From assembly GCF_023115465.1 (NCBI RefSeq), contig NZ_CP096034.1, positions 1,302,001-1,366,000 on the forward strand: 64,000 nt of DNA, read 5' to 3'. Source of the stretch: Gottfriedia acidiceleris (GTDB lineage Bacteria; Bacillota; Bacilli; Bacillales; Bacillaceae_G). How positions within the stretch are numbered: position 1 is the stretch's first letter; every line of letters begins with the position of its first letter. Position numbers and translations under genes: made by a program. Below are positions 1-64,000 of this stretch, piece after piece. The notes beneath the pieces were generated by a model, which was not told the origin of the DNA, made no database searches, and saw nothing but the letters and a program-made list of their open reading frames with translations.

Positions 1-1339
1 TACTTTCCATGAATTAGATAAAAAGGGTTTAATGATGTACGGTCAAATGACAGCAGGTAGCTGGATTTATATCGGTTCTCAAGGTATTGTTCAAGGGACT
101 TACGAAACATTTGCTGAATTAGCAAAACAACATTTCAATGGCTCACTTGCAGGTACAATTACTGTTACTGCTGGTCTAGGTGGAATGGGTGGAGCTCAAC
201 CACTTGCTGTTACAATGAATGGCGGAGTTTGTATCGGAATCGATGTAGATGAAACGAGAATCGATCGTCGTATTGAAACTAGATATACAGATGTAAAAAC
301 AGATTCATTAGATGAGGCAATTCGTCTTGCTGAAGAAGCGAAAAAAGAAGGAAAAGCATTATCAATCGGTCTTGTAGGAAATGCTGCCGATATTTTACCA
401 GAAATGATTGCTAGAAACTTTATTCCAGAAGTTTTAACTGACCAAACTTCAGCACATGATCCATTAAATGGGTATACACCATCTGGAATGTCATTAGAAG
501 AAGCTGCAGAATTAAGAGCTTCAAACCCAGAACATTATGTTGTTCGCTCAAAAGCTTCAATGGCAAATCATGTAAAAGCAATGCTTGAAATGATGGAAAA
601 AGGGTCTGTGACATTTGATTACGGTAATAACATCCGTCAAGTTGCGAAGGATGAAGGAGTAGAAAATGCATTTGATTTCCCAGGATTCGTTCCAGCTTAT
701 ATTCGTCCACAATTCTGTGAAGGTAAAGGACCTTTCCGTTGGGTAGCGTTATCAGGTGATCCTGAAGATATTTACAAAACTGACCAAGCTATTTTACGTG
801 AATTTGCTGATAATGAGCATTTATGTAATTGGATTCGTATGGCTCAGGAAAAAGTTCAATTCCAAGGCTTACCTTCTCGCATTTGCTGGTTAGGTTATGG
901 AGAGCGCGCTCGTTTCGGTAAAATCTTAAATGACATGGTTGCAAGTGGCGAATTAAAAGCTCCAATCGTAATTGGACGTGACCACTTAGATTCAGGTTCA
1001 GTTGCATCTCCAAATCGTGAAACTGAAAGCATGATGGATGGATCTGATGCAGTAGCAGACTGGCCAATCTTAAATGCAATGATTAATGCAGTTGGTGGAG
1101 CTACTTGGGTATCAGTTCACCACGGTGGTGGAGTAGGAATGGGTTACTCTTTACACGCTGGTGTTGTAATTGTTGCAGATGGTACGAAAGAAGCAGAAGC
1201 ACGCATTGAGCGAGTATTAACAACAGATCCTGGAATGGGTGTAGTTCGTCACGCTGATGCGGGTTATGAGTTAGCTAAACAAACTGCTCGTGAAAGAGGA
1301 GTAAATATTCCAATGCTAGATAAAGGGACTGATAAGTAA
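1..1339 (+). CDS. hutU: Urocanate hydratase (urocanase), 5'-truncated by window edge
   Basis: Converts urocanate to imidazolonepropionate in the second step of histidine degradation, in the cytoplasm, using tightly bound NAD. The reading frame is open from base 2 to the TAA at 1337-1339. About 445 residues are visible against roughly 550 for the family, so the N-terminal fifth lies outside the window; the first in-frame ATG (32) is internal. Recognisable urocanase blocks are [19 protein letters not shown] near the left edge, [11 protein letters not shown] in the middle, and [14 protein letters not shown] and [15 protein letters not shown] towards the end. The stop overlaps the hutI start by one base (TAATG), so the two are translationally coupled. 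High confidence from strong resemblance to Bacillus HutU. Confidence 0.97.
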
Positions 1340-2595
1340 TGACAAAACCAATTTGGATTAAAAATGCAGCTCAATTAGCAACGCTTGCTTCTGAAGTGAA
1401 TGGACCTCGCTCAAAGGAAGCAATGTCAGAGCTTGGTTTAATTGAAGATGGTAGCTTATGGATTGAAGATGGAGTAATCCAAGCTGTTGGTACAACAAAA
1501 GAAATTCAAGATCGCTATGCAGAAAAAATTCATGAAGCAGAAGTAGTTGATGCATCAAACCAACTGGTTACTCCTGGTCTAGTGGATCCACATACACATG
1601 TTGTGTATGGTGGAAGCCGTGAGCGTGAATTTGAAATGCGTCTTGAAGGTGCAACATATATGGATATTATGAATGCGGGTGGCGGAATTCATGCGACTGC
1701 CCGCATGACTCGTGAAGCGACTGAAGAAGAATTGATGGCACAAACGATGCGTCGTCTAGATTCATTCATTGCACATGGCGTTACTACTGTAGAAAGTAAG
1801 AGCGGTTATGGTATGGATTTAGAAACCGAGCTAAAGCAGTTGAGAGTTATGAAAAAATTAAAATATATGCATGCAGTTGAATTAGTTCCTACTTTTATGG
1901 GTGCACATGCAGTGCCGAAAGAGTTTAAAGGACGAGAAGATGAATTTGTTGATCACTTAATTAACGACATGCTACCAATCATTGCAGAAGAAAAACTAGC
2001 TGAATTTAATGATGTTTTCTGCGAAAAAGGTGTATTTACGCCAGAACAATCAGAGCGAATTTTAGAAGCAGGTAAGAAATATGATCTAATTCCAAAAATT
2101 CATGCTGATGAAATTGAACCGTATGGCGGAGCGGAATTAGCAGCAAAGGTTGGTGCTATTTCAGCCGAGCATTTATTAAAAGCTTCTGATGAAGGTATTG
2201 CTGCAATGGCTAAATCAGGAACAATTGCTTGTCTTCTTCCTGCAACAGCACTTTATTTACGTGAAGATGCTGCAAAAGGTAGAAAAATGGTTGATGCAGG
2301 GGTAGCTGTAGCCATTTCAACTGACTGCAATCCAGGTTCTTCACCAACTACTTCCATGCCACTTGTAATGAACTTAGCTTGTATTTCAATGAGACTTACT
2401 CCAGCTGAAAGCTTAACAGCAGCAACATACAACGCTGCATGTGCTATTAATCGCCAAGATCAAATCGGCTCACTTGAAGTTGGAAAACAAGCAGACATTG
2501 TATTATGGAATGTGAAAAACTATCAAGAACTACAATATTTATTCGGCGTTAACCATGTGAAATCTGTTTGGAAAAAAGGTAAAAAGATTGTGTAA
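1339..2595 (+). CDS. hutI: Imidazolonepropionase
   Basis: Hydrolyses imidazolone-5-propionate to N-formimino-L-glutamate, the third step of histidine catabolism. The 418-residue length is normal for the family. It belongs to the metal-dependent amidohydrolase superfamily: the metal-binding motif VDPHTHVVYGG is near residue 83, the PKIHADE block supplies another ligand, and STDCNPGSSPT carries the conserved aspartate. The C-terminal part (ADIVLWNVKNYQELQYLFGVN) is typical of HutI. The start overlaps the hutU stop by one base and needs no separate Shine-Dalgarno. The usual next gene hutG is absent here; a transporter follows after 67 bases. Confidence 0.97.
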   Translation: MTKPIWIKNAAQLATLASEVNGPRSKEAMSELGLIEDGSLWIEDGVIQAVGTTKEIQDRYAEKIHEAEVVDASNQLVTPGLVDPHTHVVYGGSREREFEMRLEGATYMDIMNAGGGIHATARMTREATEEELMAQTMRRLDSFIAHGVTTVESKSGYGMDLETELKQLRVMKKLKYMHAVELVPTFMGAHAVPKEFKGREDEFVDHLINDMLPIIAEEKLAEFNDVFCEKGVFTPEQSERILEAGKKYDLIPKIHADEIEPYGGAELAAKVGAISAEHLLKASDEGIAAMAKSGTIACLLPATALYLREDAAKGRKMVDAGVAVAISTDCNPGSSPTTSMPLVMNLACISMRLTPAESLTAATYNAACAINRQDQIGSLEVGKQADIVLWNVKNYQELQYLFGVNHVKSVWKKGKKIV

Positions 2596-2662
2596 GTAGT
2601 AGAAAATGATAAATAAATGGGGGTTCTTCTGATAAAAAATTAATAGGAGGAACTATCTTTTA

Positions 2663-3970
2663 ATGAAAAAAAATTATAGATTCTTTATCATTTTTATGAT
2701 CATTATGATCACGATCGTTAATTATATCGACCGAGGTGCAATTGCATATGCACAGGCAGAAATCATTAAAGAGTTTGGATTAAGTCCGATCAGTTGGGGT
2801 GAGATCCTAGGTTACTTTGGGTATGGTTATATATTTGGAGCATTATTTGGAGGAGCTTTCGCCGACAAAAAAGGACCTAAATTTATGTGGTTACTTGCCG
2901 CAACTGCCTGGTCAATTTTTGAATTAGGCACAGTATTTGCTGGTAATTTAGGTGCAACTTTATTTGGTGGATCAGCTTTAGCTGGATTTGCAGTTTTCCG
3001 AGTATTATTTGGATTTGCAGAAGGGCCTACCCTCTCAACAATGAATAAAACAATGGCTAACTGGGTTTCTCCTAAAGAAAGAGGGTTTGCAGTTGCGCTT
3101 GGTTTAGTAGGTACACCAGTAGGAGCACTGATTACTGCACCAATCGTAGTTGCTTTATTATCAGTTGCAAGTTGGAAAGTGACTTTTATTATTCTTGGGG
3201 TAGTTGGTTTAATTTGGGCATTTATTTGGTCTAAAGTATTTACAAACCTGCCAGAAGAAAATCCAAACGTCACAAAACAAGAACTGGAGTTAATCCGTTT
3301 GAATAATCCGGTTAGTGGAAAAAGTGAAAAAGAATCCACACCATGGTACTATTTTTTCAAAAATCCTACTCTAGTAATGAATGCAATTGGTTATTTTGCC
3401 TTTTTATACGTAAATATACTATTACTTACTTGGACGCCTAAATATTTACAAGATGAATTCGGTTTTTCATTAGCATCATTAGGATTTGTTGGAATGATAC
3501 CATGGATTGGGGCTATTTTTACAGGTTTACTAGGCGGTAAAATATCAGATTCACTTCTTAGAAAAACAGGGAATTTACGAATTGCTAGATCATGGTTCAC
3601 AGTTATTTCGTTATTCTTTACAGCAATTTGTTTCATGCTGATTCCGACAGTTCACAGTGCTACAGCAGTCTTAATCCTAATGTGTATAGGTAATGCTTTT
3701 AACTATTTACCAAACTCCATTTATTGGACAGTAGTATTAGATACGGAACCAAAAAAAGCTGGAACATTTGGTGGTGTAACACATTTCATCGCAAACCTAG
3801 CTACAATTATTGCACCAACCTTAACAGGTAGCCTAGTAGCAAAACACGGATATAGTGCAATGTTTATTGCAGCATCAATCGCAGTAACATTAGGAATGGT
3901 AGCCATGATTTTTGTTAAACCAGGGAAACGAGAACAAACTGCTAGGCCTTTGAATGATCTTGCTGGTTAA
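2663..3970 (+). CDS. MFS transporter, anion:cation symporter (ACS)-like, in hut operon
   Basis: A 435-residue major facilitator with about 12 hydrophobic segments and a hydrophilic central loop around residues 200-225. The N-terminal NYIDRGAIAYAQ and the GGAFADKKGPK loop between helices 2 and 3 are typical of the ACS branch, which moves organic anions such as sugar acids. AGGAGG lies about ten bases before the ATG. It follows hutI by 67 bases on the same strand with no terminator between, and a terminator follows it. Bacillus hut operons usually carry an amino-acid permease (HutM) instead, so import of urocanate, an organic anion, or of histidine is a reasonable inference. The sequence does not prove the substrate. 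Confidence 0.88.
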   Translation: MKKNYRFFIIFMIIMITIVNYIDRGAIAYAQAEIIKEFGLSPISWGEILGYFGYGYIFGALFGGAFADKKGPKFMWLLAATAWSIFELGTVFAGNLGATLFGGSALAGFAVFRVLFGFAEGPTLSTMNKTMANWVSPKERGFAVALGLVGTPVGALITAPIVVALLSVASWKVTFIILGVVGLIWAFIWSKVFTNLPEENPNVTKQELELIRLNNPVSGKSEKESTPWYYFFKNPTLVMNAIGYFAFLYVNILLLTWTPKYLQDEFGFSLASLGFVGMIPWIGAIFTGLLGGKISDSLLRKTGNLRIARSWFTVISLFFTAICFMLIPTVHSATAVLILMCIGNAFNYLPNSIYWTVVLDTEPKKAGTFGGVTHFIANLATIIAPTLTGSLVAKHGYSAMFIAASIAVTLGMVAMIFVKPGKREQTARPLNDLAG

Positions 3971-3979
3971 TAACATTTA

Positions 3980-4018
3980 AAAAGAGGAATTGTTTCGGCA
4001 ATTTCTCTTTTTTCTATA
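3980..4018 (+). terminator. Rho-independent terminator of the hut/MFS operon
   Basis: AGAGGAATTG and CAATTTCTCT form a ten-pair stem with one mismatch around a short loop, followed by a T run. It lies just after the MFS stop codon. Confidence 0.8.
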
Positions 4019-4103
4019 TTAAAAATCATTGAAAAAAATCGTTGATATATTTAATGGATTAAATAATTACATTTTCTAGATGCTACAAAACTATCCTCAC
4101 TGA

Positions 4104-4138
4104 AAAACCCCTTCTTCTTGATGAAGGGGTTTCTTTGT
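4104..4138 (+). terminator. Second intrinsic terminator
   Basis: AAACCCCTTC pairs perfectly with GAAGGGGTTT around an eight-base loop and is followed by a short T-rich stretch. It is about 85 bases after the first terminator and insulates the protease promoter from the hut operon. Confidence 0.75.
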
Positions 4139-4207
4139 GTGAACAAAGTCCTATAAAACTGAGTTGAAAATCTTACTTTAACAAATTATTTTATAAAAAG
4201 ACAATAG

Positions 4208-4255
4208 TTGACGTAATTTTCAAAACATTAAAAATACATAAAGTTTAAATATAAT
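4208..4255 (+). promoter_or_regulatory. Promoter block shared with the second subtilase gene
   Basis: TTGAC at 4208 and TATAAT at 4250-4255 bracket a 48-base block that recurs at 12691-12738 with 37 of 48 bases identical and no gaps. The common core reads AATTTTC-N-AAA and ACATAAAGT or CATAAAGT just before the -10. The TTGAC is too far from the -10 (36 bases between) to be its -35, and no good -35 stands at 17 bases. An activator-dependent promoter is therefore likely. The protease start is about 105 bases downstream. Confidence 0.65.
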
Positions 4256-4359
4256 GAAAAATGTAGTATTAAATGACAGGATGTGATCAATGGCGAGCTT
4301 ATAGCAAGACCAACAAAACAAAAAGTAGTGTGTTTTAAGTCGAGAAAGGGAGAGGAAAA

Positions 4360-7300
4360 TTGAAAAAACATATTGTAAAGAAAGTCTCTACACTTACGCT
4401 CGGAGCAGGATTGCTAACTAGTAGTCTGTATATCCCAAATAGTACAATACCAGCAAAAGCTGTTGGAACTACTTCCGCAGAGTCCATTTTAGCCAAGATG
4501 ACTCTTGAACAAAAACAAGCAATCAACAAACTGCAAACAATGGAAGAAAGTGGGCTCATGTTGTCACAAGACACAAATTTAGACAGTGATGCAGAGCTAT
4601 CCGTCATCGTCCAATTCAAGTCTGAGCCTGCTAAAACTGCGATTGTAATGGAAGAACTGAAAGGGAAAACCCTCTCATCTTCTCAAGCACAAACGAATGT
4701 GGAAAATGAGCATAAACAATTTCAAACAGATTTACAAAATATGTTTAAAAAAGAACTGGCTCAAAAGAAATCCCCATTCAAAATCACGAAATCGTACAAA
4801 CGAGTATTTAATGGGGTTGCGATGACACTTCCCGCTAATAAGGTAAAGGAATTACTTCAATCCGGCACGGTAAAAGCAGTTTGGAGCAATGCGCAAATGC
4901 AAGCAGAACCGCCGATTGAAGACCAAGAAACTAACGGTACATATACAACAAACGTATCCGAAAGCAGCGCTGTTATGGGCGTGGACAAGCTTCATCAAGA
5001 AGGATATACCGGTAAAGGAATAAAAGTAGGTGTGATAGATACAGGAATCGACTATAATCACCCTGATTTAAAGGGTGCCTATAAAGGCGGATATGATTTT
5101 GTGGATAATGATAATGATCCAATGGAAACTACATATAATGACTGGAGGAAATCGGGGGAACCAGAAGTTTCTAACGGCAGTACCTATTACACAGTGCATG
5201 GTACTCATGTAGCAGGTATCATCGCTGGACAAGGGAAAAATAAATCTGACTACGCTGTAACCGGAATTGCGCCTGAGGCAGATCTCTATTCATACCGGGT
5301 GCTAGGTGCCTATGGAAGAGGGACGACAGATAACATCATCGCCGCAATTGATAAGGCAGTAACTGACGGAATGGATGTCATTAATTTATCTCTAGGTAGC
5401 TCAATTAACGATTCATTAGATCCCGCGAGTATCGCTATTAACAACTCTGTAATGGCTGGGGTCGTGGCCGTAGTTGCAGCTGGCAATACCGGAAACGCTA
5501 TGTATTCTCTTGGAACTCCTGGTTCGGCAGCACTAGCTTTAACCGTAGGGGCAAGTAGCGCACCTATTACATTCCCTACCTTTAAAGGTTCGTTGCAAGT
5601 AGGAAATGAGTCTACGCCAGCTGATTTACGTTTTATGGGAAAAGGATTCGCAGATCACATCGAAAGTTTGAAAGGGAAATCCCTTCCAATTATGGACGTA
5701 AACTATGGATTTGAGCAAGATTATATTAATCAAGATGTAACGGGGAAAATCGTTCTGATGCGTCGTAATGATGGGACTCTTACCCAAAACATTAAAATTG
5801 CGATTGCAAAAGGAGCTGCGGCAGTTTTCATTTGGAACGATGATCCAACAGAAGGACAAATTCCTATCCTTTTACCAGATAGCTACGATCTTGTTCCTGT
5901 CTTTTCAGTGAACAATGAACAAGGTCTGAAACTTAAAGAAAAAGCAGCAAGCAACAATGCGGTATTTTCCTTTAATGAAATGGGAAGCGTTAAGTCTATA
6001 GGTGATCTTCTTGCTGATTTCAGTTCTCGTGGGCCAGCCCGTCCATCATTCGATATAAAACCGGAAGTCACTGCTCCAGGTGTAGCAATCATGTCAACAG
6101 TCCCATCATATAACAATGGTCCGTCCCATTTTGGCGATTACCAATATTCCTATGCAAGACTCTCTGGAACATCAATGGCAGCGCCTAATGTAACCGGGGT
6201 TGCCGCGCTCATGTTGCAAGCGAATCCCAACTTACAGCCAGAAGATGTAAAAACAACACTTATGAATACTGCAGACCCATTAGCACAGTCATATAGTGTA
6301 TATGAAGAGGGTGCAGGCCGAGTAGATGCTTACGAAGCGGTACACACTGATACACAAATCAAGGTGGAAGATAAAACCACAACATTGATCGATGGAAAAT
6401 ATAAGAAAATCAAAGAAGAAACAGGCGAGATCAGTTTTGGGCTACTTACATACAATGGAGAGGACATACTAGATTCTCGTTCCGTGACTTTGCAAAATAA
6501 TGGAAAACAGCAAAAAACTTTTAATGTAGATGTGCATTTCCAAACTAATGAAAGAGGATCAAAGGATGCTGTGAAGAATGGTGTGAAAATCTTGACAGAT
6601 TCTACTGTTAAAGTGAAAGGAAATAGCCAAAAGAAAGCGACGTTATCACTCTTCATTCCTAAATCAGCTGAAAAAGGTCCATATGAAGGATATATTGTGT
6701 ATACTAACCAAGACAACCGAGCTGAAACATACCAAGTTCCTTTTGCAGTTCGTTATGTGGAAGAAGGTATCGAAATTGATAATAGTGACCCAATCAATCC
6801 AATGTTTAGAACCCTTGATGGCATAACGGAGTCTTTTGCACCAATAACCTTTAATGGAACTGGAGCATCGGTAATACTTAAATCACCTATGAAAACAATT
6901 GATTTGGTACTTGTTGATGCCAAAACAAATAAAGAGATTGGATATGTAGGTACTTTGGATGGCACAAAGATTGAGGAGAATGTAGTCCATGGAATAGGTC
7001 CTTTCATGGGTACTGTTCCAGGGCAGTATGGTAAAGGGTACTATTTTCCATTTACAAATAATCCAGATGAACCAATTTTATCGGAACCAACATTGGCAGA
7101 TTCAGGACAGTATTACCTGAAATTCATCGCAACTAGTGAAAGTGGCAAAACGTACACTGCTAACAGAAATTTTTTAATTGATAATACACCTGTTCAATAC
7201 AATCTAAATCAAAAACCTGGCATCATTGAAGTAGATCCGGAACAAACCAGTTATACATTCTCTGGCAAGGTATTTGACAAAGAGACTGAAGAGATGTTCA

Positions 7301-8538
7301 AAGATGGCTTATTAGGAACAAAAAGGCAGTATTTGTATAATATACAAGAAAATACAATAGCTTCAAACGATGTTTATCCTTGGATACCGGGTGCATTTAT
7401 TTATGCAGATGATAATGGATATTTTCAATACGAAACGCCGATTGATGGAAAAACTATTAAACGAGTTACCTTATATTTAGGTGATTATGTAGGGACTGGG
7501 GACTATTGGTTCAATTCTTTCACCTTTATTCCAAAAGGTACTTCTTATATCAAAGCATCTACTGACAAGCAAGCTGTTAATACAAATGATTCTACAATAG
7601 TCACGCTTACTTCAAAACATATGAAAAATTTTACTGGTAGTGTGTTTACAGTTCGTGTTCCAAAACAATTGAACGTGGAAGACATAAAAGTAAATACTGC
7701 TTTTGCCGATAAGGGACAAATGAACGTAACATCACAAACAAGTGACAGTATCTATAACTATATAACAATTACGGTCAAGCGTGATGGAAGTCAAATGATG
7801 TCTGATAATGAGGTTCCTTTAGTGGACTTAAAGGTGAAGGTTCCTACTGACATACCTATGAGTAATCTTTCTAGACCATTCGTAGTCAATGTGACAGACG
7901 CGTACGGATTAGATAGCGATGGGAAGAAAGTGCCGGTAACAAGAGATTTAGGCGCAGCGGGTGCTGCACAATTTCTTGTACACTTAGGTTATTCCAAACA
8001 GACTTTTTATAACCTAGTTCCAGAAGGGTTAGTTCCAGGTGTAGAAAACTACAATACGATAGGAGCAAACGTTAAATTAATTGATGCTTCTGGTAAAGTG
8101 TATCAAGGTTCATTCGATGCGAATGGAGCTCAAAAAAATGTTACATTCAATTATCTGCCATTAACTGATAAACCATTCACCTTTATAGAAGACATTCCAG
8201 GGCACTTTACAGTAATCAAACAAATCAAAGCAGGAAGATCTATCGACGACAAGTACGTGGGTACCAACCGTCCTGGTTTTGTTAGACCTATTGTTGCAGG
8301 GGATGTAAACAAGGACAACGTGATAGATATACTAGATGCAATCTATATACAAACTTATTGGGGAACAAATAAACGTAGTGCAGATATTAACTTTGACGGA
8401 ACTGTAGATGCAAAAGACCTAGCATTTGTGCAAAAAAATTTCTTACGTCAAAATGTAAGTGTGAATAATCCACCGACACCTAAGAAAAAGTACAAGGGCA
8501 TTACATTAGAAATGATTTTAAAAGAGTTACATCCTTAA
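4360..8538 (+). CDS. Large secreted subtilase (S8) with PA insert and C-terminal dockerin-like domain, copy 1
   Basis: Secreted serine protease of 1392 residues, several times the size of subtilisin. The start is TTG, preceded by a purine-rich GGGAGAGG. Layout: signal peptide (about 1-35, lysine-rich then hydrophobic, with a possible AKA cleavage motif); propeptide-like region (about 80-185); S8 catalytic domain with Asp227 (VIDTGIDYNHPDL), His280 (HGTHVAG) and Ser605 (GTSMAAPN); a protease-associated (PA)-like insert about 430-540. Long beta-rich modules of Fn3/Ig type follow. Residues about 1315-1370 hold two calcium-loop repeats (DVNKDNVIDILDA and DINFDGTVDAKDL) of dockerin type I, then a short tail YKGITLEMIL also seen in copies 2 and 3. 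All three catalytic residues are intact. It is transcribed alone and followed by a terminator. Confidence 0.95.
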   Translation: MKKHIVKKVSTLTLGAGLLTSSLYIPNSTIPAKAVGTTSAESILAKMTLEQKQAINKLQTMEESGLMLSQDTNLDSDAELSVIVQFKSEPAKTAIVMEELKGKTLSSSQAQTNVENEHKQFQTDLQNMFKKELAQKKSPFKITKSYKRVFNGVAMTLPANKVKELLQSGTVKAVWSNAQMQAEPPIEDQETNGTYTTNVSESSAVMGVDKLHQEGYTGKGIKVGVIDTGIDYNHPDLKGAYKGGYDFVDNDNDPMETTYNDWRKSGEPEVSNGSTYYTVHGTHVAGIIAGQGKNKSDYAVTGIAPEADLYSYRVLGAYGRGTTDNIIAAIDKAVTDGMDVINLSLGSSINDSLDPASIAINNSVMAGVVAVVAAGNTGNAMYSLGTPGSAALALTVGASSAPITFPTFKGSLQVGNESTPADLRFMGKGFADHIESLKGKSLPIMDVNYGFEQDYINQDVTGKIVLMRRNDGTLTQNIKIAIAKGAAAVFIWNDDPTEGQIPILLPDSYDLVPVFSVNNEQGLKLKEKAASNNAVFSFNEMGSVKSIGDLLADFSSRGPARPSFDIKPEVTAPGVAIMSTVPSYNNGPSHFGDYQYSYARLSGTSMAAPNVTGVAALMLQANPNLQPEDVKTTLMNTADPLAQSYSVYEEGAGRVDAYEAVHTDTQIKVEDKTTTLIDGKYKKIKEETGEISFGLLTYNGEDILDSRSVTLQNNGKQQKTFNVDVHFQTNERGSKDAVKNGVKILTDSTVKVKGNSQKKATLSLFIPKSAEKGPYEGYIVYTNQDNRAETYQVPFAVRYVEEGIEIDNSDPINPMFRTLDGITESFAPITFNGTGASVILKSPMKTIDLVLVDAKTNKEIGYVGTLDGTKIEENVVHGIGPFMGTVPGQYGKGYYFPFTNNPDEPILSEPTLADSGQYYLKFIATSESGKTYTANRNFLIDNTPVQYNLNQKPGIIEVDPEQTSYTFSGKVFDKETEEMFKDGLLGTKRQYLYNIQENTIASNDVYPWIPGAFIYADDNGYFQYETPIDGKTIKRVTLYLGDYVGTGDYWFNSFTFIPKGTSYIKASTDKQAVNTNDSTIVTLTSKHMKNFTGSVFTVRVPKQLNVEDIKVNTAFADKGQMNVTSQTSDSIYNYITITVKRDGSQMMSDNEVPLVDLKVKVPTDIPMSNLSRPFVVNVTDAYGLDSDGKKVPVTRDLGAAGAAQFLVHLGYSKQTFYNLVPEGLVPGVENYNTIGANVKLIDASGKVYQGSFDANGAQKNVTFNYLPLTDKPFTFIEDIPGHFTVIKQIKAGRSIDDKYVGTNRPGFVRPIVAGDVNKDNVIDILDAIYIQTYWGTNKRSADINFDGTVDAKDLAFVQKNFLRQNVSVNNPPTPKKKYKGITLEMILKELHP

Positions 8539-8575
8539 AATCTGAAACTAGAAAACTAGGACAAATAGTCTTAAC

Positions 8576-8616
8576 AAAAAGGGTAAATTCAAAATATATG
8601 AATTTACCCTTTTTAC
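8576..8616 (+). terminator. Rho-independent terminator after subtilase copy 1
   Basis: AAAAAGGGTAAATTC pairs with GAATTTACCCTTTTT around an eight-base loop. The fully matched arms and terminal T run would work in both directions. Confidence 0.9.
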
Positions 8617-8684
8617 TATTTAATTAGGATTTTTAAAAAGCTAAAACCTTTACTTATAAAAATCGAGTTAATATCCTTCTATAC

Positions 8685-8712
8685 TTGACATGCAACTTAT
8701 TTGTTGCATAAT
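8685..8712 (+). promoter_or_regulatory. Promoter with embedded inverted-repeat operator of the ArsR-family gene
   Basis: TTGACA (8685-8690) and CATAAT (8707-8712) are separated by 16 bases. The spacer holds the inverted repeat ATGCAAC-N6-GTTGCAT (8690-8709), which overlaps both hexamers. A dimeric repressor bound here would exclude RNA polymerase, as expected for ArsR-family autorepression. Confidence 0.75.
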
Positions 8713-8721
8713 ATATAAATA

Positions 8722-9057
8722 ATGAGGAGGTTGAATGCAATCGATCAGGTTTTTAAAGCACTTGCCGATTCAAGTCGTAGAAAACTCCTTGACGAGCTTT
8801 TTATGAATGACGGCCAAACATTAAGTGAATTATGTCAACATCTTGAAATGAGTAGACAAGCAGTAACTAAACACCTAGTAATACTAGAAGAAGCAAATCT
8901 TGTTGTAGTAGTCTGGCATGGTCGAAATAAACTTCATTATCTTAATCCTGTACCGATTAGCGAAATTTCAAAGCGATGGATCAACAAATACGAACATAAT
9001 CGCTTAGATGCATTAAGTGAATTAAAAAAACTTGAGGAGGATCATAACAATGAATAA
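8722..9057 (+). CDS. ArsR-family winged-helix transcriptional regulator
   Basis: About 110 residues with a single winged-helix domain. FKALADSSRRKLLDELF begins it, and SELCQHLEMSRQAVTKHLVIL is the recognition helix, as in ArsR proteins paired with SRPBCC/AHSA1 partners. It has no cysteine metal box, so it is probably not a metal sensor. The start is uncertain: ATG at 8722 gives MRRLNAIDQ but has no upstream ribosome site, while an AGGAGG sits inside the first codons, so a later non-AUG start is possible. It overlaps the next gene by eight bases and probably represses its own promoter through the palindrome at 8690-8709. Confidence 0.88.
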   Translation: MRRLNAIDQVFKALADSSRRKLLDELFMNDGQTLSELCQHLEMSRQAVTKHLVILEEANLVVVVWHGRNKLHYLNPVPISEISKRWINKYEHNRLDALSELKKLEEDHNNE

Positions 9058-9505
9058 ACCACAATTTGTTTATGTTACATACATCGCAACTACACCCGAA
9101 AAACTATGGGAAGCATTAACAAGTACTCAATTTACTGAAAAATACTTTTTCGGAACTGCGATTGAATCTGATTGGCAAGTAGGGTCAACTGTTTCTTATT
9201 TACGAAATGGAGAGGTTACAGACTACGGTACGATTTTAAAATGTGATCCAAATCGTTTACTTTCTTTCACATGGAATCATACAAATGATCCAACGAACCG
9301 TAAAGAACCATCAATCGTTACATTTGTGTTGAAAGAATTAGAGTCCACAGTTAGATTAACGCTAAAACATGAAAATCTAGAACCGACTGATTTAGTAGAT
9401 CGTGATGACACATTTGAAGGATTAAACAATGGCTGGCCAGCAATTTTAAGTAACTTAAAAAGCTTGCTTGAAACAGGGAATACATTGCCACCTATTTCGA
9501 TTTAA
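9050..9505 (+). CDS. SRPBCC / AHSA1-like domain protein
   Basis: A 151-residue protein of the START/Bet v1-like AHSA1 group. Typical marks are the opening FVYVTYIATTPEKLWEALT, GTAIESDWQVGS, and the closing DTFEGLNNGWPAILSNLKSLLETG. The ATG at 9050 is chosen because GAGGAGG lies ten bases upstream, inside the end of the preceding gene. Members of this family bind hydrophobic ligands in a deep cavity and commonly sit directly after an ArsR regulator, as here. The ligand is unknown. Confidence 0.88.
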   Translation: MNKPQFVYVTYIATTPEKLWEALTSTQFTEKYFFGTAIESDWQVGSTVSYLRNGEVTDYGTILKCDPNRLLSFTWNHTNDPTNRKEPSIVTFVLKELESTVRLTLKHENLEPTDLVDRDDTFEGLNNGWPAILSNLKSLLETGNTLPPISI

Positions 9506-9534
9506 TTAAATATTAGTGACTCATAAGCTCTCAG

Positions 9535-9572
9535 TACCACAAGGAATAAATAGCCTTGTGGTTTTTCGTTTT
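9535..9572 (+). terminator. Rho-independent terminator of the ArsR/SRPBCC operon
   Basis: ACCACAAGG and CCTTGTGGT form a nine-pair stem with a short loop, followed by TTTTCG and more T residues. Confidence 0.85.
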
Positions 9573-9647
9573 TATTTAATGAGTTCTCTTTCTGTTATTA
9601 ATTTTAAGAATTGTGGGCAAATACAATTGTTTTAACAGTATATATCC

Positions 9648-9755
9648 GAGTTTTATCGATATATCAACGGGTTTTATCATATATCAACCAAAAGTGTTAT
9701 TTTATCAACGTGTTTAAGCAATATATCAACGAAGTTCAAAACATTATCAATATTG
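9648..9755. repeat. Phased degenerate repeat, about five 21-22 bp units around TATATCAACG
   Basis: Units begin near 9648, 9670, 9691, 9713 and 9735. Each ends in a version of ATATATCAAC preceded by a T-rich half such as GTTTTATC. The 21-22 bp period equals two helical turns, which would place all sites on one DNA face. The stretch has no convincing reading frame and lies between the previous terminator and the MarR operon promoter. Confidence 0.6.
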
Positions 9756-9865
9756 TTCACAAAGTGTTCGTTTTAATGGGAGTACCACCACCCAAGACAG
9801 CGAGAAAATTTTTAATCAAATCAATTTACATATATCGTAATATAAGATATATTCTATCTATAAGA

Positions 9866-9884
9866 TATAATCGTATTATACGAT
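9866..9884 (+). promoter_or_regulatory. -10 element with overlapping palindromic operator of the MarR operon
   Basis: TATAAT (9866-9871) overlaps the palindrome ATCGTA-TTA-TACGAT (9870-9884). Related ATATCGTAATAT-like half-sites occur 30-40 bases upstream. This fits autoregulation by the MarR protein encoded immediately downstream; AAGGAG follows at 9887. Confidence 0.65.
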
Positions 9885-9899
9885 ATAAGGAGAATCAAC

Positions 9900-10325
9900 T
9901 TGGATAAAGAAATTAAAAAAATAAATCAATTATGGACCGATATTTACTATCTTTTACGATATAAACATAAAGAAAATATTACGCACCAAAGTGTTAGGAT
10001 TTTACAAATTATTGATAAAGAAGATGAAGTTGGAATAAAGGACATTGCTGAAGGGATTCAAGTCTCACACAATACAGCATCAGAACATGTTAAACGTTTA
10101 CTAGAAAAAGACTATGTTTATAAAACTCGAGGCGAGATGGATCAACGAAAAGTAATATTAAAGCTTACCGATTTAGGTAAAGATGTTTTACTACAAAATT
10201 CAAGTTTAAATGAAGAGAAACTTCAACAGCTTCTTTTTGAACAGATGACAGAACAAGAAAGAGAAACGATTTTAATAGCCTTTAATTTAATGAAAGAGAG
10301 GGCTCAAAATGTACGCGATTATTAA
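9900..10325 (+). CDS. MarR-family transcriptional regulator
   Basis: A 141-residue winged-helix regulator. It starts at TTG 9900 with AAGGAG eight bases upstream. The DNA-binding core is GIKDIAEGIQVSHNTASEHVKRLLEKDYV, followed by the wing RGEMDQRKVILKLTDLGKDVL with the DxR signature of MarR proteins. Terminal helices for dimerisation are present, so it looks full length. The last 17 bases overlap the following DUF3147 gene, so the two form an operon. It probably represses its own promoter through the palindrome at 9870-9884; the inducing ligand is unknown. Confidence 0.92.
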   Translation: MDKEIKKINQLWTDIYYLLRYKHKENITHQSVRILQIIDKEDEVGIKDIAEGIQVSHNTASEHVKRLLEKDYVYKTRGEMDQRKVILKLTDLGKDVLLQNSSLNEEKLQQLLFEQMTEQERETILIAFNLMKERAQNVRDY

Positions 10326-10647
10326 AATATTAATTTCAGCAATTATAATCGGAGTTATTACCGAAATTGCACGTCGATTCCCTACACAGGGTGGATTAAT
10401 TGCGGCATTACCTATTGTTAGTCTATTAAGTCTAATATGGCTTAATGTTCAAGGTGAACAAGTGCAAACATTAAGTAAATTTGCATATGGAGTTGTAATA
10501 GGCATTCCGGGAACGATAGTTATGTTATTAATTATAGGAGTAGCGCTTCAGCACTCATTGCATTTAGTTGTTTCAATCGGACTTGGTATTATAGGATGGC
10601 TTGTTTATATTTTTGCCCAAGACTTAGTCGTAAAACATTTGTTTTAA
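10309..10647 (+). CDS. DUF3147 family small membrane protein
   Basis: A 112-residue protein with about four hydrophobic segments. The opening ISAIIIGVITEIARRFPTQGGLIAALPIVSLLSLIWL is characteristic of DUF3147, whose function is unknown. The start lies inside the end of the MarR gene, in another frame, indicating translational coupling. The regulator therefore probably controls this membrane protein. Confidence 0.85.
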   Translation: MYAIIKILISAIIIGVITEIARRFPTQGGLIAALPIVSLLSLIWLNVQGEQVQTLSKFAYGVVIGIPGTIVMLLIIGVALQHSLHLVVSIGLGIIGWLVYIFAQDLVVKHLF

Positions 10648-10727
10648 TTAAAAGACACTTTTGCGACTTAAATCAAAACTTCATAAATAAGTTTTAATTA
10701 AAATAATTAGTAATTAAAGGAGAAAAA

Positions 10728-11111
10728 ATGCTTAAAAAACTAAAATTATGGGCGAAGAAATTAAAGCGACAAGTCTTCACACTTTATTATGCATGCAAGG
10801 ATGAACGTGTTCCGTGGTATGCAAAAGTTTTCATTGCTTGTGTAGTTGCTTATGCTTTTAGTCCCATTGATTTAATCCCTGATTTTATTCCAATTTTAGG
10901 ATATTTAGATGATGTTATACTTATTCCTTTAGGTATTATTATTTCTTTAAAGCTGATTCCAGAAAATGTAAAAATAGAATGTGAAATGAAAGCAGAAGAG
11001 ATGTTGAATAAGGGGAAACCAGTAAACTGGATAGTAGGTTCATTCATATTATTGGTTTGGGGAGTGATTTTTATTTGGCTCATATTAAAGGTTTATCAAT
11101 TATTTAGTTAA
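10728..11111 (+). CDS. YkvA-type DUF1232 membrane protein
   Basis: A 127-residue protein. The DUF1232 signature AYAFSPIDLIPDFIPILGYLDDVILIPLGI occupies about residues 43-73, followed by a basic/acidic stretch and a C-terminal membrane segment (about 100-122). AAAGGAG precedes the ATG. DUF1232 proteins are small membrane proteins of unknown role, often in stress regulons. It is 80 bases after the DUF3147 gene with no obvious terminator between, so co-transcription is possible, and a terminator follows. Confidence 0.88.
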   Translation: MLKKLKLWAKKLKRQVFTLYYACKDERVPWYAKVFIACVVAYAFSPIDLIPDFIPILGYLDDVILIPLGIIISLKLIPENVKIECEMKAEEMLNKGKPVNWIVGSFILLVWGVIFIWLILKVYQLFS

Positions 11112-11150
11112 AGTTGAAATGAGAAATTGATTGGTAAAAAAATTATGTTA

Positions 11151-11196
11151 CAAAAACGACTGTCCTGTTTAGTAGGCAGTCGTTTTAGTTTTTATT
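11151..11196 (+). terminator. Rho-independent terminator
   Basis: AAAACGACTG pairs with CAGTCGTTTT around a loop of about a dozen bases and runs into a T-rich tail. Confidence 0.85.
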
Positions 11197-11280
11197 AAGG
11201 TATGTTTCAAAAAAAATAATTGACTTTGGGCTTCTGTGATTAATGTCACTCGTATAAATCACATTAGTCCATAAGCCACC

Positions 11281-11309
11281 TTGACAGTTTTTCATTAGAG
11301 CTTTCTAAT
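11281..11309 (+). promoter_or_regulatory. Predicted sigma-A promoter of the AimR-like gene
   Basis: TTGACA (11281-11286), a 17-base spacer and TCTAAT (11304-11309) form a good vegetative promoter. It lies about 83 bases before the start codon. Confidence 0.6.
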
Positions 11310-11391
11310 TAATATAGAAGAAATTTAATAATATTAAAGATACGGACATTTAAATAGATTTATATTAAATGATAGAAGGAAGGTAAGTAAG

Positions 11392-12642
11392 TTGAATTTA
11401 AAATTGTTCCACAGGATTATGGATCATATGCATGAAAAAGAATGGAATATAACTCAACTCGCTAAAAATTCTAATATTCATTTGACTGAAATAAGCCGAA
11501 TTCTAAATCATAAACAATCTCTTTCATTACGTAATTTGGATGCAATTACTGCCGGTCTCATTCTAGAGGAAGGTACTTTTTATTCAGATTATATTGAAGA
11601 ATGTTTTAATGAAAATAAGTATATGGATAAACGAAGAAGTATGGAATTTTTATATAAATGCGCATCACTTGGATACGAAGACTTGCTTCAAAATTTTTTT
11701 AATAGAGTTATAGATGAAAGGTCGAAACAAATTCTTAAGAAAAATTTACATTATATTTTTTTAGTTGCAGAAAGTCTTTTTGAGGAGAAAAAAGAGTTGC
11801 TTGCATTACCTCTATATGAGTGCGTAATTGAGAGTATGCCCGATTATCATTCCAGTCAATTAGCAAAAAGTATCTATAGGAAATATTTCATAGTTAGGTT
11901 GACTGAGCAGGGACTTGATACTGAAGTACATCTTTTAAGGCACTTACATAATTTGCCACGGGAAATGCAATTATCTACATATTTGTGGATTATGGCTACT
12001 TGTTATATTCGTCAGGATTGGCAAAAGGTAATGGATTATGCAAAGATTTTAGAGAAATTAGCTAAAGAGGGAGACTATTATGGTAGAGCACTTCTTTATC
12101 AAGGTTTCGCATTGCTTCGATTAGGTGGTTCATTGGAAGAAGTTTTATGTATAATAGACCGTTACTCAAAAGTCAACGATTACTATAGTGACTTAGCTGT
12201 TGGGAACAGATTTGTTGCGTACTTAGAATTCGGACATTTTGAATATGTAGATGCATACTTAAATTGGCTGGAAGATAGAGATGACATGTTAGTTGGTTTA
12301 CCCAGAATTTTAGAAGTATATATAAAACTTGGTCGTGTAAATGATGTTGAAATATTGTTAAATCGAAATTTTCATCTTTTTGAGGAAATGGCTCTTAGTA
12401 AAGAGCCATTCAAGCAACAAATGTATTTACAATTCCGTTATTCACATGCTTTATACCAGTGTACTAGAAATAAAATTACTGAGGGCATACATGAAATTTT
12501 AGATGTTGCAATTACAGCAATAGAACTTGGTATTGCTAAAGGATATAAAAAATGTCTCTTGATGTACTGGAATTATAGACATAAAATTGATTCGGAGCAT
12601 GAGCGAAAATATTTAAAAATTCTAGGTAGTTCAATGAAATGA
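11392..12642 (+). CDS. AimR-like / RRNPP-type helix-turn-helix regulator
   Basis: A 416-residue protein with an N-terminal helix-turn-helix (about 1-65; NITQLAKNSNIHLTEISRILNHKQSLSLRNLDAITAGL) and a long all-helical C-terminal region with TPR-like repeats. Size and the motif MEFLYKCASLGYEDLL match AimR-family receptors of Bacillus phages and their chromosomal relatives. In RRNPP proteins the TPR region binds a short secreted peptide and switches DNA binding. TTG start; AGAAGGAAGG precedes it. No phage genes or aimP-like peptide gene follow: a terminator stands directly after the stop, then the promoter of subtilase copy 2. Regulation of the two subtilases is an inference from position and their shared promoter block. 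Confidence 0.8.
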   Translation: MNLKLFHRIMDHMHEKEWNITQLAKNSNIHLTEISRILNHKQSLSLRNLDAITAGLILEEGTFYSDYIEECFNENKYMDKRRSMEFLYKCASLGYEDLLQNFFNRVIDERSKQILKKNLHYIFLVAESLFEEKKELLALPLYECVIESMPDYHSSQLAKSIYRKYFIVRLTEQGLDTEVHLLRHLHNLPREMQLSTYLWIMATCYIRQDWQKVMDYAKILEKLAKEGDYYGRALLYQGFALLRLGGSLEEVLCIIDRYSKVNDYYSDLAVGNRFVAYLEFGHFEYVDAYLNWLEDRDDMLVGLPRILEVYIKLGRVNDVEILLNRNFHLFEEMALSKEPFKQQMYLQFRYSHALYQCTRNKITEGIHEILDVAITAIELGIAKGYKKCLLMYWNYRHKIDSEHERKYLKILGSSMK

Positions 12643-12677
12643 GGACGATGACAATTTTTGTTATCGTTCTTTTTTTA
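12643..12677 (+). terminator. Rho-independent terminator after the AimR-like gene
   Basis: GACGATGACA and TGTTATCGTTC form a stem with one G-T pair around a short T-rich loop, followed by a run of T residues. Confidence 0.8.
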
Positions 12678-12690
12678 TAAAAAAATAAAT

Positions 12691-12738
12691 TTGACAGAAT
12701 TTTCGAAATAGTAAAATTCCATAAAGTCTTTTTATAAT
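12691..12738 (+). promoter_or_regulatory. Promoter block shared with subtilase copy 1
   Basis: TTGACA (12691) to TATAAT (12733-12738) has exactly the spacing of the block at 4208-4255, with 37 of 48 identical positions. The core AATTTTC-N-AAA and CATAAAGT are common to both, and the real -35 region is again weak. Confidence 0.65.
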
Positions 12739-12776
12739 AAAACGCGTAGGACTATTTAATTGAAGGGAAGAGAAGG

Positions 12777-15700
12777 ATGAGAAAGATTAAAAATCGTATC
12801 ACTCCATTGACGCTAAGCATGGGGCTAATTTGCAGTACATTTGCACCAATATCCGCTGTATCAAATGTTCATGCTCAAACTACTTCATCAGTTGAGCAAG
12901 TACTATCAAAGCTTACTCCAGCTCAGAGACAAGCATTAAAGCAACTTCAAACAAGCGATCAAACTGGATTGCAAATTTCATCGGATGTCAATCTAGAAAC
13001 TGATAAACCAATCTCAGTCATCGTTGAATTTGAGACAAAACCATCCAAGATTGCGATGCTTGAATCTCAGTTGCAAGGAGAAAGTCTTACTTCTTCAAGT
13101 GCTAATCAACTAGTTGAGGAGTCACATGAAAACTTTAAAAATGATGCAAGTAAGATCTTAAAACAAAAGCAATATAAAATTAAGCGTACATACAAAACAT
13201 CCTTTAACGGTGTTTCGATGACTCTTCCAGCTAATCAAGTTAAATCATTGTTGAAATCAACTACTGTAAAAGCAGTTTGGAGCGATAGCGAAGTACATAT
13301 AGATCCACCTGTAGACATGAAAGATAATGCTACTAATGTTTCTAATGATTCTTCAAATATGCCAAGTAGTATGCCATTTTTAGGAATTGATAAGCTTCAT
13401 GAAGAAGGCTATACAGGTAAAGGAGTTAAAGTAGGGATAATTGATACAGGTATCGATTATAATCATCCTGACTTAAAAGACGCTTATAAGGGCGGTTATG
13501 ATTTTGTCGATAACGATTCAGATCCAATGGAAACTACATACGATGATTGGGTTAAAGCAGGGAAACCGTTTGGCGGTAGCGGTACATATTACACTGAACA
13601 TGGTACGCATGTTTCTGGGACAATTGCGGCAAGAGGGAAAAACAACTCACCTAATGCTCTCGTGGGAGTAGCACCAGATGCAGACTTATATATGTATCGT
13701 GCTTTAGGTCCATATGGTTCAGGAACATTAGATGCCATTATGGCAGGGATTGATAAAGCAGTTCAAGATGGTATGGATGTTATTAACCTATCGTTAGGAA
13801 CAAATTACAACGATCCTCTTTTTGTGACAAGTGTTGCAATTAATAATGCAGTTCTTCAAGGTGTGACAGCAGTAGTTGCTGCAGGAAATGCAGGTCCAAA
13901 TTCATATACAGTCGGTTCTCCAGGAGCAGCAGCTCTTGCTTTAACAGTTGGAGCAAGTGATGTTCGTACAACAGTATTGCAACCTAAAGGAACACTTCAT
14001 ACTAGTATAGGTGATTTGCCTGCATCCCAGATGGAAATAAACGCAGAGAACTTTGACAATCCTATATCTGGTTTTAAAGGACAATCACTACCAATTGTGG
14101 ATGTTGGTAAAGGCCTTGAAACAGATTTTGCTAACAAAAATGTTGCAGGAAAGATTGTCTTGACGAATATTTATTATGCAAATGTAAGTACAAAAATCGC
14201 TACCGCAAAAAAATACGGTGCAAAAGCTGTTATTCTTTATGATCCTGATCAAACTTATACTTCTTTAGGTTCTTTAGGGAAAAGTCCTAATTATCTACCT
14301 ACATTTTTCATACCAAAACAGGAAGGGAATGCAATTTATAATCAATTAAAACAAAGTGGAGAGGCATCATTTACTTTTGACGATGTAAAGGAAGTGGTTT
14401 CTTCAGAAGGAGATCATTTAGCATCTTTCAGCTCAAAAGGCCCAACAAAAGTAACATATGATATTAAGCCAGAAATTACTGCACCAGGAGTACAAATCCT
14501 TTCCACAGTACCATCGTATATTAATGGCCCAAATTATATTGGAAACTATAATTACGCATACCAACAACTATCAGGAACATCAATGGCAACACCGCATGTC
14601 TCAGGTATTGCTGCTTTATTACTTCAAAAAAATCCTGACTATACACCAGCTGATATCAAAACAATTTTAATGAATACAGCAGATCCATTAAAAGATTCAT
14701 ACAGCGTTTATGAAGTGGGAGCTGGTCGAGTTGATCCTTATGAGGCGATTCACTCTGATGCTGAAGTCCAAGTTTCAGATGAAACACCAATGATTCGAAA
14801 TGGTAAGGAAAAGCAAATTAAAGAAAAGACTGGGGCAATTAGCTTTGGAACAGTGGCACCTAGTGGACAAAATGTAGGAGATAAGCGAACACTTACAATC
14901 TATAACAATAGCAAGCAAGCTAAAACATTTGATGTAAAAGTAGCGTTTCAAAAGGATCGATTAGGTTCAAAGGATGCAGATGCAAATGGAGTTGGAATTG
15001 TAACAGATAAAACGATTAAAGTAAATGCAGCTTCGAAAAAGCAATCTGTCGTTTCTATTTTTATTCCAAAAACCGCTGCACTGGGAACATATGAAGGGTA
15101 TATTACTTACACGAATCAATCGAATCCAGATGAAGTCTATCAAGTACCTTTCGCAGTGCGTCTTGTTGAAAAAGGAGTATATGGGATGATTGTATCACCT
15201 AATGTCTTTACAACAGAAACTGATAGCTTCCACTTAGCACAAATTAATAATGCTAGTGTAATGTTTGAATTTAAATCTCATATGAGATATGTCGATTTAG
15301 TTTTAGAGGATTCTAAAACAAATAAAGAAATAGGATATATTGGTCAAATTGACGGTATCCCTTTAATGGATAATGTAACTTATTATTTACAAAAAGCATT
15401 TGATGGATCGTACTACCCGCTTACTAGTGACGAGAAAAATCCAATTGCAGATGAAAAAGTAATGGCACCTCAAGGAGCATATAAAATTAAGTTAATCGCA
15501 ACTGAAGATGATGGAACAACGTACGAAACTGAAAGCCCAGTCTATATCGATAATGAAAAGCCAACACTCAAATTGGATAAGACAGATGGAGTTTACGAAT
15601 ACGAATCTGGCCAGCAAACAGTTCAGTTAAAAGGATCAATCATTGATGGAGAATATGCTGATATGAATGCAAATGGTATTAATCTTACGCAATCTTCTAA

Positions 15701-16871
15701 CAAGCTGATGTACAGCTACAATGGAGGAACTAATCAGTCTAAGCCAGTAGCAGAAGATGGAACTTTCTCTGTTGATGTTCCTATGATTGAATCGAATCCT
15801 CTTTTAGCGGTGCAATTGTACGGACTAGATGCAGCTACAAACAAGGATTTCCGTAGTGCTAAACAATTTTTCTTTGCGAAAAAAGGTACTTCATATGCAA
15901 TATCTAAACCGGATAAACAAGATGTCAAAATGGGTGAAACATTTAAATACACCTTATCTTTAAATAATGTAAAAGATCTTCGCAAGGCTGACTTTGCTTT
16001 TAAATATTTAAAAACTTATTTTGATTTAATTGATGTTAAACCAAACCCAGAAGCAAGTAAGTACGGGGAAGTTAACATTAATCAAGAAATAGCAGATAGT
16101 GGTACATTGAGAAATATGAAAATCACAGCAACTATACCTGAACAAGCAAACGTATCGGGTAATATTCCATTAGTGGATATCACTTTAAAAGTTCGTGATG
16201 ACAAATTCATGAAAGAACCTACTGCGCTTGTTAGTACAAGTACATCTTATACAAATACTGCAAATAATGTAGTACAAGTAAAGTCTGCAGATTTTTATGT
16301 ATCGATGATTCCAACTTATTCTGAAACGTTTGGGGATGTAAAGGCAGAAGGGTTAATGAAAAATGGTGCTGTAAACTTTGGAGTTGACCATACAACGGTT
16401 GGTGGAACAATTAAAGCAGTTGATGTGAATGGAATCGCTTATAATGGGGTTATTTTAAAAACGCCATCATTTACTTTATCGAAATTACCGATTACGAATA
16501 AGCCGTTGACATTTGTTATGGACATTCCTGGACATTTTACAGTAAGAAAGCCTTTTTTAATTAGTGATAACGACAATGGTAGTTTAATAGGGCAACGTAT
16601 GTTGCTTAACTATAATCCTGCTATTGCTGGAGATGTAAATAAAGATGATGTGATCGATGTTCTTGATGCACTTTACATCCAAACTTATTGGGGTACAAGT
16701 AAGCGTGAAGCAGACATTAACTTTGATGGAAAAGTGGATGCTGCGGACATGGGATTTGTAAAGAAAAATTATTTAATGCAAAATCCGACAGCCACGAATG
16801 CTCCTAAACCTAAAAAGACTTATAAAGGTCAAACATTAGAGAGTGTACTAGAATCGCTTAATATTCAGTAA
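12777..16871 (+). CDS. Large secreted subtilase (S8) with dockerin-like C-terminus, copy 2
   Basis: Secreted S8 protease of 1364 residues, colinear with copies 1 and 3. It has a signal peptide (about 1-34, ending near VHA), a propeptide-like region, and a catalytic domain with Asp223 (IIDTGIDYNHPDL), His275 (HGTHVSG) and Ser602 (GTSMATPH). A PA-like insert lies between His and Ser. Long beta-sandwich modules follow, then two calcium-loop repeats near residues 1285-1340 (DVNKDDVIDVLDA and DINFDGKVDAADM) and the tail YKGQTLESVL. GGGAAGAGAAGG lies before the ATG. The gene is only 69 bases from copy 3 with no terminator, so the two probably form one transcript driven by the conserved block at 12691. 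Confidence 0.95.
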   Translation: MRKIKNRITPLTLSMGLICSTFAPISAVSNVHAQTTSSVEQVLSKLTPAQRQALKQLQTSDQTGLQISSDVNLETDKPISVIVEFETKPSKIAMLESQLQGESLTSSSANQLVEESHENFKNDASKILKQKQYKIKRTYKTSFNGVSMTLPANQVKSLLKSTTVKAVWSDSEVHIDPPVDMKDNATNVSNDSSNMPSSMPFLGIDKLHEEGYTGKGVKVGIIDTGIDYNHPDLKDAYKGGYDFVDNDSDPMETTYDDWVKAGKPFGGSGTYYTEHGTHVSGTIAARGKNNSPNALVGVAPDADLYMYRALGPYGSGTLDAIMAGIDKAVQDGMDVINLSLGTNYNDPLFVTSVAINNAVLQGVTAVVAAGNAGPNSYTVGSPGAAALALTVGASDVRTTVLQPKGTLHTSIGDLPASQMEINAENFDNPISGFKGQSLPIVDVGKGLETDFANKNVAGKIVLTNIYYANVSTKIATAKKYGAKAVILYDPDQTYTSLGSLGKSPNYLPTFFIPKQEGNAIYNQLKQSGEASFTFDDVKEVVSSEGDHLASFSSKGPTKVTYDIKPEITAPGVQILSTVPSYINGPNYIGNYNYAYQQLSGTSMATPHVSGIAALLLQKNPDYTPADIKTILMNTADPLKDSYSVYEVGAGRVDPYEAIHSDAEVQVSDETPMIRNGKEKQIKEKTGAISFGTVAPSGQNVGDKRTLTIYNNSKQAKTFDVKVAFQKDRLGSKDADANGVGIVTDKTIKVNAASKKQSVVSIFIPKTAALGTYEGYITYTNQSNPDEVYQVPFAVRLVEKGVYGMIVSPNVFTTETDSFHLAQINNASVMFEFKSHMRYVDLVLEDSKTNKEIGYIGQIDGIPLMDNVTYYLQKAFDGSYYPLTSDEKNPIADEKVMAPQGAYKIKLIATEDDGTTYETESPVYIDNEKPTLKLDKTDGVYEYESGQQTVQLKGSIIDGEYADMNANGINLTQSSNKLMYSYNGGTNQSKPVAEDGTFSVDVPMIESNPLLAVQLYGLDAATNKDFRSAKQFFFAKKGTSYAISKPDKQDVKMGETFKYTLSLNNVKDLRKADFAFKYLKTYFDLIDVKPNPEASKYGEVNINQEIADSGTLRNMKITATIPEQANVSGNIPLVDITLKVRDDKFMKEPTALVSTSTSYTNTANNVVQVKSADFYVSMIPTYSETFGDVKAEGLMKNGAVNFGVDHTTVGGTIKAVDVNGIAYNGVILKTPSFTLSKLPITNKPLTFVMDIPGHFTVRKPFLISDNDNGSLIGQRMLLNYNPAIAGDVNKDDVIDVLDALYIQTYWGTSKREADINFDGKVDAADMGFVKKNYLMQNPTATNAPKPKKTYKGQTLESVLESLNIQ

Positions 16872-16940
16872 TAAATTAGCAATCTATAGAAGGTAATTCG
16901 TAGCAAATTTACTTACTTAAATGGAAAAGGGAGAAAGAGA

Positions 16941-19900
16941 ATGAGAAAAAACATTACGAAATCAGTTACTGCACTTGCTATAGGAACAAGTTTACTTGCT
17001 GGGGGCTTTGTATCATCATCTGGAATTAAGCCGGTTAATGTACAAGCTGCTGTGAATACGGAATCGATTTTAGCAAAGCTTACACCGGAGCAAAGAAAAG
17101 CTTTAACCCAATTACAAATGAGCGATCAATCTGGTCTGCAGATTAGTCCTGAAGTGAATTTGAACAGTGATGAAAAAATCACGGTAATCGTCCAGTTTAA
17201 AACATTACCATCAAAAACAGCGGTCCTATCTGCAAAGGCTGAAGGAAAGACTTTAAGTGTGTCACAGGCTGATCAACAAGTTGAAGATTCTCATACAAAT
17301 TTTCAAAAGGATTTAACATCAATTTTTAAAAATGATAAAAATAAAACGCCTTACACAATTAAGCGAAAGTACAAGCATGCTTTTAATGGCGTATCAATGC
17401 AAATTCCAGCTAATAAAGTTGAAGCTTTAATGCAATCAAAAGCTGTTAAAGCTGTGTGGGAAAGTAAAGAAATAAAAGTTGATCCTCCGGTTGAACAAGA
17501 AAGTACTGAAACTGGAACTGATTTACCTGAAGGAGATGTGAATTCCTTTTTAGGAGTGGACAAGCTTCATAAAGAAGGTTACACAGGTAAAGGAATTAAA
17601 GTAGGGGTAATTGATACAGGTGTTGACTACAATCATCCAGATATTAAGGCTGCATATAAAGGTGGTTATGATTTCGTCGATAATGATAATGATCCGATGG
17701 AAGCAACGTATGATGATTGGAAAAAATCCAAACAATTAGAGTTTATTTCAGGCGCATCATATTATACTGTACACGGAACTCACGTTTCTGGAACAATCGT
17801 TGGACAAGGCACAGCTGACTCTGAATACTCGGTGACAGGTATAGCTCCAGATGCTGATTTATATGTGTATCGTGTACTTGGTCCATACGGTAAAGGTTCA
17901 TCAGATGCAATCATCGCTGGAATTGACAAGGCTGTAAGTGACGGAATGGACGTTATTAATCTATCACTTGGTTCGGATTACAATGACCCGATGAATCCAC
18001 TTGCTTTTGCAATTAACAATGCTGTCCTATCAGGCGTAACAGCGGTCTTAGCTGCAGGAAATGCTGGGAATGGTATGTATACGGTTGGAACTCCGGGAAA
18101 TGCACCATTAGGACTAGCAGTTGGGGCAAGTAGTGTACCGGCTACAATTGAAGAAATAAAAGGTTCGGTTCAAACTAGCGCAGGAAAAACTGCGGCCGAT
18201 GTTCGCTTAATGGCAAAGAACTTTACAGATGATATTCAAAGCTTTGTTGGTAAAAATTTACCAGTCGTGGATGCGGGTTACGGTGCTTTTGCTGACTATA
18301 ATGGTAAGGATGTTAAAGGGAAAATCGCTTTAGTTCAACGTGGTAGCATTACTTTAAACGATAAAATTAAGTTTGCTAAACTAAAGGGAGCAGCGGCTTT
18401 ATTCATCTACAATTCTGATCCGAAAGAAGGGTATGTTCCAAATTATTTTGGAGAAGGAGTTGCCAATATTCCAACCTTCTCTTTAACAAATGCTCAAGGA
18501 TTGGAATTATTACAAAAAGTTAATGCAGGCGTTACATCCTACTCATTTGAAAAATTAGGAGAAGTAAAAACAGAAGGTGACAAGCTTGCTCCGTTTAGTT
18601 CACGTGGTCCTGCACGTGTAACATATGATATTAAACCTGAAGTTACAGCGCCTGGTGTAGATATTCTTTCTACTGTGCCAACGGACTTCGCTGGTAGTGC
18701 ATCACTTGGTGACTATAAACATGCATATGCACGCTTGTCTGGTACATCAATGGCAAGTCCGCATGTAGCTGGTATTGCGGCATTATTATTACAGGCTCAT
18801 CCCGATTACACACCATTAGATGTGAAGGCTACCTTAATGAATACTGCAGACCAACTAAGTGATAAATATAGTGTTTATGAAGTAGGAGCAGGGCGTGTTG
18901 ATGCATATGAAGCAGTACATGCAGGAGCAAATTTAGAGGTGCTTGATACTACTGACACAATGATTGGCAATAAAATGAAAACGATTAAAGAAACTACAGG
19001 CGCAATCAGCTTCGGTACATTTACTTCAACAGGAGTAAATAGAGAAGATTATCGCAATGTAGTATTAAGAAATGATAGTAAAGAAACGAAAACTTTTGAT
19101 GTAAAAGCAGTTTACCAAACTTCTAGAATCTCAAAAGATGCCGTTGCGAATAATGTAAAGATAACAGTCGATTCAGAGTTAAAGGTAAAACCAGGTCAAC
19201 AAAAGAAACATGCAGTATTTATTGATATTCCAGCAAATGCTGAAAAAGGGACATATGAGGGGTATATTGTTTACACAAATAAACAAAATCCAGATGAAAC
19301 ATATCAAATTCCGTTTGCAGCACGTTTTGTAGAAGAAGGTATTGAAGAAGTAGGTGCATTTCCATATGCAATGACAAGTAATAATTACGACAATCATCCT
19401 TTTACGAGATTAAATACGGATTTATATTTCCAGTTAAAATCTCATATGCGTTATATCGACGTAGTACTTACGGATGCGAAAACGAATGAAGATCTTGGGA
19501 TTATTGGAACATTAGATGGAATTCAAGCAGATGAAAATATATTGTACCGTGTGGCGAATGGATTTGGAGGAACTTATATTCCATTTTCTGCTGATCCAAA
19601 TAGTCCACTAGTTTACAAGTATGTAAAAGCAAAACCAGGGTTATATAAAATTAAATTTATCGGACGAAACGATCAAGGTAAAACTTTCAGTTCTGAAACA
19701 AAAGTCTATATTGAAGACAATAATCCTACTGTTCAGCATAGTTTACCGTTCGGCGTTTACGAATATGAAGAAGGCCAGCAATCAATTCCGTTTTCAGGAA
19801 CAGTATTCGATAAAGATATCGAGGATATGAAAACAATGGGATTTGATATTGATCAATCATTTAACTCAGTTGTAGGTTATTATGATACATTTATGGGTCC

Positions 19901-21059
19901 TTATGGATGGGTTGCATCACCTTCAGAAGAGCTAACTGTTGATCAAAATGGACAGTATAAAGGTGAAGTTAAGCTAAATCCAGATGCTAATTTTACTCGT
20001 TACTACTCATTTGCAATGGATTCGGCGTCGAATGGTGATTTCGGTAGAATGAATGAAACACTTTTTGTTAAAAAGGGAAGTCCTTATGTAACAGGAAGCT
20101 TAAATAAAGAACAAATTAAGATGGGAGAAACTGTTTCAGCTACTCTATCTGGTCACAACTTAAACAAAACAAATAAAGTCTTATTCGAATTTGACTATGC
20201 ACCATATAATTTTGAAATCGTGGATATATTGAAAAATTCACAAACGAAAAGTCAAATTAGCGCGGTAACAACTGAAGAATCAAATTCAACGAGTGGAAAA
20301 CATATGAAAGTGACAGTAGAGTTAACAAAGCCTGTATCTGGTGAAGTTCCACTTCTTGATATTCAAGTAAAAGCTAAAAGTGATAATTTTAATAAAGGCT
20401 GGTATGAACTACAGGACTTAAAGGCTAGTGTTACAAATAAATCTGGTACAACAGAAAGTGCGCCTGGATTTATGAAGTCATTCAACGTCATACCGACTTA
20501 TTCACAAATGGCTGCCAAAATGAATCCAGAAGCATACTTTACACCACAAGGAGTGCAGATTGCCCCTTACGATTACTCGAAAATCGGTGCTAAAATTAAA
20601 GTAATGGATGATCAAAACAATGTTTATACGAATGTAACAGTTCATCCTGAGGGTTTCTTTGAAGTATTCAATCTTCCATTAACTGATAAACCATTTACAT
20701 TTGAAGTAGCTGTACCAGGTCACTTCACAACGAAAGGAACATTCACAATTGGAAAGTCAACTGGGAATGGTGTACTTGGAGAAGCAAAATTAATTGGTGG
20801 AATTAGTATCATCGCAGGAGATGTCAATAATGATGACGTTATTGATGTAAAAGATGCAATTGCGATGAAAGAAAACTGGGGTACAATTAATCGAGCAACT
20901 GATATTAACTTCGACGGTAAGACGGATGCAAAAGATTTTGCCTTCATTGAGCAAAACTATATGATGAAAAATCCAACCGTAACGGATGCTCCAAAACCAG
21001 TTAAAAAGTATCAAGGAATAACAATTGATCTTGTCAAAACTCAATTAGGAATAAACTAG
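16941..21059 (+). CDS. Large secreted subtilase (S8) with dockerin-like C-terminus, copy 3
   Basis: Secreted S8 protease of 1372 residues and third member of the tandem family. Signal peptide about 1-36; catalytic residues Asp225 (VIDTGVDYNHPDI), His278 (HGTHVSG) and Ser603 (GTSMASPH); PA-like insert; extended beta-rich region; calcium-loop pair DVNNDDVIDVKDA and DINFDGKTDAKDF near the end; tail YQGITIDLVK. AAAGGGAG precedes the ATG. It lacks the 48-base promoter block of copies 1 and 2 and most likely depends on read-through from copy 2. A terminator follows the stop. Confidence 0.95.
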   Translation: MRKNITKSVTALAIGTSLLAGGFVSSSGIKPVNVQAAVNTESILAKLTPEQRKALTQLQMSDQSGLQISPEVNLNSDEKITVIVQFKTLPSKTAVLSAKAEGKTLSVSQADQQVEDSHTNFQKDLTSIFKNDKNKTPYTIKRKYKHAFNGVSMQIPANKVEALMQSKAVKAVWESKEIKVDPPVEQESTETGTDLPEGDVNSFLGVDKLHKEGYTGKGIKVGVIDTGVDYNHPDIKAAYKGGYDFVDNDNDPMEATYDDWKKSKQLEFISGASYYTVHGTHVSGTIVGQGTADSEYSVTGIAPDADLYVYRVLGPYGKGSSDAIIAGIDKAVSDGMDVINLSLGSDYNDPMNPLAFAINNAVLSGVTAVLAAGNAGNGMYTVGTPGNAPLGLAVGASSVPATIEEIKGSVQTSAGKTAADVRLMAKNFTDDIQSFVGKNLPVVDAGYGAFADYNGKDVKGKIALVQRGSITLNDKIKFAKLKGAAALFIYNSDPKEGYVPNYFGEGVANIPTFSLTNAQGLELLQKVNAGVTSYSFEKLGEVKTEGDKLAPFSSRGPARVTYDIKPEVTAPGVDILSTVPTDFAGSASLGDYKHAYARLSGTSMASPHVAGIAALLLQAHPDYTPLDVKATLMNTADQLSDKYSVYEVGAGRVDAYEAVHAGANLEVLDTTDTMIGNKMKTIKETTGAISFGTFTSTGVNREDYRNVVLRNDSKETKTFDVKAVYQTSRISKDAVANNVKITVDSELKVKPGQQKKHAVFIDIPANAEKGTYEGYIVYTNKQNPDETYQIPFAARFVEEGIEEVGAFPYAMTSNNYDNHPFTRLNTDLYFQLKSHMRYIDVVLTDAKTNEDLGIIGTLDGIQADENILYRVANGFGGTYIPFSADPNSPLVYKYVKAKPGLYKIKFIGRNDQGKTFSSETKVYIEDNNPTVQHSLPFGVYEYEEGQQSIPFSGTVFDKDIEDMKTMGFDIDQSFNSVVGYYDTFMGPYGWVASPSEELTVDQNGQYKGEVKLNPDANFTRYYSFAMDSASNGDFGRMNETLFVKKGSPYVTGSLNKEQIKMGETVSATLSGHNLNKTNKVLFEFDYAPYNFEIVDILKNSQTKSQISAVTTEESNSTSGKHMKVTVELTKPVSGEVPLLDIQVKAKSDNFNKGWYELQDLKASVTNKSGTTESAPGFMKSFNVIPTYSQMAAKMNPEAYFTPQGVQIAPYDYSKIGAKIKVMDDQNNVYTNVTVHPEGFFEVFNLPLTDKPFTFEVAVPGHFTTKGTFTIGKSTGNGVLGEAKLIGGISIIAGDVNNDDVIDVKDAIAMKENWGTINRATDINFDGKTDAKDFAFIEQNYMMKNPTVTDAPKPVKKYQGITIDLVKTQLGIN

Positions 21060-21072
21060 AATCATATTTTTA

Positions 21073-21118
21073 GAAGTCAATCAGTTGGGAGAAATCCTAG
21101 TTGATTGTCTTTTTTTTG
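21073..21118 (+). terminator. Rho-independent terminator of the copy 2/3 protease operon
   Basis: GTCAATCAGTTGGGA and TCCTAGTTGATTGTC form a long stem with several G-T pairs around a GAAA-like loop, followed by eight T residues. Confidence 0.85.
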
Positions 21119-21231
21119 CGAGTTAATCCAATTCTCTACAAAATATAAAAATATTGAAAAAAAGAATTAGTTATGAAATAAAAGCTTACTTGAATATAAA
21201 TTTAATAAAACCTGTCTATGGAGGACTATTT

Positions 21232-21699
21232 ATGGCTTTGGTTGCAATTTATACAGTTGGTAGGCTAAAACACCCATATGACCACTCTGCCTCTCGTCAA
21301 TTTTTTTCTGTAGGAAATGATGTCTTTCGTCAAGCGACAAAATCAGGATACATGATTGATGCGTTTTCATCTGATGGAATCGCTCTCCCAAAAGAAGCTA
21401 GTAAGGGGGACGGTTATCCTATACTTACACTAACGATATGGAAGAATCTAGAATCCTTATATCGCTTTACGTACTCAGGACAACATAAGCAAGCGTTGAA
21501 AGATCGAAGTAAATGGATGGAATCTTATAAAGAGAAACATCTTTCATATGTTGTTTGGTGGACCGAGAAACAAAGCGATGTATCGTGGGAAGAGGCATTT
21601 AAAAGATATGACTACTACATTCAAAATGGACCAACTCCTACTGCTTTTGATTTTAAGCATGCATTTGATCAGCATGGTGAAACGCTATTCATTAAGTAG
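21232..21699 (+). CDS. DUF3291 domain protein
   Basis: A 155-residue cytoplasmic protein of the DUF3291 family, a dimeric alpha/beta-barrel relative. Marks are MALVAIYTVGRLKHPYDHSASRQFF at the start and the central TIWKNLESLYRFTYSGQHKQAL, with WWTEKQSDVSWEEAFKRYDYY later. The ATG at 21232 is chosen because GGAGG lies seven bases upstream; longer in-frame extensions lack such a site. Function is unknown. It is a single-gene unit between the protease operon and the cystine transporter. Confidence 0.82.
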   Translation: MALVAIYTVGRLKHPYDHSASRQFFSVGNDVFRQATKSGYMIDAFSSDGIALPKEASKGDGYPILTLTIWKNLESLYRFTYSGQHKQALKDRSKWMESYKEKHLSYVVWWTEKQSDVSWEEAFKRYDYYIQNGPTPTAFDFKHAFDQHGETLFIK

Positions 21700-21737
21700 T
21701 AATAGATTTCTAGATAAATTGTGTCTATATGATAAAA

Positions 21738-21774
21738 AAGTAGGAATTTTACAAAAAATTAATAATTCCTACTT
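21738..21774 (+). terminator. Hairpin between the DUF3291 gene and the cystine transporter gene
   Basis: AAGTAGGAATT pairs perfectly with AATTCCTACTT around a 15-base A/T loop. There is no long T run after it, so it may be a weak terminator or a leader hairpin of the transporter mRNA. Confidence 0.5.
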
Positions 21775-21840
21775 GATTTATAGGAATACTTGTATTAATA
21801 TTTTCGTAAATTAAATTATTAAAAGAAAAGGGGGAGAAAA

Positions 21841-23232
21841 ATGAATACATTTCTTATCTGTGTAAATGTTGTTATCTTATTAGTACTTATGTATGGCTTG
21901 TATTTTATGCAAAAAAAGCATGTATCTTTTTCAAAACGTGTATTCACGGGTTTAGGTTTAGGTCTTATTTTTGGTTATATTATTCATTTAATCTATGGAA
22001 CTGAACATGACGTTACAGTCGGAACAATCGACTGGTTTAGCATTGTTGGTAGTGGTTATGTAAAACTATTACAAATGATTGTCATGCCTCTAGTATTCGT
22101 TTCAATTGTCGGAGCGTTTACAAAATTAAAATTAACAAAGAATATCGGTAAAATTAGTGTGCTTGTTATTGGGATTCTTCTTGGTACAACAGCTATTTCA
22201 GCAGCTATTGGAATAGGATCCGCTTTAGGATTTGGACTTGATGGAATCAAAATATCAGAAGGTGCTGCAGAGACTGCTAGAATTACAGAATTACAAGGTC
22301 GTGTGCCAACTGTAGAAGCGATGACAATTCCAAAACAAATCCTGGAATTATTTCCAAGTAATCCATTTTTAGATTTAACTGGTGCACGTGCAACATCTAC
22401 AATTGCAGTTGTAATTTTTGCAGCAATTGTTGGGATTGCCTACTTAGGAGTAAAACGTAAAGAGCCTGAAACAGCAGAGTTTTTTGCTAAAATAATTGAT
22501 ACACTTTATTCAGTAACGATGAGAGTTGTATCGTTAATTCTTCGTTTAACACCTTATGGAATCTTAGCAATCATTACAAAAGTAGCAGCAACAAGTGATT
22601 ATGATGCAATCGTAAAATTAGGTAAGTTTGTAATAGCGTCTTATGTGGCTTTAATTGTAATGTTTATTGTGCATTTATTATTAATATCATTTGCAAAACT
22701 AAGTCCAGTAAGATATGTGAAAAAAGCTTTACCAACTTTATCATTTGCATTTACATCACGTACAAGTGCTGGAACACTACCAATGACAATCAAAACACAA
22801 ACAAAAGATTTTGGAGTTTCAGAAGGAATTGCAAACTTTGCTGGTTCGTTTGGACTTTCAATCGGTCAGAATGGATGTGCTGGAATTTATCCAGCAATGT
22901 TAGCTGTAATGGTAGCACCATCAGCTGGTGTTGATCCAACAAGTGCATCATTTATTATCTCTCTAATTTTAATCGTAGCAATTAGTTCATTCGGTGTTGC
23001 TGGTGTCGGTGGAGGAGCAACTTTTGCAGCTCTTATCGTACTATCAGTTATGAATCTTCCAATCGCAATCGTTGGATTACTAATTTCAGTTGAACCTCTA
23101 ATTGACATGGGCCGTACAGCTCTAAACGTTAGTGGGGCAATGACATCAGGTATCCTAACAAGTAAGGCTACAGGAGAATTCGAAAAAGAAGTTTATCAGC
23201 AAGCTAATGTTGTAGATGTTGTAGAAGTATAA
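21841..23232 (+). CDS. tcyP: L-cystine / dicarboxylate-amino acid:cation symporter (DAACS)
   Basis: A 463-residue membrane symporter resembling Bacillus TcyP, the sodium-coupled cystine importer. It has about eight transmembrane segments and two re-entrant hairpins. The hairpin signature is seen as SFAFTSRTSAGTLPMTIKTQT, and the substrate/cation segment as GLSIGQNGCAGIYPAMLAVMVAP, with GVAGVGGGATFAALIVL and a late LIDMGRTALNVSG block. GGGGGAG precedes the ATG. The specificity assignment rests on overall similarity to TcyP, especially the N-terminal extension before the first conserved block. It is a single gene with its own terminator. No S-box was recognised in the leader. Confidence 0.88.
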   Translation: MNTFLICVNVVILLVLMYGLYFMQKKHVSFSKRVFTGLGLGLIFGYIIHLIYGTEHDVTVGTIDWFSIVGSGYVKLLQMIVMPLVFVSIVGAFTKLKLTKNIGKISVLVIGILLGTTAISAAIGIGSALGFGLDGIKISEGAAETARITELQGRVPTVEAMTIPKQILELFPSNPFLDLTGARATSTIAVVIFAAIVGIAYLGVKRKEPETAEFFAKIIDTLYSVTMRVVSLILRLTPYGILAIITKVAATSDYDAIVKLGKFVIASYVALIVMFIVHLLLISFAKLSPVRYVKKALPTLSFAFTSRTSAGTLPMTIKTQTKDFGVSEGIANFAGSFGLSIGQNGCAGIYPAMLAVMVAPSAGVDPTSASFIISLILIVAISSFGVAGVGGGATFAALIVLSVMNLPIAIVGLLISVEPLIDMGRTALNVSGAMTSGILTSKATGEFEKEVYQQANVVDVVEV

Positions 23233-23241
23233 ATTTAGTTA

Positions 23242-23278
23242 AAATGGATAGCCTGAATTGGCTATCCATTTTTTTATA
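23242..23278 (+). terminator. Rho-independent terminator of the cystine transporter gene
   Basis: AATGGATAGCC pairs perfectly with GGCTATCCATT around a six-base loop and is followed by seven T residues. Confidence 0.92.
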
Positions 23279-23529
23279 ACCATAGTAATAAAAAAATCCA
23301 AGATAGAAATTTGGGACCAATTTAAGAAAATAAAAGAAGATTGATGAAGAAACCAATCCCATGGTAAAAATATCAAACTTTACAAACTACGAATCTCACC
23401 TATATACTAAAAGTAATTGGAATTTTCTTTCAATAATTATTGATGTAATTTTGAAATTATTTTTTAAAAATCACAGCGATTATGCCTATGAAAGTTTGGA
23501 CATTTTATCTTAATGGGAGGAGATTTAAA

Positions 23530-24924
23530 TTGGCTCGAATGACTCGTAGTATTGTAGCATCAACGTTATCGATTGCTTTGGTTACTACAATAGGTTCTGT
23601 CAGCTATGCTCAAACAAATGCAGAGAAAACCTCAATCCAGGCAGAGGTGAATGGAATGAAACAAATCAAACCTAGTGATAACTTTCCTATGTTGAGCAAA
23701 GTAAAACGTCCTGAGGAGGTTGGATTTTCATCTGAGAAATTAAAACAAGTAGATGAATTGATTCAGCAGGATGTAAACAATGGTTTTCCTGGGGCAGTTC
23801 TATTGATTATTAAAGATGGGAAAATTGTAAAAAACACTGCTTATGGGTACTCGAAAAAATACGATGGGTTGTCATCACTCAAACATCCTCAGAAAATGAA
23901 GACTAATACAATGTTTGATTTGGCATCAAACACTAAAATGTATGCAGTTAACTTCGCTTTGCAACATCTTGTTAGTATCGGAAAAATAGACTTGAATTCA
24001 ACTGTACAATCATACTTTCCAAATTTTAAAGACAAATCAACTGATATGATTAAAGGGAAGGATACCCTACGCTTAATCGATATTTTACACCACACTGCTG
24101 GTTTTCCAGCTGATCCGCAATACCACAATCCTACTGTAGCAGGTTCCTTGTATACACAAGACCGTAATCAAACATTTGAAAAAATCGCTGAAACACCGTT
24201 AGAATATGTACCTGGTACGAAAAACATCTATAGTGACGTGGACTATATGATCCTTGGCTTTATTATAGAGAAAGTAACTGGAAAGCGACTAGACGACTAT
24301 GTAGAAAATACAATTTATAAGCCGTTAGGTCTAAAACACACAATGTTCAACCCTTTGCAAAAAGGATTCAAACCGAAAGATTTCGCGGCAACCGAGTTAA
24401 TGGGGAATTCACGTGACGGTATCATTTCTTTCCCAAATATTCGTACATACACAATACAGGGAGAAGTGCATGATGAGAAGGCATATTATTCTATGGGTGG
24501 CGTATCAGGTCATGCGGGGCTCTTCTCTACGACAAGTGATTTAGCGGTTCTATTGCAAGTCATGTTAAACGGAGGTGGATATGGCAAAGTAAAACTATTT
24601 GATCAAAAGACGATTGATCAGTTTTCAGCACCTTCCGATATAAATCCAACATATGGCTTAGGGTGGAGAAGAAATGGTTCTCCAAGTATGTCGTCCACTT
24701 TTGGGTTGTATGCAAGTCCAAATGCGATTGGACATACCGGCTGGGTAGGCACTCTGACCATTATAGATCCAGATAATAATTTAGGGATTGTCTTATTGAC
24801 CAATAAAAAACATTCACCTGTAATTGATCCATTAATAAATCCGAACAAATTTAAAGGTGATGACTTTGCTACAGGACAATATAAAGCCGTGGCGACTGCT
24901 GTGTATGAAGCATTGATTAAGTAA
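23530..24924 (+). CDS. Secreted serine hydrolase, class C beta-lactamase/PBP-like
   Basis: About 464 residues with an N-terminal signal peptide (MTRSIVASTLSIALVTTIGSVSYAQ) and one beta-lactamase-fold domain. The nucleophile motif SxxK is seen as SNTK in MFDLASNTKMYAV, YSD stands for the YxN motif, and HTGWVGT for the KTG-type triad. Family members include Bacillus PbpX and YbbE; roles range from D,D-peptidase to esterase. TTG at 23530 is chosen because GGGAGGAG is upstream; ATG 23539 is an alternative. The long T-rich region before it (from 23279) shows no gene. It is not a typical antibiotic-resistance lactamase. Confidence 0.88.
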   Translation: MARMTRSIVASTLSIALVTTIGSVSYAQTNAEKTSIQAEVNGMKQIKPSDNFPMLSKVKRPEEVGFSSEKLKQVDELIQQDVNNGFPGAVLLIIKDGKIVKNTAYGYSKKYDGLSSLKHPQKMKTNTMFDLASNTKMYAVNFALQHLVSIGKIDLNSTVQSYFPNFKDKSTDMIKGKDTLRLIDILHHTAGFPADPQYHNPTVAGSLYTQDRNQTFEKIAETPLEYVPGTKNIYSDVDYMILGFIIEKVTGKRLDDYVENTIYKPLGLKHTMFNPLQKGFKPKDFAATELMGNSRDGIISFPNIRTYTIQGEVHDEKAYYSMGGVSGHAGLFSTTSDLAVLLQVMLNGGGYGKVKLFDQKTIDQFSAPSDINPTYGLGWRRNGSPSMSSTFGLYASPNAIGHTGWVGTLTIIDPDNNLGIVLLTNKKHSPVIDPLINPNKFKGDDFATGQYKAVATAVYEALIK

Positions 24925-25066
24925 TTGTTGAAATGCTTTGTTGATTTATTCTTGAACTAGGAAAGAGATTAGAGCATTTATCATTAAAGGAAAGCAAGAA
25001 GCAATAAAATATGGTTTTAAAAAATGAAATTGAACTAGTACATTTCATTAACTGCATATAAATTAT

Positions 25067-25100
25067 TAAAAGCTGTCTTTTTAGATAGCTTTTTTTGCTT
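25067..25100 (+). terminator. Rho-independent terminator
   Basis: AAAGCTGTCT and AGATAGCTTT form a stem with one mismatch and a four-T loop, followed by a T run. It lies 140 bases after the serine hydrolase stop; the stretch between holds no gene. Confidence 0.7.
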
Positions 25101-25153
25101 CAAAAAACAATTAGGTATGACATTGAAATATCATATAAGGGATGTGAATGTAG

Positions 25154-25327
25154 ATGTTGATTTTGGTATTTACGATACCAATCATTTTATTAGGCTTATT
25201 TTGTTTATGGGTTTCCATTTTCAATAAAAAAAAGCTTTTAAAAAGGATAATTTATTTCTTATTAGGAATAACTCTGGTAATTATCGCGATTTATCTATTA
25301 GATTTCTATTTGTTTTTTCGTCTTTAG
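25154..25327 (+). CDS. Small two-helix membrane protein, unrecognised
   Basis: A 57-residue reading frame beginning MLILVFTIPIILLGLFCLWVS. A hydrophobic segment (about 2-20), a lysine-rich loop (NKKKLLKR) and a second hydrophobic segment (about 30-55) suggest a two-pass membrane protein. The ribosome site is weak (AAGGG about a dozen bases before the ATG). It lies in an otherwise empty 600-base interval. It could be a genuine small protein or chance; the clean basic loop between two helices favours a real gene. Confidence 0.5.
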   Translation: MLILVFTIPIILLGLFCLWVSIFNKKKLLKRIIYFLLGITLVIIAIYLLDFYLFFRL

Positions 25328-25555
25328 TGGAATCTTCGTTTTGTTAAAGTCATCAAATTATTTTAGACGAACAGAAATATTTATGTTGAAGAGACAAAAG
25401 AATAATCAGAACCCATGGTAATATTAAATTACATATCTTTCCAAATAAGTGAAAAATGAACTGTTTTTACTTCGAATTTAATGAACTTTCTTAAGTTAGC
25501 TAATAAAAAATATAAAAATACATAATATAAAAATACTAGTGAAGAGGAGTATAGA

Positions 25556-26536
25556 ATGAAAGAATTTTTACAGCTTTTAAAAAAGGGTAATAAATCTGCA
25601 TTATTAGCAGCAATCGTTAATGCTGTGATAGCGATAATAAAAGGGATCGGGTTTAGTATGACAGGAAGTGTTGCACTTTTTGCTGAGATGATGCATAGTG
25701 CTGCGGATACTGCAAACCAACTATTTGTTTTTTGCGGTTCAGCTTTAAGTAAAAAAGCGCCTACTGATCGGTTTCCAAATGGATTTGGAAGACTTGTTAA
25801 TTTAGTTTTACTTGGTGCAGTATTAATTGTAGGAATTATGGCGTTTGAAACGATTGTCGAAGGAATCCAGCACATTATACATCCAACCCACTCTTCAGGG
25901 CTTACTATTACTCTTGCTATTTTAGGTGCTTCAGTTGTACTTGAAGCATATGTACTTTACAAAGCAATGAAAGAAATTAGTCATGAATTAGGAATAACAA
26001 CAAGTGGTTTTGGAGTAGTTACTGAGGCAATTTCTAATTTAGGAAAAGCAAAACCAGCTACAAAATTAGTTTTCTTAGAAGATACAGTAGCAACTTTAGG
26101 TGGATTATTAGCGATGATTGCTGTAATCATTGCTTACTTTACACCATTCCATCAAGCAGAAGGTATTGCTTCTGTCATCATCGGTATTTTGATGTTCCTT
26201 GTTGTTGGAAAAGTATTTCTTGATAATGCTGCAGGTGTAATTGGTGAATCTGATGAAGAAATGGAAGACAAGATTGGTGAAATCGTAATGGAAGACCCAG
26301 ATGTAAAAGATATTCAAGCTCTTACGGTTGTCAAAGAGGGTGAAGAATTACATGTTGAATTAGAAATTGAACTAGATCCTAATTTAACAATAGCTCAAGC
26401 TGATGACATAAAAGACCGATTAGAAGAAAAAATTATGAAAGAAAAAGGTGTAACTGACGTAATTATTGAATTAGACGAAGATGACGGAATTCAGAATTGG
26501 ACTGAAGATAATAAAACAGAATTAATCGAAAAATAA
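25556..26536 (+). CDS. Cation diffusion facilitator (CDF) family transporter
   Basis: A 326-residue CDF transporter exporting divalent metal by proton exchange. About six membrane helices are followed by a cytoplasmic acidic domain (about 225-326) rich in Asp and Glu. The metal-site motif of helix 2 is seen as MMHSAADTANQ. In helix 5 it is FLEDTVATLGG, where Glu replaces the usual His, as in the SLC30A9-like branch. GAGGAG precedes the ATG. It is a single gene with a strong terminator. The transported metal cannot be told; the altered second site argues against a simple zinc/cadmium assignment. Confidence 0.9.
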   Translation: MKEFLQLLKKGNKSALLAAIVNAVIAIIKGIGFSMTGSVALFAEMMHSAADTANQLFVFCGSALSKKAPTDRFPNGFGRLVNLVLLGAVLIVGIMAFETIVEGIQHIIHPTHSSGLTITLAILGASVVLEAYVLYKAMKEISHELGITTSGFGVVTEAISNLGKAKPATKLVFLEDTVATLGGLLAMIAVIIAYFTPFHQAEGIASVIIGILMFLVVGKVFLDNAAGVIGESDEEMEDKIGEIVMEDPDVKDIQALTVVKEGEELHVELEIELDPNLTIAQADDIKDRLEEKIMKEKGVTDVIIELDEDDGIQNWTEDNKTELIEK

Positions 26537-26584
26537 TAAACAAAAGAAACGACAAATATCTTTTTGTCGTTTCTTTTGTTTATT
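26537..26584. terminator. Strong bidirectional terminator after the CDF gene
   Basis: AAACAAAAGAAACGACAAA is mirrored by TTTGTCGTTTCTTTTGTTT around a very short loop. The near-perfect 19-pair stem with A and T ends would stop transcription from either side. Confidence 0.85.
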
Positions 26585-26635
26585 GGAGATGCTTGTTTAA
26601 ATCTATTGAAAAATTGTCTAAGAGTGGAAAATATA

Positions 26636-26734
26636 ATGAATTTAGAAGAATTCAAAAAGCGTTCATTAGAAGAAGATGATTGGGCACTGGGATGAGAAGC
26701 AATCGATGAAGTTTATATGAGGAAGGAATCCTAA
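26636..26734 (+). pseudogene. Decayed 5' fragment, possibly of a suppressor-of-fused-like gene
   Basis: ATG 26636 opens MNLEEFKKRSLEEDDWALG, then TGA, then EAIDEVYMRKES and another stop. In suppressor-of-fused-like proteins a segment near the N-terminus reads WAPGWxAID; here TGA replaces the expected TGG tryptophan codon. No further homologous sequence follows. The assignment rests on about 20 residues and is tentative. Confidence 0.35.
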
Positions 26735-26859
26735 TTTGGTTACAAATATACATAAGATAAAATCATATTTGTAGATCCCTTTGAAGTGAGATTTATATAG
26801 AATGAAATGAACTTGTAATTTCAAAGTCCTTTTCATTCTAGAATAACTAGACTCTAAAG

Positions 26860-27159
26860 TTACCCTTCTAGATCATCACTTAAATCAGGAACATCGTTAT
26901 TTATTTCTAATTCTTTTTCTCTCTCCTGATTTGTTACCTGGTAAGGTTCGCCTCTTTTGTATTTTTTGGTTCTTTGATCATAAGTAAATCGACCTTTATA
27001 CTCTCCTCTAAATGAATAAAACTTGAAACCTGTGTATATTACCAAATTACACTTGTAGCATCGTGCGAATAAATGAATTGATTGTGAATATTTTAACAAA
27101 AAATATTGTGTAGTGTTTGTTTTCCCATAAATCAATAGATTCTTAAAGGATTCAATCAA
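26860..27159 (-). CDS. Hypothetical protein, unrecognised
   Basis: Up to 99 residues ending in a strongly charged tail (REKELEINNDVPDLSDDLEG). The middle part CYKCNLVIYTGFKFYSFRGEYKGRFTYDQ has a CxxC pair and looks protein-like. The N-terminal 30 residues are of poor quality, and no convincing ribosome site precedes the first ATG, so the true start may be further in or the gene may be truncated. It is the only minus-strand candidate between the CDF and ftsZ genes. Confidence 0.4.
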   Translation of the reverse strand: MIESFKNLLIYGKTNTTQYFLLKYSQSIHLFARCYKCNLVIYTGFKFYSFRGEYKGRFTYDQRTKKYKRGEPYQVTNQEREKELEINNDVPDLSDDLEG

Positions 27160-27470
27160 AAAGGAAAGAATTATATTAATTGTACAAACTTTTTGATGAA
27201 AGTTTGTTACGAAGTTGATAGAGATATTACATTAAGATGTTAAAATACATGTTTTAGTTAAAGGTATATTAAGGAAAAATTATCAAAAAGATAATAAGTA
27301 GTTTTCTTGTATAGTAGTGTTAGGGGAATTAGGACAATTCTATGTCTTGAAGTGAATTGGATAATTCTAATCTAAAATAACGTACATAAAAAAATAACTC
27401 TTAGAATGAAAATGAATGGTTCTTTGAAAAACGTGAAATTATGTAATCGGTATGACGAGGAGGAATGATC

Positions 27471-28859
27471 ATGTTTGAATTTGAAAATATAGAACAGTTT
27501 GCAAGAATAAAAGTTATTGGTGTTGGTGGTGGCGGAAATAACGCCGTTAACCGAATGATTGAAGATGGAGTAGAGGGTGTTGAGTTCATTGCTTTTAATA
27601 CAGATGCGCAAGCACTAAAACAATCAAAAGCTGAAATTACTATGCAAATTGGTGCAACGTTGACGCGTGGTTTAGGAGCAGGAGCAAATCCTGAAATTGG
27701 AAAAAGAGCTGTAGAAGAAAGTAAGTCGCAAATTGAGGAAGTACTAAAAGGAGCAGACATGGTTTTCGTTACAGCTGGAATGGGCGGTGGAACAGGTACA
27801 GGTGCTGCGCCTGAAGTTGCGAAAATTGCTCGAAAGCTTGGTGCTTTAACAATTGGAGTAGTAACTCGACCTTTCAAATTTGAAGGTAAAAAGCGTGCAA
27901 CAAACGCTGAAGGTGGAATTAAAGAACTTAGAGAAGCGGTTGATACATTAATTATCATTCCAAACGATCGATTATTAGAGCTAGTTGACAAAAAAACACC
28001 GATGCTCGAAGCTTTCCGTGAAGCGGATAATGTACTTCGACAAGGGGTTCAAGGGATTTCTGACCTAATCGCAGTACCAGGATTAATCAATCTTGACTTT
28101 GCTGATGTTAAAACGGTTATGTCTCATAAAGGGACAGCCCTTATGGGAATCGGTATAGCAAAAGGTAAAGATCGAGCTACAATCGCTGCTCAGAAGGCAT
28201 TAAATTCTCCGTTACTAGAAACTTCTATTAATGGAGCTCATGGTGTAATTATGAATATTACAGGTGGACGTAACTTAAGTCTATTTGAAGTACAAGAAGC
28301 TGCTGATATCGTTGCTTCTGCATCTCATGAAGAATTAAATATGATTTTCGGTTCGGTAATCGACGAAAACTTAAAAGATGAAATTATTGTAACGGTAATT
28401 GCTACAGGATTTGCAGATAAAGAAGAGAAAATGGCAAGAACTCCTTCTAGACCAATAGAAGAAGCACCTAGCTTATACAATAGAGAGCAACGCTTCCAAC
28501 AAGATCAGAGATATCGAGTAGACCAACAGCAAGATTACGGCCGCTATCAAGATCAACAAGACTCTGGTCGATACACAGAACAGCAAAATTATGGACGTTA
28601 CAATGAACCAAAAGATTATAATCGCTATAATGAGCAACAAGATTATGGGCGTTATAATGAACAAAATGATTATGGACGATATAATGAACCGCAAGATTAT
28701 AACCGTTACTCAGAACGACAAGATCATAATCGATACACAGAACAACAAGATTACGGACGCCATAATGAGCAACAAGAATATGGCCGATATAACGAAAAGG
28801 AAGATACAACTTCATATATTCCGGCTTTCTTACGTAATCGAAAAAACAGAAATAGATAG
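27471..28859 (+). CDS. ftsZ: FtsZ-family cell division GTPase with ten-unit repeat linker, outside the dcw cluster
   Basis: A 462-residue tubulin-like GTPase. The GTPase core (about 1-320) is very close to Bacillus Fts[18 protein letters not shown], the tubulin signature [10 protein letters not shown], and the T7 loop [11 protein letters not shown] with both aspartates. The C-terminal linker (about 325-445) is replaced by ten nine-residue units of type DYGRYNEQQ. The extreme C-terminus [17 protein letters not shown] matches the FtsA/SepF-binding peptide (IPTFLRNR in B. subtilis) and the basic tail. ATG 27471 is preferred over 27465 because AGGAGG is then seven bases away. Neighbours are unrelated (no ftsA), so this is probably a second ftsZ. 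Whether another copy exists cannot be seen here. Confidence 0.95.
28533..28802 (+). repeat. 27-bp coding minisatellite, ten units, in the FtsZ linker
   Basis: Ten consecutive 27-base units run from 28533 to 28802 without a gap. Each encodes a variant of D-Y-G/N-R-Y-N-E-Q-Q. Third-position differences between units show that the array has diverged under protein-level constraint rather than expanded very recently. Confidence 0.9.
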
Positions 28860-28878
28860 ATTTATAGATGTAGAGGAG

Positions 28879-28912
28879 GACATGAGTGTTGATGCTCATG
28901 TCTTTTTATTTT
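28879..28912 (+). terminator. Rho-independent terminator of the ftsZ paralogue
   Basis: GACATGAG pairs with CTCATGTC around an eight-base loop and is followed by TTTTTATTTT. Confidence 0.85.
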
Positions 28913-29022
28913 GATTCTTTTAAGACTTTATGTTTTTTAAATAAGTTGCAAAAATTCGAATTCAACTCAATGGATCTACGTAAAACCATTCCACTCCATT
29001 TCACTCAGATTTACGCTTGACT

Positions 29023-29211
29023 TCAGCCTTTATCTTTATATCTTTTTTTCTTCCAGTCTATAAATATTAATAAAAATGGACCTGTACAAAAAAATAATAG
29101 CTGTAACAAAAGAACATACAATTTATACTTAGGAAACTCCGGACCAACAACAATCAATACCGTAAACATTATGTAGGAAAATATAATTAATCTATTTTTT
29201 GCTAATTTCAT
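29023..29211 (-). CDS. Small two-helix membrane protein, unrecognised
   Basis: A 62-residue protein starting MKLAKNRLIIFSYIMFTVL. There are two hydrophobic segments (about 8-24 and 31-51) and a basic C-terminus (DWKKKRYKDKG), so it is probably a two-pass membrane protein. AGGAGG lies five bases before the ATG, which decides this start. It is transcribed opposite to its neighbours; its function is unknown. The A/T-rich 360 bases between it and the sigma factor gene contain only candidate promoter elements. Confidence 0.65.
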   Translation of the reverse strand: MKLAKNRLIIFSYIMFTVLIVVGPEFPKYKLYVLLLQLLFFCTGPFLLIFIDWKKKRYKDKG

Positions 29212-29514
29212 AATAACCTCCTGTTTCAAATTGGTTGTTTATACCGTCAAAAAATAGACCATAGAAGTTAAAATTGAAATAATCTTTTTCAAAACTGTCT
29301 CTAATTTTTTTAATGAATGTTTACGAAATTATGTTAACATTTATTAAGGTAAAATTAACCAATATTTATTGTCATTATTGTTAATTTTTTCACATTTTTT
29401 AATAGCACAGTACTCCTTTTGGAATTTATGAAAAATCTTTTAAACTATTATTGTAAATAGAAGCTTACTAAAAAATGCATTATTAAATTGATTCAAAAAA
29501 AATAAAAATTATTA

Positions 29515-29541
29515 AAACTTTTTTAGCTCTCAGGAGTCTAA
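29515..29541 (+). promoter_or_regulatory. Candidate ECF-type promoter of the sigma factor gene
   Basis: AAACTTTTTT (29516-29525) followed by GAGTCTAA (29534-29541) resembles the AAC-T-rich -35 and GTC-type -10 of ECF promoters. It lies about 32 bases before the start codon, as expected for an autoregulated ECF sigma gene. Confidence 0.35.
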
Positions 29542-29572
29542 TGTATAGAACATCGAGAAGGAGGGATTAAGA

Positions 29573-30094
29573 TTGCAGGATCGTAGTCTAGTGAAAAGGG
29601 CCATCAAAGGAGATGAGCAAGCATTTTTGATAATTATGAATGAGCATAAAATATCATTATATAAAACTGCATTAGCCTACTTGAAGAATAAAGATGAGGC
29701 AATTGAAGCAATTCAAGAAGTAACCTTTAGAGCCTATCAAAATATAAAAACATTGAGAGAACCAAATTATGTAAAGACATGGCTTATTCGGATTATGATT
29801 AATTACTGTCAGGATTATATTAAGAGGAATAATAGAGTAACTTTAGACAATGAATATATTTCACAACTAGGTACAAAAGAAGACTATAACTATATTGAAA
29901 TAGAAGAAGCAATGTCACAGCTTGATGATACACAACGACAGCTATTACATTTAAAATATTTTCACGATGTCAAAATCAAAGATATTGCAATTATGTGGAA
30001 TCGTCCGGAAGGTACAGTAAAGACTTGGTTGAATAAAGCGTTGAGATCATTACGAGGAATTCTTGAAGAGAAAGGAGAAAAAGGCCGTGTTTGA
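29573..30094 (+). CDS. ECF-type RNA polymerase sigma factor
   Basis: A 173-residue group 4 sigma-70 factor. Region 2 spans about residues 8-85 (YKTALAYLKNKDEAIEAIQEVTFRAYQNI, then YVKTWLIRIMINYCQDYIKR). Region 4 spans about 108-165 (LDDTQRQLLHLKYFHDVKIKDIAIMWNRPEGTVKTWLNKALRSLR). TTG start with GAAGGAGGG just upstream. The last eight bases overlap the next gene, which encodes a DUF4179 membrane protein typical of anti-sigma partners. The factor is presumably held at the membrane until a signal releases it; the signal is unknown. Confidence 0.93.
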   Translation: MQDRSLVKRAIKGDEQAFLIIMNEHKISLYKTALAYLKNKDEAIEAIQEVTFRAYQNIKTLREPNYVKTWLIRIMINYCQDYIKRNNRVTLDNEYISQLGTKEDYNYIEIEEAMSQLDDTQRQLLHLKYFHDVKIKDIAIMWNRPEGTVKTWLNKALRSLRGILEEKGEKGRV

Positions 30095-31409
30095 AAATGA
30101 AGAAAATGAACTAAAAAAGTTGAAAGAAAAATACGAAAACGTCGAGTTACCTACTGATGAAATTGATGAAGCTATACAAATTGGACTTCAAAAAGCTAAA
30201 GAAACTAAGTTGGTAACTAAACCGAAACGGAAATCTCAAATCTGGTCTATTGTTGCAGCTGCTATTCTTCTATTGGGATTTCTTACAAGTATTCGTGTAT
30301 CGCCAACGTTTGCTGATTATTTAACAAAAGTACCGGGAATGGAGAAAATTGTTGAAATGGTTCGTATGCGTCATGATAAGGGGCTACTTTCAGCGGTAGA
30401 AAATAAATATGCACAAAAGATTGGTACATCACAAGAAAAGAATGGTATTAAAGTAACAATCGATTCTGTTATTGCTGATGAACAAAACATCGTACTATTT
30501 TATACGCTTGATAGTAACTCAAAACAGAAAAATTTCGAAATCGATGAAGCATATCTTAAACCGAGAAATGGGGGGGAATTACCAGAACACTCTTTATCTT
30601 TTGGAGGTACTGTCGATAAAGTTAGAGGTCAATATACAAGCACAGTAGAATACGATTTTGATAAACCATATGAACAGCAAGATTTTAATTTAGTTTTAAA
30701 AATTAAAAATGAAAAGCAATCAGCACAATTTTCGATTCCACTTTCAATAAAAAAGCATGAAAAAACGAATCAAATATATGAACTTGATAAGACGGTTATG
30801 ATTGAAGATCAAAAGATTAAAATTAAAAAGGTTACAATCTATCCACTCCGTGTGGCAGTACAAGTTGAAATGGATCCAAGTAATTCAAAGAAAATACTAG
30901 ATTTCTCTGATATAAAACTTGTTGATCAAAACGGTGAGGTATGGTCAAAAATCATTAATGGAACTGCTGCAAAAATTATTAGCGATAATGAAAGAATTAT
31001 CTTTTTACAGAGTAATTATTTTAAAGATCCAAAAGAATTATATTTTGTCATAAATAAACTTCAAGCAATTGATAAGGAAGATGAGTACCTTATAATTGAT
31101 ACTGAGAAACAAAAAATTCTGAAACAGCCAAACGGCAATTATTTATCTGACCTAAAAAAAGAAGGAGATACTCTATTTTTTACTTTGAATACAAAAAAGG
31201 AATTTAATTACGACATGATTGGATCTATCTTTGATGCTAACGGAAAAGAAATTGAAATGAATGAATCCTATATGGAAGGTAATGTTAATAATAAGCAAAT
31301 AATAGGTTTTAAGATTTCACCCCGACAAAAGTATACGAATCCGATAAAAATTGATCTTGTATCTTTTCCTTCATATATCGAAGGAGATGCGAAAGTAAGG
31401 GTTAAATGA
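30087..31409 (+). CDS. DUF4179-domain anti-sigma factor
   Basis: About 440 residues. The first 60 are cytoplasmic and charged, one transmembrane helix follows (about 61-78, WSIVAAAILLLGFLTSIRV), and the rest is extracytoplasmic beta-rich sequence. The segment just after the helix (SPTFADYLTKVPGMEKIVEM) is the hallmark of DUF4179 anti-sigma proteins, and the later half resembles DUF5643. GTG 30087 is chosen because AAAGGAG lies nine bases before it and it overlaps the sigma stop (GTGTTTGA). It probably binds and inhibits the upstream sigma factor; this rests on family and context. Confidence 0.88.
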   Translation: MFENEENELKKLKEKYENVELPTDEIDEAIQIGLQKAKETKLVTKPKRKSQIWSIVAAAILLLGFLTSIRVSPTFADYLTKVPGMEKIVEMVRMRHDKGLLSAVENKYAQKIGTSQEKNGIKVTIDSVIADEQNIVLFYTLDSNSKQKNFEIDEAYLKPRNGGELPEHSLSFGGTVDKVRGQYTSTVEYDFDKPYEQQDFNLVLKIKNEKQSAQFSIPLSIKKHEKTNQIYELDKTVMIEDQKIKIKKVTIYPLRVAVQVEMDPSNSKKILDFSDIKLVDQNGEVWSKIINGTAAKIISDNERIIFLQSNYFKDPKELYFVINKLQAIDKEDEYLIIDTEKQKILKQPNGNYLSDLKKEGDTLFFTLNTKKEFNYDMIGSIFDANGKEIEMNESYMEGNVNNKQIIGFKISPRQKYTNPIKIDLVSFPSYIEGDAKVRVK

Positions 31410-31443
31410 ATTAACCTAACGGACCTGAAGTAGAAAAAACAAA

Positions 31444-31490
31444 AAAACGTAATCTTTTCTATGAATATCAAGAAAAGATTGCGTTTATTA
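31444..31490. terminator. Bidirectional terminator between the anti-sigma and patatin genes
   Basis: AAACGTAATCTTTTCT and AGAAAAGATTGCGTTT form a 16-base stem with one mismatch and a ten-base loop. It lies between convergent genes. Confidence 0.85.
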
Positions 31491-31495
31491 AGTTA

Positions 31496-32434
31496 CTACA
31501 CACTATTCACCTTGTGACAGTAAGGTTCAGGTGGATAGTTATGCTTAAACTTTTCAAAATCCCAAGTTCCAAGGAATTTTTTTGCGGCTTGGTATCCATT
31601 TGTGAAAAGTGCTTCCTTTTCCTTTTTATTTAAATTGAAATCTGTGCTTGATATATCACCGGTTGGGATTTTTATTGTTCGTTCATTTACTTCCGCTGTT
31701 AAATGTCGAATGTCGTGTGCTTGTCTCATCGTTATAAATATTGATTTGTAAAATGAAATTGGGCTAAAACCATCCAGCGGTTTCGCAATAATTTCTTCAT
31801 CTATTAAGCGAAAACCAAAAGTCGGCCATTCTTGATGATCATCGAATATCCAAATTGGAAAATTACTTAGGATTCCACCATCAACAATTAATATTGGATA
31901 ATCATAATTAGGAGTTTTTAGTTTAATTGGTTGAAAGAAAAAAGGGATTGTACCACTCATTCTAACTGCTTGAGAAATTGTTATATCTTTTGATGATAAG
32001 CCGTAATCAGGTAAATCATCAGGTAAAACGACCATTTTACCATTACTAATATCTGAAATAATGATTTTTAGTTTCCCTTCTTCTAAATCATCGAAATAAC
32101 GAATTCCTTTTTTGGTTAATAAAGATTCTAACCATTCTTCTTCAAAGTCATTTCTATATAACCCATTTTTAAATAAGATATTTAATCCTAGTCCCATTAA
32201 AGGAATAAAGTGCAACCATGTTTTTGTAATAAATTTCTTATAATCTAGATGATCCATAATTTCCTTTAATTCTTTCCCTGTATAGCCACATGCTAGAAGA
32301 GTAGCAACAATAGCACCAGCAGAAGTGCCGGCCAAACGTGCCCACTCATAACCTTCTTCTTCTAAAGCACAAATAGCACCAACATGTCCGATTCCTCGAA
32401 CTCCTCCTCCTTCAAAGATACCATCTACTTTCAA
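31496..32434 (-). CDS. Patatin-like phospholipase
   Basis: A 312-residue serine lipid acyl hydrolase of the patatin family. The oxyanion motif GGGVRG (residues 9-14), the nucleophile elbow GTSAG (about 37-41) and the catalytic Asp in VDGG (about 190) are all present. No signal peptide is visible, so it acts in the cytoplasm or at the inner face of the membrane. The gene is monocistronic and convergent with the anti-sigma gene. The physiological lipid is unknown; bacterial members hydrolyse phospholipids or act in membrane turnover. Confidence 0.92.
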   Translation of the reverse strand: MKVDGIFEGGGVRGIGHVGAICALEEEGYEWARLAGTSAGAIVATLLACGYTGKELKEIMDHLDYKKFITKTWLHFIPLMGLGLNILFKNGLYRNDFEEEWLESLLTKKGIRYFDDLEEGKLKIIISDISNGKMVVLPDDLPDYGLSSKDITISQAVRMSGTIPFFFQPIKLKTPNYDYPILIVDGGILSNFPIWIFDDHQEWPTFGFRLIDEEIIAKPLDGFSPISFYKSIFITMRQAHDIRHLTAEVNERTIKIPTGDISSTDFNLNKKEKEALFTNGYQAAKKFLGTWDFEKFKHNYPPEPYCHKVNSV

Positions 32435-32644
32435 TTTGTTACACCTACCTTTCAGAAAATGGAATTATATCAATATAATATATGGGAGTTCTGTTTAAGT
32501 GTGATTAACTACTGGTTCAATCCTATCTATCAATTAATTTATTTTTTGGGAAATAATTCGACAATCTTTGCAGTTAATTATAACTGGGAATTTACTATAA
32601 AATTTCACAGTAATAATCAAAAAGTTGCAGAATTATTTATTTGA

Positions 32645-32674
32645 TGAATAGTTTAAATTCAATATGAAATACTA
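32645..32674 (+). promoter_or_regulatory. Sigma-G-like promoter of the SASP gene
   Basis: TGAATA (32645-32650), 17 bases, then AATACTA (32668-32674) closely match the forespore sigma-G consensus TGAATA / CATACTA. The start codon is about 54 bases downstream. Confidence 0.75.
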
Positions 32675-32727
32675 ACAGCAATCTGATAGTTAATATCAGA
32701 AAATATTATTAAAAGGGGCTACATATC

Positions 32728-32928
32728 ATGGCAAACAGATCTTCAAATCAATATGTTTCACCAAATGCTGAATCTGCAATCGAACAGATGAAGTATGAAA
32801 TTGCAACAGAGTTTGGAGTACATTTAGGTCCAGATTCAACGTCTCGTGCAAATGGTTCAGTAGGTGGAGAGATTACAAAACGTTTAGTTCAAATGGCTGA
32901 ACAAAGTCTCGGTGGCTTTTCAAGATAA
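32728..32928 (+). CDS. Alpha/beta-type small acid-soluble spore protein (SASP)
   Basis: A 66-residue DNA-binding protein that coats and protects spore DNA. It shows the family marks [37 protein letters not shown], including the GPR protease site (EFG) and the GGEITKRLV helix. AAAGGGG lies before the ATG. A sigma-G-like promoter precedes it and a strong hairpin follows, so expression in the forespore is expected. Its presence shows the organism forms endospores. Confidence 0.96.
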
Positions 32929-32940
32929 AAGATTTAATTT

Positions 32941-33000
32941 GAGAGATGAGTTAATTAAAGGTAATTCGTTACCAAATGATTAACTCATCTCTTTTTGAAT
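32941..33000 (+). terminator. Rho-independent terminator of the SASP gene
   Basis: GAGATGAGTTAAT pairs with a matching ATTAACTCATCTC-type arm. The loop itself holds a smaller GGTAA/TTACC hairpin. TTTTT follows. Confidence 0.85.
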
Positions 33001-33226
33001 TTTTTAAGAAACTTTACATAATTTTACCAAATCATAAAACAAAAGAAAGTTGACTATAACATATCAAGAAAATTATTTTAATTTGTATTAATATTTGTAA
33101 AAATGAGTCGATATAAGTAGAGAGAAAATTAAAATAATTTGGTATTATTAAACTAAACTCAATGTAAAAATAGAGAGAATTATATTGAGTATAGAAAGAG
33201 ATAGAAATAAATGGGGAGTTGCAAGT

Positions 33227-33658
33227 ATGAAATCAACTGGAATTATTAGAAAACTAGACGATCTTGGAAGAATTGTTCTACCGAAGGAATTAAGAAACAC
33301 AATGAATTTAGAGAACAATGCTCCTTTTGAAATTCATTTTGAAGAAGGTATGATTATTCTTACAAAATATGATGAAAATTCCGGTCAAAGTGGAATTGTC
33401 AGAAGGCTAGATGACTTAGGAAGAATTGTTTTACCAAAGGAATTAAGAAAAATGTTAAATCTTAATAAATATGAACCATTTGAAGTATTTATTGAGGACC
33501 AAAAGATTATCCTTAAACAATTTGTTTCGAGTAATGCTTGTATGATAACAGGAGTTATTGATGAAAATAATTTCTCTTTTGATAGTGGAAAACTTGTAGT
33601 AAGTAAATACGGCGCAGAAATTCTTATTAAGGAATTGCAGGAATACATAGCTAAATAA
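33227..33658 (+). CDS. AbrB-family transition regulator with duplicated DNA-binding domain
   Basis: A 143-residue protein. Ordinary AbrB has one N-terminal SpoVT-AbrB domain and about 95 residues. Here the DNA-binding motif occurs twice: residues 4-24 (GIIRKLDDLGRIVLPKELRN) and again at about 52-72 (GIVRRLDDLGRIVLPKELRK). The AbrB-type C-terminal multimerisation part (ITGVIDENNFSFDSGKLVVSKYGAEILI) follows. ATG 33227 is preferred because GGGGAG is about nine bases upstream and homologues begin MKSTG. Since AbrB folds as an interleaved dimer, this chain may form the dimeric DNA-binding unit by itself. Monocistronic, with a following terminator. Confidence 0.9.
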   Translation: MKSTGIIRKLDDLGRIVLPKELRNTMNLENNAPFEIHFEEGMIILTKYDENSGQSGIVRRLDDLGRIVLPKELRKMLNLNKYEPFEVFIEDQKIILKQFVSSNACMITGVIDENNFSFDSGKLVVSKYGAEILIKELQEYIAK

Positions 33659-33663
33659 AAAAT

Positions 33664-33706
33664 CTAAAAGTGCTCTTTTTCTTTAATAGAAGAGCACTTT
33701 TTTGTT
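33664..33706. terminator. Rho-independent terminator of the abrB-like gene
   Basis: AAAAGTGCTCTT pairs with AAGAGCACTTTT around a T-rich loop and ends in a T run. Confidence 0.9.
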
Positions 33707-33769
33707 TAAAAATAGTTTTAAGGAATAAGAGAGTTGATCCTTTCTAAAGTAATATCTCTTTCAGTGCTT

Positions 33770-33850
33770 TCAACGATTTACTACAAATTTGTTAAAACCT
33801 TCTAAAATACACCAAGATAATATGACACTACATAGAATGATAATTTCCAT
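33770..33850 (-). CDS. Possible 26-residue membrane peptide
   Basis: A short frame starting MEIIILCSVILSWCILEG and ending NKFVVNR, with AAGGAG nine bases before its ATG. One hydrophobic helix and a basic end resemble small bacterial membrane peptides. It is below usual annotation length. The rest of the interval 33707-34284 shows no other gene. Confidence 0.35.
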   Translation of the reverse strand: MEIIILCSVILSWCILEGFNKFVVNR

Positions 33851-34284
33851 TTTTCACATCTCCTTTTTTTGTTCTATTTTTAAGTTCACTTAGGATTTAA
33901 TTGTCTTGATTATTAAGATTGTATGTTCTGTTTTGTTTGGATATTTTCATTATACACGAACATCTATTCTAATGTAAGTAGTTTTTTTAGAAAATAGATA
34001 GATTTTTTACGAACGTATATTCAAAGTAGGTCATTTGTTCGATTCTCTAATAGTAAGATTGGTAAAAAAATAGAACAACCACTAATCATAACTGTTCTAT
34101 TTAAATGACACTATTTATCTTTGATTTAAAAAACTAAAACTTAAGCTTAGGATTTAGCAAAAACAAATACTCCTTTAATACAAAAACAAATGTTTTTTTG
34201 TATTCTATTTCGGTACTGTAAAAGTATGTTTCTTCCGGAAATATGGTAGGATATGGTTATGGAATTGTTAGAAGGAGATAACGT

Positions 34285-35241
34285 ATGGGCCTAATAGAGA
34301 ATCAAAAGTATTTCTTTGAAAAATATAAAATCGATGAACAGGATTTTGAGAAGTACTGTTTAGACTGGTCAAAATATATTGAAATTTATAATGAATACGT
34401 ATCAGAAATACCGAATCTTGAAACAGTAGCTACCTTTATTTCAGAAATACTCCGTAAAAATCCTGAAATTCATACTGTGAAATCAAGAATTAAATATCCT
34501 GACCATTTAATTGAAAAGATTATTCGAAAGACAATAAAAGGTAAAAAATCAGACACAGAATATGAAATCAATGTTTCAAATTATAAATCCGAAATCACAG
34601 ATCTAATTGGTATAAGAGCATTACATTTATATAAATACCAGGCTGCAGATATAGACAAGACAATTAGACAAAATTGGAATTTACATGAAAAAGCGACTAT
34701 TTACCATCGCTTAGGAGATATGACAAGCGAACAGCATATTGAAGAGGAGAAGTTCCAGTTTTTAGTTCATGATGCCGGATATCGTTCATGGCATTATGTG
34801 ATTAAGTCGCAAATGACAAAAGTAAATTATTTAGCTGAAATTCAAGTAAGAACGATATTTGAAGAAGGCTGGAGCGAAATAGATCATCAACTAAGATATC
34901 CTTATGATTTAGATAATGAGATATTAAATGAACAGCTTTTAATCTTAAATAGACTTTCGGGTGGGGCCGACGAATTGGTCAATTCAATCCTTCATACGAA
35001 GATGACTATTTATCAACAAAACGAAGAAAAAGAATTTCGTGATGAAAAGATTCAGGAATTATTAGATGAAATTATTAATTTGTCAGAGGATGGAAAATTA
35101 ACTGATGAGGATAAGAAGTCATTAGAAGAGAAAATTAAGCAATTAGAAGCTAAAAAGATTAAAGTAAATTATAGTAATCTGTTTAATAATCGCTCAGTTG
35201 AATATCACTTTAAACGAAGAATTTTTCCTAGCGATTTTTAG
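34285..35241 (+). CDS. RelA/SpoT-domain (p)ppGpp synthetase-like protein with C-terminal extension
   Basis: A 318-residue protein. The synthetase-like domain covers about residues 40-225: VKSRIKYPDHLIEKIIRKT, ITDLIGIRALHLYK, YRSWHYVIKSQ and EIQVRTIFEEGWSEIDHQ, all conserved positions of the nucleotide pyrophosphokinase fold. No hydrolase domain is visible. The last 90 residues are a charged, probably coiled-coil region (EEKEFRDEKIQELLDEI, EEKIKQLEAKK), absent from the housekeeping small synthetases YjbM and YwaC (about 210 residues). AGAAGGAGA precedes the ATG. It could make (p)ppGpp or belong to the toxic small synthetases; nothing in the sequence decides this. Confidence 0.88.
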   Translation: MGLIENQKYFFEKYKIDEQDFEKYCLDWSKYIEIYNEYVSEIPNLETVATFISEILRKNPEIHTVKSRIKYPDHLIEKIIRKTIKGKKSDTEYEINVSNYKSEITDLIGIRALHLYKYQAADIDKTIRQNWNLHEKATIYHRLGDMTSEQHIEEEKFQFLVHDAGYRSWHYVIKSQMTKVNYLAEIQVRTIFEEGWSEIDHQLRYPYDLDNEILNEQLLILNRLSGGADELVNSILHTKMTIYQQNEEKEFRDEKIQELLDEIINLSEDGKLTDEDKKSLEEKIKQLEAKKIKVNYSNLFNNRSVEYHFKRRIFPSDF

Positions 35242-35251
35242 ATATTTGTAT

Positions 35252-35290
35252 AAAAGGCCAAGGCAATATGCTTTGGCTTTTTTTCACATT
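35252..35290 (+). terminator. Rho-independent terminator after the RelA/SpoT-domain gene
   Basis: AAGGCCAAGGC pairs with GCTTTGGCTTT through a short ATAT loop and is followed by a T run. Confidence 0.85.
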
Positions 35291-35444
35291 AGTCTTCGCC
35301 AAAAGGCTCACCAATCAACGAGTTTTCTTTGAATTTTTTACCAGAAAAATTCTACAATATTTAGGTGCCATTTCTTTTCTCCTAACATTAAATGTAATAA
35401 CAGATCTAGTTTAGATTTTAAAAAATATGAAACTAGGTGGAATT

Positions 35445-36188
35445 ATGGTTAAAAGGCCGATTTATAAACAGGAGTTTCTAAATACATTTAATTATGCAGA
35501 CAAGAATTTTGATATTGCTTCCCTTAAAAATCTGATTGAACAATCTTTTGGAGAAAATAATGCATTGGATTTTAAGGAAACATTCGTTAGAGAGGACCAA
35601 ATTGCAAAATTAATAATTGCAATGGCGAATTCTGGTGGAGGATCAATTATTTTTGGCGTAAATGATGATAATCATCCAGTAGGAATCCTCAAAGAAGAGC
35701 TAAAGGATCCAACTGATTTTCAAAGAAAATTAAATGGCTATTTACCTTCCATGTTAATTTATCATCTTCAACAGATTGATTACGACGAGAATGAAATGTA
35801 CGGATATTTCAGTGGTAAAACCTTCTTCATCATTTATATCCCCGAGCAAAATCGATATATCCCTTTTATTGCTAAAAGAGGCTCCGATAAATTATTTACT
35901 GATAAAATTTATATTCGAAAAAATACTTCAAACGAAACTGCCACAAACGATGACTTAGAAATTATTTTTAGAAAAAGGCTCATTGAACAATACGAGGACT
36001 TATCAAATATGAGTCTAAATGAGCATATGGAACAATTAAAGATCCTTTATCGAATAGCTGCAATTAGTGGTGATACAAATAAAAACCAAAAGAGTTATAA
36101 AGATGATTTTAGTGAATTTATTGCCAAAATGATTGAGAAGAAGAAGCGGAAGATTGAGATCGTTTTGGAGGTTAGTAATATTGAGTGA
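35445..36188 (+). CDS. AlbA_2 (Schlafen-type) DNA/nucleotide-binding domain protein
   Basis: A 247-residue cytoplasmic protein. The AlbA_2 domain spans about residues 35-150, with NALDFKETF and IAKLIIAMANSGGGSIIFGVNDD as the signature, then FIIYIPEQNRYIPFIAKRG and DKIYIRKNTSN. The C-terminal 80 residues are charged and helical. ATG 35445 is chosen because AGGTGG lies five bases upstream. AlbA_2 domains occur in transcription regulators and in defence-related Schlafen-like proteins. It follows the RelA/SpoT-domain gene but is separated by a terminator, so a functional link is only possible. Confidence 0.82.
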   Translation: MVKRPIYKQEFLNTFNYADKNFDIASLKNLIEQSFGENNALDFKETFVREDQIAKLIIAMANSGGGSIIFGVNDDNHPVGILKEELKDPTDFQRKLNGYLPSMLIYHLQQIDYDENEMYGYFSGKTFFIIYIPEQNRYIPFIAKRGSDKLFTDKIYIRKNTSNETATNDDLEIIFRKRLIEQYEDLSNMSLNEHMEQLKILYRIAAISGDTNKNQKSYKDDFSEFIAKMIEKKKRKIEIVLEVSNIE

Positions 36189-36293
36189 TTGGTAGTAAGG
36201 ATAGAATAAAATGCAGAAATTATAGGAATGAAGATAGAACCGAAAGTATTGGTTTATCTTGCATTCCTTTTTTTATTTAATATTTTTAAAAAA

Positions 36294-36665
36294 TTACTTG
36301 TTATAAGTATTTTCTATATAATCAGCATTTCTTAAATCTTTCTCTACTTTCTCAATTTCTTTATCTGAATTTGAGTATCTTATATATTTTGATTTCTTCG
36401 TTTTTTTATAAAAGCAATCTATTTTAATAGTATTATTTACTTCATAAATTAGATTGATATATTTACCTTTTTTATAGACCGCAATTACAATGTCAGAGCG
36501 TTTTATTTTTTCAGTACTTTTTATTTTTATTTCATTTTGTAAATAATCTTTTTCAAGTTCTATTACCTGATTTATCTCGTGATCATACTTATTTTTATCA
36601 TTACAAGCAGAAAGAGAAACTATAAAAAGTATTGTAGCAAATAAAACTAAAATTCTCATCTTCAT
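36294..36665 (-). CDS. Secreted lipoprotein, cystatin-like fold (DUF4467-like)
   Basis: A 123-residue lipoprotein. A signal peptide ends in the lipobox LSAC (about residues 18-21), so Cys is lipidated and the protein anchored outside the membrane. The mature part contains KYDHEINQVIELEKDYLQ and a basic strand-rich section (KKTKKSKYIRYSNSDKEIEKVEKDLRNADYI), as in small cystatin-like lipoproteins often seen near conjugative elements. ATG 36665 is preferred because AAGGAG is eight bases upstream. Function unknown. Confidence 0.72.
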   Translation of the reverse strand: MKMRILVLFATILFIVSLSACNDKNKYDHEINQVIELEKDYLQNEIKIKSTEKIKRSDIVIAVYKKGKYINLIYEVNNTIKIDCFYKKTKKSKYIRYSNSDKEIEKVEKDLRNADYIENTYNK

Positions 36666-36812
36666 ATAAACCACTCCTTGTTATTGTAATAAATCTTTAA
36701 AAAAGATATGACATTTATTTGAATTAACTAATAACTCAACTGATTATATATTAATATACTAAAATGTTAAATATGCACAATATTTACATTTAATTGAAAT
36801 GGAGGAAGTTAA

Positions 36813-37324
36813 ATGAAAAAAAATAAGTAGTTTGTATTTACTTATATTGGGAGTCTTTGTATTATTTTTTCCTATTAAGCAAGGCATATGTACTAAAGAG
36901 TAACAAAGTCTCACACCCGAAAGATGCATATTATTGGATTGAAAGTGAATTTAGTACTTACGGGCTGAAATCAGAAATTAAAAGAGGATTGACTGCATGG
37001 AACTCGCTTCCAGAAATTCAAATTACTAAGGAAGTGACTCAGTTAGGGGGAGCTGATGTGAAAATGGAATATGTAAATAGTTTATATGGAGATGTTTATG
37101 CAGTTCATAGAACTCAGGGGAATATTACATTTTATAAAAATTGGCGTACAGACCTAAATTCTACAAAAAGAAAAGAAACAGCAGTACATGAAGTAGGGCA
37201 TGCGCTTGGTCTAGATCATACACAGAGTAAAAATAATTCAATTTCAGTAATGAGGAAACTAGATTTTAATAATAAGGATTATCCTTTATCAGATGATATT
37301 GCCGGTTTTAAAGCAAAATACTAA
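36813..37324 (+). pseudogene. Matrixin-type zinc metalloprotease with frameshifted signal peptide region
   Basis: GGAGGAAG precedes ATG 36813, but the frame stops after five codons. Removing one A from an eight-A run (from about 36815) and one T from a six-T run near 36866 restores a continuous protein. It would begin MKKISSLYLLILGVFVLFFL as a signal peptide and join the open frame from 36857 to 37324. That frame carries the full zinc site HEVGHALGLDH and a following SVM Met-turn typical of matrixins. The intact catalytic part suggests recent inactivation, phase variation by homopolymer slippage, or sequencing error. Confidence 0.75.
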
Positions 37325-37350
37325 TCTTAAATTGAAAGAGGTGATGTTAT

Positions 37351-37455
37351 TTGAAAATTAGTAACACTAAATTTTTTAAGTATCTTAGTGATAAGGTTAT
37401 AAAAAGAGTAAAAATGATAAAGAAATTAAAAACGGTAATATTATTTAAGTACTGA
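37351..37455 (+). CDS. Possible small basic peptide downstream of the matrixin gene
   Basis: A TTG-initiated frame of 34 residues (LKISNTKFFKYLSDKV...), very rich in lysine. AGAGGTG lies about nine bases upstream and 27 bases after the matrixin stop. It could be a small co-transcribed gene or the remnant of a larger one. Little else supports it. Confidence 0.25.
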   Translation: MKISNTKFFKYLSDKVIKRVKMIKKLKTVILFKY

Positions 37456-37505
37456 CTATGTTTATATTAAAATATTGGGTGACGAATTGATAGGAAAACA
37501 AGGAT

Positions 37506-37546
37506 TGGCACTTAACAAAACAAATTGTTAAGTGTCTTATTTATCT
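37506..37546 (+). terminator. Rho-independent terminator
   Basis: GCACTTAACAA pairs with TTGTTAAGTGT around a six-base loop, followed by CTTATTT. It closes the matrixin transcription unit. Confidence 0.75.
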
Positions 37547-37781
37547 GCTTTTAGAAGCATAGGAGCAATTTATAATAGCTAATTAGTAATGGGTATATGT
37601 TTTCTCTTTTGATACTGTTTTGTGACTTATTAATAGGTTTATTTAACTGGATAAAAATTTGAAAAGTAAATAAATAGTCATTTTTTTTGTGAAAATTAGT
37701 GGGTTAATTTCATTCGAAAATGATTAGAAAAATTAGGGTATTTTAATAAAAAGCTAATAAATCAAGGCCAGAATAACCCAA

Positions 37782-37810
37782 TTGACCGATAATTGAATAT
37801 TCTTTATATT
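37782..37810 (+). promoter_or_regulatory. Predicted sigma-A promoter of the fourth subtilase
   Basis: TTGACC (37782-37787), exactly 17 bases, and TATATT (37805-37810). The predicted start point would be near 37817, giving an untranslated leader of about 110 bases. Nothing gene-like lies between 37547 and this promoter. Confidence 0.65.
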
Positions 37811-37846
37811 TTGATATTGTAGAGTGCTTTTTAAGAAGTGGTTTGG

Positions 37847-37883
37847 ATATGAACGATTAAAATCGATTTTAATAGATTCATAT
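37847..37883. promoter_or_regulatory. Long palindrome in the leader of the fourth subtilase
   Basis: An inner perfect 18-base palindrome ATTAAAATCGATTTTAAT (37856-37873) is framed by the outer arms ATATGAA (37847-37853) and TTCATAT (37877-37883). It lies 30-65 bases downstream of the predicted transcription start, a good position for a roadblock operator. Confidence 0.6.
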
Positions 37884-37926
37884 GAGAAGTCGCTTTTTTT
37901 ATTTTATTAGAATAGGAGAGTGTAAG

Positions 37927-40900
37927 ATGACAGGAAAGCCTAGGTTAAATAAGTATGTTACTGCGATGATGACGACAGCTCTTATTGCTGTTCCGACTTT
38001 TCAAGCGTTAGCTGCCGGGACAAGCAATAATGTTTCCAATTTAACAAATAGTAGTGCTGTAGAAACGAAACTTCAAGGGATTAACGCAAAAGCAAGTACA
38101 GGGAAGCATGTGATTACTCTTATTACAGGTGATGTAGTAACTGTAACAGAGTTTGCAGATGGACAAAGTGTGACCAGTGTTGAGCCAGCGGATAAAACTG
38201 AAGGTGGTTCACATATCATGACGGTTAATAAGGATACATATGTTATTCCAAAACAAGCGATGCCTTACTTAGCTTCTGGTGCATTAGATCGAAATCTATT
38301 CAATATCACAGCACTTATAGCAGATGGATATGATGATGCGTCTCAAAAGACATTACCTGTTATCGTACAATATTCAGAGGCTAAAACTCGCTCAAGCGTG
38401 AAGCCTACCTTAAAAGCTTCAAAGAAAACACATGAACTTGAAAGTATAAATGGGGCAGCGCTTTCTACAGATAAGAAGGATTCGAAAGAGTTTTGGCAAG
38501 ATGTTAAGAAAAATATAAAATCTGCGGATTCTACCAAATCTACAAAGTCATTAGTTACACCTGGAATTGAAAAAATTTGGTTAGATGGACGTGTGAAGGC
38601 AACGCTTGAGCAAAGTGTTCCACAAGTTGGGGCACCTACTGCTTGGAATGCCGGTTACAACGGAAGTGGTGTGAAAGTAGCGGTTCTTGACACAGGGATT
38701 GATGCCCAGCATCCAGATGTAGCTGGTCAAATAAAAGAAACAAAAAGCTTTGTTCCAGATCAAGATGTACGCGATTTCCATGCACATGGTACTCATGTTG
38801 CATCAACTGTACTAGGAACAGGGGCAGCTTCAGGTGGAAAATATAAAGGTGTTGCACCAGGAGCAAGTCTATTAGTAGGAAAAGTGTTAAACAATGAAGG
38901 ATATGGACTTGATTCTTGGATTATTGATGGTATGGAGTGGGCTGCACATAATGCCAAAATTGTCAGCATGAGCATAGGAAGCGATGAGTCAAGTGATGGC
39001 ACAGACCCGATGGCACAAGCGGTTAATAATTTAAGTGCTGAAACAGGCTCTCTGTTTGTTATAGCGGCTGGTAATACAGGTCGTGAAGGAATCGGTTCTC
39101 CTGGATCAGCAGATGCGGCACTTACAGTTGGTGCAGTTGATAAATCAGATAATCTTGCTTACTTTTCATCAAGAGGTCCACGTTTTGGTAGTGAAGGATT
39201 AAAGCCTGATCTGACAGCACCAGGTGTAAATATTACTGCTGCACGATCTCAATATTCAACTCAAGGAAGTGGATCTTATCTTTCGATGAGTGGTACGTCG
39301 ATGGCTACGCCACACGTGGCAGGAGCAGCTGCGATTCTTTCCCAACGCCATCCTGATTGGACAGGCGCACAGCTGAAAGATGCATTAATGAGTACAACTA
39401 AAAAATTAGATGAAATTAAGCCTTTAGAAGGTGGAACTGGTCGTCTTGATGTTGCAGCAGCGACTCTTGGTGATTTACGTGCGACAGGTTCACTTGATTT
39501 TGGTTTCTATGCTTGGCCTCATGAAAATGATGGATTGAAAGAGAAAACAATTACTTACAATAACGACAGTGATAAGGCTGTGACGTTAGATCTATCAGCG
39601 AAAATTACTAATAATAGCGATGCAGATGCACCTGCTGGTTTATTTAAACTTTCGACGAACAAAGTAACTGTACCGGCAAAAGGTAGTGCAAAAGTTACTG
39701 TTACGCTTGATCCGAACGTAGGTGCTAATGGACAACGTTATCAAGGTCAGATTTCTGCAAATATTGATGGTAAAACAGTTGTGCATACTTCACTAGCTAT
39801 GATTAAAGAAGAGGAAAGATATCCATTAACGTTAAAAGCAATTGGACGTGACGGTAACCCTACTTTGGCGTATATTAATTTACTTGGCCCAGATGGTGTT
39901 CCGAATTTTATTGCAGTTAACGGTACAACAGAATTACGTCTAAAACCAGGAACTTATTCTGCAATGTCAATGATGGATGTTGATACTGACACTGATCACG
40001 CTGGCGTTGCACTTTTAGGAAATCCTGAAATTAATTTAGATGGTCCTCAAACTGTTACATTAGATGCACGTAAAGCAAATGAAGTTACAGCAAACGTACC
40101 AAACAAAACAGAAGCAAGTTTTAGAAAAATGGAATATTACCGTGAAATTGATGGCAGCAATGTTGGTGACATCTATGTGATGCCGGTGACAGTAGATAAG
40201 ATGTATGCTGAGCCAATTAAGAAAGTTAAAAATGGAAAATTTACATTTAACACGCGCTGGAGATTGATTGAACCATACATGACAATTAATTTCAAAGGCA
40301 ATGAGTTAGATGATATTCCACAAGCTGGAAGTACATTATTAGATGGAAAATATAATTTAGATGCTGTTTATGTAGGTAAAGGGGCGCAAGCAGATTATAA
40401 GGGATTAAATGTTAAAGGTAAGGCTGTTATCGTTGATCGAAGTGATGAAGTAACTGGTATGGAGCGCTCTGCAGCAGCATATGCAGCAGGTGCAAAACTA
40501 GTTATTACTGTAAACGATGGACCAGAAGAGATTAGTGAATATGTTGGAGTCGTAAATGAAGATTGGTCACTTTCAGATTCTCCAATTTCAGTTGTTGCAA
40601 TCAGTCAAACAGAAGGTAAACAACTGATTGAGGCTACGAAGTCCAAAAAGGTAACACTGGATGTAAAAGGTACTCCTAATACGAAATACGTTTATGATCT
40701 TGTTGATAACCATGACAATGCAATTCCAAAAGACGTAACTTACTCACCTAAAGCAAGTGACCTTGTAAAAATTAATGCTGAATACAAATCAGATCAACCT
40801 ACAGCGGGTGGTGAATTCCGTTGGGATATTCCATCATACCGACCAAATGGAGTAGGTTTCCAATTTAAATTAAATCTACCATCAGTTCGAACTGAATGGG

Positions 40901-41688
40901 TTTCAGCTCAAAAAGGAACTTCTTGGTATCATGAAGCTAGTATGCTAGATGCAGCTTGGGAAGTACGTCAACCAGTAGCAACATACAAACCAGGACAAAC
41001 ATTAGATGAAGAGTGGTTCTCACCAGTTGCTCGTCCTCGTTTAGGTGATGGCTTCTGGAAACCTTATCGCACAGGAAACAACTTAGTTATAAATATTCCA
41101 GCATGGGCTGATTCTGGAGTAGGAAACACTGGCTCAGAAACTAATTATCCGGGTGCACAAACATTAAAACTATACCAAGGATCAAAACTAGTAAAAGAAG
41201 CGAAAGGACAAGCAATCTACTCATTTAACGAATACCCAACTGCAAATACGCAGTATAAAGTAGTTAGTGATGCTTGGCGCGACCCACAACGCTTCGATAA
41301 CTCTGTAAAAACACATACCGAGTGGACATTCTGGTCTAAAGAACAAGAAGAATATCAAACAGAACTTCCATTAATCTCGCTTGATTACAATGTTGAAACT
41401 GACATGAAAGGTAATGCAAAACCAGGCCGTTGGATCGATTTAGGAATGAAAGCAATCCAAGTAGATGGTGCACCAGGAAACGGTAAATTGAAAGGTGCAA
41501 CATTAGAAGTTTCATATGATGAAGGCAAGTCTTGGGAACTAGTCGATTTAAATCGTGAAAAAGATGGATGGAAAGCTAGAATCGAAAACCGTAAGAATGC
41601 ATCTTCTGTATCATTAAGAGCAAGTGCATGGGATGATGCAGGTAATAGTGTTAATCAAGACATTATTAAGGCTTTTGGATTGAAGTAA
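37927..41688 (+). CDS. Large secreted subtilase (S8), fourth and divergent
   Basis: A 1253-residue secreted serine protease. Signal peptide about 1-29 (MTGKPRLNKYVTAMMTTALIAVPTFQALAA by eye); pro-region to about 230; S8 domain with Asp255 (VLDTGIDAQHPDV), His287 (HGTHVAS) and Ser458 (GTSMATPH). The catalytic domain is compact, and the PA-like domain lies far downstream (about 820-910). Beta-rich modules follow, with no dockerin repeats. It resembles actinobacterial-type large subtilases more than the other three in this window. ATG 37927 is chosen because AGGAGAG is seven bases upstream. Monocistronic, with a palindrome in the leader. Confidence 0.94.
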   Translation: MTGKPRLNKYVTAMMTTALIAVPTFQALAAGTSNNVSNLTNSSAVETKLQGINAKASTGKHVITLITGDVVTVTEFADGQSVTSVEPADKTEGGSHIMTVNKDTYVIPKQAMPYLASGALDRNLFNITALIADGYDDASQKTLPVIVQYSEAKTRSSVKPTLKASKKTHELESINGAALSTDKKDSKEFWQDVKKNIKSADSTKSTKSLVTPGIEKIWLDGRVKATLEQSVPQVGAPTAWNAGYNGSGVKVAVLDTGIDAQHPDVAGQIKETKSFVPDQDVRDFHAHGTHVASTVLGTGAASGGKYKGVAPGASLLVGKVLNNEGYGLDSWIIDGMEWAAHNAKIVSMSIGSDESSDGTDPMAQAVNNLSAETGSLFVIAAGNTGREGIGSPGSADAALTVGAVDKSDNLAYFSSRGPRFGSEGLKPDLTAPGVNITAARSQYSTQGSGSYLSMSGTSMATPHVAGAAAILSQRHPDWTGAQLKDALMSTTKKLDEIKPLEGGTGRLDVAAATLGDLRATGSLDFGFYAWPHENDGLKEKTITYNNDSDKAVTLDLSAKITNNSDADAPAGLFKLSTNKVTVPAKGSAKVTVTLDPNVGANGQRYQGQISANIDGKTVVHTSLAMIKEEERYPLTLKAIGRDGNPTLAYINLLGPDGVPNFIAVNGTTELRLKPGTYSAMSMMDVDTDTDHAGVALLGNPEINLDGPQTVTLDARKANEVTANVPNKTEASFRKMEYYREIDGSNVGDIYVMPVTVDKMYAEPIKKVKNGKFTFNTRWRLIEPYMTINFKGNELDDIPQAGSTLLDGKYNLDAVYVGKGAQADYKGLNVKGKAVIVDRSDEVTGMERSAAAYAAGAKLVITVNDGPEEISEYVGVVNEDWSLSDSPISVVAISQTEGKQLIEATKSKKVTLDVKGTPNTKYVYDLVDNHDNAIPKDVTYSPKASDLVKINAEYKSDQPTAGGEFRWDIPSYRPNGVGFQFKLNLPSVRTEWVSAQKGTSWYHEASMLDAAWEVRQPVATYKPGQTLDEEWFSPVARPRLGDGFWKPYRTGNNLVINIPAWADSGVGNTGSETNYPGAQTLKLYQGSKLVKEAKGQAIYSFNEYPTANTQYKVVSDAWRDPQRFDNSVKTHTEWTFWSKEQEEYQTELPLISLDYNVETDMKGNAKPGRWIDLGMKAIQVDGAPGNGKLKGATLEVSYDEGKSWELVDLNREKDGWKARIENRKNASSVSLRASAWDDAGNSVNQDIIKAFGLK

Positions 41689-41695
41689 ATAAAAA

Positions 41696-41735
41696 TTAAG
41701 AGGGCACCTTCCTTTTGGGAGGTGCCTCTTAATGT
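41696..41735 (+). terminator. Hairpin after the fourth subtilase
   Basis: AAGAGGGCACCTTCC pairs with GGGAGGTGCCTCTT around a T-rich loop. The stem is strong but the T run is poor. Confidence 0.65.
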
Positions 41736-41785
41736 GACAATGTTAGTGCCCTTTGGATTAAAAAGGAATATTTGAAATTTAGAGC

Positions 41786-41820
41786 AAAAAAGGCATCTTC
41801 ATTTAGAAGATGCCTCATAA
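41786..41820. terminator. Second hairpin, probable bidirectional terminator
   Basis: AGGCATCTTC pairs with GAAGATGCCT through a five-base loop, with an A run before it and A/T-rich sequence after. It lies between convergent genes. Confidence 0.7.
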
Positions 41821-42000
41821 TTATTTTTGATCAGCTTTTTCAGCATCCAATAATTCTTGCATGAATTTAAGATTATATGTATGGCTTTCTTTCAGTCTGC
41901 TATGTCTTGTTAGTTTGATTAAGTTTTGGTAGTGAGCGATTTCTTCCTCTAGTGATGAAATGACATTTGTACGATATTCTTTTAATTCTTGTTCGTTCAT
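41821..42000 (-). CDS. Small hypothetical protein, coiled-coil-like
   Basis: A 59-residue frame: MNEQELKEYRTNVISSLEEEIAHYQNLIKL at the start and EKADQK at the end. It is strongly charged and almost wholly helical, so a short coiled coil is likely. AGGAGG lies eight bases before the ATG, giving good support for translation despite its size. It faces the fourth subtilase across a shared terminator. Function unknown. Confidence 0.7.
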   Translation of the reverse strand: MNEQELKEYRTNVISSLEEEIAHYQNLIKLTRHSRLKESHTYNLKFMQELLDAEKADQK

Positions 42001-42116
42001 TTTTCATTCCTCCTATAATGGGATTTAATAATTTAAGTATATCACTAATATGGAAAAATAAATCAAATTTCATTGGGAAAGAAGCTAGATTACACAAAAT
42101 TTACAAAAAATAGGTC

Positions 42117-42480
42117 TATCAATCAACTCATGGGTAGGCGGTGGTGGTAGTATTCTACTTCCTGAAGATTTAAAAAGAGCTTCAGAAGTCATTTGTCATC
42201 AACATTCAGGTGTAGCGAATGCAATCGGTGCAGCTAATTCTGAAGTAGTGGTCAAGTAGAGCGAATTTATAAATTAGTAGAAATAACTCGTGATCACACA
42301 TTGAAAATGGCAAAGGATGAAGCAAAACAAGAAGCAAATAAAGCAGGTGCTGATCCGAATAATCTAGTAATTGAGGATATTGAGGATGGGCCATTGGCTT
42401 ATTTGCCTGGTAATGCGACTCGTGTAGGCGTAAAGGCTGCTGGTGATTTGGCGCAGGATGAGGTTAATGAATTAGTTTAA
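42117..42480 (+). pseudogene. C-terminal remnant of a hydantoinase/oxoprolinase (HyuA-type) gene
   Basis: The remnant reads GGGGSILLPEDLKRASEVIC... then, after a one-base deletion near 42247, QVERIYKLVEITRDHTLKMA... and ends ...LAYLPGNATRVGVKAAGDLAQDEVNELV. These are the last about 115 residues of a HyuA-type subunit, whose full length is about 500-700. No N-terminal part or ribosome site is present, so it is dead. A hairpin (AAGGCACT/AGGTGCCTT, then T run) follows its stop. Confidence 0.75.
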
Positions 42481-42485
42481 AGAAT

Positions 42486-42518
42486 AAGGCACTATCCTTA
42501 TTGGAGGTGCCTTTTTAC
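42486..42518 (+). terminator. Terminator inherited with the hydantoinase remnant
   Basis: AAGGCAC pairs with GTGCCTT across a loop of about 13 bases and is followed by TTT. The region from 42519 to 42686 shows no gene. Confidence 0.65.
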
Positions 42519-42686
42519 CATCTTGAAGAATGTACGACTTATGGTTCTGTAAATATGAAGCCCATCTGTGCAAATAAGAGGTGAACTGCAAAATTGCCCT
42601 AACTTTTATAAGTAGATTTCAGAATTGATGCAGAACGGCCAAACTCTTCAAATGAGAAGTGCCTCCGAGATACCTACCTATATGTT

Positions 42687-43595
42687 TCAAGAATACCTTT
42701 CACTAAATTCGTTCAAATATCGCTTAATAAATTCCTTAGTAATTAAGGAATTGCTCTTATTTTCAGTTTGAATCCAACCAACCGTTTTGGACTCTTGAAC
42801 AAAATCTTCTATTTCAAGAATGGCTAGATCGTGATTTTCATCGTTAGTTAAGCCAAGGAAAGAAAGGTCATATCCTGCTGAGATTGCTAAATCATTTTTC
42901 AATGCTCTTACTAAAGCTCTAGTATTATTCGTTTTAAACCAAACATCAATTTTACCGATTGAATGATTAAAATGATTAACGAATTCATGAACATAATCTT
43001 CGTTATATAGCACAAATGGATACTTTAACAACTCCTTTGCAGAAACCTTTTTAAATGATGATAAAGGAGAGTTTTTTCCAACAAATACTACAATTCGGCC
43101 TTCAAATATTTTAGTAAAAATAAGGCCTGAATTTTTTTTCAACAGATCATTATTTAATCCAATTAATCCTATATCTACTTTTTTGGCACTTATATCATTT
43201 AAAATATCTCCTGAACCTTTTTCAGAAATTTGAAATTGAACATTTGGATAATCTTTTTTAAACTTTGAGACTGTATTGATTAAAATATCCATTCCAATGG
43301 GGATTGAAGCAATACTTAGTTCACCGACAATTACATCAATTTGACTATTGGCTTCTTCTTTAATTTCATCTAGTTTTGAAACTACGTCCAACATCTTTAA
43401 TATGATATTTTGCCCTTCCGATGTTGGAATTGCACCGTGCCTTGATCTTGTAAATAGTTTTATCTTTAATTCAGATTCTAAATTAGAAATCGCTTGGCTA
43501 ATAGCAGACTGGGTTACATGAAGATTATTTGAAGCTGTAGTAATTGATTTCGTTTTTGCAACTTCTACTACATATTGGATTTGTTCAATATTCAT
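42687..43595 (-). CDS. LysR-family transcriptional regulator
   Basis: A 302-residue LysR protein. The N-terminal winged HTH is MNIEQIQYVVEVAKTKSITTASNNLHVTQSAISQAISNLESELKIKLFTRSRHGAIPTSEGQ, and the rest is the periplasmic-binding-like effector domain. AAAGGAG precedes the ATG. It is divergently transcribed from two SDR genes across a 113-base gap that holds the inverted repeat GTATCC-N5-GGATAC. This is the classic LysR arrangement: it probably activates the SDR pair in response to an unknown small molecule and represses itself. Confidence 0.93.
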   Translation of the reverse strand: MNIEQIQYVVEVAKTKSITTASNNLHVTQSAISQAISNLESELKIKLFTRSRHGAIPTSEGQNIILKMLDVVSKLDEIKEEANSQIDVIVGELSIASIPIGMDILINTVSKFKKDYPNVQFQISEKGSGDILNDISAKKVDIGLIGLNNDLLKKNSGLIFTKIFEGRIVVFVGKNSPLSSFKKVSAKELLKYPFVLYNEDYVHEFVNHFNHSIGKIDVWFKTNNTRALVRALKNDLAISAGYDLSFLGLTNDENHDLAILEIEDFVQESKTVGWIQTENKSNSLITKEFIKRYLNEFSERYS

Positions 43596-43613
43596 ATTGT
43601 CTCCTTTCCATTA

Positions 43614-43630
43614 GTATCCCTAATGGATAC
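43614..43630. promoter_or_regulatory. Probable LysR operator
   Basis: GTATCC (43614-43619) and GGATAC (43625-43630) form a perfect inverted repeat with the five-base spacer CTAAT. Within it TATCC-N5-GGATA fits the T-N11-A rule for LysR sites. It lies directly upstream of the LysR start. Confidence 0.7.
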
Positions 43631-43708
43631 ATAAGAATGTTTAAATATATCTTAACAAAAAATATTGATAAAATAAAAACGAAATAAGAATGAAGGGGGA
43701 TGCATTAA

Positions 43709-44458
43709 ATGAGGTTAATAAATAAAACAGCAATTGTAACAGGTGGAGCGAACGGTATTGGTAAAGCTACAGTTCAAAAATTCTTAGAACAAGGTGCTAA
43801 AGTCGTATTTACTGATATTAATCATGAAGCTGGCCAAAAAACATTAGATGAAATGAAAATGATTTCCGATACTGTAGTCTTCATTCAGCATAATGTTCAG
43901 CTGGAAGCAGATTGGATTAAAGTAGTTAACGAAACAAAGAAGCAATTCGGCACAATTGATATTTTATTCAATAATGCTGGTATTTTTAGTTCAAAGCCGG
44001 TAACTGAATATGAAACAGAAGAATGGAATCGCTTACTAAGTATAAATGTAACTGGTGTTTTTCTAGGAATGAAGCACACAGTGCCTTTTATGCGTGAACA
44101 AAAAGGTGGTTCAATTATTAATACTTCTTCAGTAGCAGGATTAAAAGGTTCTCCAAATGCAACTCTTTACGGTGCAAGTAAAGGTGCTGTTCGTATTATG
44201 ACAAAGGATTTAGCAAAAGAAGTTGCTGCTGATCAAATACGTGTAAATTCAATTCATCCAGGAATCATTGAAACAGCTATGGGAGCTGATTTAGCTTCAA
44301 GCTATAAGGCATCAAACGAACAATTAGCATTGACGATTCCATTAAAAAGATTAGGCAAACCAGAAGAAATCGCGAACCTTGTTGTATTCTTAGCATCTGA
44401 TGAATCTAGTTTTATAACTGGAACTGAAATGGTCGCAGATGGCGGAATGACTGCATAA
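43709..44458 (+). CDS. Short-chain dehydrogenase/reductase (SDR), copy 1
   Basis: A 249-residue classical SDR. NAD(P) binding motif TGGANGIGKA (about 9-18), NNAG (about 87-90), an SV active-site serine in IINTSSVAGL, and YxxxK seen as YGASK (about 151-155). The acidic residue at the end of strand 2 (VFTDIN) suggests NAD preference. The C-terminal MVADGGMTA is typical. GAAGGGGG precedes the ATG. It forms a likely two-gene operon with the next SDR and is probably under the divergent LysR regulator. Substrate not determined. Confidence 0.92.
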   Translation: MRLINKTAIVTGGANGIGKATVQKFLEQGAKVVFTDINHEAGQKTLDEMKMISDTVVFIQHNVQLEADWIKVVNETKKQFGTIDILFNNAGIFSSKPVTEYETEEWNRLLSINVTGVFLGMKHTVPFMREQKGGSIINTSSVAGLKGSPNATLYGASKGAVRIMTKDLAKEVAADQIRVNSIHPGIIETAMGADLASSYKASNEQLALTIPLKRLGKPEEIANLVVFLASDESSFITGTEMVADGGMTA

Positions 44459-44504
44459 AAATAGGATGCTTCTATTTTAGTAAAAATATTAGGAGGTATT
44501 TACC

Positions 44505-45269
44505 ATGTTATTAAAAGATAAAGTTGCAATTATTACAGGTGGAGCTTCAGGTATTGGTAGAGCCACTGCATTGAAATATGCAAAAGAAGGAGCAAAAGTA
44601 GTAGTAGCGGATTTTAACGAGGCTGGAGCTACTGAAACAGTTGAACAAATTAAAGCATTTGGTGGAGAAAGCGTAGTTTTTAAAGTAGATGCTTCAAAGT
44701 TTGCAGAAGTTGAATCATTAGTAGAATTTGCAGTACAAACTTACGGAACAATTGACGTAATGTTTAATAATGCAGGTATCGGCGGAACGAATCGAATTAA
44801 TGAATTTAATGAAGAAATTTACCAAAAAGTAATTGCCGTCAATCAACATGGAGTTGCTTACGGAATTGCTAGTGCAAGCAAAAAAATGATTGAGCTTGGA
44901 GTAAAAGGCGTAATTATCAACACTGCTTCTGTATATGGTTACTTAGCAAACGTTGGTACATTTGCTTATAATGCTTCAAAAGGTGCAGTTGTTATGATGA
45001 CGAAAACTGCAGCTCTTGATCTTGCTCCTTATGGAATTCGTGTTGTCGGAGTAGCACCCGGTTTTGTAAGAACACCAATAATTGATGGACTAAAAGATCG
45101 AGGACTAGAAGAGCTATATCGTAATTTCCAAATGAGAAAAGAATTTATTGAACCAGATGAAATTGCAGGAATGGTTTGCTTATTAGCGATGGAAGAAGCC
45201 AATGTTGTCAATGGTAGTACTGTCATGTTGGATGACGGGCTTGCTGGTTTTAAAGCGCATACTGTATAA
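44505..45269 (+). CDS. Short-chain dehydrogenase/reductase (SDR), copy 2
   Basis: A 254-residue classical SDR and distant paralogue of the upstream gene. TGGASGIGRA (about 11-20), NNAG (about 89-92), active-site serine in INTASVYGY and YNASK (about 155-159). VVVADFN carries the Asp that favours NAD. The C-terminus VNGSTVMLDDGLAGF differs from the usual ADGG motif. AGGAGG lies eight bases before the ATG, 46 bases after the first SDR. Both may act on the same alcohol or polyol substrate. Confidence 0.92.
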   Translation: MLLKDKVAIITGGASGIGRATALKYAKEGAKVVVADFNEAGATETVEQIKAFGGESVVFKVDASKFAEVESLVEFAVQTYGTIDVMFNNAGIGGTNRINEFNEEIYQKVIAVNQHGVAYGIASASKKMIELGVKGVIINTASVYGYLANVGTFAYNASKGAVVMMTKTAALDLAPYGIRVVGVAPGFVRTPIIDGLKDRGLEELYRNFQMRKEFIEPDEIAGMVCLLAMEEANVVNGSTVMLDDGLAGFKAHTV

Positions 45270-45358
45270 AATAATAGGTTTTCACTCTTAATAATAAACA
45301 ACATTTTCTAACAATGCCCAAAATATCATGAAAATATATATAAGTTAGCTAGTTTATT

Positions 45359-45402
45359 GAACAAGCAACCAATTCTTTGTGGTTGCTTGTTCTTTTTGTT
45401 TT
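45359..45402 (+). terminator. Rho-independent terminator of the SDR operon
   Basis: GAACAAGCAACCA pairs with TGGTTGCTTGTTC, with a small internal loop, and is followed by TTTTTG and TTTT. Confidence 0.9.
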
Positions 45403-45528
45403 TTAGCTGAATTTTTGAACTGTTGCATAATGAAACCAATTTTTCACATAAAAAAATCCCCACCTTAGGCCGGAACAATCTTTTTTTCGACTGTCTACCA
45501 TAAGGGGAGGATTACACTCTATAGATCT

Positions 45529-46071
45529 TTATTTTCTTTGCTTAAGTAAATCTCTAATCTCAGCTAATTGATTTTCTATATTGGTTAGACGACTTTGCAT
45601 GTCACCAATCTCTTGTTCGGCTTTATAATTTATTGCGAAATCGATAACGGATTCATGCTTATCGCGTGCTGCTTGACGGTTTTGACTCATCATAATGATT
45701 GGTGCTTGAAATGCTGCAATAAATGATAGACATAAGTTCAACAAGATAAAAGGAGCAGAGTCAAAATGAAAAGCTTTTGTGAATGATAAGCTATTCCAAA
45801 TCATCCAGGCAGCAAGTGTACAACTAAACCAAATAATAAATTTCCAGCTACCACCAAATTGCGCAATTTTATCTGCGATTCTATCAGATAATTTTGTTTT
45901 TTGAGTATAATCACTATCTAAATGATTTAGAATTTCTGACTCATAACGATCCACAAGTCGGTCAATTCGTGATAAATTTTCTTGGTTTAAATCAATATCA
46001 AACCCTTGGATTTTTTTTGGTTTCTCAGCTTGTTTTTTAAAGTTAATTTGCTTCCAAATGTTGTGTACCAT
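45529..46071 (-). CDS. DUF1003 membrane protein
   Basis: A 180-residue protein. DUF1003 covers about residues 50-165: LSDRIADKIAQFGGSWKFIIWFSCTLAAWMIWN, then FDSAPFILLNLCLSFIAAFQAPIIMMSQNRQAARD. It has two transmembrane helices and a C-terminal coiled coil (AEQEIGDMQSRLTNIENQLAEIRDLL). ATG 46071 is chosen because GAGGAGG lies eight bases before it. That ribosome site is itself paired in a hairpin, and a large structured leader precedes it, so expression is probably controlled at translation. Function of DUF1003 is not established. Confidence 0.88.
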   Translation of the reverse strand: MVHNIWKQINFKKQAEKPKKIQGFDIDLNQENLSRIDRLVDRYESEILNHLDSDYTQKTKLSDRIADKIAQFGGSWKFIIWFSCTLAAWMIWNSLSFTKAFHFDSAPFILLNLCLSFIAAFQAPIIMMSQNRQAARDKHESVIDFAINYKAEQEIGDMQSRLTNIENQLAEIRDLLKQRK

Positions 46072-46077
46072 ATTTCC

Positions 46078-46235
46078 AACCTCCTCTTTTCTAGAGGAAG
46101 CCTTCAAAAGCTTATAAAAGTTGGACTACATTTTTATGATGTAATCCTCCTAGGATATTCAATTGTATGACTTCCTCTGATATAGTCGGTAAATTATCCG
46201 ACTCACCTATACTGGGACTACCCATAAAAATGTTC
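46078..46235 (-). promoter_or_regulatory. Structured 5' leader of the DUF1003 gene, candidate cis-regulatory RNA
   Basis: In the minus-strand transcript, ACATTTTTATG (46233-46223) pairs perfectly over 11 bases with CATAAAAATGT (46138-46128) and closes a roughly 84-base internal domain. Inside are smaller hairpins (GTCGG/CCGAC and ATCCT/AGGAT). GTAGTCC occurs on both sides. Downstream, TCCTCT (46098-46093) can pair with AGAGGA (46087-46082) of the ribosome site. No named riboswitch family was recognised; M-box was considered and not matched. Confidence 0.5.
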
Positions 46236-46411
46236 CACCTCACTTTTTTCGTATAAATAATACCTTTACTATTATATGATGACTTATCCGATAGGACTAT
46301 ACTATTTTCAAATAATTTATTATTTTTCTTATGTATAATTCATATTAAGTCGCGTCTGCGATTAGAGAATTTGTTGAGCTATTTCGTTGAGTAGTCTCAT
46401 GAGATTTTAGT

Positions 46412-47518
46412 CTATTTTGCCGAAATCTTCACAATTTTTAAGCTTGATACTTGATGATTAAAATTGCCTAAATCATTTACATCATCTGTAAGAAGAATCG
46501 TGGCTCCTTTATAATTTGCATCGGAAAATAAAGTGACTTGATAGCCCGGTGCAATATGTATAGAAGAAATGGTATCATTGCCAATACCTTTTACAAGCTG
46601 ATCGTAATCATAATTACCTGATCCTAATTTTTCTGATGCACCGCTAAAAGCATTTTCCTTATATACCGTCACAGGCGTTTCTACACCGTTTACGCGAAAA
46701 AACAGATCTATGAATCCAGCAGTCTCTCGTTCTGCTTGATTTAACTGAACAAGAGTCGGAGTTTTTACCTCGTTCTTCCACATGGTAGAATAATAATTAC
46801 TGTAAGCTGCTTGCCAGAAGTAATTAATGATCGTATCATTCCAAACTTGAGGTAAAACGGATTTTGCTTGTACCGCAGCTTGATGAATCCATGCTTCCGG
46901 ATCAGTTGAAGCGATCCAATTATATAAACCTGAATCTGGCACCGTCATTTGACTTTGAATACTTTCCGCATAATTTTCAAACTTCGAATGATAGCCCGGT
47001 GCGTTATGATCTAGATTGGAAATATTTGAAGCATGTAGAGGCTGTGTTACATCTGTAAAATAGTGCAAAGATACTCCTAAGTAGTAGAATGCATTGTTAA
47101 AATCGCCTTTTTTATAGTAATCCGATGCTAGATTAAAATACTTCGCTCCTGATTGACGAGCTGTTGGATAAGAAGCCCCCGTATAATTTGTTTGTGTGCC
47201 TGGATCATAAAAGTGAGACATAAATGTACCCGTATCATAAAAAGGATTAATATGATCCGCATCGTATAAGCCCTGTTCCCAACGATCGCGAAACTGATTA
47301 AGCAATGTGGTAGGCTTGTTGATTGCAGGATTCGTATTATCGGCTATAAGCTTGACACTGCCATTTACGATAAAATGATGTGTACTATGATCTTGATTGT
47401 GAACATCCTCGTCAGACCATGCGAATGCTTTCTGATCATTGCTGAATAAGGAAGTGATTGCAAGTGCACTTCCAGCAACTAATGTTAATAGCTTTTTTGA
47501 TTGAATACGTTTTTTCAT
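46412..47518 (-). CDS. Secreted zinc-dependent phospholipase C fused to a beta/gamma-crystallin-like domain
   Basis: A 368-residue exoenzyme. A signal peptide ends in AFA, and the mature protein starts WSDEDVHNQDHSTHHFIV, where the new N-terminal Trp is a zinc ligand in Bacillus cereus phospholipase C. Other ligand regions are seen: DADHINPFYD, SHFYDP, YYLGVSLHYFTDVTQPLHASN and HSKFENYAESIQ. The catalytic domain ends near residue 283. About 85 extra residues follow (VTVYKENAFSGASEKLG, VTLFSDANYKGATILL), which look like a beta/gamma-crystallin-type domain absent from the B. cereus enzyme. It is expected to cleave phosphatidylcholine or related lipids outside the cell. AAGAAGGTG precedes the ATG; no PlcR box was found. 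Confidence 0.93.
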   Translation of the reverse strand: MKKRIQSKKLLTLVAGSALAITSLFSNDQKAFAWSDEDVHNQDHSTHHFIVNGSVKLIADNTNPAINKPTTLLNQFRDRWEQGLYDADHINPFYDTGTFMSHFYDPGTQTNYTGASYPTARQSGAKYFNLASDYYKKGDFNNAFYYLGVSLHYFTDVTQPLHASNISNLDHNAPGYHSKFENYAESIQSQMTVPDSGLYNWIASTDPEAWIHQAAVQAKSVLPQVWNDTIINYFWQAAYSNYYSTMWKNEVKTPTLVQLNQAERETAGFIDLFFRVNGVETPVTVYKENAFSGASEKLGSGNYDYDQLVKGIGNDTISSIHIAPGYQVTLFSDANYKGATILLTDDVNDLGNFNHQVSSLKIVKISAK

Positions 47519-47788
47519 GAGACACCTTCTTTTTTTGTATTTTGTTGTATTACAAGCAACAATGTTTAAGTATAATCAGTTTTTGTTAACGAGATGTTTC
47601 TGTTATGTGAAAATTTGTTAAATTTTGGAAACTATTTACCGATTATAGAAGTACTTACTTCTACACAGTTTTTTAACAGAGCCAAATTTTTAAGATTTAA
47701 AATAGAAAAAGTACATAATCCTTTTTGTGTTCCATATTAATTTAAAGACCTGCAAATTCATTCGTGAATCTTTTCGGGGGTGAAAAAT

Positions 47789-48595
47789 ATGGAGATTAGT
47801 ACTAGTTCTAGAGTATCTCTATCAAAAAAAGTGTCCGAGGATGCAATGGTAGTAAACAACGAAATAAATGTATATGGGGTTTTTGATGGAGCTACACCAA
47901 TTACTCCATTTAAGAATGCTGATGGCATGAATGGTGCATATATTGCTTCAAATTTATTTAGTAAGTATTTTAAAAAACATTTTAGGGCTGAAATGACTTT
48001 ATCAGAAGGAATTATGCTAGCAAATAGAAGACTGATGGATGAAATGAAGTTAAATAATATAGATATAAATCGTCCAGAAGAACTGTGGTGTACATGTGTT
48101 GGTATTGTAAAAATCGATAAACTTAAAGTGTCATTTGCTCAACTTGGGGATTGTATGATTTTAGCAGAATACCATAATGGGGAAATTAAAATCCTGACTA
48201 AAGATACTGTGAAGGATATTAGTATAAGGGCAAAAATGCGACGGGAAAAGGAGCGAAAGCAAGGGCTGATTTTACCAGATGAATCATACTACCAGTCTAT
48301 TAAAAATCAACTAATATATAATCGAAGCATGGCTAATACAGTTGATGGTTATTCGGTTGCAAACGGAACCGAAGTAGTCGGAAACTACATTCAATTGGGA
48401 TCTATTGATACAAAAAAATTAAAGTCACTTTTACTAATCAGTGATGGTTTATTTCATCCGAAATTTGATTTGATCCATTCTTTTAAGTTAATTAAGGAGA
48501 TTGGTTTGGAAGAATATTCAAAACGATTAGAAAAGGAAGAGATGAAAAGTAAGATTCATTCAGATGATAAGACTGGGATAATGATTCGGTTTTAG
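47789..48595 (+). CDS. PP2C-type serine/threonine phosphatase-like protein
   Basis: A 268-residue protein. The PP2C metal-site motifs are present in order: a conserved Asp near residue 18 (SEDAMVV), VFDGAT (about 32-37), QLGDC (about 120), LLISDGLF (about 222) and DDKTGI near the C-terminus. This set would bind the two catalytic metal ions. ATG 47789 (MEISTSSR) is chosen with GGGGG about eight bases upstream; GTG 47780 is an alternative. No kinase partner is adjacent. A regulatory phosphatase role is inferred from family only. Confidence 0.82.
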   Translation: MEISTSSRVSLSKKVSEDAMVVNNEINVYGVFDGATPITPFKNADGMNGAYIASNLFSKYFKKHFRAEMTLSEGIMLANRRLMDEMKLNNIDINRPEELWCTCVGIVKIDKLKVSFAQLGDCMILAEYHNGEIKILTKDTVKDISIRAKMRREKERKQGLILPDESYYQSIKNQLIYNRSMANTVDGYSVANGTEVVGNYIQLGSIDTKKLKSLLLISDGLFHPKFDLIHSFKLIKEIGLEEYSKRLEKEEMKSKIHSDDKTGIMIRF

Positions 48596-48637
48596 ACTTT
48601 ATTTTTAATTTTTTAGTCAAATGTATCAAAGTAGCTC

Positions 48638-48668
48638 ATTAAGGTGTCCAAGTCGGCATCTTTTTTTG
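48638..48668 (+). terminator. Probable terminator of the PP2C gene
   Basis: AAGGTGTC and GGCATCTT form a stem with G-T pairs around a six-base loop, followed by a T run. Confidence 0.6.
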
Positions 48669-48781
48669 TTTTATTGTTATTTATTTTAAGGCTCTGTTAA
48701 AGTGGATTGCTGTTTTTTGGACAAAAGAATAAGACCACTATTAAATTAAATATATATAACTACAAATAAACGTTGAAATTA

Positions 48782-48830
48782 AAAGCCTGTATCGTCAATT
48801 ACCAAGTAATTTTCGATACAGGTTCTTTTT
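48782..48830. terminator. Strong hairpin in an otherwise empty interval
   Basis: AGCCTGTATCG pairs with CGATACAGGTT around a 17-base loop and is followed by CTTTTT. No gene lies between it and the PP2C terminator, so it may belong to an unannotated small RNA or a lost gene. Confidence 0.6.
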
Positions 48831-48870
48831 ATCTATTAACTTTGTTATGTTAAGACTTACATTTTTAATC

Positions 48871-48902
48871 CTTATGTAACAAAGCATGCGTTAGTTCAAT
48901 AA
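48871..48902 (-). repeat. AACTAACGCA palindrome, copy R1
   Basis: On the minus strand it reads TTATTGAACTAACGCATGC and continues TTTGTTACATAAG. It ends three bases from the stop of the 48906-49340 gene. Confidence 0.75.
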
Positions 48903-48905
48903 CGG

Positions 48906-49340
48906 TCAAACGTACCAAGCAGTTTCTGTGAATTCATTCCATTCCACTTTAAAACTTTTCGCATTAATTTTAATACTACAAAAATTATTTGTTTTCCAAT
49001 CTGTACCAAACATTTCATATATGTAATCTTCATTAACAGGATGTTGCTTTACTTCTAAAAATTCCATTTCATCCAGGTCAGTAAGATGGACCTCTTTTTC
49101 TTTATCATCATCTAAAAAGATTATTGCTTTACTATCTTCAACTTTATTGAAAGTAAGTCTACATTTATCTGTTGTTTTTGCTACTTTAAAAGGATTAAGA
49201 GGATGCTCATTAGATATATAAATAAACTCAAAATCAATAGTGACTATATCTTTTTCAATCTTTATTTCTTCGACGATACAATCGTGAAAATCCAAGAATT
49301 CAAAGTAATCGTTTGTTGTTTCGTATTTCCATGTGTTCAT
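48906..49340 (-). CDS. Hypothetical protein, possibly immunity-like
   Basis: A 144-residue acidic cytoplasmic protein, not recognised. It opens MNTWKYETTNDYFEFLDFHDCIVEEIKIE and has strand-rich, Asp/Glu-rich sequence throughout (IFLDDDKEKEVHLTDLDEMEF), ending EWNEFTETAWYV. Such small acidic proteins are common among orphan immunity genes, but no family could be named. AGGTAGGC is upstream. Palindrome R1 sits directly behind its stop codon and R2 22 bases before its start, so the gene fills one repeat-to-repeat unit. Confidence 0.75.
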   Translation of the reverse strand: MNTWKYETTNDYFEFLDFHDCIVEEIKIEKDIVTIDFEFIYISNEHPLNPFKVAKTTDKCRLTFNKVEDSKAIIFLDDDKEKEVHLTDLDEMEFLEVKQHPVNEDYIYEMFGTDWKTNNFCSIKINAKSFKVEWNEFTETAWYV

Positions 49341-49361
49341 AATTAGCCTACCTTTCTTACC

Positions 49362-49390
49362 AAACTAACGCACTGCGTTAGTTGCATAAG
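49362..49390 (-). repeat. AACTAACGCA palindrome, copy R2
   Basis: Nearly perfect inverted repeat AACTAACGCA-C-TGCGTTAGTT followed by GCATAAG. Both arms are intact, so it is one of the best-preserved copies. Confidence 0.85.
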
Positions 49391-49618
49391 GTATTCTATT
49401 AATTCACGTTTTTTCCAATTTTTGTAGAAAGTTCCTTTATATATTCTTTTTGTGAGTCAAACTTTGAATTTTATATATACAACTTTCATTCTTTTTTGAG
49501 CTTATTCAGGATAATCATAAAATGATAAAGAAGCGTTAAATGATGTCGTGGTTCAAACCGCCCCAGTGTCAATGGCGATTGTTAACGGCATCAGTAGGAA
49601 TAGTATAGTTTTTCATAA

Positions 49619-49795
49619 TTATTGTTTCTTTTTTTTAATAAATATATTAATCGCTAAATCAATAGTTAAAAAAAACATACCGATAATTAGTGAATATTTA
49701 AAAATACTAACTGTTGATATTTTAGTAACATACACTCCGTATAAAAGTAAAAAAAAGAAACCAATTATTGAAAATTTTTTTTGATTTTTTAGCAA
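49619..49795 (-). CDS. Small two-helix membrane protein
   Basis: A 58-residue frame: MLKNQKKFSIIGFFFLLYGVYV, then KISTVSIFKYSLIIGMFFLTIDLAINIF and the basic end IKKKKQ. Two membrane helices are evident. TTG start with AAGGAG eight bases upstream, which strongly supports translation. A longer frame on the opposite strand (49548-49784) has no ribosome site and is discarded. It lies alone between palindromes R2 and R3. Function unknown. Confidence 0.65.
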   Translation of the reverse strand: MLKNQKKFSIIGFFFLLLYGVYVTKISTVSIFKYSLIIGMFFLTIDLAINIFIKKKKQ

Positions 49796-49866
49796 AACTA
49801 TATCTCCTTAAAATTATTTAATTATAAACCTCCTCTAATTTTACCATAAAATACCATAATTCTTTA

Positions 49867-49895
49867 TTCAACTAATCTGCCATTTAGTGCAATAA
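49867..49895 (-). repeat. Palindrome variant with TGCCATTTA core, copy R3
   Basis: CAACTAATCTGCCATTTAGT then GCAATAA. It shares the outer arms ACTAA and TTAGT with the main repeat but has a different centre; the same centre recurs at R8 and, inverted, at R14 and R12. Confidence 0.65.
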
Positions 49896-49926
49896 AAAAC
49901 GACCGCCGAAGCAGTCGTCTTGTTAA
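49895..49926. terminator. Hairpin between R3 and R4
   Basis: AACGAC pairs with GTCGTC-type sequence across a GC-rich loop (CGCCGAAGCA), with A residues before and T residues after. It can serve as a weak terminator for either strand. Confidence 0.5.
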
Positions 49927-49952
49927 ACATAAGCATGCGTTAGTTTCATAAG
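49926..49952 (-). repeat. AACTAACGCA palindrome, copy R4, overlapping a stop codon
   Basis: The minus strand reads CTTATGAAACTAACGCATGC and continues TTATG. Its first bases contain the TGA stop of the DUF4304 gene, so gene and repeat physically overlap. Confidence 0.8.
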
Positions 49953-50356
49953 CTGGTAATCCAATTACGATCTGATAAATTTAATAGAATTAACATATTA
50001 GAAGCAACGTTCTCAAATTCTACTTCTGATTTTGCATTCTCAAATTCAAACCAAATACCTTCTCCATCTTTTGAGTTGGCTCCTAATCTAAATCGATCAT
50101 TAATATCATGAGCAGTAACTTTGTTAGGTGGAATATGTTCTCCCCAGTAAGTTGTTACGCCTTCTAATGAACAGCTCGTCAATTCAACCACAAATGAGCC
50201 ACCCCATCTGTTAAATTGAAAAGTAATTAAATCTATATTCATTTCGTTCATTCTTCTAAAGTGGGGTAAAGACCCTTTAAAACCATGTTCCCTTAAAAAA
50301 GGAATTACAATTTTTTTTAAAGCGTTATCCATCTTTTTCCTTTCAATAGATGCCAT
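49946..50356 (-). CDS. DUF4304 family protein
   Basis: A 136-residue protein. The family pattern is clear: MDNALKKIVIPFLREHGFKGSLPHFRRMNEMNIDLITFQFNRWGGSFVVELT, then GEHIPPNKVTAHDINDRFRLGA and the C-terminal WFEFEN. ATG 50356 is chosen because AAAGGAG lies six bases before it; an upstream TTG lacks such a site. DUF4304 genes are frequent in accessory regions and near polymorphic-toxin loci, so an immunity-type role is possible but unproven. The stop codon is inside palindrome R4. Confidence 0.85.
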   Translation of the reverse strand: MASIERKKMDNALKKIVIPFLREHGFKGSLPHFRRMNEMNIDLITFQFNRWGGSFVVELTSCSLEGVTTYWGEHIPPNKVTAHDINDRFRLGANSKDGEGIWFEFENAKSEVEFENVASNMLILLNLSDRNWITSL

Positions 50357-50390
50357 CTTGCTTCTCCTTTTAAAGTTTAGACTCTTATTC

Positions 50391-50424
50391 TTGTTCAACT
50401 ATCGCATTGCGTTAGTTGAATAGC
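50391..50424 (-). repeat. AACTAACGCA palindrome, copy R5
   Basis: On the minus strand it reads TATTCAACTAACGCAATGCG then ATAGTTGAACAA. It begins three bases after the stop of the 50428-50886 gene. Confidence 0.85.
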
Positions 50425-50427
50425 ATT

Positions 50428-50886
50428 TCAATAATTCTTTATATATTCTCCGTCAGATCTTATAGTTATTAAAGGGCATTCACTGTCATTTTCAATTGAT
50501 ATAGATACATCTTTATTTAGTAACCTTGCTAATTTATCCATAAACTCAAGGACTGCATTTACTTCTTTTATTGTAGTTATCTCTCTTGGACTTACATCAA
50601 GTTCAATCTCATCCTCACAACTGAAATGACAATTTATAATAATAGATTTGTAATTAATAGATAGTAATACTGCTTTTTCATTTTTTAACATAAATAATTC
50701 AGATATCGATGATGGGATCTGGTTTGTTTTTTCTCCATCAAAGCTTAGAGTTAAATTAGGCAAACTTTTAAAAAAGTTCATAAGAATATTCCAATCAGAT
50801 AAGTTGGTTTCTTTAATGAATAAATCTCTTAAACTCCCGTCATCATAAAAAACATTGATTAAAACCTCTTCAATATTATTAATCAC
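50428..50886 (-). CDS. Hypothetical protein, possibly immunity-like
   Basis: A 152-residue acidic protein with no recognised family. It opens MINNIEEVLINVFYDDGSLRDLFIKETNLSDWNILMNFFKSLP; the middle is strand-rich (AVLLSINYKSIIINCHFSCEDEIELDVSP). GTG start with AAGGACAGGG upstream. No signal peptide or membrane segment. It fills the interval between palindromes R5 and R6. Confidence 0.75.
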   Translation of the reverse strand: MINNIEEVLINVFYDDGSLRDLFIKETNLSDWNILMNFFKSLPNLTLSFDGEKTNQIPSSISELFMLKNEKAVLLSINYKSIIINCHFSCEDEIELDVSPREITTIKEVNAVLEFMDKLARLLNKDVSISIENDSECPLITIRSDGEYIKNY

Positions 50887-50935
50887 TTAGCCCTGTCCTT
50901 ATGATTCTTTGAAATTACCATATAAATTCTAATTC

Positions 50936-50972
50936 TACAAACGCATTGCATTAATTGCATTAGTTAATTCAA
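50936..50972 (-). repeat. Degenerate palindrome, copy R6
   Basis: Minus strand AATTAACTAATGCAATTAAT then GCAATGCGTTTG. The half AACTAA and the TGCGTT centre remain, but several positions differ and it looks like a decayed or merged copy. Confidence 0.55.
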
Positions 50973-51006
50973 TTGATTCTAGGAAAAATGGAAAAACATT
51001 CTAGAA

Positions 51007-51312
51007 TTAAAAACCATTGAAAATAAAATATAAGAACACCAAAATCAACGGTATAACAGGATGCATCCATTTTGAAATTTTCACATTAAACCTACCCAAA
51101 ATCCTCGTAATTAAGTTATCAAATAATATATAAAAATTTATTATCAAAAAATAGATTAATAACGTAAACCATACAGAATACTTTTGATGAAGCAATTCAA
51201 TACCAACAATAATAGAAGGTACAAAAATTATCCCTAACAGTAATTCAGCTAGGTCATACCGTCTAGGATTTTTTTTAGAAATCCACTTGCCATACTTCTT
51301 TAATAAAGACAT
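51007..51312 (-). CDS. Small membrane protein, unrecognised
   Basis: A 101-residue protein. Basic N-terminus MSLLKKYGKWISKKNPRRYDLAELL, then hydrophobic segments at about 24-40, 48-62 and 83-99. GAGGTGTTGGG lies before the ATG. Three membrane passes with the positive N-terminus inside are likely. It follows the 51345 gene by 32 bases on the same strand and may be co-transcribed with it. Confidence 0.75.
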   Translation of the reverse strand: MSLLKKYGKWISKKNPRRYDLAELLLGIIFVPSIIVGIELLHQKYSVWFTLLIYFLIINFYILFDNLITRILGRFNVKISKWMHPVIPLILVFLYFIFNGF

Positions 51313-51344
51313 TTTCCCAACACCTCAAATGTTCAACTACAACT

Positions 51345-51674
51345 CTAATAGATATTTGACCAATACCAATCGATATATGTTTTGTCGTCACATACTATAG
51401 CTTCCCAGCCTATCTTTTTAACAATATCTTCAATTTTTTCATCACGGGCCATAAATACCGTAATAAAAGTATCAAACACACTCATAAATGCAAAATCCAT
51501 ATTTTCATCTAATATTATTACCTCTTTTAAAGATAATTTACTGTTATCTAAAGACATAAGTTTTTCAATCTCTAAAGTACCACTTTCGTCCAATATCGGA
51601 TTAGAGAAGCTATAATATTTAGCTCCTTTAGATTCTAAAACTTTTTTTATGTCTTTAATTAATAATAGTGAAAT
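51345..51674 (-). CDS. Hypothetical protein with no AUG start
   Basis: The frame is open from 51674 to 51345 and encodes about 109 residues (SLLLIKDIKKVLESKGAKYYSFSNPILDESGTLEIEKLMSLDN..., ending DWYWSNIY). No ATG, GTG or TTG occurs before the TTG at 51593, which would lose 27 plausible residues. An ATT directly after the TAA of the upstream gene, with GAGG six bases before it, is a candidate rare start coupled to that stop. Alternatively the start codon is mutated. The shorter form (82 residues) cannot be excluded. Confidence 0.55.
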   Translation of the reverse strand: MSLLLIKDIKKVLESKGAKYYSFSNPILDESGTLEIEKLMSLDNSKLSLKEVIILDENMDFAFMSVFDTFITVFMARDEKIEDIVKKIGWEAIVCDDKTYIDWYWSNIY

Positions 51675-52034
51675 TTAATCCTCATCCGGATAAAAACAAT
51701 TTTGTTTTAAATTTGAGTTTAATTTCTGGGCTAAATATTCTCTTGCATATTGTTCCTTTAATGCACTAATTGATGTTTGTAATGCAATCGCTAATTCACT
51801 AAAATTGGTTAAATCACATTCTTGCATTATACTCATCCAACTAACTTGTTTACCAAGTTTTAAGATTTCTTCATCACTTGGATATATATGTTCAAACTCT
51901 TTATTTCTTTTATTCTTCTCCCAACCCAAAGGCATTTGGATAAAAGGGGGAAATAATATGGCTGCGGATTTAAAGCTATTTGGCAGTTGGTTTAATATAG
52001 GAGATTTGTCATCTAACCATATGTAATTTAACAT
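51675..52034 (-). CDS. Hypothetical protein, unrecognised
   Basis: A 119-residue soluble protein. N-terminal half MLNYIWLDDKSPILNQLPNSFKSAAILFPPFIQMPLGWE; C-terminal half helical (FSELAIALQTSISALKEQYAREYLAQKLNSNLKQN). AAAGGAG lies seven bases before the ATG. It heads a three-gene minus-strand unit (this gene, 51345, 51007) lying between palindromes R7 and R6. Function unknown. Confidence 0.75.
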   Translation of the reverse strand: MLNYIWLDDKSPILNQLPNSFKSAAILFPPFIQMPLGWEKNKRNKEFEHIYPSDEEILKLGKQVSWMSIMQECDLTNFSELAIALQTSISALKEQYAREYLAQKLNSNLKQNCFYPDED

Positions 52035-52115
52035 CTACAAACTCCTTTTCACTAATTTTTCACTACAAAATAGTGTACCTTAATTTTAAAGTTATATTTT
52101 GGATTGTAACCGAGA

Positions 52116-52139
52116 TTATGCAACTAACGCATGCGTTAG
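52116..52139 (-). repeat. AACTAACGCA palindrome, copy R7
   Basis: CTAACGCATGCGTTAG is a perfect 16-base palindrome here, with TTATGCAA before it. Confidence 0.85.
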
Positions 52140-52236
52140 CCATCCATGAATCCTCAGATTCACAACAGTGAATGGAAGTTTATATCGTACTCCCATGGTA
52201 GTTAAATAAGAATACCGATAAAACCTTCCAACCAAC

Positions 52237-52533
52237 TCAACCAATGAAGCCTCCAATAATAGCTCCTCCGATTACTCCTAAGCCAATGATTGGTAAATAG
52301 GCTTTTGTAATAAGTGCGTCTGGGATGCTAATTAACAACCCTATTAAAATTCCTTTTGTCCAACCATACATAGGAAGAACAGTTACTGATATTAAGAAAC
52401 CGATTGTAAAACGATTAATAAATGAACCAATTATAGCAATGCGTTTATCTTCAAATTTCATTGGGATCATTATTAGTACAGAAAATAAACCAAATAAAAG
52501 ACCAGAAATAATTCCTAAGAAAATACTGTTCAT
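52237..52533 (-). CDS. Conserved small membrane protein
   Basis: A 98-residue protein with about three or four hydrophobic segments and a GxxxG-rich pattern (GIISGLLFGLFSVLIMIPMKFEDKR, then GWTKGILIGLLISIPDALITKAYLPIIGLGVIGGAIIGGFIG). The pattern of two similar halves resembles conserved small membrane proteins of Bacillaceae without known function. AAAGGAT lies near the start. It is 24 bases after the DUF5655 gene and probably co-transcribed with it. Confidence 0.8.
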   Translation of the reverse strand: MNSIFLGIISGLLFGLFSVLIMIPMKFEDKRIAIIGSFINRFTIGFLISVTVLPMYGWTKGILIGLLISIPDALITKAYLPIIGLGVIGGAIIGGFIG

Positions 52534-52557
52534 TGGTAATAAGTATCCTTTCTCTAC

Positions 52558-52896
52558 CTAACCCATCAATAGATATGATTCTTTTAAAAGAACTAAAAAC
52601 CCTTGATTTAGGTCATCTACATTATGGAATCTAAAGTTATTGTGATATCTGTTTTTGGAAACTTGTTCGATTTTAGTAATCTTCTCGTGTTCAATTTGAT
52701 GATTTGTAACTAAATTAAAATCTAGCCATTTCTTTTTTGGATGAACTCCTCCAAAGGAAGATTTATTCAAAAGATGAATAGAAGTCTTTTTAAACTCAAT
52801 TTCAAATGGTCCTATTTCTTTCAATAAATCCAGTATTTTTGAATATATTTCATAAACATTAGATGCTTTATTTGAGAACAATTCATCTTTTGACAT
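52558..52896 (-). CDS. DUF5655 domain protein
   Basis: A 112-residue protein. The DUF5655 pattern spans most of the chain: EIYSKILDLLKEIGPFEIEFKKTSIHLLNKSSFGGVHPKKKWLDFNLVTNHQI. The domain occurs alone or attached to restriction-type proteins; here it is alone. ATG 52896 (MSKDELFSN) is preferred, with AGAAGG about ten bases upstream; a longer form from 52941 lacks a site. It lies between palindromes R8 and R7 with the following membrane protein. Confidence 0.82.
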   Translation of the reverse strand: MSKDELFSNKASNVYEIYSKILDLLKEIGPFEIEFKKTSIHLLNKSSFGGVHPKKKWLDFNLVTNHQIEHEKITKIEQVSKNRYHNNFRFHNVDDLNQGFLVLLKESYLLMG

Positions 52897-52976
52897 ATTG
52901 TGATCGCCTTCTTTCTCCCTAACAAAAGATTGTATTACCATTATTTTGCCTCTTATTAAATCATTTTACAATTAGC

Positions 52977-53010
52977 CTTATGCAAATAAACTGCCATTTA
53001 GCTGCATAAG
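52977..53010 (-). repeat. Palindrome variant with TGCCATTTA core, copy R8
   Basis: CTTATGCA and TGCATAAG are perfect eight-base outer arms around AATAAACTGCCATTTAGC. This copy shows that CTTATGCA...TGCATAAG belongs to the repeat. Confidence 0.8.
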
Positions 53011-53040
53011 AAAAACGATCCTTCGTTATTGAAGAATCGC
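53011..53040. terminator. Hairpin between R8 and R9
   Basis: CGATCCTTC and GAAGAATCG form a stem with one mismatch around GTTATT. It lies between two repeat copies, like the hairpin at 49895-49926 between R3 and R4. Confidence 0.5.
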
Positions 53041-53059
53041 ACTGCGTTAGTTACATAAG
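53035..53059 (-). repeat. AACTAACGCA palindrome, copy R9
   Basis: Minus strand CTTATGTAACTAACGCAGTG followed by CGATT. The conserved half is intact; the other half has been replaced by the adjacent hairpin. Confidence 0.8.
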
Positions 53060-53073
53060 TGGCTAATTGTTTT

Positions 53074-53292
53074 TTAATAATAGTTCGTAATAAAAACGTA
53101 GCCAATAAACGTTAAATTAAAATATATTATAGAGTTTTTTTTCATTTGCTTTTTTTGTAAAATTATATAATTTAAATAAACTAATAGAATTACTTGAAAT
53201 ATATAAGATTCAAAGTTCATTAGTGATATTGAAAATAACAAAATAAGGAATAGTGCATGTATTAATGTTTTATTTTTTAAAATTTGTTTCAT
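53074..53292 (-). CDS. Small membrane protein, unrecognised
   Basis: A 72-residue protein: MKQILKNKTLIHALFLILLFSISLMNF, a second hydrophobic stretch IFQVILLVYLNYIILQKKQMKKN, and a third at the end (YFNLTFIGYVFITN). ATG 53292 is preferred because AAGGGG lies six bases upstream. Its stop is 14 bases from palindrome R9. It is divergent from the next gene. Function unknown. Confidence 0.65.
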   Translation of the reverse strand: MKQILKNKTLIHALFLILLFSISLMNFESYIFQVILLVYLNYIILQKKQMKKNSIIYFNLTFIGYVFITNYY

Positions 53293-53481
53293 TCCAAACC
53301 CCTTAATTAATAAAATATATTTCAATTTTAACAAAATTACTTCAAGAATATGATAAACAAATACTATTTTAATGAAGTAAAATTCTAGTCCAAAAAGAAT
53401 TAAAAAAGGTAAATTAGAATATAATTGTTAGTTGAAGATAAAATTGATCAGGAGTAATTAAATTTAAGGTGGTTTAGTATT

Positions 53482-53967
53482 TTGAGTGAATTAATAAAAG
53501 AGAAAATTGATAAATTGTATGAACTTATTAATAAAGAAGGAGGGATTATTGATTTTCCATGGTGCACCTCCTTATATTACCATTACTTTTTACATTTTAA
53601 TGATGGAAACGAATATTATAGAGCAGGATCATTAATTGCATTTTGGGGTCTTTTATGTGAATGGGAGGATGGGAGTGGCTTCCCTTTTAATTCAGGTAAA
53701 GTTGATTATCAGAGTCACCTTTTTGATCAGTACATTGATAAATTCATAATATATTCTACTAATATTCAAAAAAAATATCCCAACTTATATTTTGTCATAA
53801 TTGAGTCTCTGAAAACCTTAGATAAAGAGAAAGATTTTGTTCGGGTTTTCCCAAATATAGAAGTCAAAGTCTTTAATAACTTAAGGGGATTTTTAGAACT
53901 CTATAATACCCAATCACCTAAAAATGTGTATAAAAGAGCTTTTAGAGATGTTGGTATCAAACTTTAA
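53482..53967 (+). CDS. Hypothetical protein, unrecognised
   Basis: A 161-residue soluble protein starting at TTG with AAGGTGG upstream. Aromatic-rich: IIDFPWCTSLYYHYFLHFNDGNEYYRAGSLIAFWGLLCEWEDGSGFPFN. The C-terminal part has FVRVFPNIEVKVFNNLRGFLELY and a basic end. No domain recognised; size and composition suit an orphan immunity-type or uncharacterised accessory protein. Palindrome R10 starts 25 bases after its stop. Confidence 0.75.
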   Translation: MSELIKEKIDKLYELINKEGGIIDFPWCTSLYYHYFLHFNDGNEYYRAGSLIAFWGLLCEWEDGSGFPFNSGKVDYQSHLFDQYIDKFIIYSTNIQKKYPNLYFVIIESLKTLDKEKDFVRVFPNIEVKVFNNLRGFLELYNTQSPKNVYKRAFRDVGIKL

Positions 53968-53992
53968 TTAAAAAAATTTTTTTATTAATTAT

Positions 53993-54024
53993 CTTATTCG
54001 ACTAACGTATGAATTAGTTGTAGG
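53993..54024 (+). repeat. AACTAACGCA palindrome, degenerate copy R10
   Basis: Plus strand CTTATTCGACTAACGTATGA then ATTAGTTGTAGG, in the same direction as the upstream plus-strand gene. Confidence 0.65.
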
Positions 54025-54122
54025 TCAAGGCAGGCATTGGTTGGTTTTATTTATGTATTTAGCATTTTAATTGAATTAGAAATGGATTTTACTTGTTAAA
54101 ATTTTAATCATAGGGGGAAATA

Positions 54123-54581
54123 ATGGGTTTAGAACACGAATTTTATCTTGTACCTGACACAGTTGATGTTCAAGAGTTTTGGAGACTGAGAGATTATAAC
54201 AATGTAATTGATGGAGTTATAATACATGATGACATGATCCAATACATAATGGACTCATTAGACTGGATTCCAAGTATTAATCCTTCAACAAGTCATAATA
54301 AAAACAGAAGAGGGATTAACTACTATGGAATAACCCTTTTTGAACAGCAATCTTCAGAGTTAATAATAGCGATTTTTACTTCATGGAGAAACTTATTTAT
54401 TAATGGACCTAAAGTACTTAAACTTAGAGGTAATTTTGTATTTGGAGAAAATGATGAGGGTGGAGAATACGAAAAGCTCATCATTAATAGGTACGAACTA
54501 TTAATAAAGATAGAAAAAATGATTTCAATGGCGGAAAAATTATCTAAAGGTAATTTATATTTATATCATTTGGGTATTTAA
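54123..54581 (+). CDS. Hypothetical protein, unrecognised
   Basis: A 152-residue soluble protein. It begins MGLEHEFYLVPDTVDVQEFWRLRDYNNVIDGVIIHDDMIQYIMDSLDWIPSINP and ends IEKMISMAEKLSKGNLYLYHLGI. AGGGGG lies before the ATG. No signal peptide or membrane helix. It fills the unit between palindromes R10 and R11 and could be an accessory or immunity-type protein; no family could be named. Confidence 0.75.
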   Translation: MGLEHEFYLVPDTVDVQEFWRLRDYNNVIDGVIIHDDMIQYIMDSLDWIPSINPSTSHNKNRRGINYYGITLFEQQSSELIIAIFTSWRNLFINGPKVLKLRGNFVFGENDEGGEYEKLIINRYELLIKIEKMISMAEKLSKGNLYLYHLGI

Positions 54582-54600
54582 TTAGAAAATCAATTAATCG

Positions 54601-54627
54601 CTTATTGAACGAACGCATGCTTGTGCG
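54601..54627 (+). repeat. AACTAACGCA palindrome, degenerate copy R11
   Basis: CTTATTGAACGAACGCATGC followed by TTGTGCGG. In gene direction this closely matches R1 read on its minus strand, supporting a directional element. Confidence 0.7.
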
Positions 54628-54705
54628 GCCGAGCATAGGTCGTATCATATAACGGAGGGGATTCTTTATTGCTAACGATGGTAGTTGGTTTAAACAAAGG
54701 TAGAA

Positions 54706-54810
54706 ATGGTGCTTTTATATTCAGCAATTCTTTTACTAGGAGGACAGTTAATTATTAGACTTCTCTCAAAGCCAATTTCAAAAGAAATAAAGAAGTATGT
54801 ATTGAATTGA
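54706..54810 (+). CDS. Possible small membrane peptide or gene fragment
   Basis: A 34-residue frame MVLLYSAILLLGGQLIIRLLSKPISKEIKKYVLN: one membrane helix and a basic tail. No good ribosome site precedes it, so a remnant of a larger membrane protein is as likely. It lies between R11 and the partial repeat R12. Apart from these the interval 54628-55045 shows no gene. Confidence 0.3.
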   Translation: MVLLYSAILLLGGQLIIRLLSKPISKEIKKYVLN

Positions 54811-54875
54811 GTAAAGTTTTGATTTAAAACTCCTAATGTAAAAATAAAAAAAGGAATTTTTTCATTCTAAAGTAA

Positions 54876-54904
54876 ATGAAGTAAATGGCAGGATTGTTCA
54901 AACA
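54876..54904 (+). repeat. Partial palindrome variant, copy R12
   Basis: GTAAATGGCAGGATTGTTCA carries the TAAATGGCAG half of the R3/R8/R14 variant, then a GTTCAA end. Only one arm is recognisable. Confidence 0.4.
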
Positions 54905-55045
54905 TTTTTGTAGTCTAAATTCCGCCTACTTTAGGTGCACACAGGTGATTCGTTTTTTGAATTGTACTACTATTCCATGCTAGAATGAATACAAATTCAA
55001 TTGAAAGAAAATATAAGTGTGTATACTCTTATTCGAGGGGAATTT

Positions 55046-55942
55046 ATGAATTTCGAACAAATGGAATACATCGTGAAAGTTGCAAGCGAGAAATCAATCA
55101 TTAAAGCTGCAGAAAAATTGCATATTACAAGTTCAGGACTAAGTCAATCGATCTCCCAATTAGAGCATGAAATGGGAATAAGTATTTTTACCCGTTCAAG
55201 GAAAGGAACATTCCCAACAGAAGAAGGAAAGATTTTAATAAAAAGAGCTAGTGAAGTCTTAGAAATTATCAGTAAGTTAAATGAAGAGCTGTCTGATTAT
55301 AAAAATAATAAAAAGATTCATTTGAAAATAGTAGCTTCTCCTACTTTTGCAGCTGTACTCCTACGAGCTTTGAACAGAATTAAAGATGAACATCCGAATG
55401 TAACGATTGAAATTGAGGAAAAAGATCCACCACTAATAATGGAAACAATTAAACACACTGAATATGATTTTTGCTTTTTCCCACAAGATTTAGAGATACT
55501 AAAGGGTGAAAAAAATATTAATTATGAATTAATTCGGACTGATCGTGTTCACGTTATTGTAGGAAAAAACTCCCCACTCTATCATCTTGACTATGTAACA
55601 AAAGCTGATGTATTAGAAATGGATACAGCGTGCTATTCAATCTATTCTGATTATTATTATTCTAAGTTAATTAAAGAAAATAAAAATAAAATTAGAGTAA
55701 CTACCAATAGTATGAATATTCTTACAGAGGCAGTTAGAGAACATAATGTGTTTGTGTATTCTCATGAGTCGGGGGCTAAATTTCATCCGTACATACTAAG
55801 TGGAAACTTAAGATCTATTCCTTACAAAGAAAATAATGAATACGTTGTAAAGGATTTATGGGTAATCTATCCAAAAAACAAAAAGCTTTCTAATATAGGT
55901 AAAAAATTTATCGAAATCGTTAAAGAAATAGCCACTCAATGA
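55046..55942 (+). CDS. LysR-family transcriptional regulator
   Basis: A 298-residue LysR protein. HTH region MNFEQMEYIVKVASEKSIIKAAEKLHITSSGLSQSISQLEHEMGISIFTRSRKGTFPTEEG; effector domain thereafter. ATG 55046 is chosen because GAGGGG lies six bases upstream; the longer frame from 55001 lacks a ribosome site. It closely resembles the LysR gene at 59067 and less so the one at 42687. No divergent target gene is adjacent, which is unusual for the family. Confidence 0.92.
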   Translation: MNFEQMEYIVKVASEKSIIKAAEKLHITSSGLSQSISQLEHEMGISIFTRSRKGTFPTEEGKILIKRASEVLEIISKLNEELSDYKNNKKIHLKIVASPTFAAVLLRALNRIKDEHPNVTIEIEEKDPPLIMETIKHTEYDFCFFPQDLEILKGEKNINYELIRTDRVHVIVGKNSPLYHLDYVTKADVLEMDTACYSIYSDYYYSKLIKENKNKIRVTTNSMNILTEAVREHNVFVYSHESGAKFHPYILSGNLRSIPYKENNEYVVKDLWVIYPKNKKLSNIGKKFIEIVKEIATQ

Positions 55943-56044
55943 TGAGCGGTTATTTTTTTGCCACTAATATCCGTAAATCTCTTTAATAAACGTAGTAAAG
56001 AAGGGATAGCAATTAAGCTATCCCTTGAATTATGTTGTCTGTTT

Positions 56045-56263
56045 TTATTGAGTATCTTCGTCGATTTTGTACTCCAAAATATCACCTGGCTGACAATCCA
56101 ATGTCTTACAGATTGCTTCTAATGTTGAAAAACGAACCGCTTTTGCTTTACCGTTTTTCAGAATGGAAAGATTCGCCATCGTAATTCCAACTCTTTCTGA
56201 AAGCTCCGTTACGCTCATTTTTCGTTTTGCTAACATCACATCAATATTAATAATTATTGCCAT
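56045..56263 (-). CDS. XRE-family regulator, YozG-like
   Basis: A 72-residue one-domain Cro/CI-type protein: MAIIINIDVMLAKRKMSVTELSERVGITMANLSILKNGKAKAVRFSTLEAICKTLDCQPGDILEYK. This shape is typical of small HTH proteins paired with DUF2975 membrane proteins. ATG 56263 has GAGGTGG six bases upstream, overlapping the stop of the upstream gene region. It forms an operon with the DUF2975 gene and probably regulates it. Confidence 0.92.
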   Translation of the reverse strand: MAIIINIDVMLAKRKMSVTELSERVGITMANLSILKNGKAKAVRFSTLEAICKTLDCQPGDILEYKIDEDTQ

Positions 56264-56273
56264 ACCATCCACC

Positions 56274-56759
56274 TCATACCGTTAAATCATTTTCTGATTT
56301 TATGTTAATCGCTTCTTGTAGAAGCTGTTGGAGGATAGCAGCAAAAACGGCGATAACTAACGAAGTAAATATGATAATCAGTCCCAAAATTCCAATTGGA
56401 GGGTCAACTTTCTTCGCTATAAAATGAAAGAGGGGCATACCTAATACATATATACTACTGATTGTAATCGCACAGTACTTTATATTCTTTAATGCCTTTA
56501 CAGATAATTCCGAGAACGCTGTGTTGTCATCAATATACCGTAAAAGATTGAAAGCCTGATAGAGAGCAAAATAAAAAGGCACAGCCGCACCATACATCAC
56601 GATGAAAACGAGATATTTCATTGCGGCAATATTTGGATACAATTTTGATGCGAAATTCCCGATATTTGGTACCAAAAATATACATAAAGCAAGTACTGCA
56701 ATTCCAACGAGAAAAATTATTAGCTTCAAGAAAGTGGTTGAACCTCTTTTAACATTCAT
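56274..56759 (-). CDS. DUF2975 membrane protein
   Basis: A 161-residue protein with four hydrophobic segments (about 10-30, 45-70, 95-115, 122-145). Typical DUF2975 features are FYFALYQAFNLLRYIDDNTAFSELSVKALKNIKYCAI and the C-terminal FAAILQQLLQEAINIKSENDLTV. The stop is ten bases before the XRE gene start, the common DUF2975-YozG pairing. Function unknown; the pair probably forms a membrane-linked regulatory unit. Confidence 0.9.
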   Translation of the reverse strand: MNVKRGSTTFLKLIIFLVGIAVLALCIFLVPNIGNFASKLYPNIAAMKYLVFIVMYGAAVPFYFALYQAFNLLRYIDDNTAFSELSVKALKNIKYCAITISSIYVLGMPLFHFIAKKVDPPIGILGLIIIFTSLVIAVFAAILQQLLQEAINIKSENDLTV

Positions 56760-56878
56760 ATTAAGTACCTCACTTATTTAATGACAATATGAATTTAACA
56801 TATAATTTATCGTTTTACAATAAAATTATGTTGTTTTTTATTGTATTATGATTGAATCGGTTTTAATTTTAACAAAAA

Positions 56879-56914
56879 GAAAAAGCATTTCTCATACTAA
56901 GAAATGCTTTTTCT
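56879..56914. repeat. 36-bp hairpin, first of two identical copies
   Basis: GAAAAAGCATTTCT and AGAAATGCTTTTTC form a long perfect stem around CATACTA. The same 36 bases recur at 57433-57468. It can act as a bidirectional terminator. Confidence 0.85.
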
Positions 56915-57242
56915 CAGAGTGTTGAAATATAAAGTCGTCAATAGGGAAAACGGACTTTAAATGAATATTTAATAATGATAAAATTAGCATTTTTTGAATG
57001 ATTTTTTAATGGTTTTAAATGTAAAAGTGTTTGAACAATTTCATTAATCAATAACAGTAGTAATGATTTTTTTAGAAGTTAAAAATATTATGGGCTATTT
57101 TTAGGAAAACAAATTCGATTGTTTAGTTTAATAATTTTTCGATATTAATTGATCTATAAGCTGATTAAATACAACAGTTAGATTACTCTAAGTAAAGGAT
57201 ATTTGACTAGTATTTATAACAGACTTTTTTTGATTGAATAAG

Positions 57243-57371
57243 TTGATTGGAACGGAGGGGTGATCGACTCCTATGGGATTAGCGGGAAGGCTGAGACCCC
57301 ACAGGCTTGCCGAGGAGGCTAAAGAATCTCGCCCCATGGAAAGCGAGCACCCTGTAGTGGAAATCAACATC
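57243..57371. repeat. Bacillaceae-type dispersed GC-rich repeat, about 130 bp
   Basis: TTGATTGGAACGGAGGGGTG at the left end is an imperfect inverted copy of CACCCTGTAGTGGAAATCAA at the right end. The inside is much richer in G and C than its surroundings (GACTCCTATGGGATTAGCGG, GCTGAGACCCCACAGGC, GAGGAGGCTAAAG, GGAAAGCGAGCACC). I recognise this as a repeat seen at many positions in Bacillus-like genomes; its function is not established. No gene is visible from 56915 to 57488. Confidence 0.75.
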
Positions 57372-57432
57372 ACTCTACTCCTTTTACGAAAATTTGATAA
57401 TTAATTGACAAGGTAGTTTTTCAACAGCATGA

Positions 57433-57468
57433 GAAAAAGCATTTCTCATACTAAGAAATGCTTTTTCT
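57433..57468. terminator. 36-bp hairpin, second identical copy, terminator of the COG4705 gene
   Basis: Identical to 56879-56914. It stands 20 bases beyond the stop codon of the minus-strand membrane protein, with a T run in that direction, so it is a good terminator. Confidence 0.85.
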
Positions 57469-57488
57469 TTAATAATGTTAAATGTATT

Positions 57489-58673
57489 TTATTTATTTGC
57501 AGCGTTTATTACAGCAAGAGAATGATTAATTGCCGATTTACATTTATTCGCATCTGGAGTTGAAGTACGAGCTGCTGCTAATACAACGTCAATCGTACCA
57601 TCAATTTTAGTCCATGAAGTACTATCTATCTTTCTAAGTTTAGCCTCTGAAGTATCCCATTGATGTTCCAAACTGTCAGCATCTTTTTTAGCTAAATTAA
57701 AGTTCTTTGAGTTCACATCTGACAACATTTTATTTTCTATTGTTGCAAATTCTGTTAATTGACCAGATAATGTTGTTTCAGTCGATGCTACATTTGATGA
57801 TAATTTAATATAACCGCCAATACCAACTGCTAAGAAAATACACAGTGCTAAAATAGTTTGTGTCATTATATTATTCTTACTTCTATTTTCATCTATTCTT
57901 TCAATATATAATGAAATATCTATTTTCGTAACAGCAAGGAAAACAATGATTGCTAAAATTGCGACTAGAAAAATGATACTTGTACTTGTTGTTCCTAAAC
58001 CTAAACCACCATTCACTTTTGGTTGTGATAAATAATCTCCTAGTGATGCCCCAAGTGGACGTGTAAGAATGTACGCAATCCAGAACCCTAACATTCCATC
58101 TAGTTTTAATAACTTCCACGCTAAAAATACACAAAGTATAATCACAATAACTGTTACACCCGTTTTAAAATACCCTAATCCAAGTTGTTCAGAATATAAA
58201 TCCCCAACAGCAGTACCTAATGCAAAAGTGAAAAGAATCGCTAACCAATAGAATAGTTCTCTTTTTCTTGTGAAAATTGAATGAATAGAAAGTGTTTTTT
58301 CACTAAGAAACCAAAAAAGAAACGTTAATGCTAGAAGCGCTGAGAAAACGATCGTACTGGTTTCAAGAGGTACGCCCATAGCGTCAGTCAAATTATCAGT
58401 TACCAATGTTCCGAATACACTTATTAGAACAACAGTGATCCAATAAATACTTGGAACATATTTCTTTGCCTTGAATTGAAAAAATAAAGAGATAAAAAAT
58501 GCAACACCCATAAGGACCGTTGTAAGTCCTAAACCCAAACCAACGTTAAAATTCAAGAAATCAGCAAATGTTTCACCAACAGTTGTACATAACACTTTAA
58601 TAATCCAAAAATAGATTGTAACTTCCGGTACTTTGTTAAGCAGATTATTTATTGTCTTTTGTTTTGTCTCCAT
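57489..58673 (-). CDS. COG4705-type multi-pass membrane protein with extracellular C-terminal domain
   Basis: A 394-residue protein. About ten membrane segments contain four similar units (VGETFADFLNFNVGLGLGLTT, VTDNLTDAMGVPLETSTIV, VGDLYSEQLGLGYFKTG, LGASLGDYLSQPK with GLGLGTTS). This is the internal repeat of COG4705 proteins. A further helix (about 273-292) precedes a 100-residue helical extracellular tail (TETTLSGQLTEFATIENKMLSDVNSKNF...). ATG 58673 is preferred because AAAGGA lies eight bases upstream. Function is unknown. It is monocistronic. Confidence 0.85.
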   Translation of the reverse strand: METKQKTINNLLNKVPEVTIYFWIIKVLCTTVGETFADFLNFNVGLGLGLTTVLMGVAFFISLFFQFKAKKYVPSIYWITVVLISVFGTLVTDNLTDAMGVPLETSTIVFSALLALTFLFWFLSEKTLSIHSIFTRKRELFYWLAILFTFALGTAVGDLYSEQLGLGYFKTGVTVIVIILCVFLAWKLLKLDGMLGFWIAYILTRPLGASLGDYLSQPKVNGGLGLGTTSTSIIFLVAILAIIVFLAVTKIDISLYIERIDENRSKNNIMTQTILALCIFLAVGIGGYIKLSSNVASTETTLSGQLTEFATIENKMLSDVNSKNFNLAKKDADSLEHQWDTSEAKLRKIDSTSWTKIDGTIDVVLAAARTSTPDANKCKSAINHSLAVINAANK

Positions 58674-59066
58674 AATTAAATTCCTTTCATTGTTATTGAA
58701 GTACATTTGTATATTCACACATAATAATGAAAGGAAAATGAAAAACAGGAGAATTGGACAATTTATTTTTATAGATTGATACTTACTTAGATTATTAATT
58801 GTGGATTATTTAATAAAAAATACAAAAAAACAATAAAGGAGTAGGTCAAATTCATACTCTTTTTTAATTGACAGATTAGTTGAGGAAGAAAAGTTTTTAA
58901 TCCTTTTTTACACATAAAAAAGGACAATTTTTGAGAAAATAAACATAAAAACTACTCAAAATAGTGAATAGAAGAATGTACTTAAGTAAGGGTGAGATTA
59001 ACTCAATTTTAAAAATTGAGTAATAATGAGCTTTTTTTATTTTTAAAAAAAATGAGGTTTTTAAAT

Positions 59067-59966
59067 ATGAATTTTGAACAAATGGAGCATATTGTCACTG
59101 TCGCAAATGAAAAGTCGATTACAAAAGCTTCAGAAAAGCTCGACATATCTACTTCAGGATTAAGTCAATCTATTTCTCAGCTAGAAAATGAACTAGGAAT
59201 TAAAATTTTTAATCGAACAAAAAGAAGTATTACTCCTACTATTGATGGTAAAATAGTTGTTTCAACAGCAACTTCTATCATAAAATTAATAAATAAAATG
59301 AATAATGAGATTAACAAAAATAAGAATGAAAAGCATTTAAAAATTGCTACAACTGTTGGATTAAATTATCACCTTCAGGACACAGTCTTGAAATATAAAT
59401 TAGCGCATAATGATATTACTTTTGAATTAGCAGAGGTAGATAGCGAAGATATTGTAGAAGTTATTATAAAAGAAGAATATGACTTTGCAATTACTCCAGA
59501 TCCTTTAAAAAGATTAAAAAAGTTAAAGAATATATCTAATATACAAATTTGTAAGAGTCATTTTTGCCTTGGAGCTGGAAGAAGTTCACCACTGTATTCA
59601 TTGGAATACATAACTCCAAATGATCTAAAGGGTGTAAAACTTTTAACTTATAGACGCTCACATTTAAATTTATTATGCAAATTGTTTAACTTATCTCCAA
59701 ATCAAGTGTTCTTAAATTCAAATAGATCAAGATCAATTATAGAAATAGCAAAAGAAAGTGATGCAATTTTTATTGCACCAAAAATTTTCTTTGTAAATAA
59801 TGATTTAGTAATTAATGGAGATGTAAAAATGATTCCAGTTAAAGAAAATAATCAATTTTTCGAGATTGATTATTGGCTTATTTATTCTGAAGCAAAAGGT
59901 TTGTCTAATTTAGCTTCAGATTTTATTAAAGATTTTTTAGAGTATATAGATGAATTTTGTAAGTAG
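59067..59966 (+). CDS. LysR-family transcriptional regulator
   Basis: A 299-residue LysR protein, close paralogue of the 55046 gene. HTH region MNFEQMEHIVTVANEKSITKASEKLDISTSGLSQSISQLENELGIKIFNRTKRSITPT; the effector domain is lysine- and isoleucine-rich and more diverged. ATG 59067 is preferred because GAGG lies nine bases upstream. No divergent partner gene is nearby. The 390 bases upstream (58674-59066) show only A/T-rich DNA and no gene. Confidence 0.92.
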   Translation: MNFEQMEHIVTVANEKSITKASEKLDISTSGLSQSISQLENELGIKIFNRTKRSITPTIDGKIVVSTATSIIKLINKMNNEINKNKNEKHLKIATTVGLNYHLQDTVLKYKLAHNDITFELAEVDSEDIVEVIIKEEYDFAITPDPLKRLKKLKNISNIQICKSHFCLGAGRSSPLYSLEYITPNDLKGVKLLTYRRSHLNLLCKLFNLSPNQVFLNSNRSRSIIEIAKESDAIFIAPKIFFVNNDLVINGDVKMIPVKENNQFFEIDYWLIYSEAKGLSNLASDFIKDFLEYIDEFCK

Positions 59967-60048
59967 GAAACTAAGTGTAAAATTGTTCAAGGGAGTTATG
60001 TAACTAAACCAGCTAATAGTTTGTCAATAATAGAGGTTTGTTCAGATT

Positions 60049-60805
60049 TTAAGCTAGATCTTGGATGGTTGTTTTGCTTTTTAACAGGGCATAAATCCAA
60101 TGTAATAGTTTGTTTACACAAGCAATAACTGTTACTCTAAATGGTTTTCCTTCTTCGCGATTTTCTTTTTATCATAAAATTGTCGCATTCGTTTATTTCG
60201 GGGCATAATTTCGTCTGTTATCTTATTCTTACGATTATCACGAATTGCACACCGAACTGCCATGAATAAAGCATGTCTCAATTATCTAGAACCGCGTTTT
60301 GTAATTCGGTTTCTACTGGCTCTGAATTTACCGGATTCAAAGACACTCGGATCAACTCCAGTGAAAGCCACAAGTTTTTTAGGATTATCAAACCAATCAA
60401 TTTCACTAATGTAAGAAATAATCGTTGTCGCGATTTTTTTTTCGATACCAGGAATTGATTGGATGATAGTATATTCTTCAATTTCTTTTACGAGGACATC
60501 TATCTCTGCTTTTAAATTGGATAGATGTTCTTTGTATTGAAGAACCATTTTGATATGTATTTCAAGCGATATCCGCCAAAAACACTTCGATATTCAAGAA
60601 ACACTTGATCTAGAATCGCTAAAAAATGTAGTTTTGCCTGTGAACTAATACCTGTTAGTTGACCGTGTTGTCTGGTTAAATTTCGCAGGTTTAGTAACTG
60701 TGCACCACGTTTTTTATATGGCTCTAACTCTTCTTTGATGACATCAGTCTTTACCTTTCTTAAACTCGAGCTTTTAGCTCGGTAAGAGACTAATGGATTA
60801 ATAAC
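60049..60805 (-). pseudogene. Decayed IS110-family transposase
   Basis: Pieces in order: VINPLVSYRAKSSSLRKVKTD...LRNLTRQHGQLTGISSQAKLHFLAILDQVFLEY (60805-60580), then after a frameshift and internal deletion KEHLSNLKAEIDVLVKEIEEY, IPGIEKKIATTIISYISEIDWFDNPKKLVAFTGVDPSVFESGKF (60548-60282), then RHALFMAVRCAIRDNRK and, after another frameshift, PFRVTVIACVNKLLHWIYALLKSKT (to 60049). The second part is the Transposase_20 domain of IS110 elements. The N-terminal catalytic residues are missing and several stops interrupt it, so it is inactive. Confidence 0.88.
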
Positions 60806-60980
60806 GATTTATCGGTTCCCCTAATACTCCCTTATAGTGTCATAAGTTCGCTTGTTATTCGGGATCTTTGTCCCAACCAGCCCAAAGCATGTTTCTATAA
60901 GTAGGGGGTGAACTGTTTAGTTGACGGGGGCTAAATCCCACGAGTGCTTCGTTCTACTGCGACTACTTTAATCATAAGAC
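60806..60980. other. Non-coding flank of the IS110 remnant
   Basis: The stretch before the transposase remnant has higher G+C than its surroundings (GATCTTTGTCCCAACCAGCC, GACGGGGGCTAAATCCCACG) and no reading frame. It is probably the upstream non-coding end of the same element, as long untranslated ends are common in this family. The exact boundary cannot be set. Confidence 0.4.
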
Positions 60981-60984
60981 CATA

Positions 60985-61030
60985 TAAAAAATGGTCAACC
61001 AGCAATATTAACTGGTTGACCTTATAATAC
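60985..61030. terminator. Hairpin next to palindrome R13
   Basis: GGTCAACCAG and CTGGTTGACC form a perfect ten-base stem around CAATATTAA, followed by TTATAATA. It lies directly before R13. Confidence 0.65.
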
Positions 61031-61054
61031 GAACGCAGTGCTTTAGTTGCACAT
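61021..61054 (+). repeat. AACTAACGCA palindrome, copy R13
   Basis: CTTATAATACGAACGCAGTG followed by CTTTAGTTGCAC, in plus orientation, upstream of the HAD gene. The 3' arm TGCTTTAGTT matches R16 and R17. Confidence 0.75.
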
Positions 61055-61073
61055 CACGAGTTGTTTTTTTATT

Positions 61074-61101
61074 GAAGTAAATGGCAGTTTAGTTGTATAA
61101 G
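61074..61101 (+). repeat. Palindrome variant with TGGCAGTTTA core, copy R14
   Basis: GAAGTAAATGGCAGTTTAGT then TGTATAAG. The core is the reverse complement of that in R3 and R8, so this variant class is found in both orientations. Confidence 0.7.
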
Positions 61102-61169
61102 AAATTAGATTTTTCCCAAAATTCTTATGATAAAATTAATAAGGTTAATATTGGGAAGGAGAGTTTTAT

Positions 61170-61835
61170 ATGAAGAAATATAAAATTATTTTATTTGATT
61201 TAGATGGCACACTTTCAGATCCAAAAGTAGGTATTACTAAATCGGTTCAATATGCATTACAGAAAATGGAAATTATTGAGCCAGATGTTGATAAACTCGA
61301 ATGTTTCATTGGACCTCCATTGCAAGTATCGTTCGCTGAGCATTACAATTTTGATGAAACGAATATTCAAAAAGCAGTCGAGTTTTATAGAGAGAGATTT
61401 AAGGAGAAGGGAATGTTTGAGAACGAATTATATCCTAATATCGCATCTCTTTTAAAATCATTAAAAAAACTACAATTTATTTTAGTAGTGGCAACTTCTA
61501 AACCGACTGTATTCGCTGAAAAAATACTAAATTATTTTAATATTGATGAGTATTTTGATATTGTTGTTGGGAGTAATCTTGATGGAACTAGAGCTTCAAA
61601 AACTGAAATTATCCAATACATAATGGAAAAGTACAATGAGTACAGCTTTGATAATTTTATTATGATCGGTGATAGAAAACACGATATTATTGGTGCGAAT
61701 AATATTGGCATAGACTCCATAGGAGTAACTTATGGATACGGTTCAGTTGAGGAATTAGATAATTCTAACCCTACATATATTGTTAACGATGTTAACGAGT
61801 TAATGGAAACTTTAATAGGTAGTTTAATTAAATAA
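61170..61835 (+). CDS. HAD-superfamily hydrolase, phosphoglycolate phosphatase-like
   Basis: A 221-residue HAD phosphatase. Motif I FDLDGTLSD (about 8-16), motif II VVATSKP (about 107-113), motif III Lys in RASKTEI (about 144) and motif IV IMIGDRKHDIIGA (about 167-179). A helical cap lies between motifs I and II, as in the Gph/PpaX group. GGAAGGAGA precedes the ATG. The substrate is a small phosphorylated metabolite. It is flanked by R13/R14 and R15, so a metabolic enzyme sits in the same repeat-delimited setting as the unknown genes. Confidence 0.92.
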   Translation: MKKYKIILFDLDGTLSDPKVGITKSVQYALQKMEIIEPDVDKLECFIGPPLQVSFAEHYNFDETNIQKAVEFYRERFKEKGMFENELYPNIASLLKSLKKLQFILVVATSKPTVFAEKILNYFNIDEYFDIVVGSNLDGTRASKTEIIQYIMEKYNEYSFDNFIMIGDRKHDIIGANNIGIDSIGVTYGYGSVEELDNSNPTYIVNDVNELMETLIGSLIK

Positions 61836-61844
61836 TTATATTGT

Positions 61845-61876
61845 TGTTCAACTAACGAAGTGCGTTAGTTTTATAA
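61845..61876 (+). repeat. AACTAACGCA palindrome, copy R15
   Basis: GTTCAACTAACGAAGTGCGT then TAGTTTTATA. It starts nine bases after the HAD stop codon and has near-perfect arms. Confidence 0.8.
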
Positions 61877-61964
61877 TAATTTATTGTGCATTAATTGAGT
61901 TGACATAACCAGTATTCGTTTTTAATACTGATCGCATTAATATAAAAGGTGGAGATAACACATT

Positions 61965-62546
61965 TTGAAATTAACACCGAAGATACTTATTCTGTACACT
62001 TTACCTTTTTTAGTTACGGTGCTCTTGATTCTGTTCGATGTGGTAAAAGCGATTGAATTTACATTTTCTGTCATTTTTTTCTCGGTTTTTTCTTTTGGTA
62101 TGCCAATGTTATTACTTAGCTTACGGTATTTTTTATATTTTTATTTGGTTCAGAAATCATAAAGTTCTATTTTATGTCAACTTTTGTGTCTGTTTTAATG
62201 ACATTAATTTGTTTAGCAGTTTTTATTTTTGGAATGAATCATTACTACAAATCGTTTGAAAAGCGATTTTATTTCTCAGAAGAAACAACACATGCATTAG
62301 AGAAAAAATCATTAATAGCGTACAAACATGAAACAAATTTGGAAGGAAAAATACATAGGGTTAAAAGAATTAGTTAGTGGAATGAAAAGTGATATGAATG
62401 AAGGAGATATGGAACTAACTCAAAAAAGTTTGTACATGATCGAAGTTGTTAATAAAGAGAAACCTGCTGGAAAACCCAGTTATTACTATACAAAAAGTTA
62501 TTATTACGAACGTAGTTTCGGAAAGTGGATTCCTTCATATAAATAA
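61965..62546 (+). pseudogene. Membrane protein gene interrupted by two frameshifts
   Basis: TTG 61965 opens MKLTPKILILYTLPFLVTVLLILFD... and stops at 62162. A -1 shift in the T-rich stretch near 62135 continues it as EIIKFYFMSTFVSVLMTLICLAVFIFGMNHYYKSFEKRFYF to about 62335. A compensating shift near the five-A run at 62346 continues as YIGLKELVSGMKSDMNEGDMELTQK...YERSFGKWIPSYK to 62546. Together this gives about 190 residues with three or four membrane helices and a soluble tail. It may be a pseudogene or two homopolymer sequencing errors. It occupies exactly the unit between R15 and R16. Confidence 0.65.
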
Positions 62547-62553
62547 AGCTTAT

Positions 62554-62584
62554 AGAACTAACGCAATGCTTTAGTTAAATAATA
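62554..62584 (+). repeat. AACTAACGCA palindrome, copy R16
   Basis: AGAACTAACGCAATGCTTTA then GTTAAATAATA, starting seven bases after the stop of the frameshifted membrane gene. Confidence 0.85.
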
Positions 62585-62706
62585 TAATTGCTGATTTGTA
62601 AGCTTTTTTATTGAATGTAATTTAATCAAAAAAAGTTAGTTGAAAGGTATATTATAGAATTGTACATAGGCAATTGATTAATTTATTAGTGTATTGAGGT
62701 GGTAAA

Positions 62707-63024
62707 ATGATACCAGATTACTTAAGAATTAGAGCAACTACAAGAGAGAATCGATACCTTATTATTGATTATGTGGTTAGTTGTATTAATAATTGTTCGG
62801 GATATGTTACAAACCACACCATGTATTCTGATGCAATTATAGTTATCAATTTCGAAATTGAATTAATAGGTGTAAGTAAACTATTAAATTTAATGAGTAG
62901 CAATGGGATTAACTTGTTAAAAGAAAGTATTGAAATTAAAGAAAGGTTTCCAGAAAATCTTGGAAAAGAGTTAAAGTATAAAGAAATAATGGGTTCGATA
63001 CAAATATCTTTTTTTCATGAATGA
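62707..63024 (+). CDS. Hypothetical protein, unrecognised
   Basis: A 105-residue soluble protein: MIPDYLRIRATTRENRYLIIDYVVSCINNCSGYVTNHTMYSDAIIVINFEIELIGVSKLLNLM, then a charged C-terminal part ending GSIQISFFHE. GAGGTGG lies five bases before the ATG. An alternating strand/helix pattern suggests a small alpha/beta domain. It fills the unit between R16 and R17. No family recognised. Confidence 0.75.
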   Translation: MIPDYLRIRATTRENRYLIIDYVVSCINNCSGYVTNHTMYSDAIIVINFEIELIGVSKLLNLMSSNGINLLKESIEIKERFPENLGKELKYKEIMGSIQISFFHE

Positions 63025-63146
63025 TTTAAATTAATTATATAAAGTAAATTAGCCTGTATTTTATTTGCTGTTAGAGCGTTTCTGAATAAACTAAAGAATG
63101 ACATAAGTTTAAAAAATTATAAGTAACAAGTGTAGCTTTTCTTAGG

Positions 63147-63173
63147 CAACTAACGCAATGCTTTAGTTCAATG
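63147..63173 (+). repeat. AACTAACGCA palindrome, copy R17
   Basis: GCAACTAACGCAATGCTTTA then GTTCAATG. It differs from R16 only in the outermost bases. It lies 122 bases after the preceding stop; the interval from 63174 to 63391 shows only a short T run and no gene. Confidence 0.85.
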
Positions 63174-63391
63174 AAAAGTTAAGAAGCTGATTATCAGCTT
63201 TTTTTTTGTGTTTAAAAATCATACATTAAAAGAGGGACTAATTCAAGATAATGGTAATTTTGTCCTTTAAAAGTGATTTCCTTTTATACAAAATAGATTA
63301 CCTTAGTACCCTAAAAATAACCCAATTGACGATTAGGAACACAAAATAGATAATTTACTTATTAACATTTAATGAATAAGAGGGAGTTTTT

Positions 63392-63745
63392 ATGAATCGG
63401 TATGAAAGGATTGAATCATTAATTATCGGAATTGTTTTTATGATTTTTTATGTATTTATAAAAATGGATTTTTCGATTGCCATCTCGTTGATTTTATTAG
63501 TTCTGTTTTTTGTTTTCTTATACTACACACAACATTTATTTAAAAAGAAGATGAGAGATCATGGATTGAGTCGTGGTTTTACTTCAAAATGGTATTTTAT
63601 TGTCATCTGCTTCTTATTTATTTTTCTTTATAATGGAATATTAAATATCGCATTTTTCGAACGTTCATTTTTAAAAGGCTCATCAACACTACTGTTTGGA
63701 GGATTAGGTTCTTTAATTGGTTCGTTTGTGAACATTAAAAATTAA
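63392..63745 (+). CDS. Small membrane protein, unrecognised
   Basis: A 117-residue protein with four hydrophobic segments: about 8-24, 29-47, 70-86 and 98-113. It begins MNRYERIESLIIGIVFMIFYVFIKMD; a basic loop FKKKMRDHGLSRGFTSKW separates the two halves. AGAGGGAG lies before the ATG. It follows palindrome R17, and no further repeat was seen before the window ends. Function unknown. Confidence 0.75.
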   Translation: MNRYERIESLIIGIVFMIFYVFIKMDFSIAISLILLVLFFVFLYYTQHLFKKKMRDHGLSRGFTSKWYFIVICFLFIFLYNGILNIAFFERSFLKGSSTLLFGGLGSLIGSFVNIKN

Positions 63746-63884
63746 TATAAATGAACCTTGAACGAGTGTTTTTTTGATGGTCTATTATAAAAGATTTTTG
63801 ATTCTTTATTAAATAAAGGCAGGATAGTTTAATAAGAATATAGAAACTTTCATTAAACATTTTATAAAATAGGGGATTAACTAA

Positions 63885-64000
63885 ATGAAAAATTTTGGGA
63901 TAATATTTGTATTTATGGGAGTTATTATGATGGTATTAGGTGGGTTCGAAAAGATACTTATTTCCTTATCTTTTAATGGTAATGGTAACGGTATTGATAT
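63885..64000 (+). CDS. Start of a small membrane protein gene, cut by window edge
   Basis: ATG 63885 opens MKNFGIIFVFMGVIMMVLGGFEKIL, one membrane helix, and the frame is still open at base 64000. AGGGGA lies about nine bases upstream. Only 38 residues are visible, so nothing can be said of its function. Confidence 0.6.
   Translation, partial: MKNFGIIFVFMGVIMMVLGGFEKILISLSFNGNGNGID

Follow-up and report, generated by a model that had tools for sequence, protein, structure and literature searches.

The gene at positions 11392-12642 (+ strand) of the window, the 64,000-nucleotide stretch of a 4.69-Mb Gottfriedia chromosome analysed here, encodes a 416-residue receptor/regulator of the AloR type with an HTH and a TPR-like body. 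We propose that the protein is probably a chromosomal AloR-type regulator of the RRNPP class that lacks a pheromone gene of its own and serves to control secreted subtilases. In the clade to which it belongs, the peptide gene appears to have been replaced by a subtilase gene as the constant partner. Our literature search found no paper on a receptor–subtilase gene pair in Gottfriedia.

The receptor reading frame begins with a TTG codon preceded by a GGAAGG-type ribosome site, and this start is retained by orthologues that are 76-97% identical to the window receptor. Residues 4-53 form a Cro/C1-type HTH, to which the HTH families match weakly in the window protein and better in its paralogues (HTH_3 down to 1.5e-9). 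Beyond it lies a long helical region that is weakly TPR-like. Structure prediction from an alignment of four rows gave a moderate model (pLDDT 73, pTM 0.48) with an all-helical body. A Foldseek search with this model placed PlcR on top with a weak score and AimR, ComR, Rap, NprR and PrgX among the best matches, in a list with E > 0.001, low TM-scores and unrelated TPR proteins mixed in; the scores are weak because the predicted model is only moderate. Asn272 is invariant in 53/53 aligned receptors, AloP-bearing and AloP-less alike, and a ligand-binding role of the receptor may thus persist. Three receptors of genome G002, encoded on its plasmid and chromosome (L063, L065 and L066), carry a C-terminal extension of ~60 residues ending in SN(L/F)YWWDGI that is not present in the remaining receptors.

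In tblastn searches, receptors on Paenibacillus and Brevibacillus plasmids match the window receptor with E-values from 2e-27 to 4e-31, and the matches to P. polymyxa and Brevibacillus plasmid receptors and to two Brevibacillus phage receptors extend over much of its length. Profile comparison with hhalign gave 100% (E = 3e-69) to L096, an AloP-bearing receptor of another family, and 99.5% to phage Emery gp60. The receptor is thus a full-length homologue of AloR-type receptors from Paenibacillaceae and from Brevibacillus, judged against these plasmid and phage receptors and L096 rather than the AloR proteins of P. polymyxa ATCC 842 themselves. A maximum-likelihood tree with a midpoint root places the window protein inside a clade of 37 receptors with support 100/100, and the sister of this clade is L096, itself a long branch. 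Relatives in the phage collection were confined to the two Brevibacillus phages, and none turned up when viral contigs were scanned with four queries. We do not file the receptor as an AloR–AloP system because the pheromone gene was tested for and is absent.

Ahead of the receptor, a promoter-like sequence, TTGACA-N17-TCTAAT at 11281..11309 (+), is recognised from sequence only and is kept in orthologues. About 45 bp 5' of its -35 element lies a CRP/FNR-type box, TGTGATTAATGTCAC at window positions 11235-11249, which is largely retained in orthologues; 0.29 such matches are expected by chance per window. Further upstream are ArsR-type and MarR-type HTH regulators, AHSA1, DUF3147 and DUF1232, and the other neighbouring ORFs checked encode subtilases (two in tandem 3' of the receptor), DUF3291 and an SDF symporter. 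The sequence-only reading had noted a terminator right after the receptor stop and no phage genes nearby, and both observations hold: an intrinsic terminator at 12641..12671 (+) overlaps the stop codon (RNA fold -20 kcal/mol, z = -6.5), and none of the neighbouring ORFs checked is phage-like. No Rfam families were found in window positions 8500-17000.

The same reading was also right that no small secreted peptide frame of the aimP type adjoins the receptor. From the window receptor to the next gene there are no frames of 15-90 residues that combine a hydrophobic N-terminus with a ribosome site. Nor do orthologues share any micro-ORF of 5-60 residues between receptor and subtilase or up to 400 bp upstream. 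Small-ORF scans 3' of 36 clade receptors likewise found no conserved aloP-like frame, the frames seen not being common to orthologues. A hydrophobic 32-residue frame at L038 and a 66-residue frame at L039 were ruled out as aloP or aimP, as orthologues do not share them, and a recurring micro-ORF, MKGREG, in the region of the subtilase ribosome site was ruled out because its frame is lost in L039. A genome search for signal-peptide frames ending in GxGW, a narrow test that covers the sister-clade kind of AloP only, gave eight DNA matches, none of them qualifying. Among the outgroup receptors, 13 of 16 have an AloP-like secreted frame of 37-54 residues that adjoins the receptor stop or overlaps it, such as MKKWFMSMLVVIGLVASFAGIAAAKAQSQIDPNWLGTGW next to L096; the L107 locus holds one more receptor with a frame of this kind.

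These searches bear on an alternative that we consider possible though somewhat doubtful, namely that the receptor belongs to a complete quorum-sensing system with a peptide gene at another place in the genome or in the form of a missed leaderless micro-ORF, the protease being a mere target. There is a precedent in RopB of Streptococcus pyogenes, an RRNPP regulator that adjoins SpeB and is driven by an 8-residue leaderless peptide from a 24-bp ORF (PMC10518010). Retention of Asn272 in receptors with and without AloP would fit such a system, and one trans-encoded peptide could serve several paralogues. The lack of a conserved micro-ORF around the receptor and of a GxGW-ending signal-sequence frame in the genome argues against it, although diverged or distant peptide genes could escape both tests.

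What stands beside the receptor instead is a secreted S8 subtilase of 1364 residues at 12777..16871 (+), its conserved partner, with I9, S8 with PA, cohesin-like and dockerin parts. A second subtilase of the family (16941..21059, +, 1372 residues) follows 69 bp downstream; it has no operator of its own and may be co-transcribed with the first. A third (4360..8538, +, 1392 residues) is a predicted regulon member. All three have I9, S8 with a PA insert and a C-terminal dockerin, and the 12777 protein has the cohesin-like domain in addition; dockerin and cohesin-like parts within one protease family could allow assembly into complexes. This genome has 30 matches to the family, and G002 has 47.

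The pairing extends throughout the clade. This genome has three clade receptors, at 1313392 (the window receptor), 686429 and 3386296, and 12 of 13 genomes of the genus carry from one to ten each. At 25 of the 37 clade receptors the next large gene is a full-length S8 subtilase of ~1,360-1,430 residues (24 of 36 receptors in Gottfriedia and its sister genus, plus the one in G330 of another family), always on the same strand and, in all but one case, less than 800 bp away. Chance adjacency would be below 1% per receptor, given 30 subtilase matches among an estimated ~4,500 genes, with the proviso that paralogues do not count as independent cases. Where a full-length neighbour is missing, several receptors keep subtilase remnants. 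Downstream of the 686429 paralogue, an intact operator and promoter are followed by the last subtilase codons (NDNSPKAATKYKRKTLADGLEAQGLG); L052 has a similar subtilase tail, and dockerin or tail fragments were recognised by eye at L041 and L036. Near the 686429 paralogue, a DEAD-box helicase (L005:10313-12313) carries an extended tail of GRAERTGNA-type repeats in which several reading frames are open. Across 24 pairs, the distances between receptors are correlated with those between subtilases (Mantel r = 0.75, 0/2000 permutations); shared cassette ancestry alone suffices as an explanation, so that the correlation is no proof of co-adaptation. The earlier suggestion of a chromosomal receptor outside phage, linked to the adjacent subtilases, is thereby borne out, and the linkage is clade-wide with a common operator-like promoter.

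Such constancy also invites the idea that the clade swapped its pheromone for a protease gene and that each receptor senses peptides released by its own subtilases, whether derived from substrates or from the proteases themselves. Occupation of the pheromone gene's place by a protease gene throughout the clade and the several parallel receptor–protease pairs per genome are in line with this idea. We nevertheless consider it unlikely: the sister-clade peptide motifs GxGW and GEGG do not occur inside the subtilases, and simple target regulation accounts equally well for the adjacency.

A shared operator design also supports the proposed dedication of the receptor to subtilases. An operator-like palindrome, TTGACAGAATTTT-N9-AAAATTCCATAAA, predicted from the DNA letters alone, lies at 12691..12725 (+) and is followed by the -10 box TATAAT of the subtilase promoter at 12733..12738 (+), for which a promoter scan recognised no -35 box. 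Since no -35 hexamer stands at the right distance, we infer that the promoter probably needs an activator. A second operator-promoter of the same design, at 4208..4255 (+) and outside the model training set, lies 5' of the 4360 subtilase. Most receptor-linked subtilases have this arrangement of TATAAT, no -35 box and a palindrome of 34-35 bp; the design is found again between receptor and subtilase in paralogous pairs, one receptor subgroup has it in its promoters, and the palindrome also stands ahead of some unlinked subtilases. Complementarity between the arms of the 34-bp form is 78%, versus 35% after column shuffling (0/2000), and reaches 79% at four unlinked sites.

Genome-wide, the exact pattern matched no site but that of the window, and therefore a profile model, R1, was used, built solely from receptor-linked sites. 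In this genome R1 finds six sites with E < 1e-6, followed by a gap to E = 9e-4. Four precede subtilases, one a receptor and one a subtilase remnant. Half of the six had served to train the model; the three that had not belong to the subtilases at window position 4360 and genome position 831324 and to the remnant at 687767. The predicted regulon takes in the subtilases at window positions 12777 and 4360 and at genome positions 831324 and 3381961. The best sub-threshold match (E = 9e-4), near genome position 852777 (L190:1-2975, - strand), precedes the gene of another kind of secreted S8-type protein, at least 991 residues long. Across 19 genomes of the family there are 46 sites with E <= 1e-4: ten in receptor promoters, 17 at subtilases that adjoin a receptor (for one of these, at the end of a contig, the gene is inferred), 16 at unlinked subtilases, one at a remnant and two before a ~100-residue ORF with a LysR-type HTH. 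The latter two (L188:5474-5779, - strand, and L189, oriented upstream of its receptor) have no adjoining receptor or subtilase, and the ORF of ~101-103 residues that follows contains a LysR-type HTH only and is conserved in two genomes. In the receptor subgroup L058, L060, L062 and L065-L067 the site is divergent or weak.

Sites occur in 13/13 receptor-bearing genomes of the family versus 0/6 receptor-less ones; the receptor-less G004 has four subtilase matches and zero operator sites. A site is also present in G330, outside the family. We regard this co-occurrence as strong but not decisive support for recognition of the palindrome by the receptors, and not fully independent, given the kinship of the genomes and a model trained on receptor-linked sites. 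Six HTH residues, I29, H30, S35, R36, N39 and K41, are invariant among ten aligned receptor paralogues, as expected if the paralogues share one operator.

The palindrome could also be the site of another transcription factor, in which case the receptor would be a neighbour with a different target or role. Its absence from the window receptor's own promoter and from most of the genome's 30 subtilase matches would be compatible with this. We find the explanation improbable, as within the family the motif is confined to receptor-bearing genomes, precedes the receptors' own genes in one subgroup and has been kept at an orphan receptor whose neighbour is a subtilase remnant, and the invariant HTH residues across paralogues fit a shared operator.

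In the mechanism that we favour, that of a pheromone-less regulator of subtilases, a receptor dimer would bind the 34-35 bp palindrome, which would cover the place of the missing -35 box. The bound receptor would then switch the subtilase gene next to it and some farther away, with activation more likely than repression, and some receptor paralogues probably control their own genes too. The TPR-like body has probably kept the ability to bind a short imported peptide, for which an unlinked or leaderless gene, other cells or the proteases' own products are candidate sources.

Among the closest known systems are the AloR–AloP systems described in Paenibacillus, with which the receptor shares whole-length homology, an HTH with a TPR-like body, many paralogues per genome and regulation, here predicted, of an adjacent gene, AloR13 controlling a spo0E-like gene (PMC7425212). 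The Gottfriedia receptor differs in having no AloP gene, in adjoining a large secreted subtilase and in its hosts, Gottfriedia and kin outside the Paenibacillaceae. RopB–SpeB shares with it an RRNPP-class regulator beside a secreted protease gene, its presumed target, and the lack of a classical propeptide gene; the subfamily and the protease type differ, and no leaderless peptide ORF was found in Gottfriedia. By analogy, the best reading is that the receptor would work most like RopB–SpeB, and also like NprR and PlcR. NprR and PlcR are RRNPP regulators of secreted proteases. In contrast to the Gottfriedia receptor, NprR–NprX–NprA and PlcR–PapR of the Bacillus cereus group have their own secreted propeptide gene, and no sequence match between them and the receptor was found.

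AimR–AimP of SPbeta-type phages has the HTH and helical-repeat architecture in common with the receptor. Descent of the receptor from an AimR recruited from an arbitrium phage is very improbable: although AimR and AloR belong to one structural clan (PMC12700828), the weak Foldseek matches include AimR structures and many chromosomal AimR-type receptors without propeptide genes are known (PMC9765709), the receptor matches neither PF22871 nor any NCBIfam model, reaches an hhalign probability of 0.6% against phi3T AimR, has no phage context and matches AloP-bearing receptors strongly instead. PF22871 detected nothing in the genome except an unrelated sub-threshold hit, and 3' of the receptor there is neither aimP nor aimX, the terminator and a subtilase being there instead. 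The initial description of the protein as AimR-like is thus sound at the level of the RRNPP class and fails as membership of the AimR family. The phylogeny and subtilase co-occurrence check proposed with it does reveal a clade-wide subtilase link, with a kinship that is of the AloR and not the AimR type.

Pheromone-less receptors are already known and are usually viewed as solitary genes of unclear role. The novelty here is a whole clade without a peptide gene that has a conserved new partner, a predicted operator and a predicted regulon, which turns what an orphan pheromone receptor senses into a testable question. The predicted regulon also opens a way to study how a secreted protease family of unusual size, with 30 matches in this genome, is controlled. 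If the receptors do sense products of their own subtilases, extracellular proteolysis itself would be the signal, read through parallel receptor–protease pairs in each genome.
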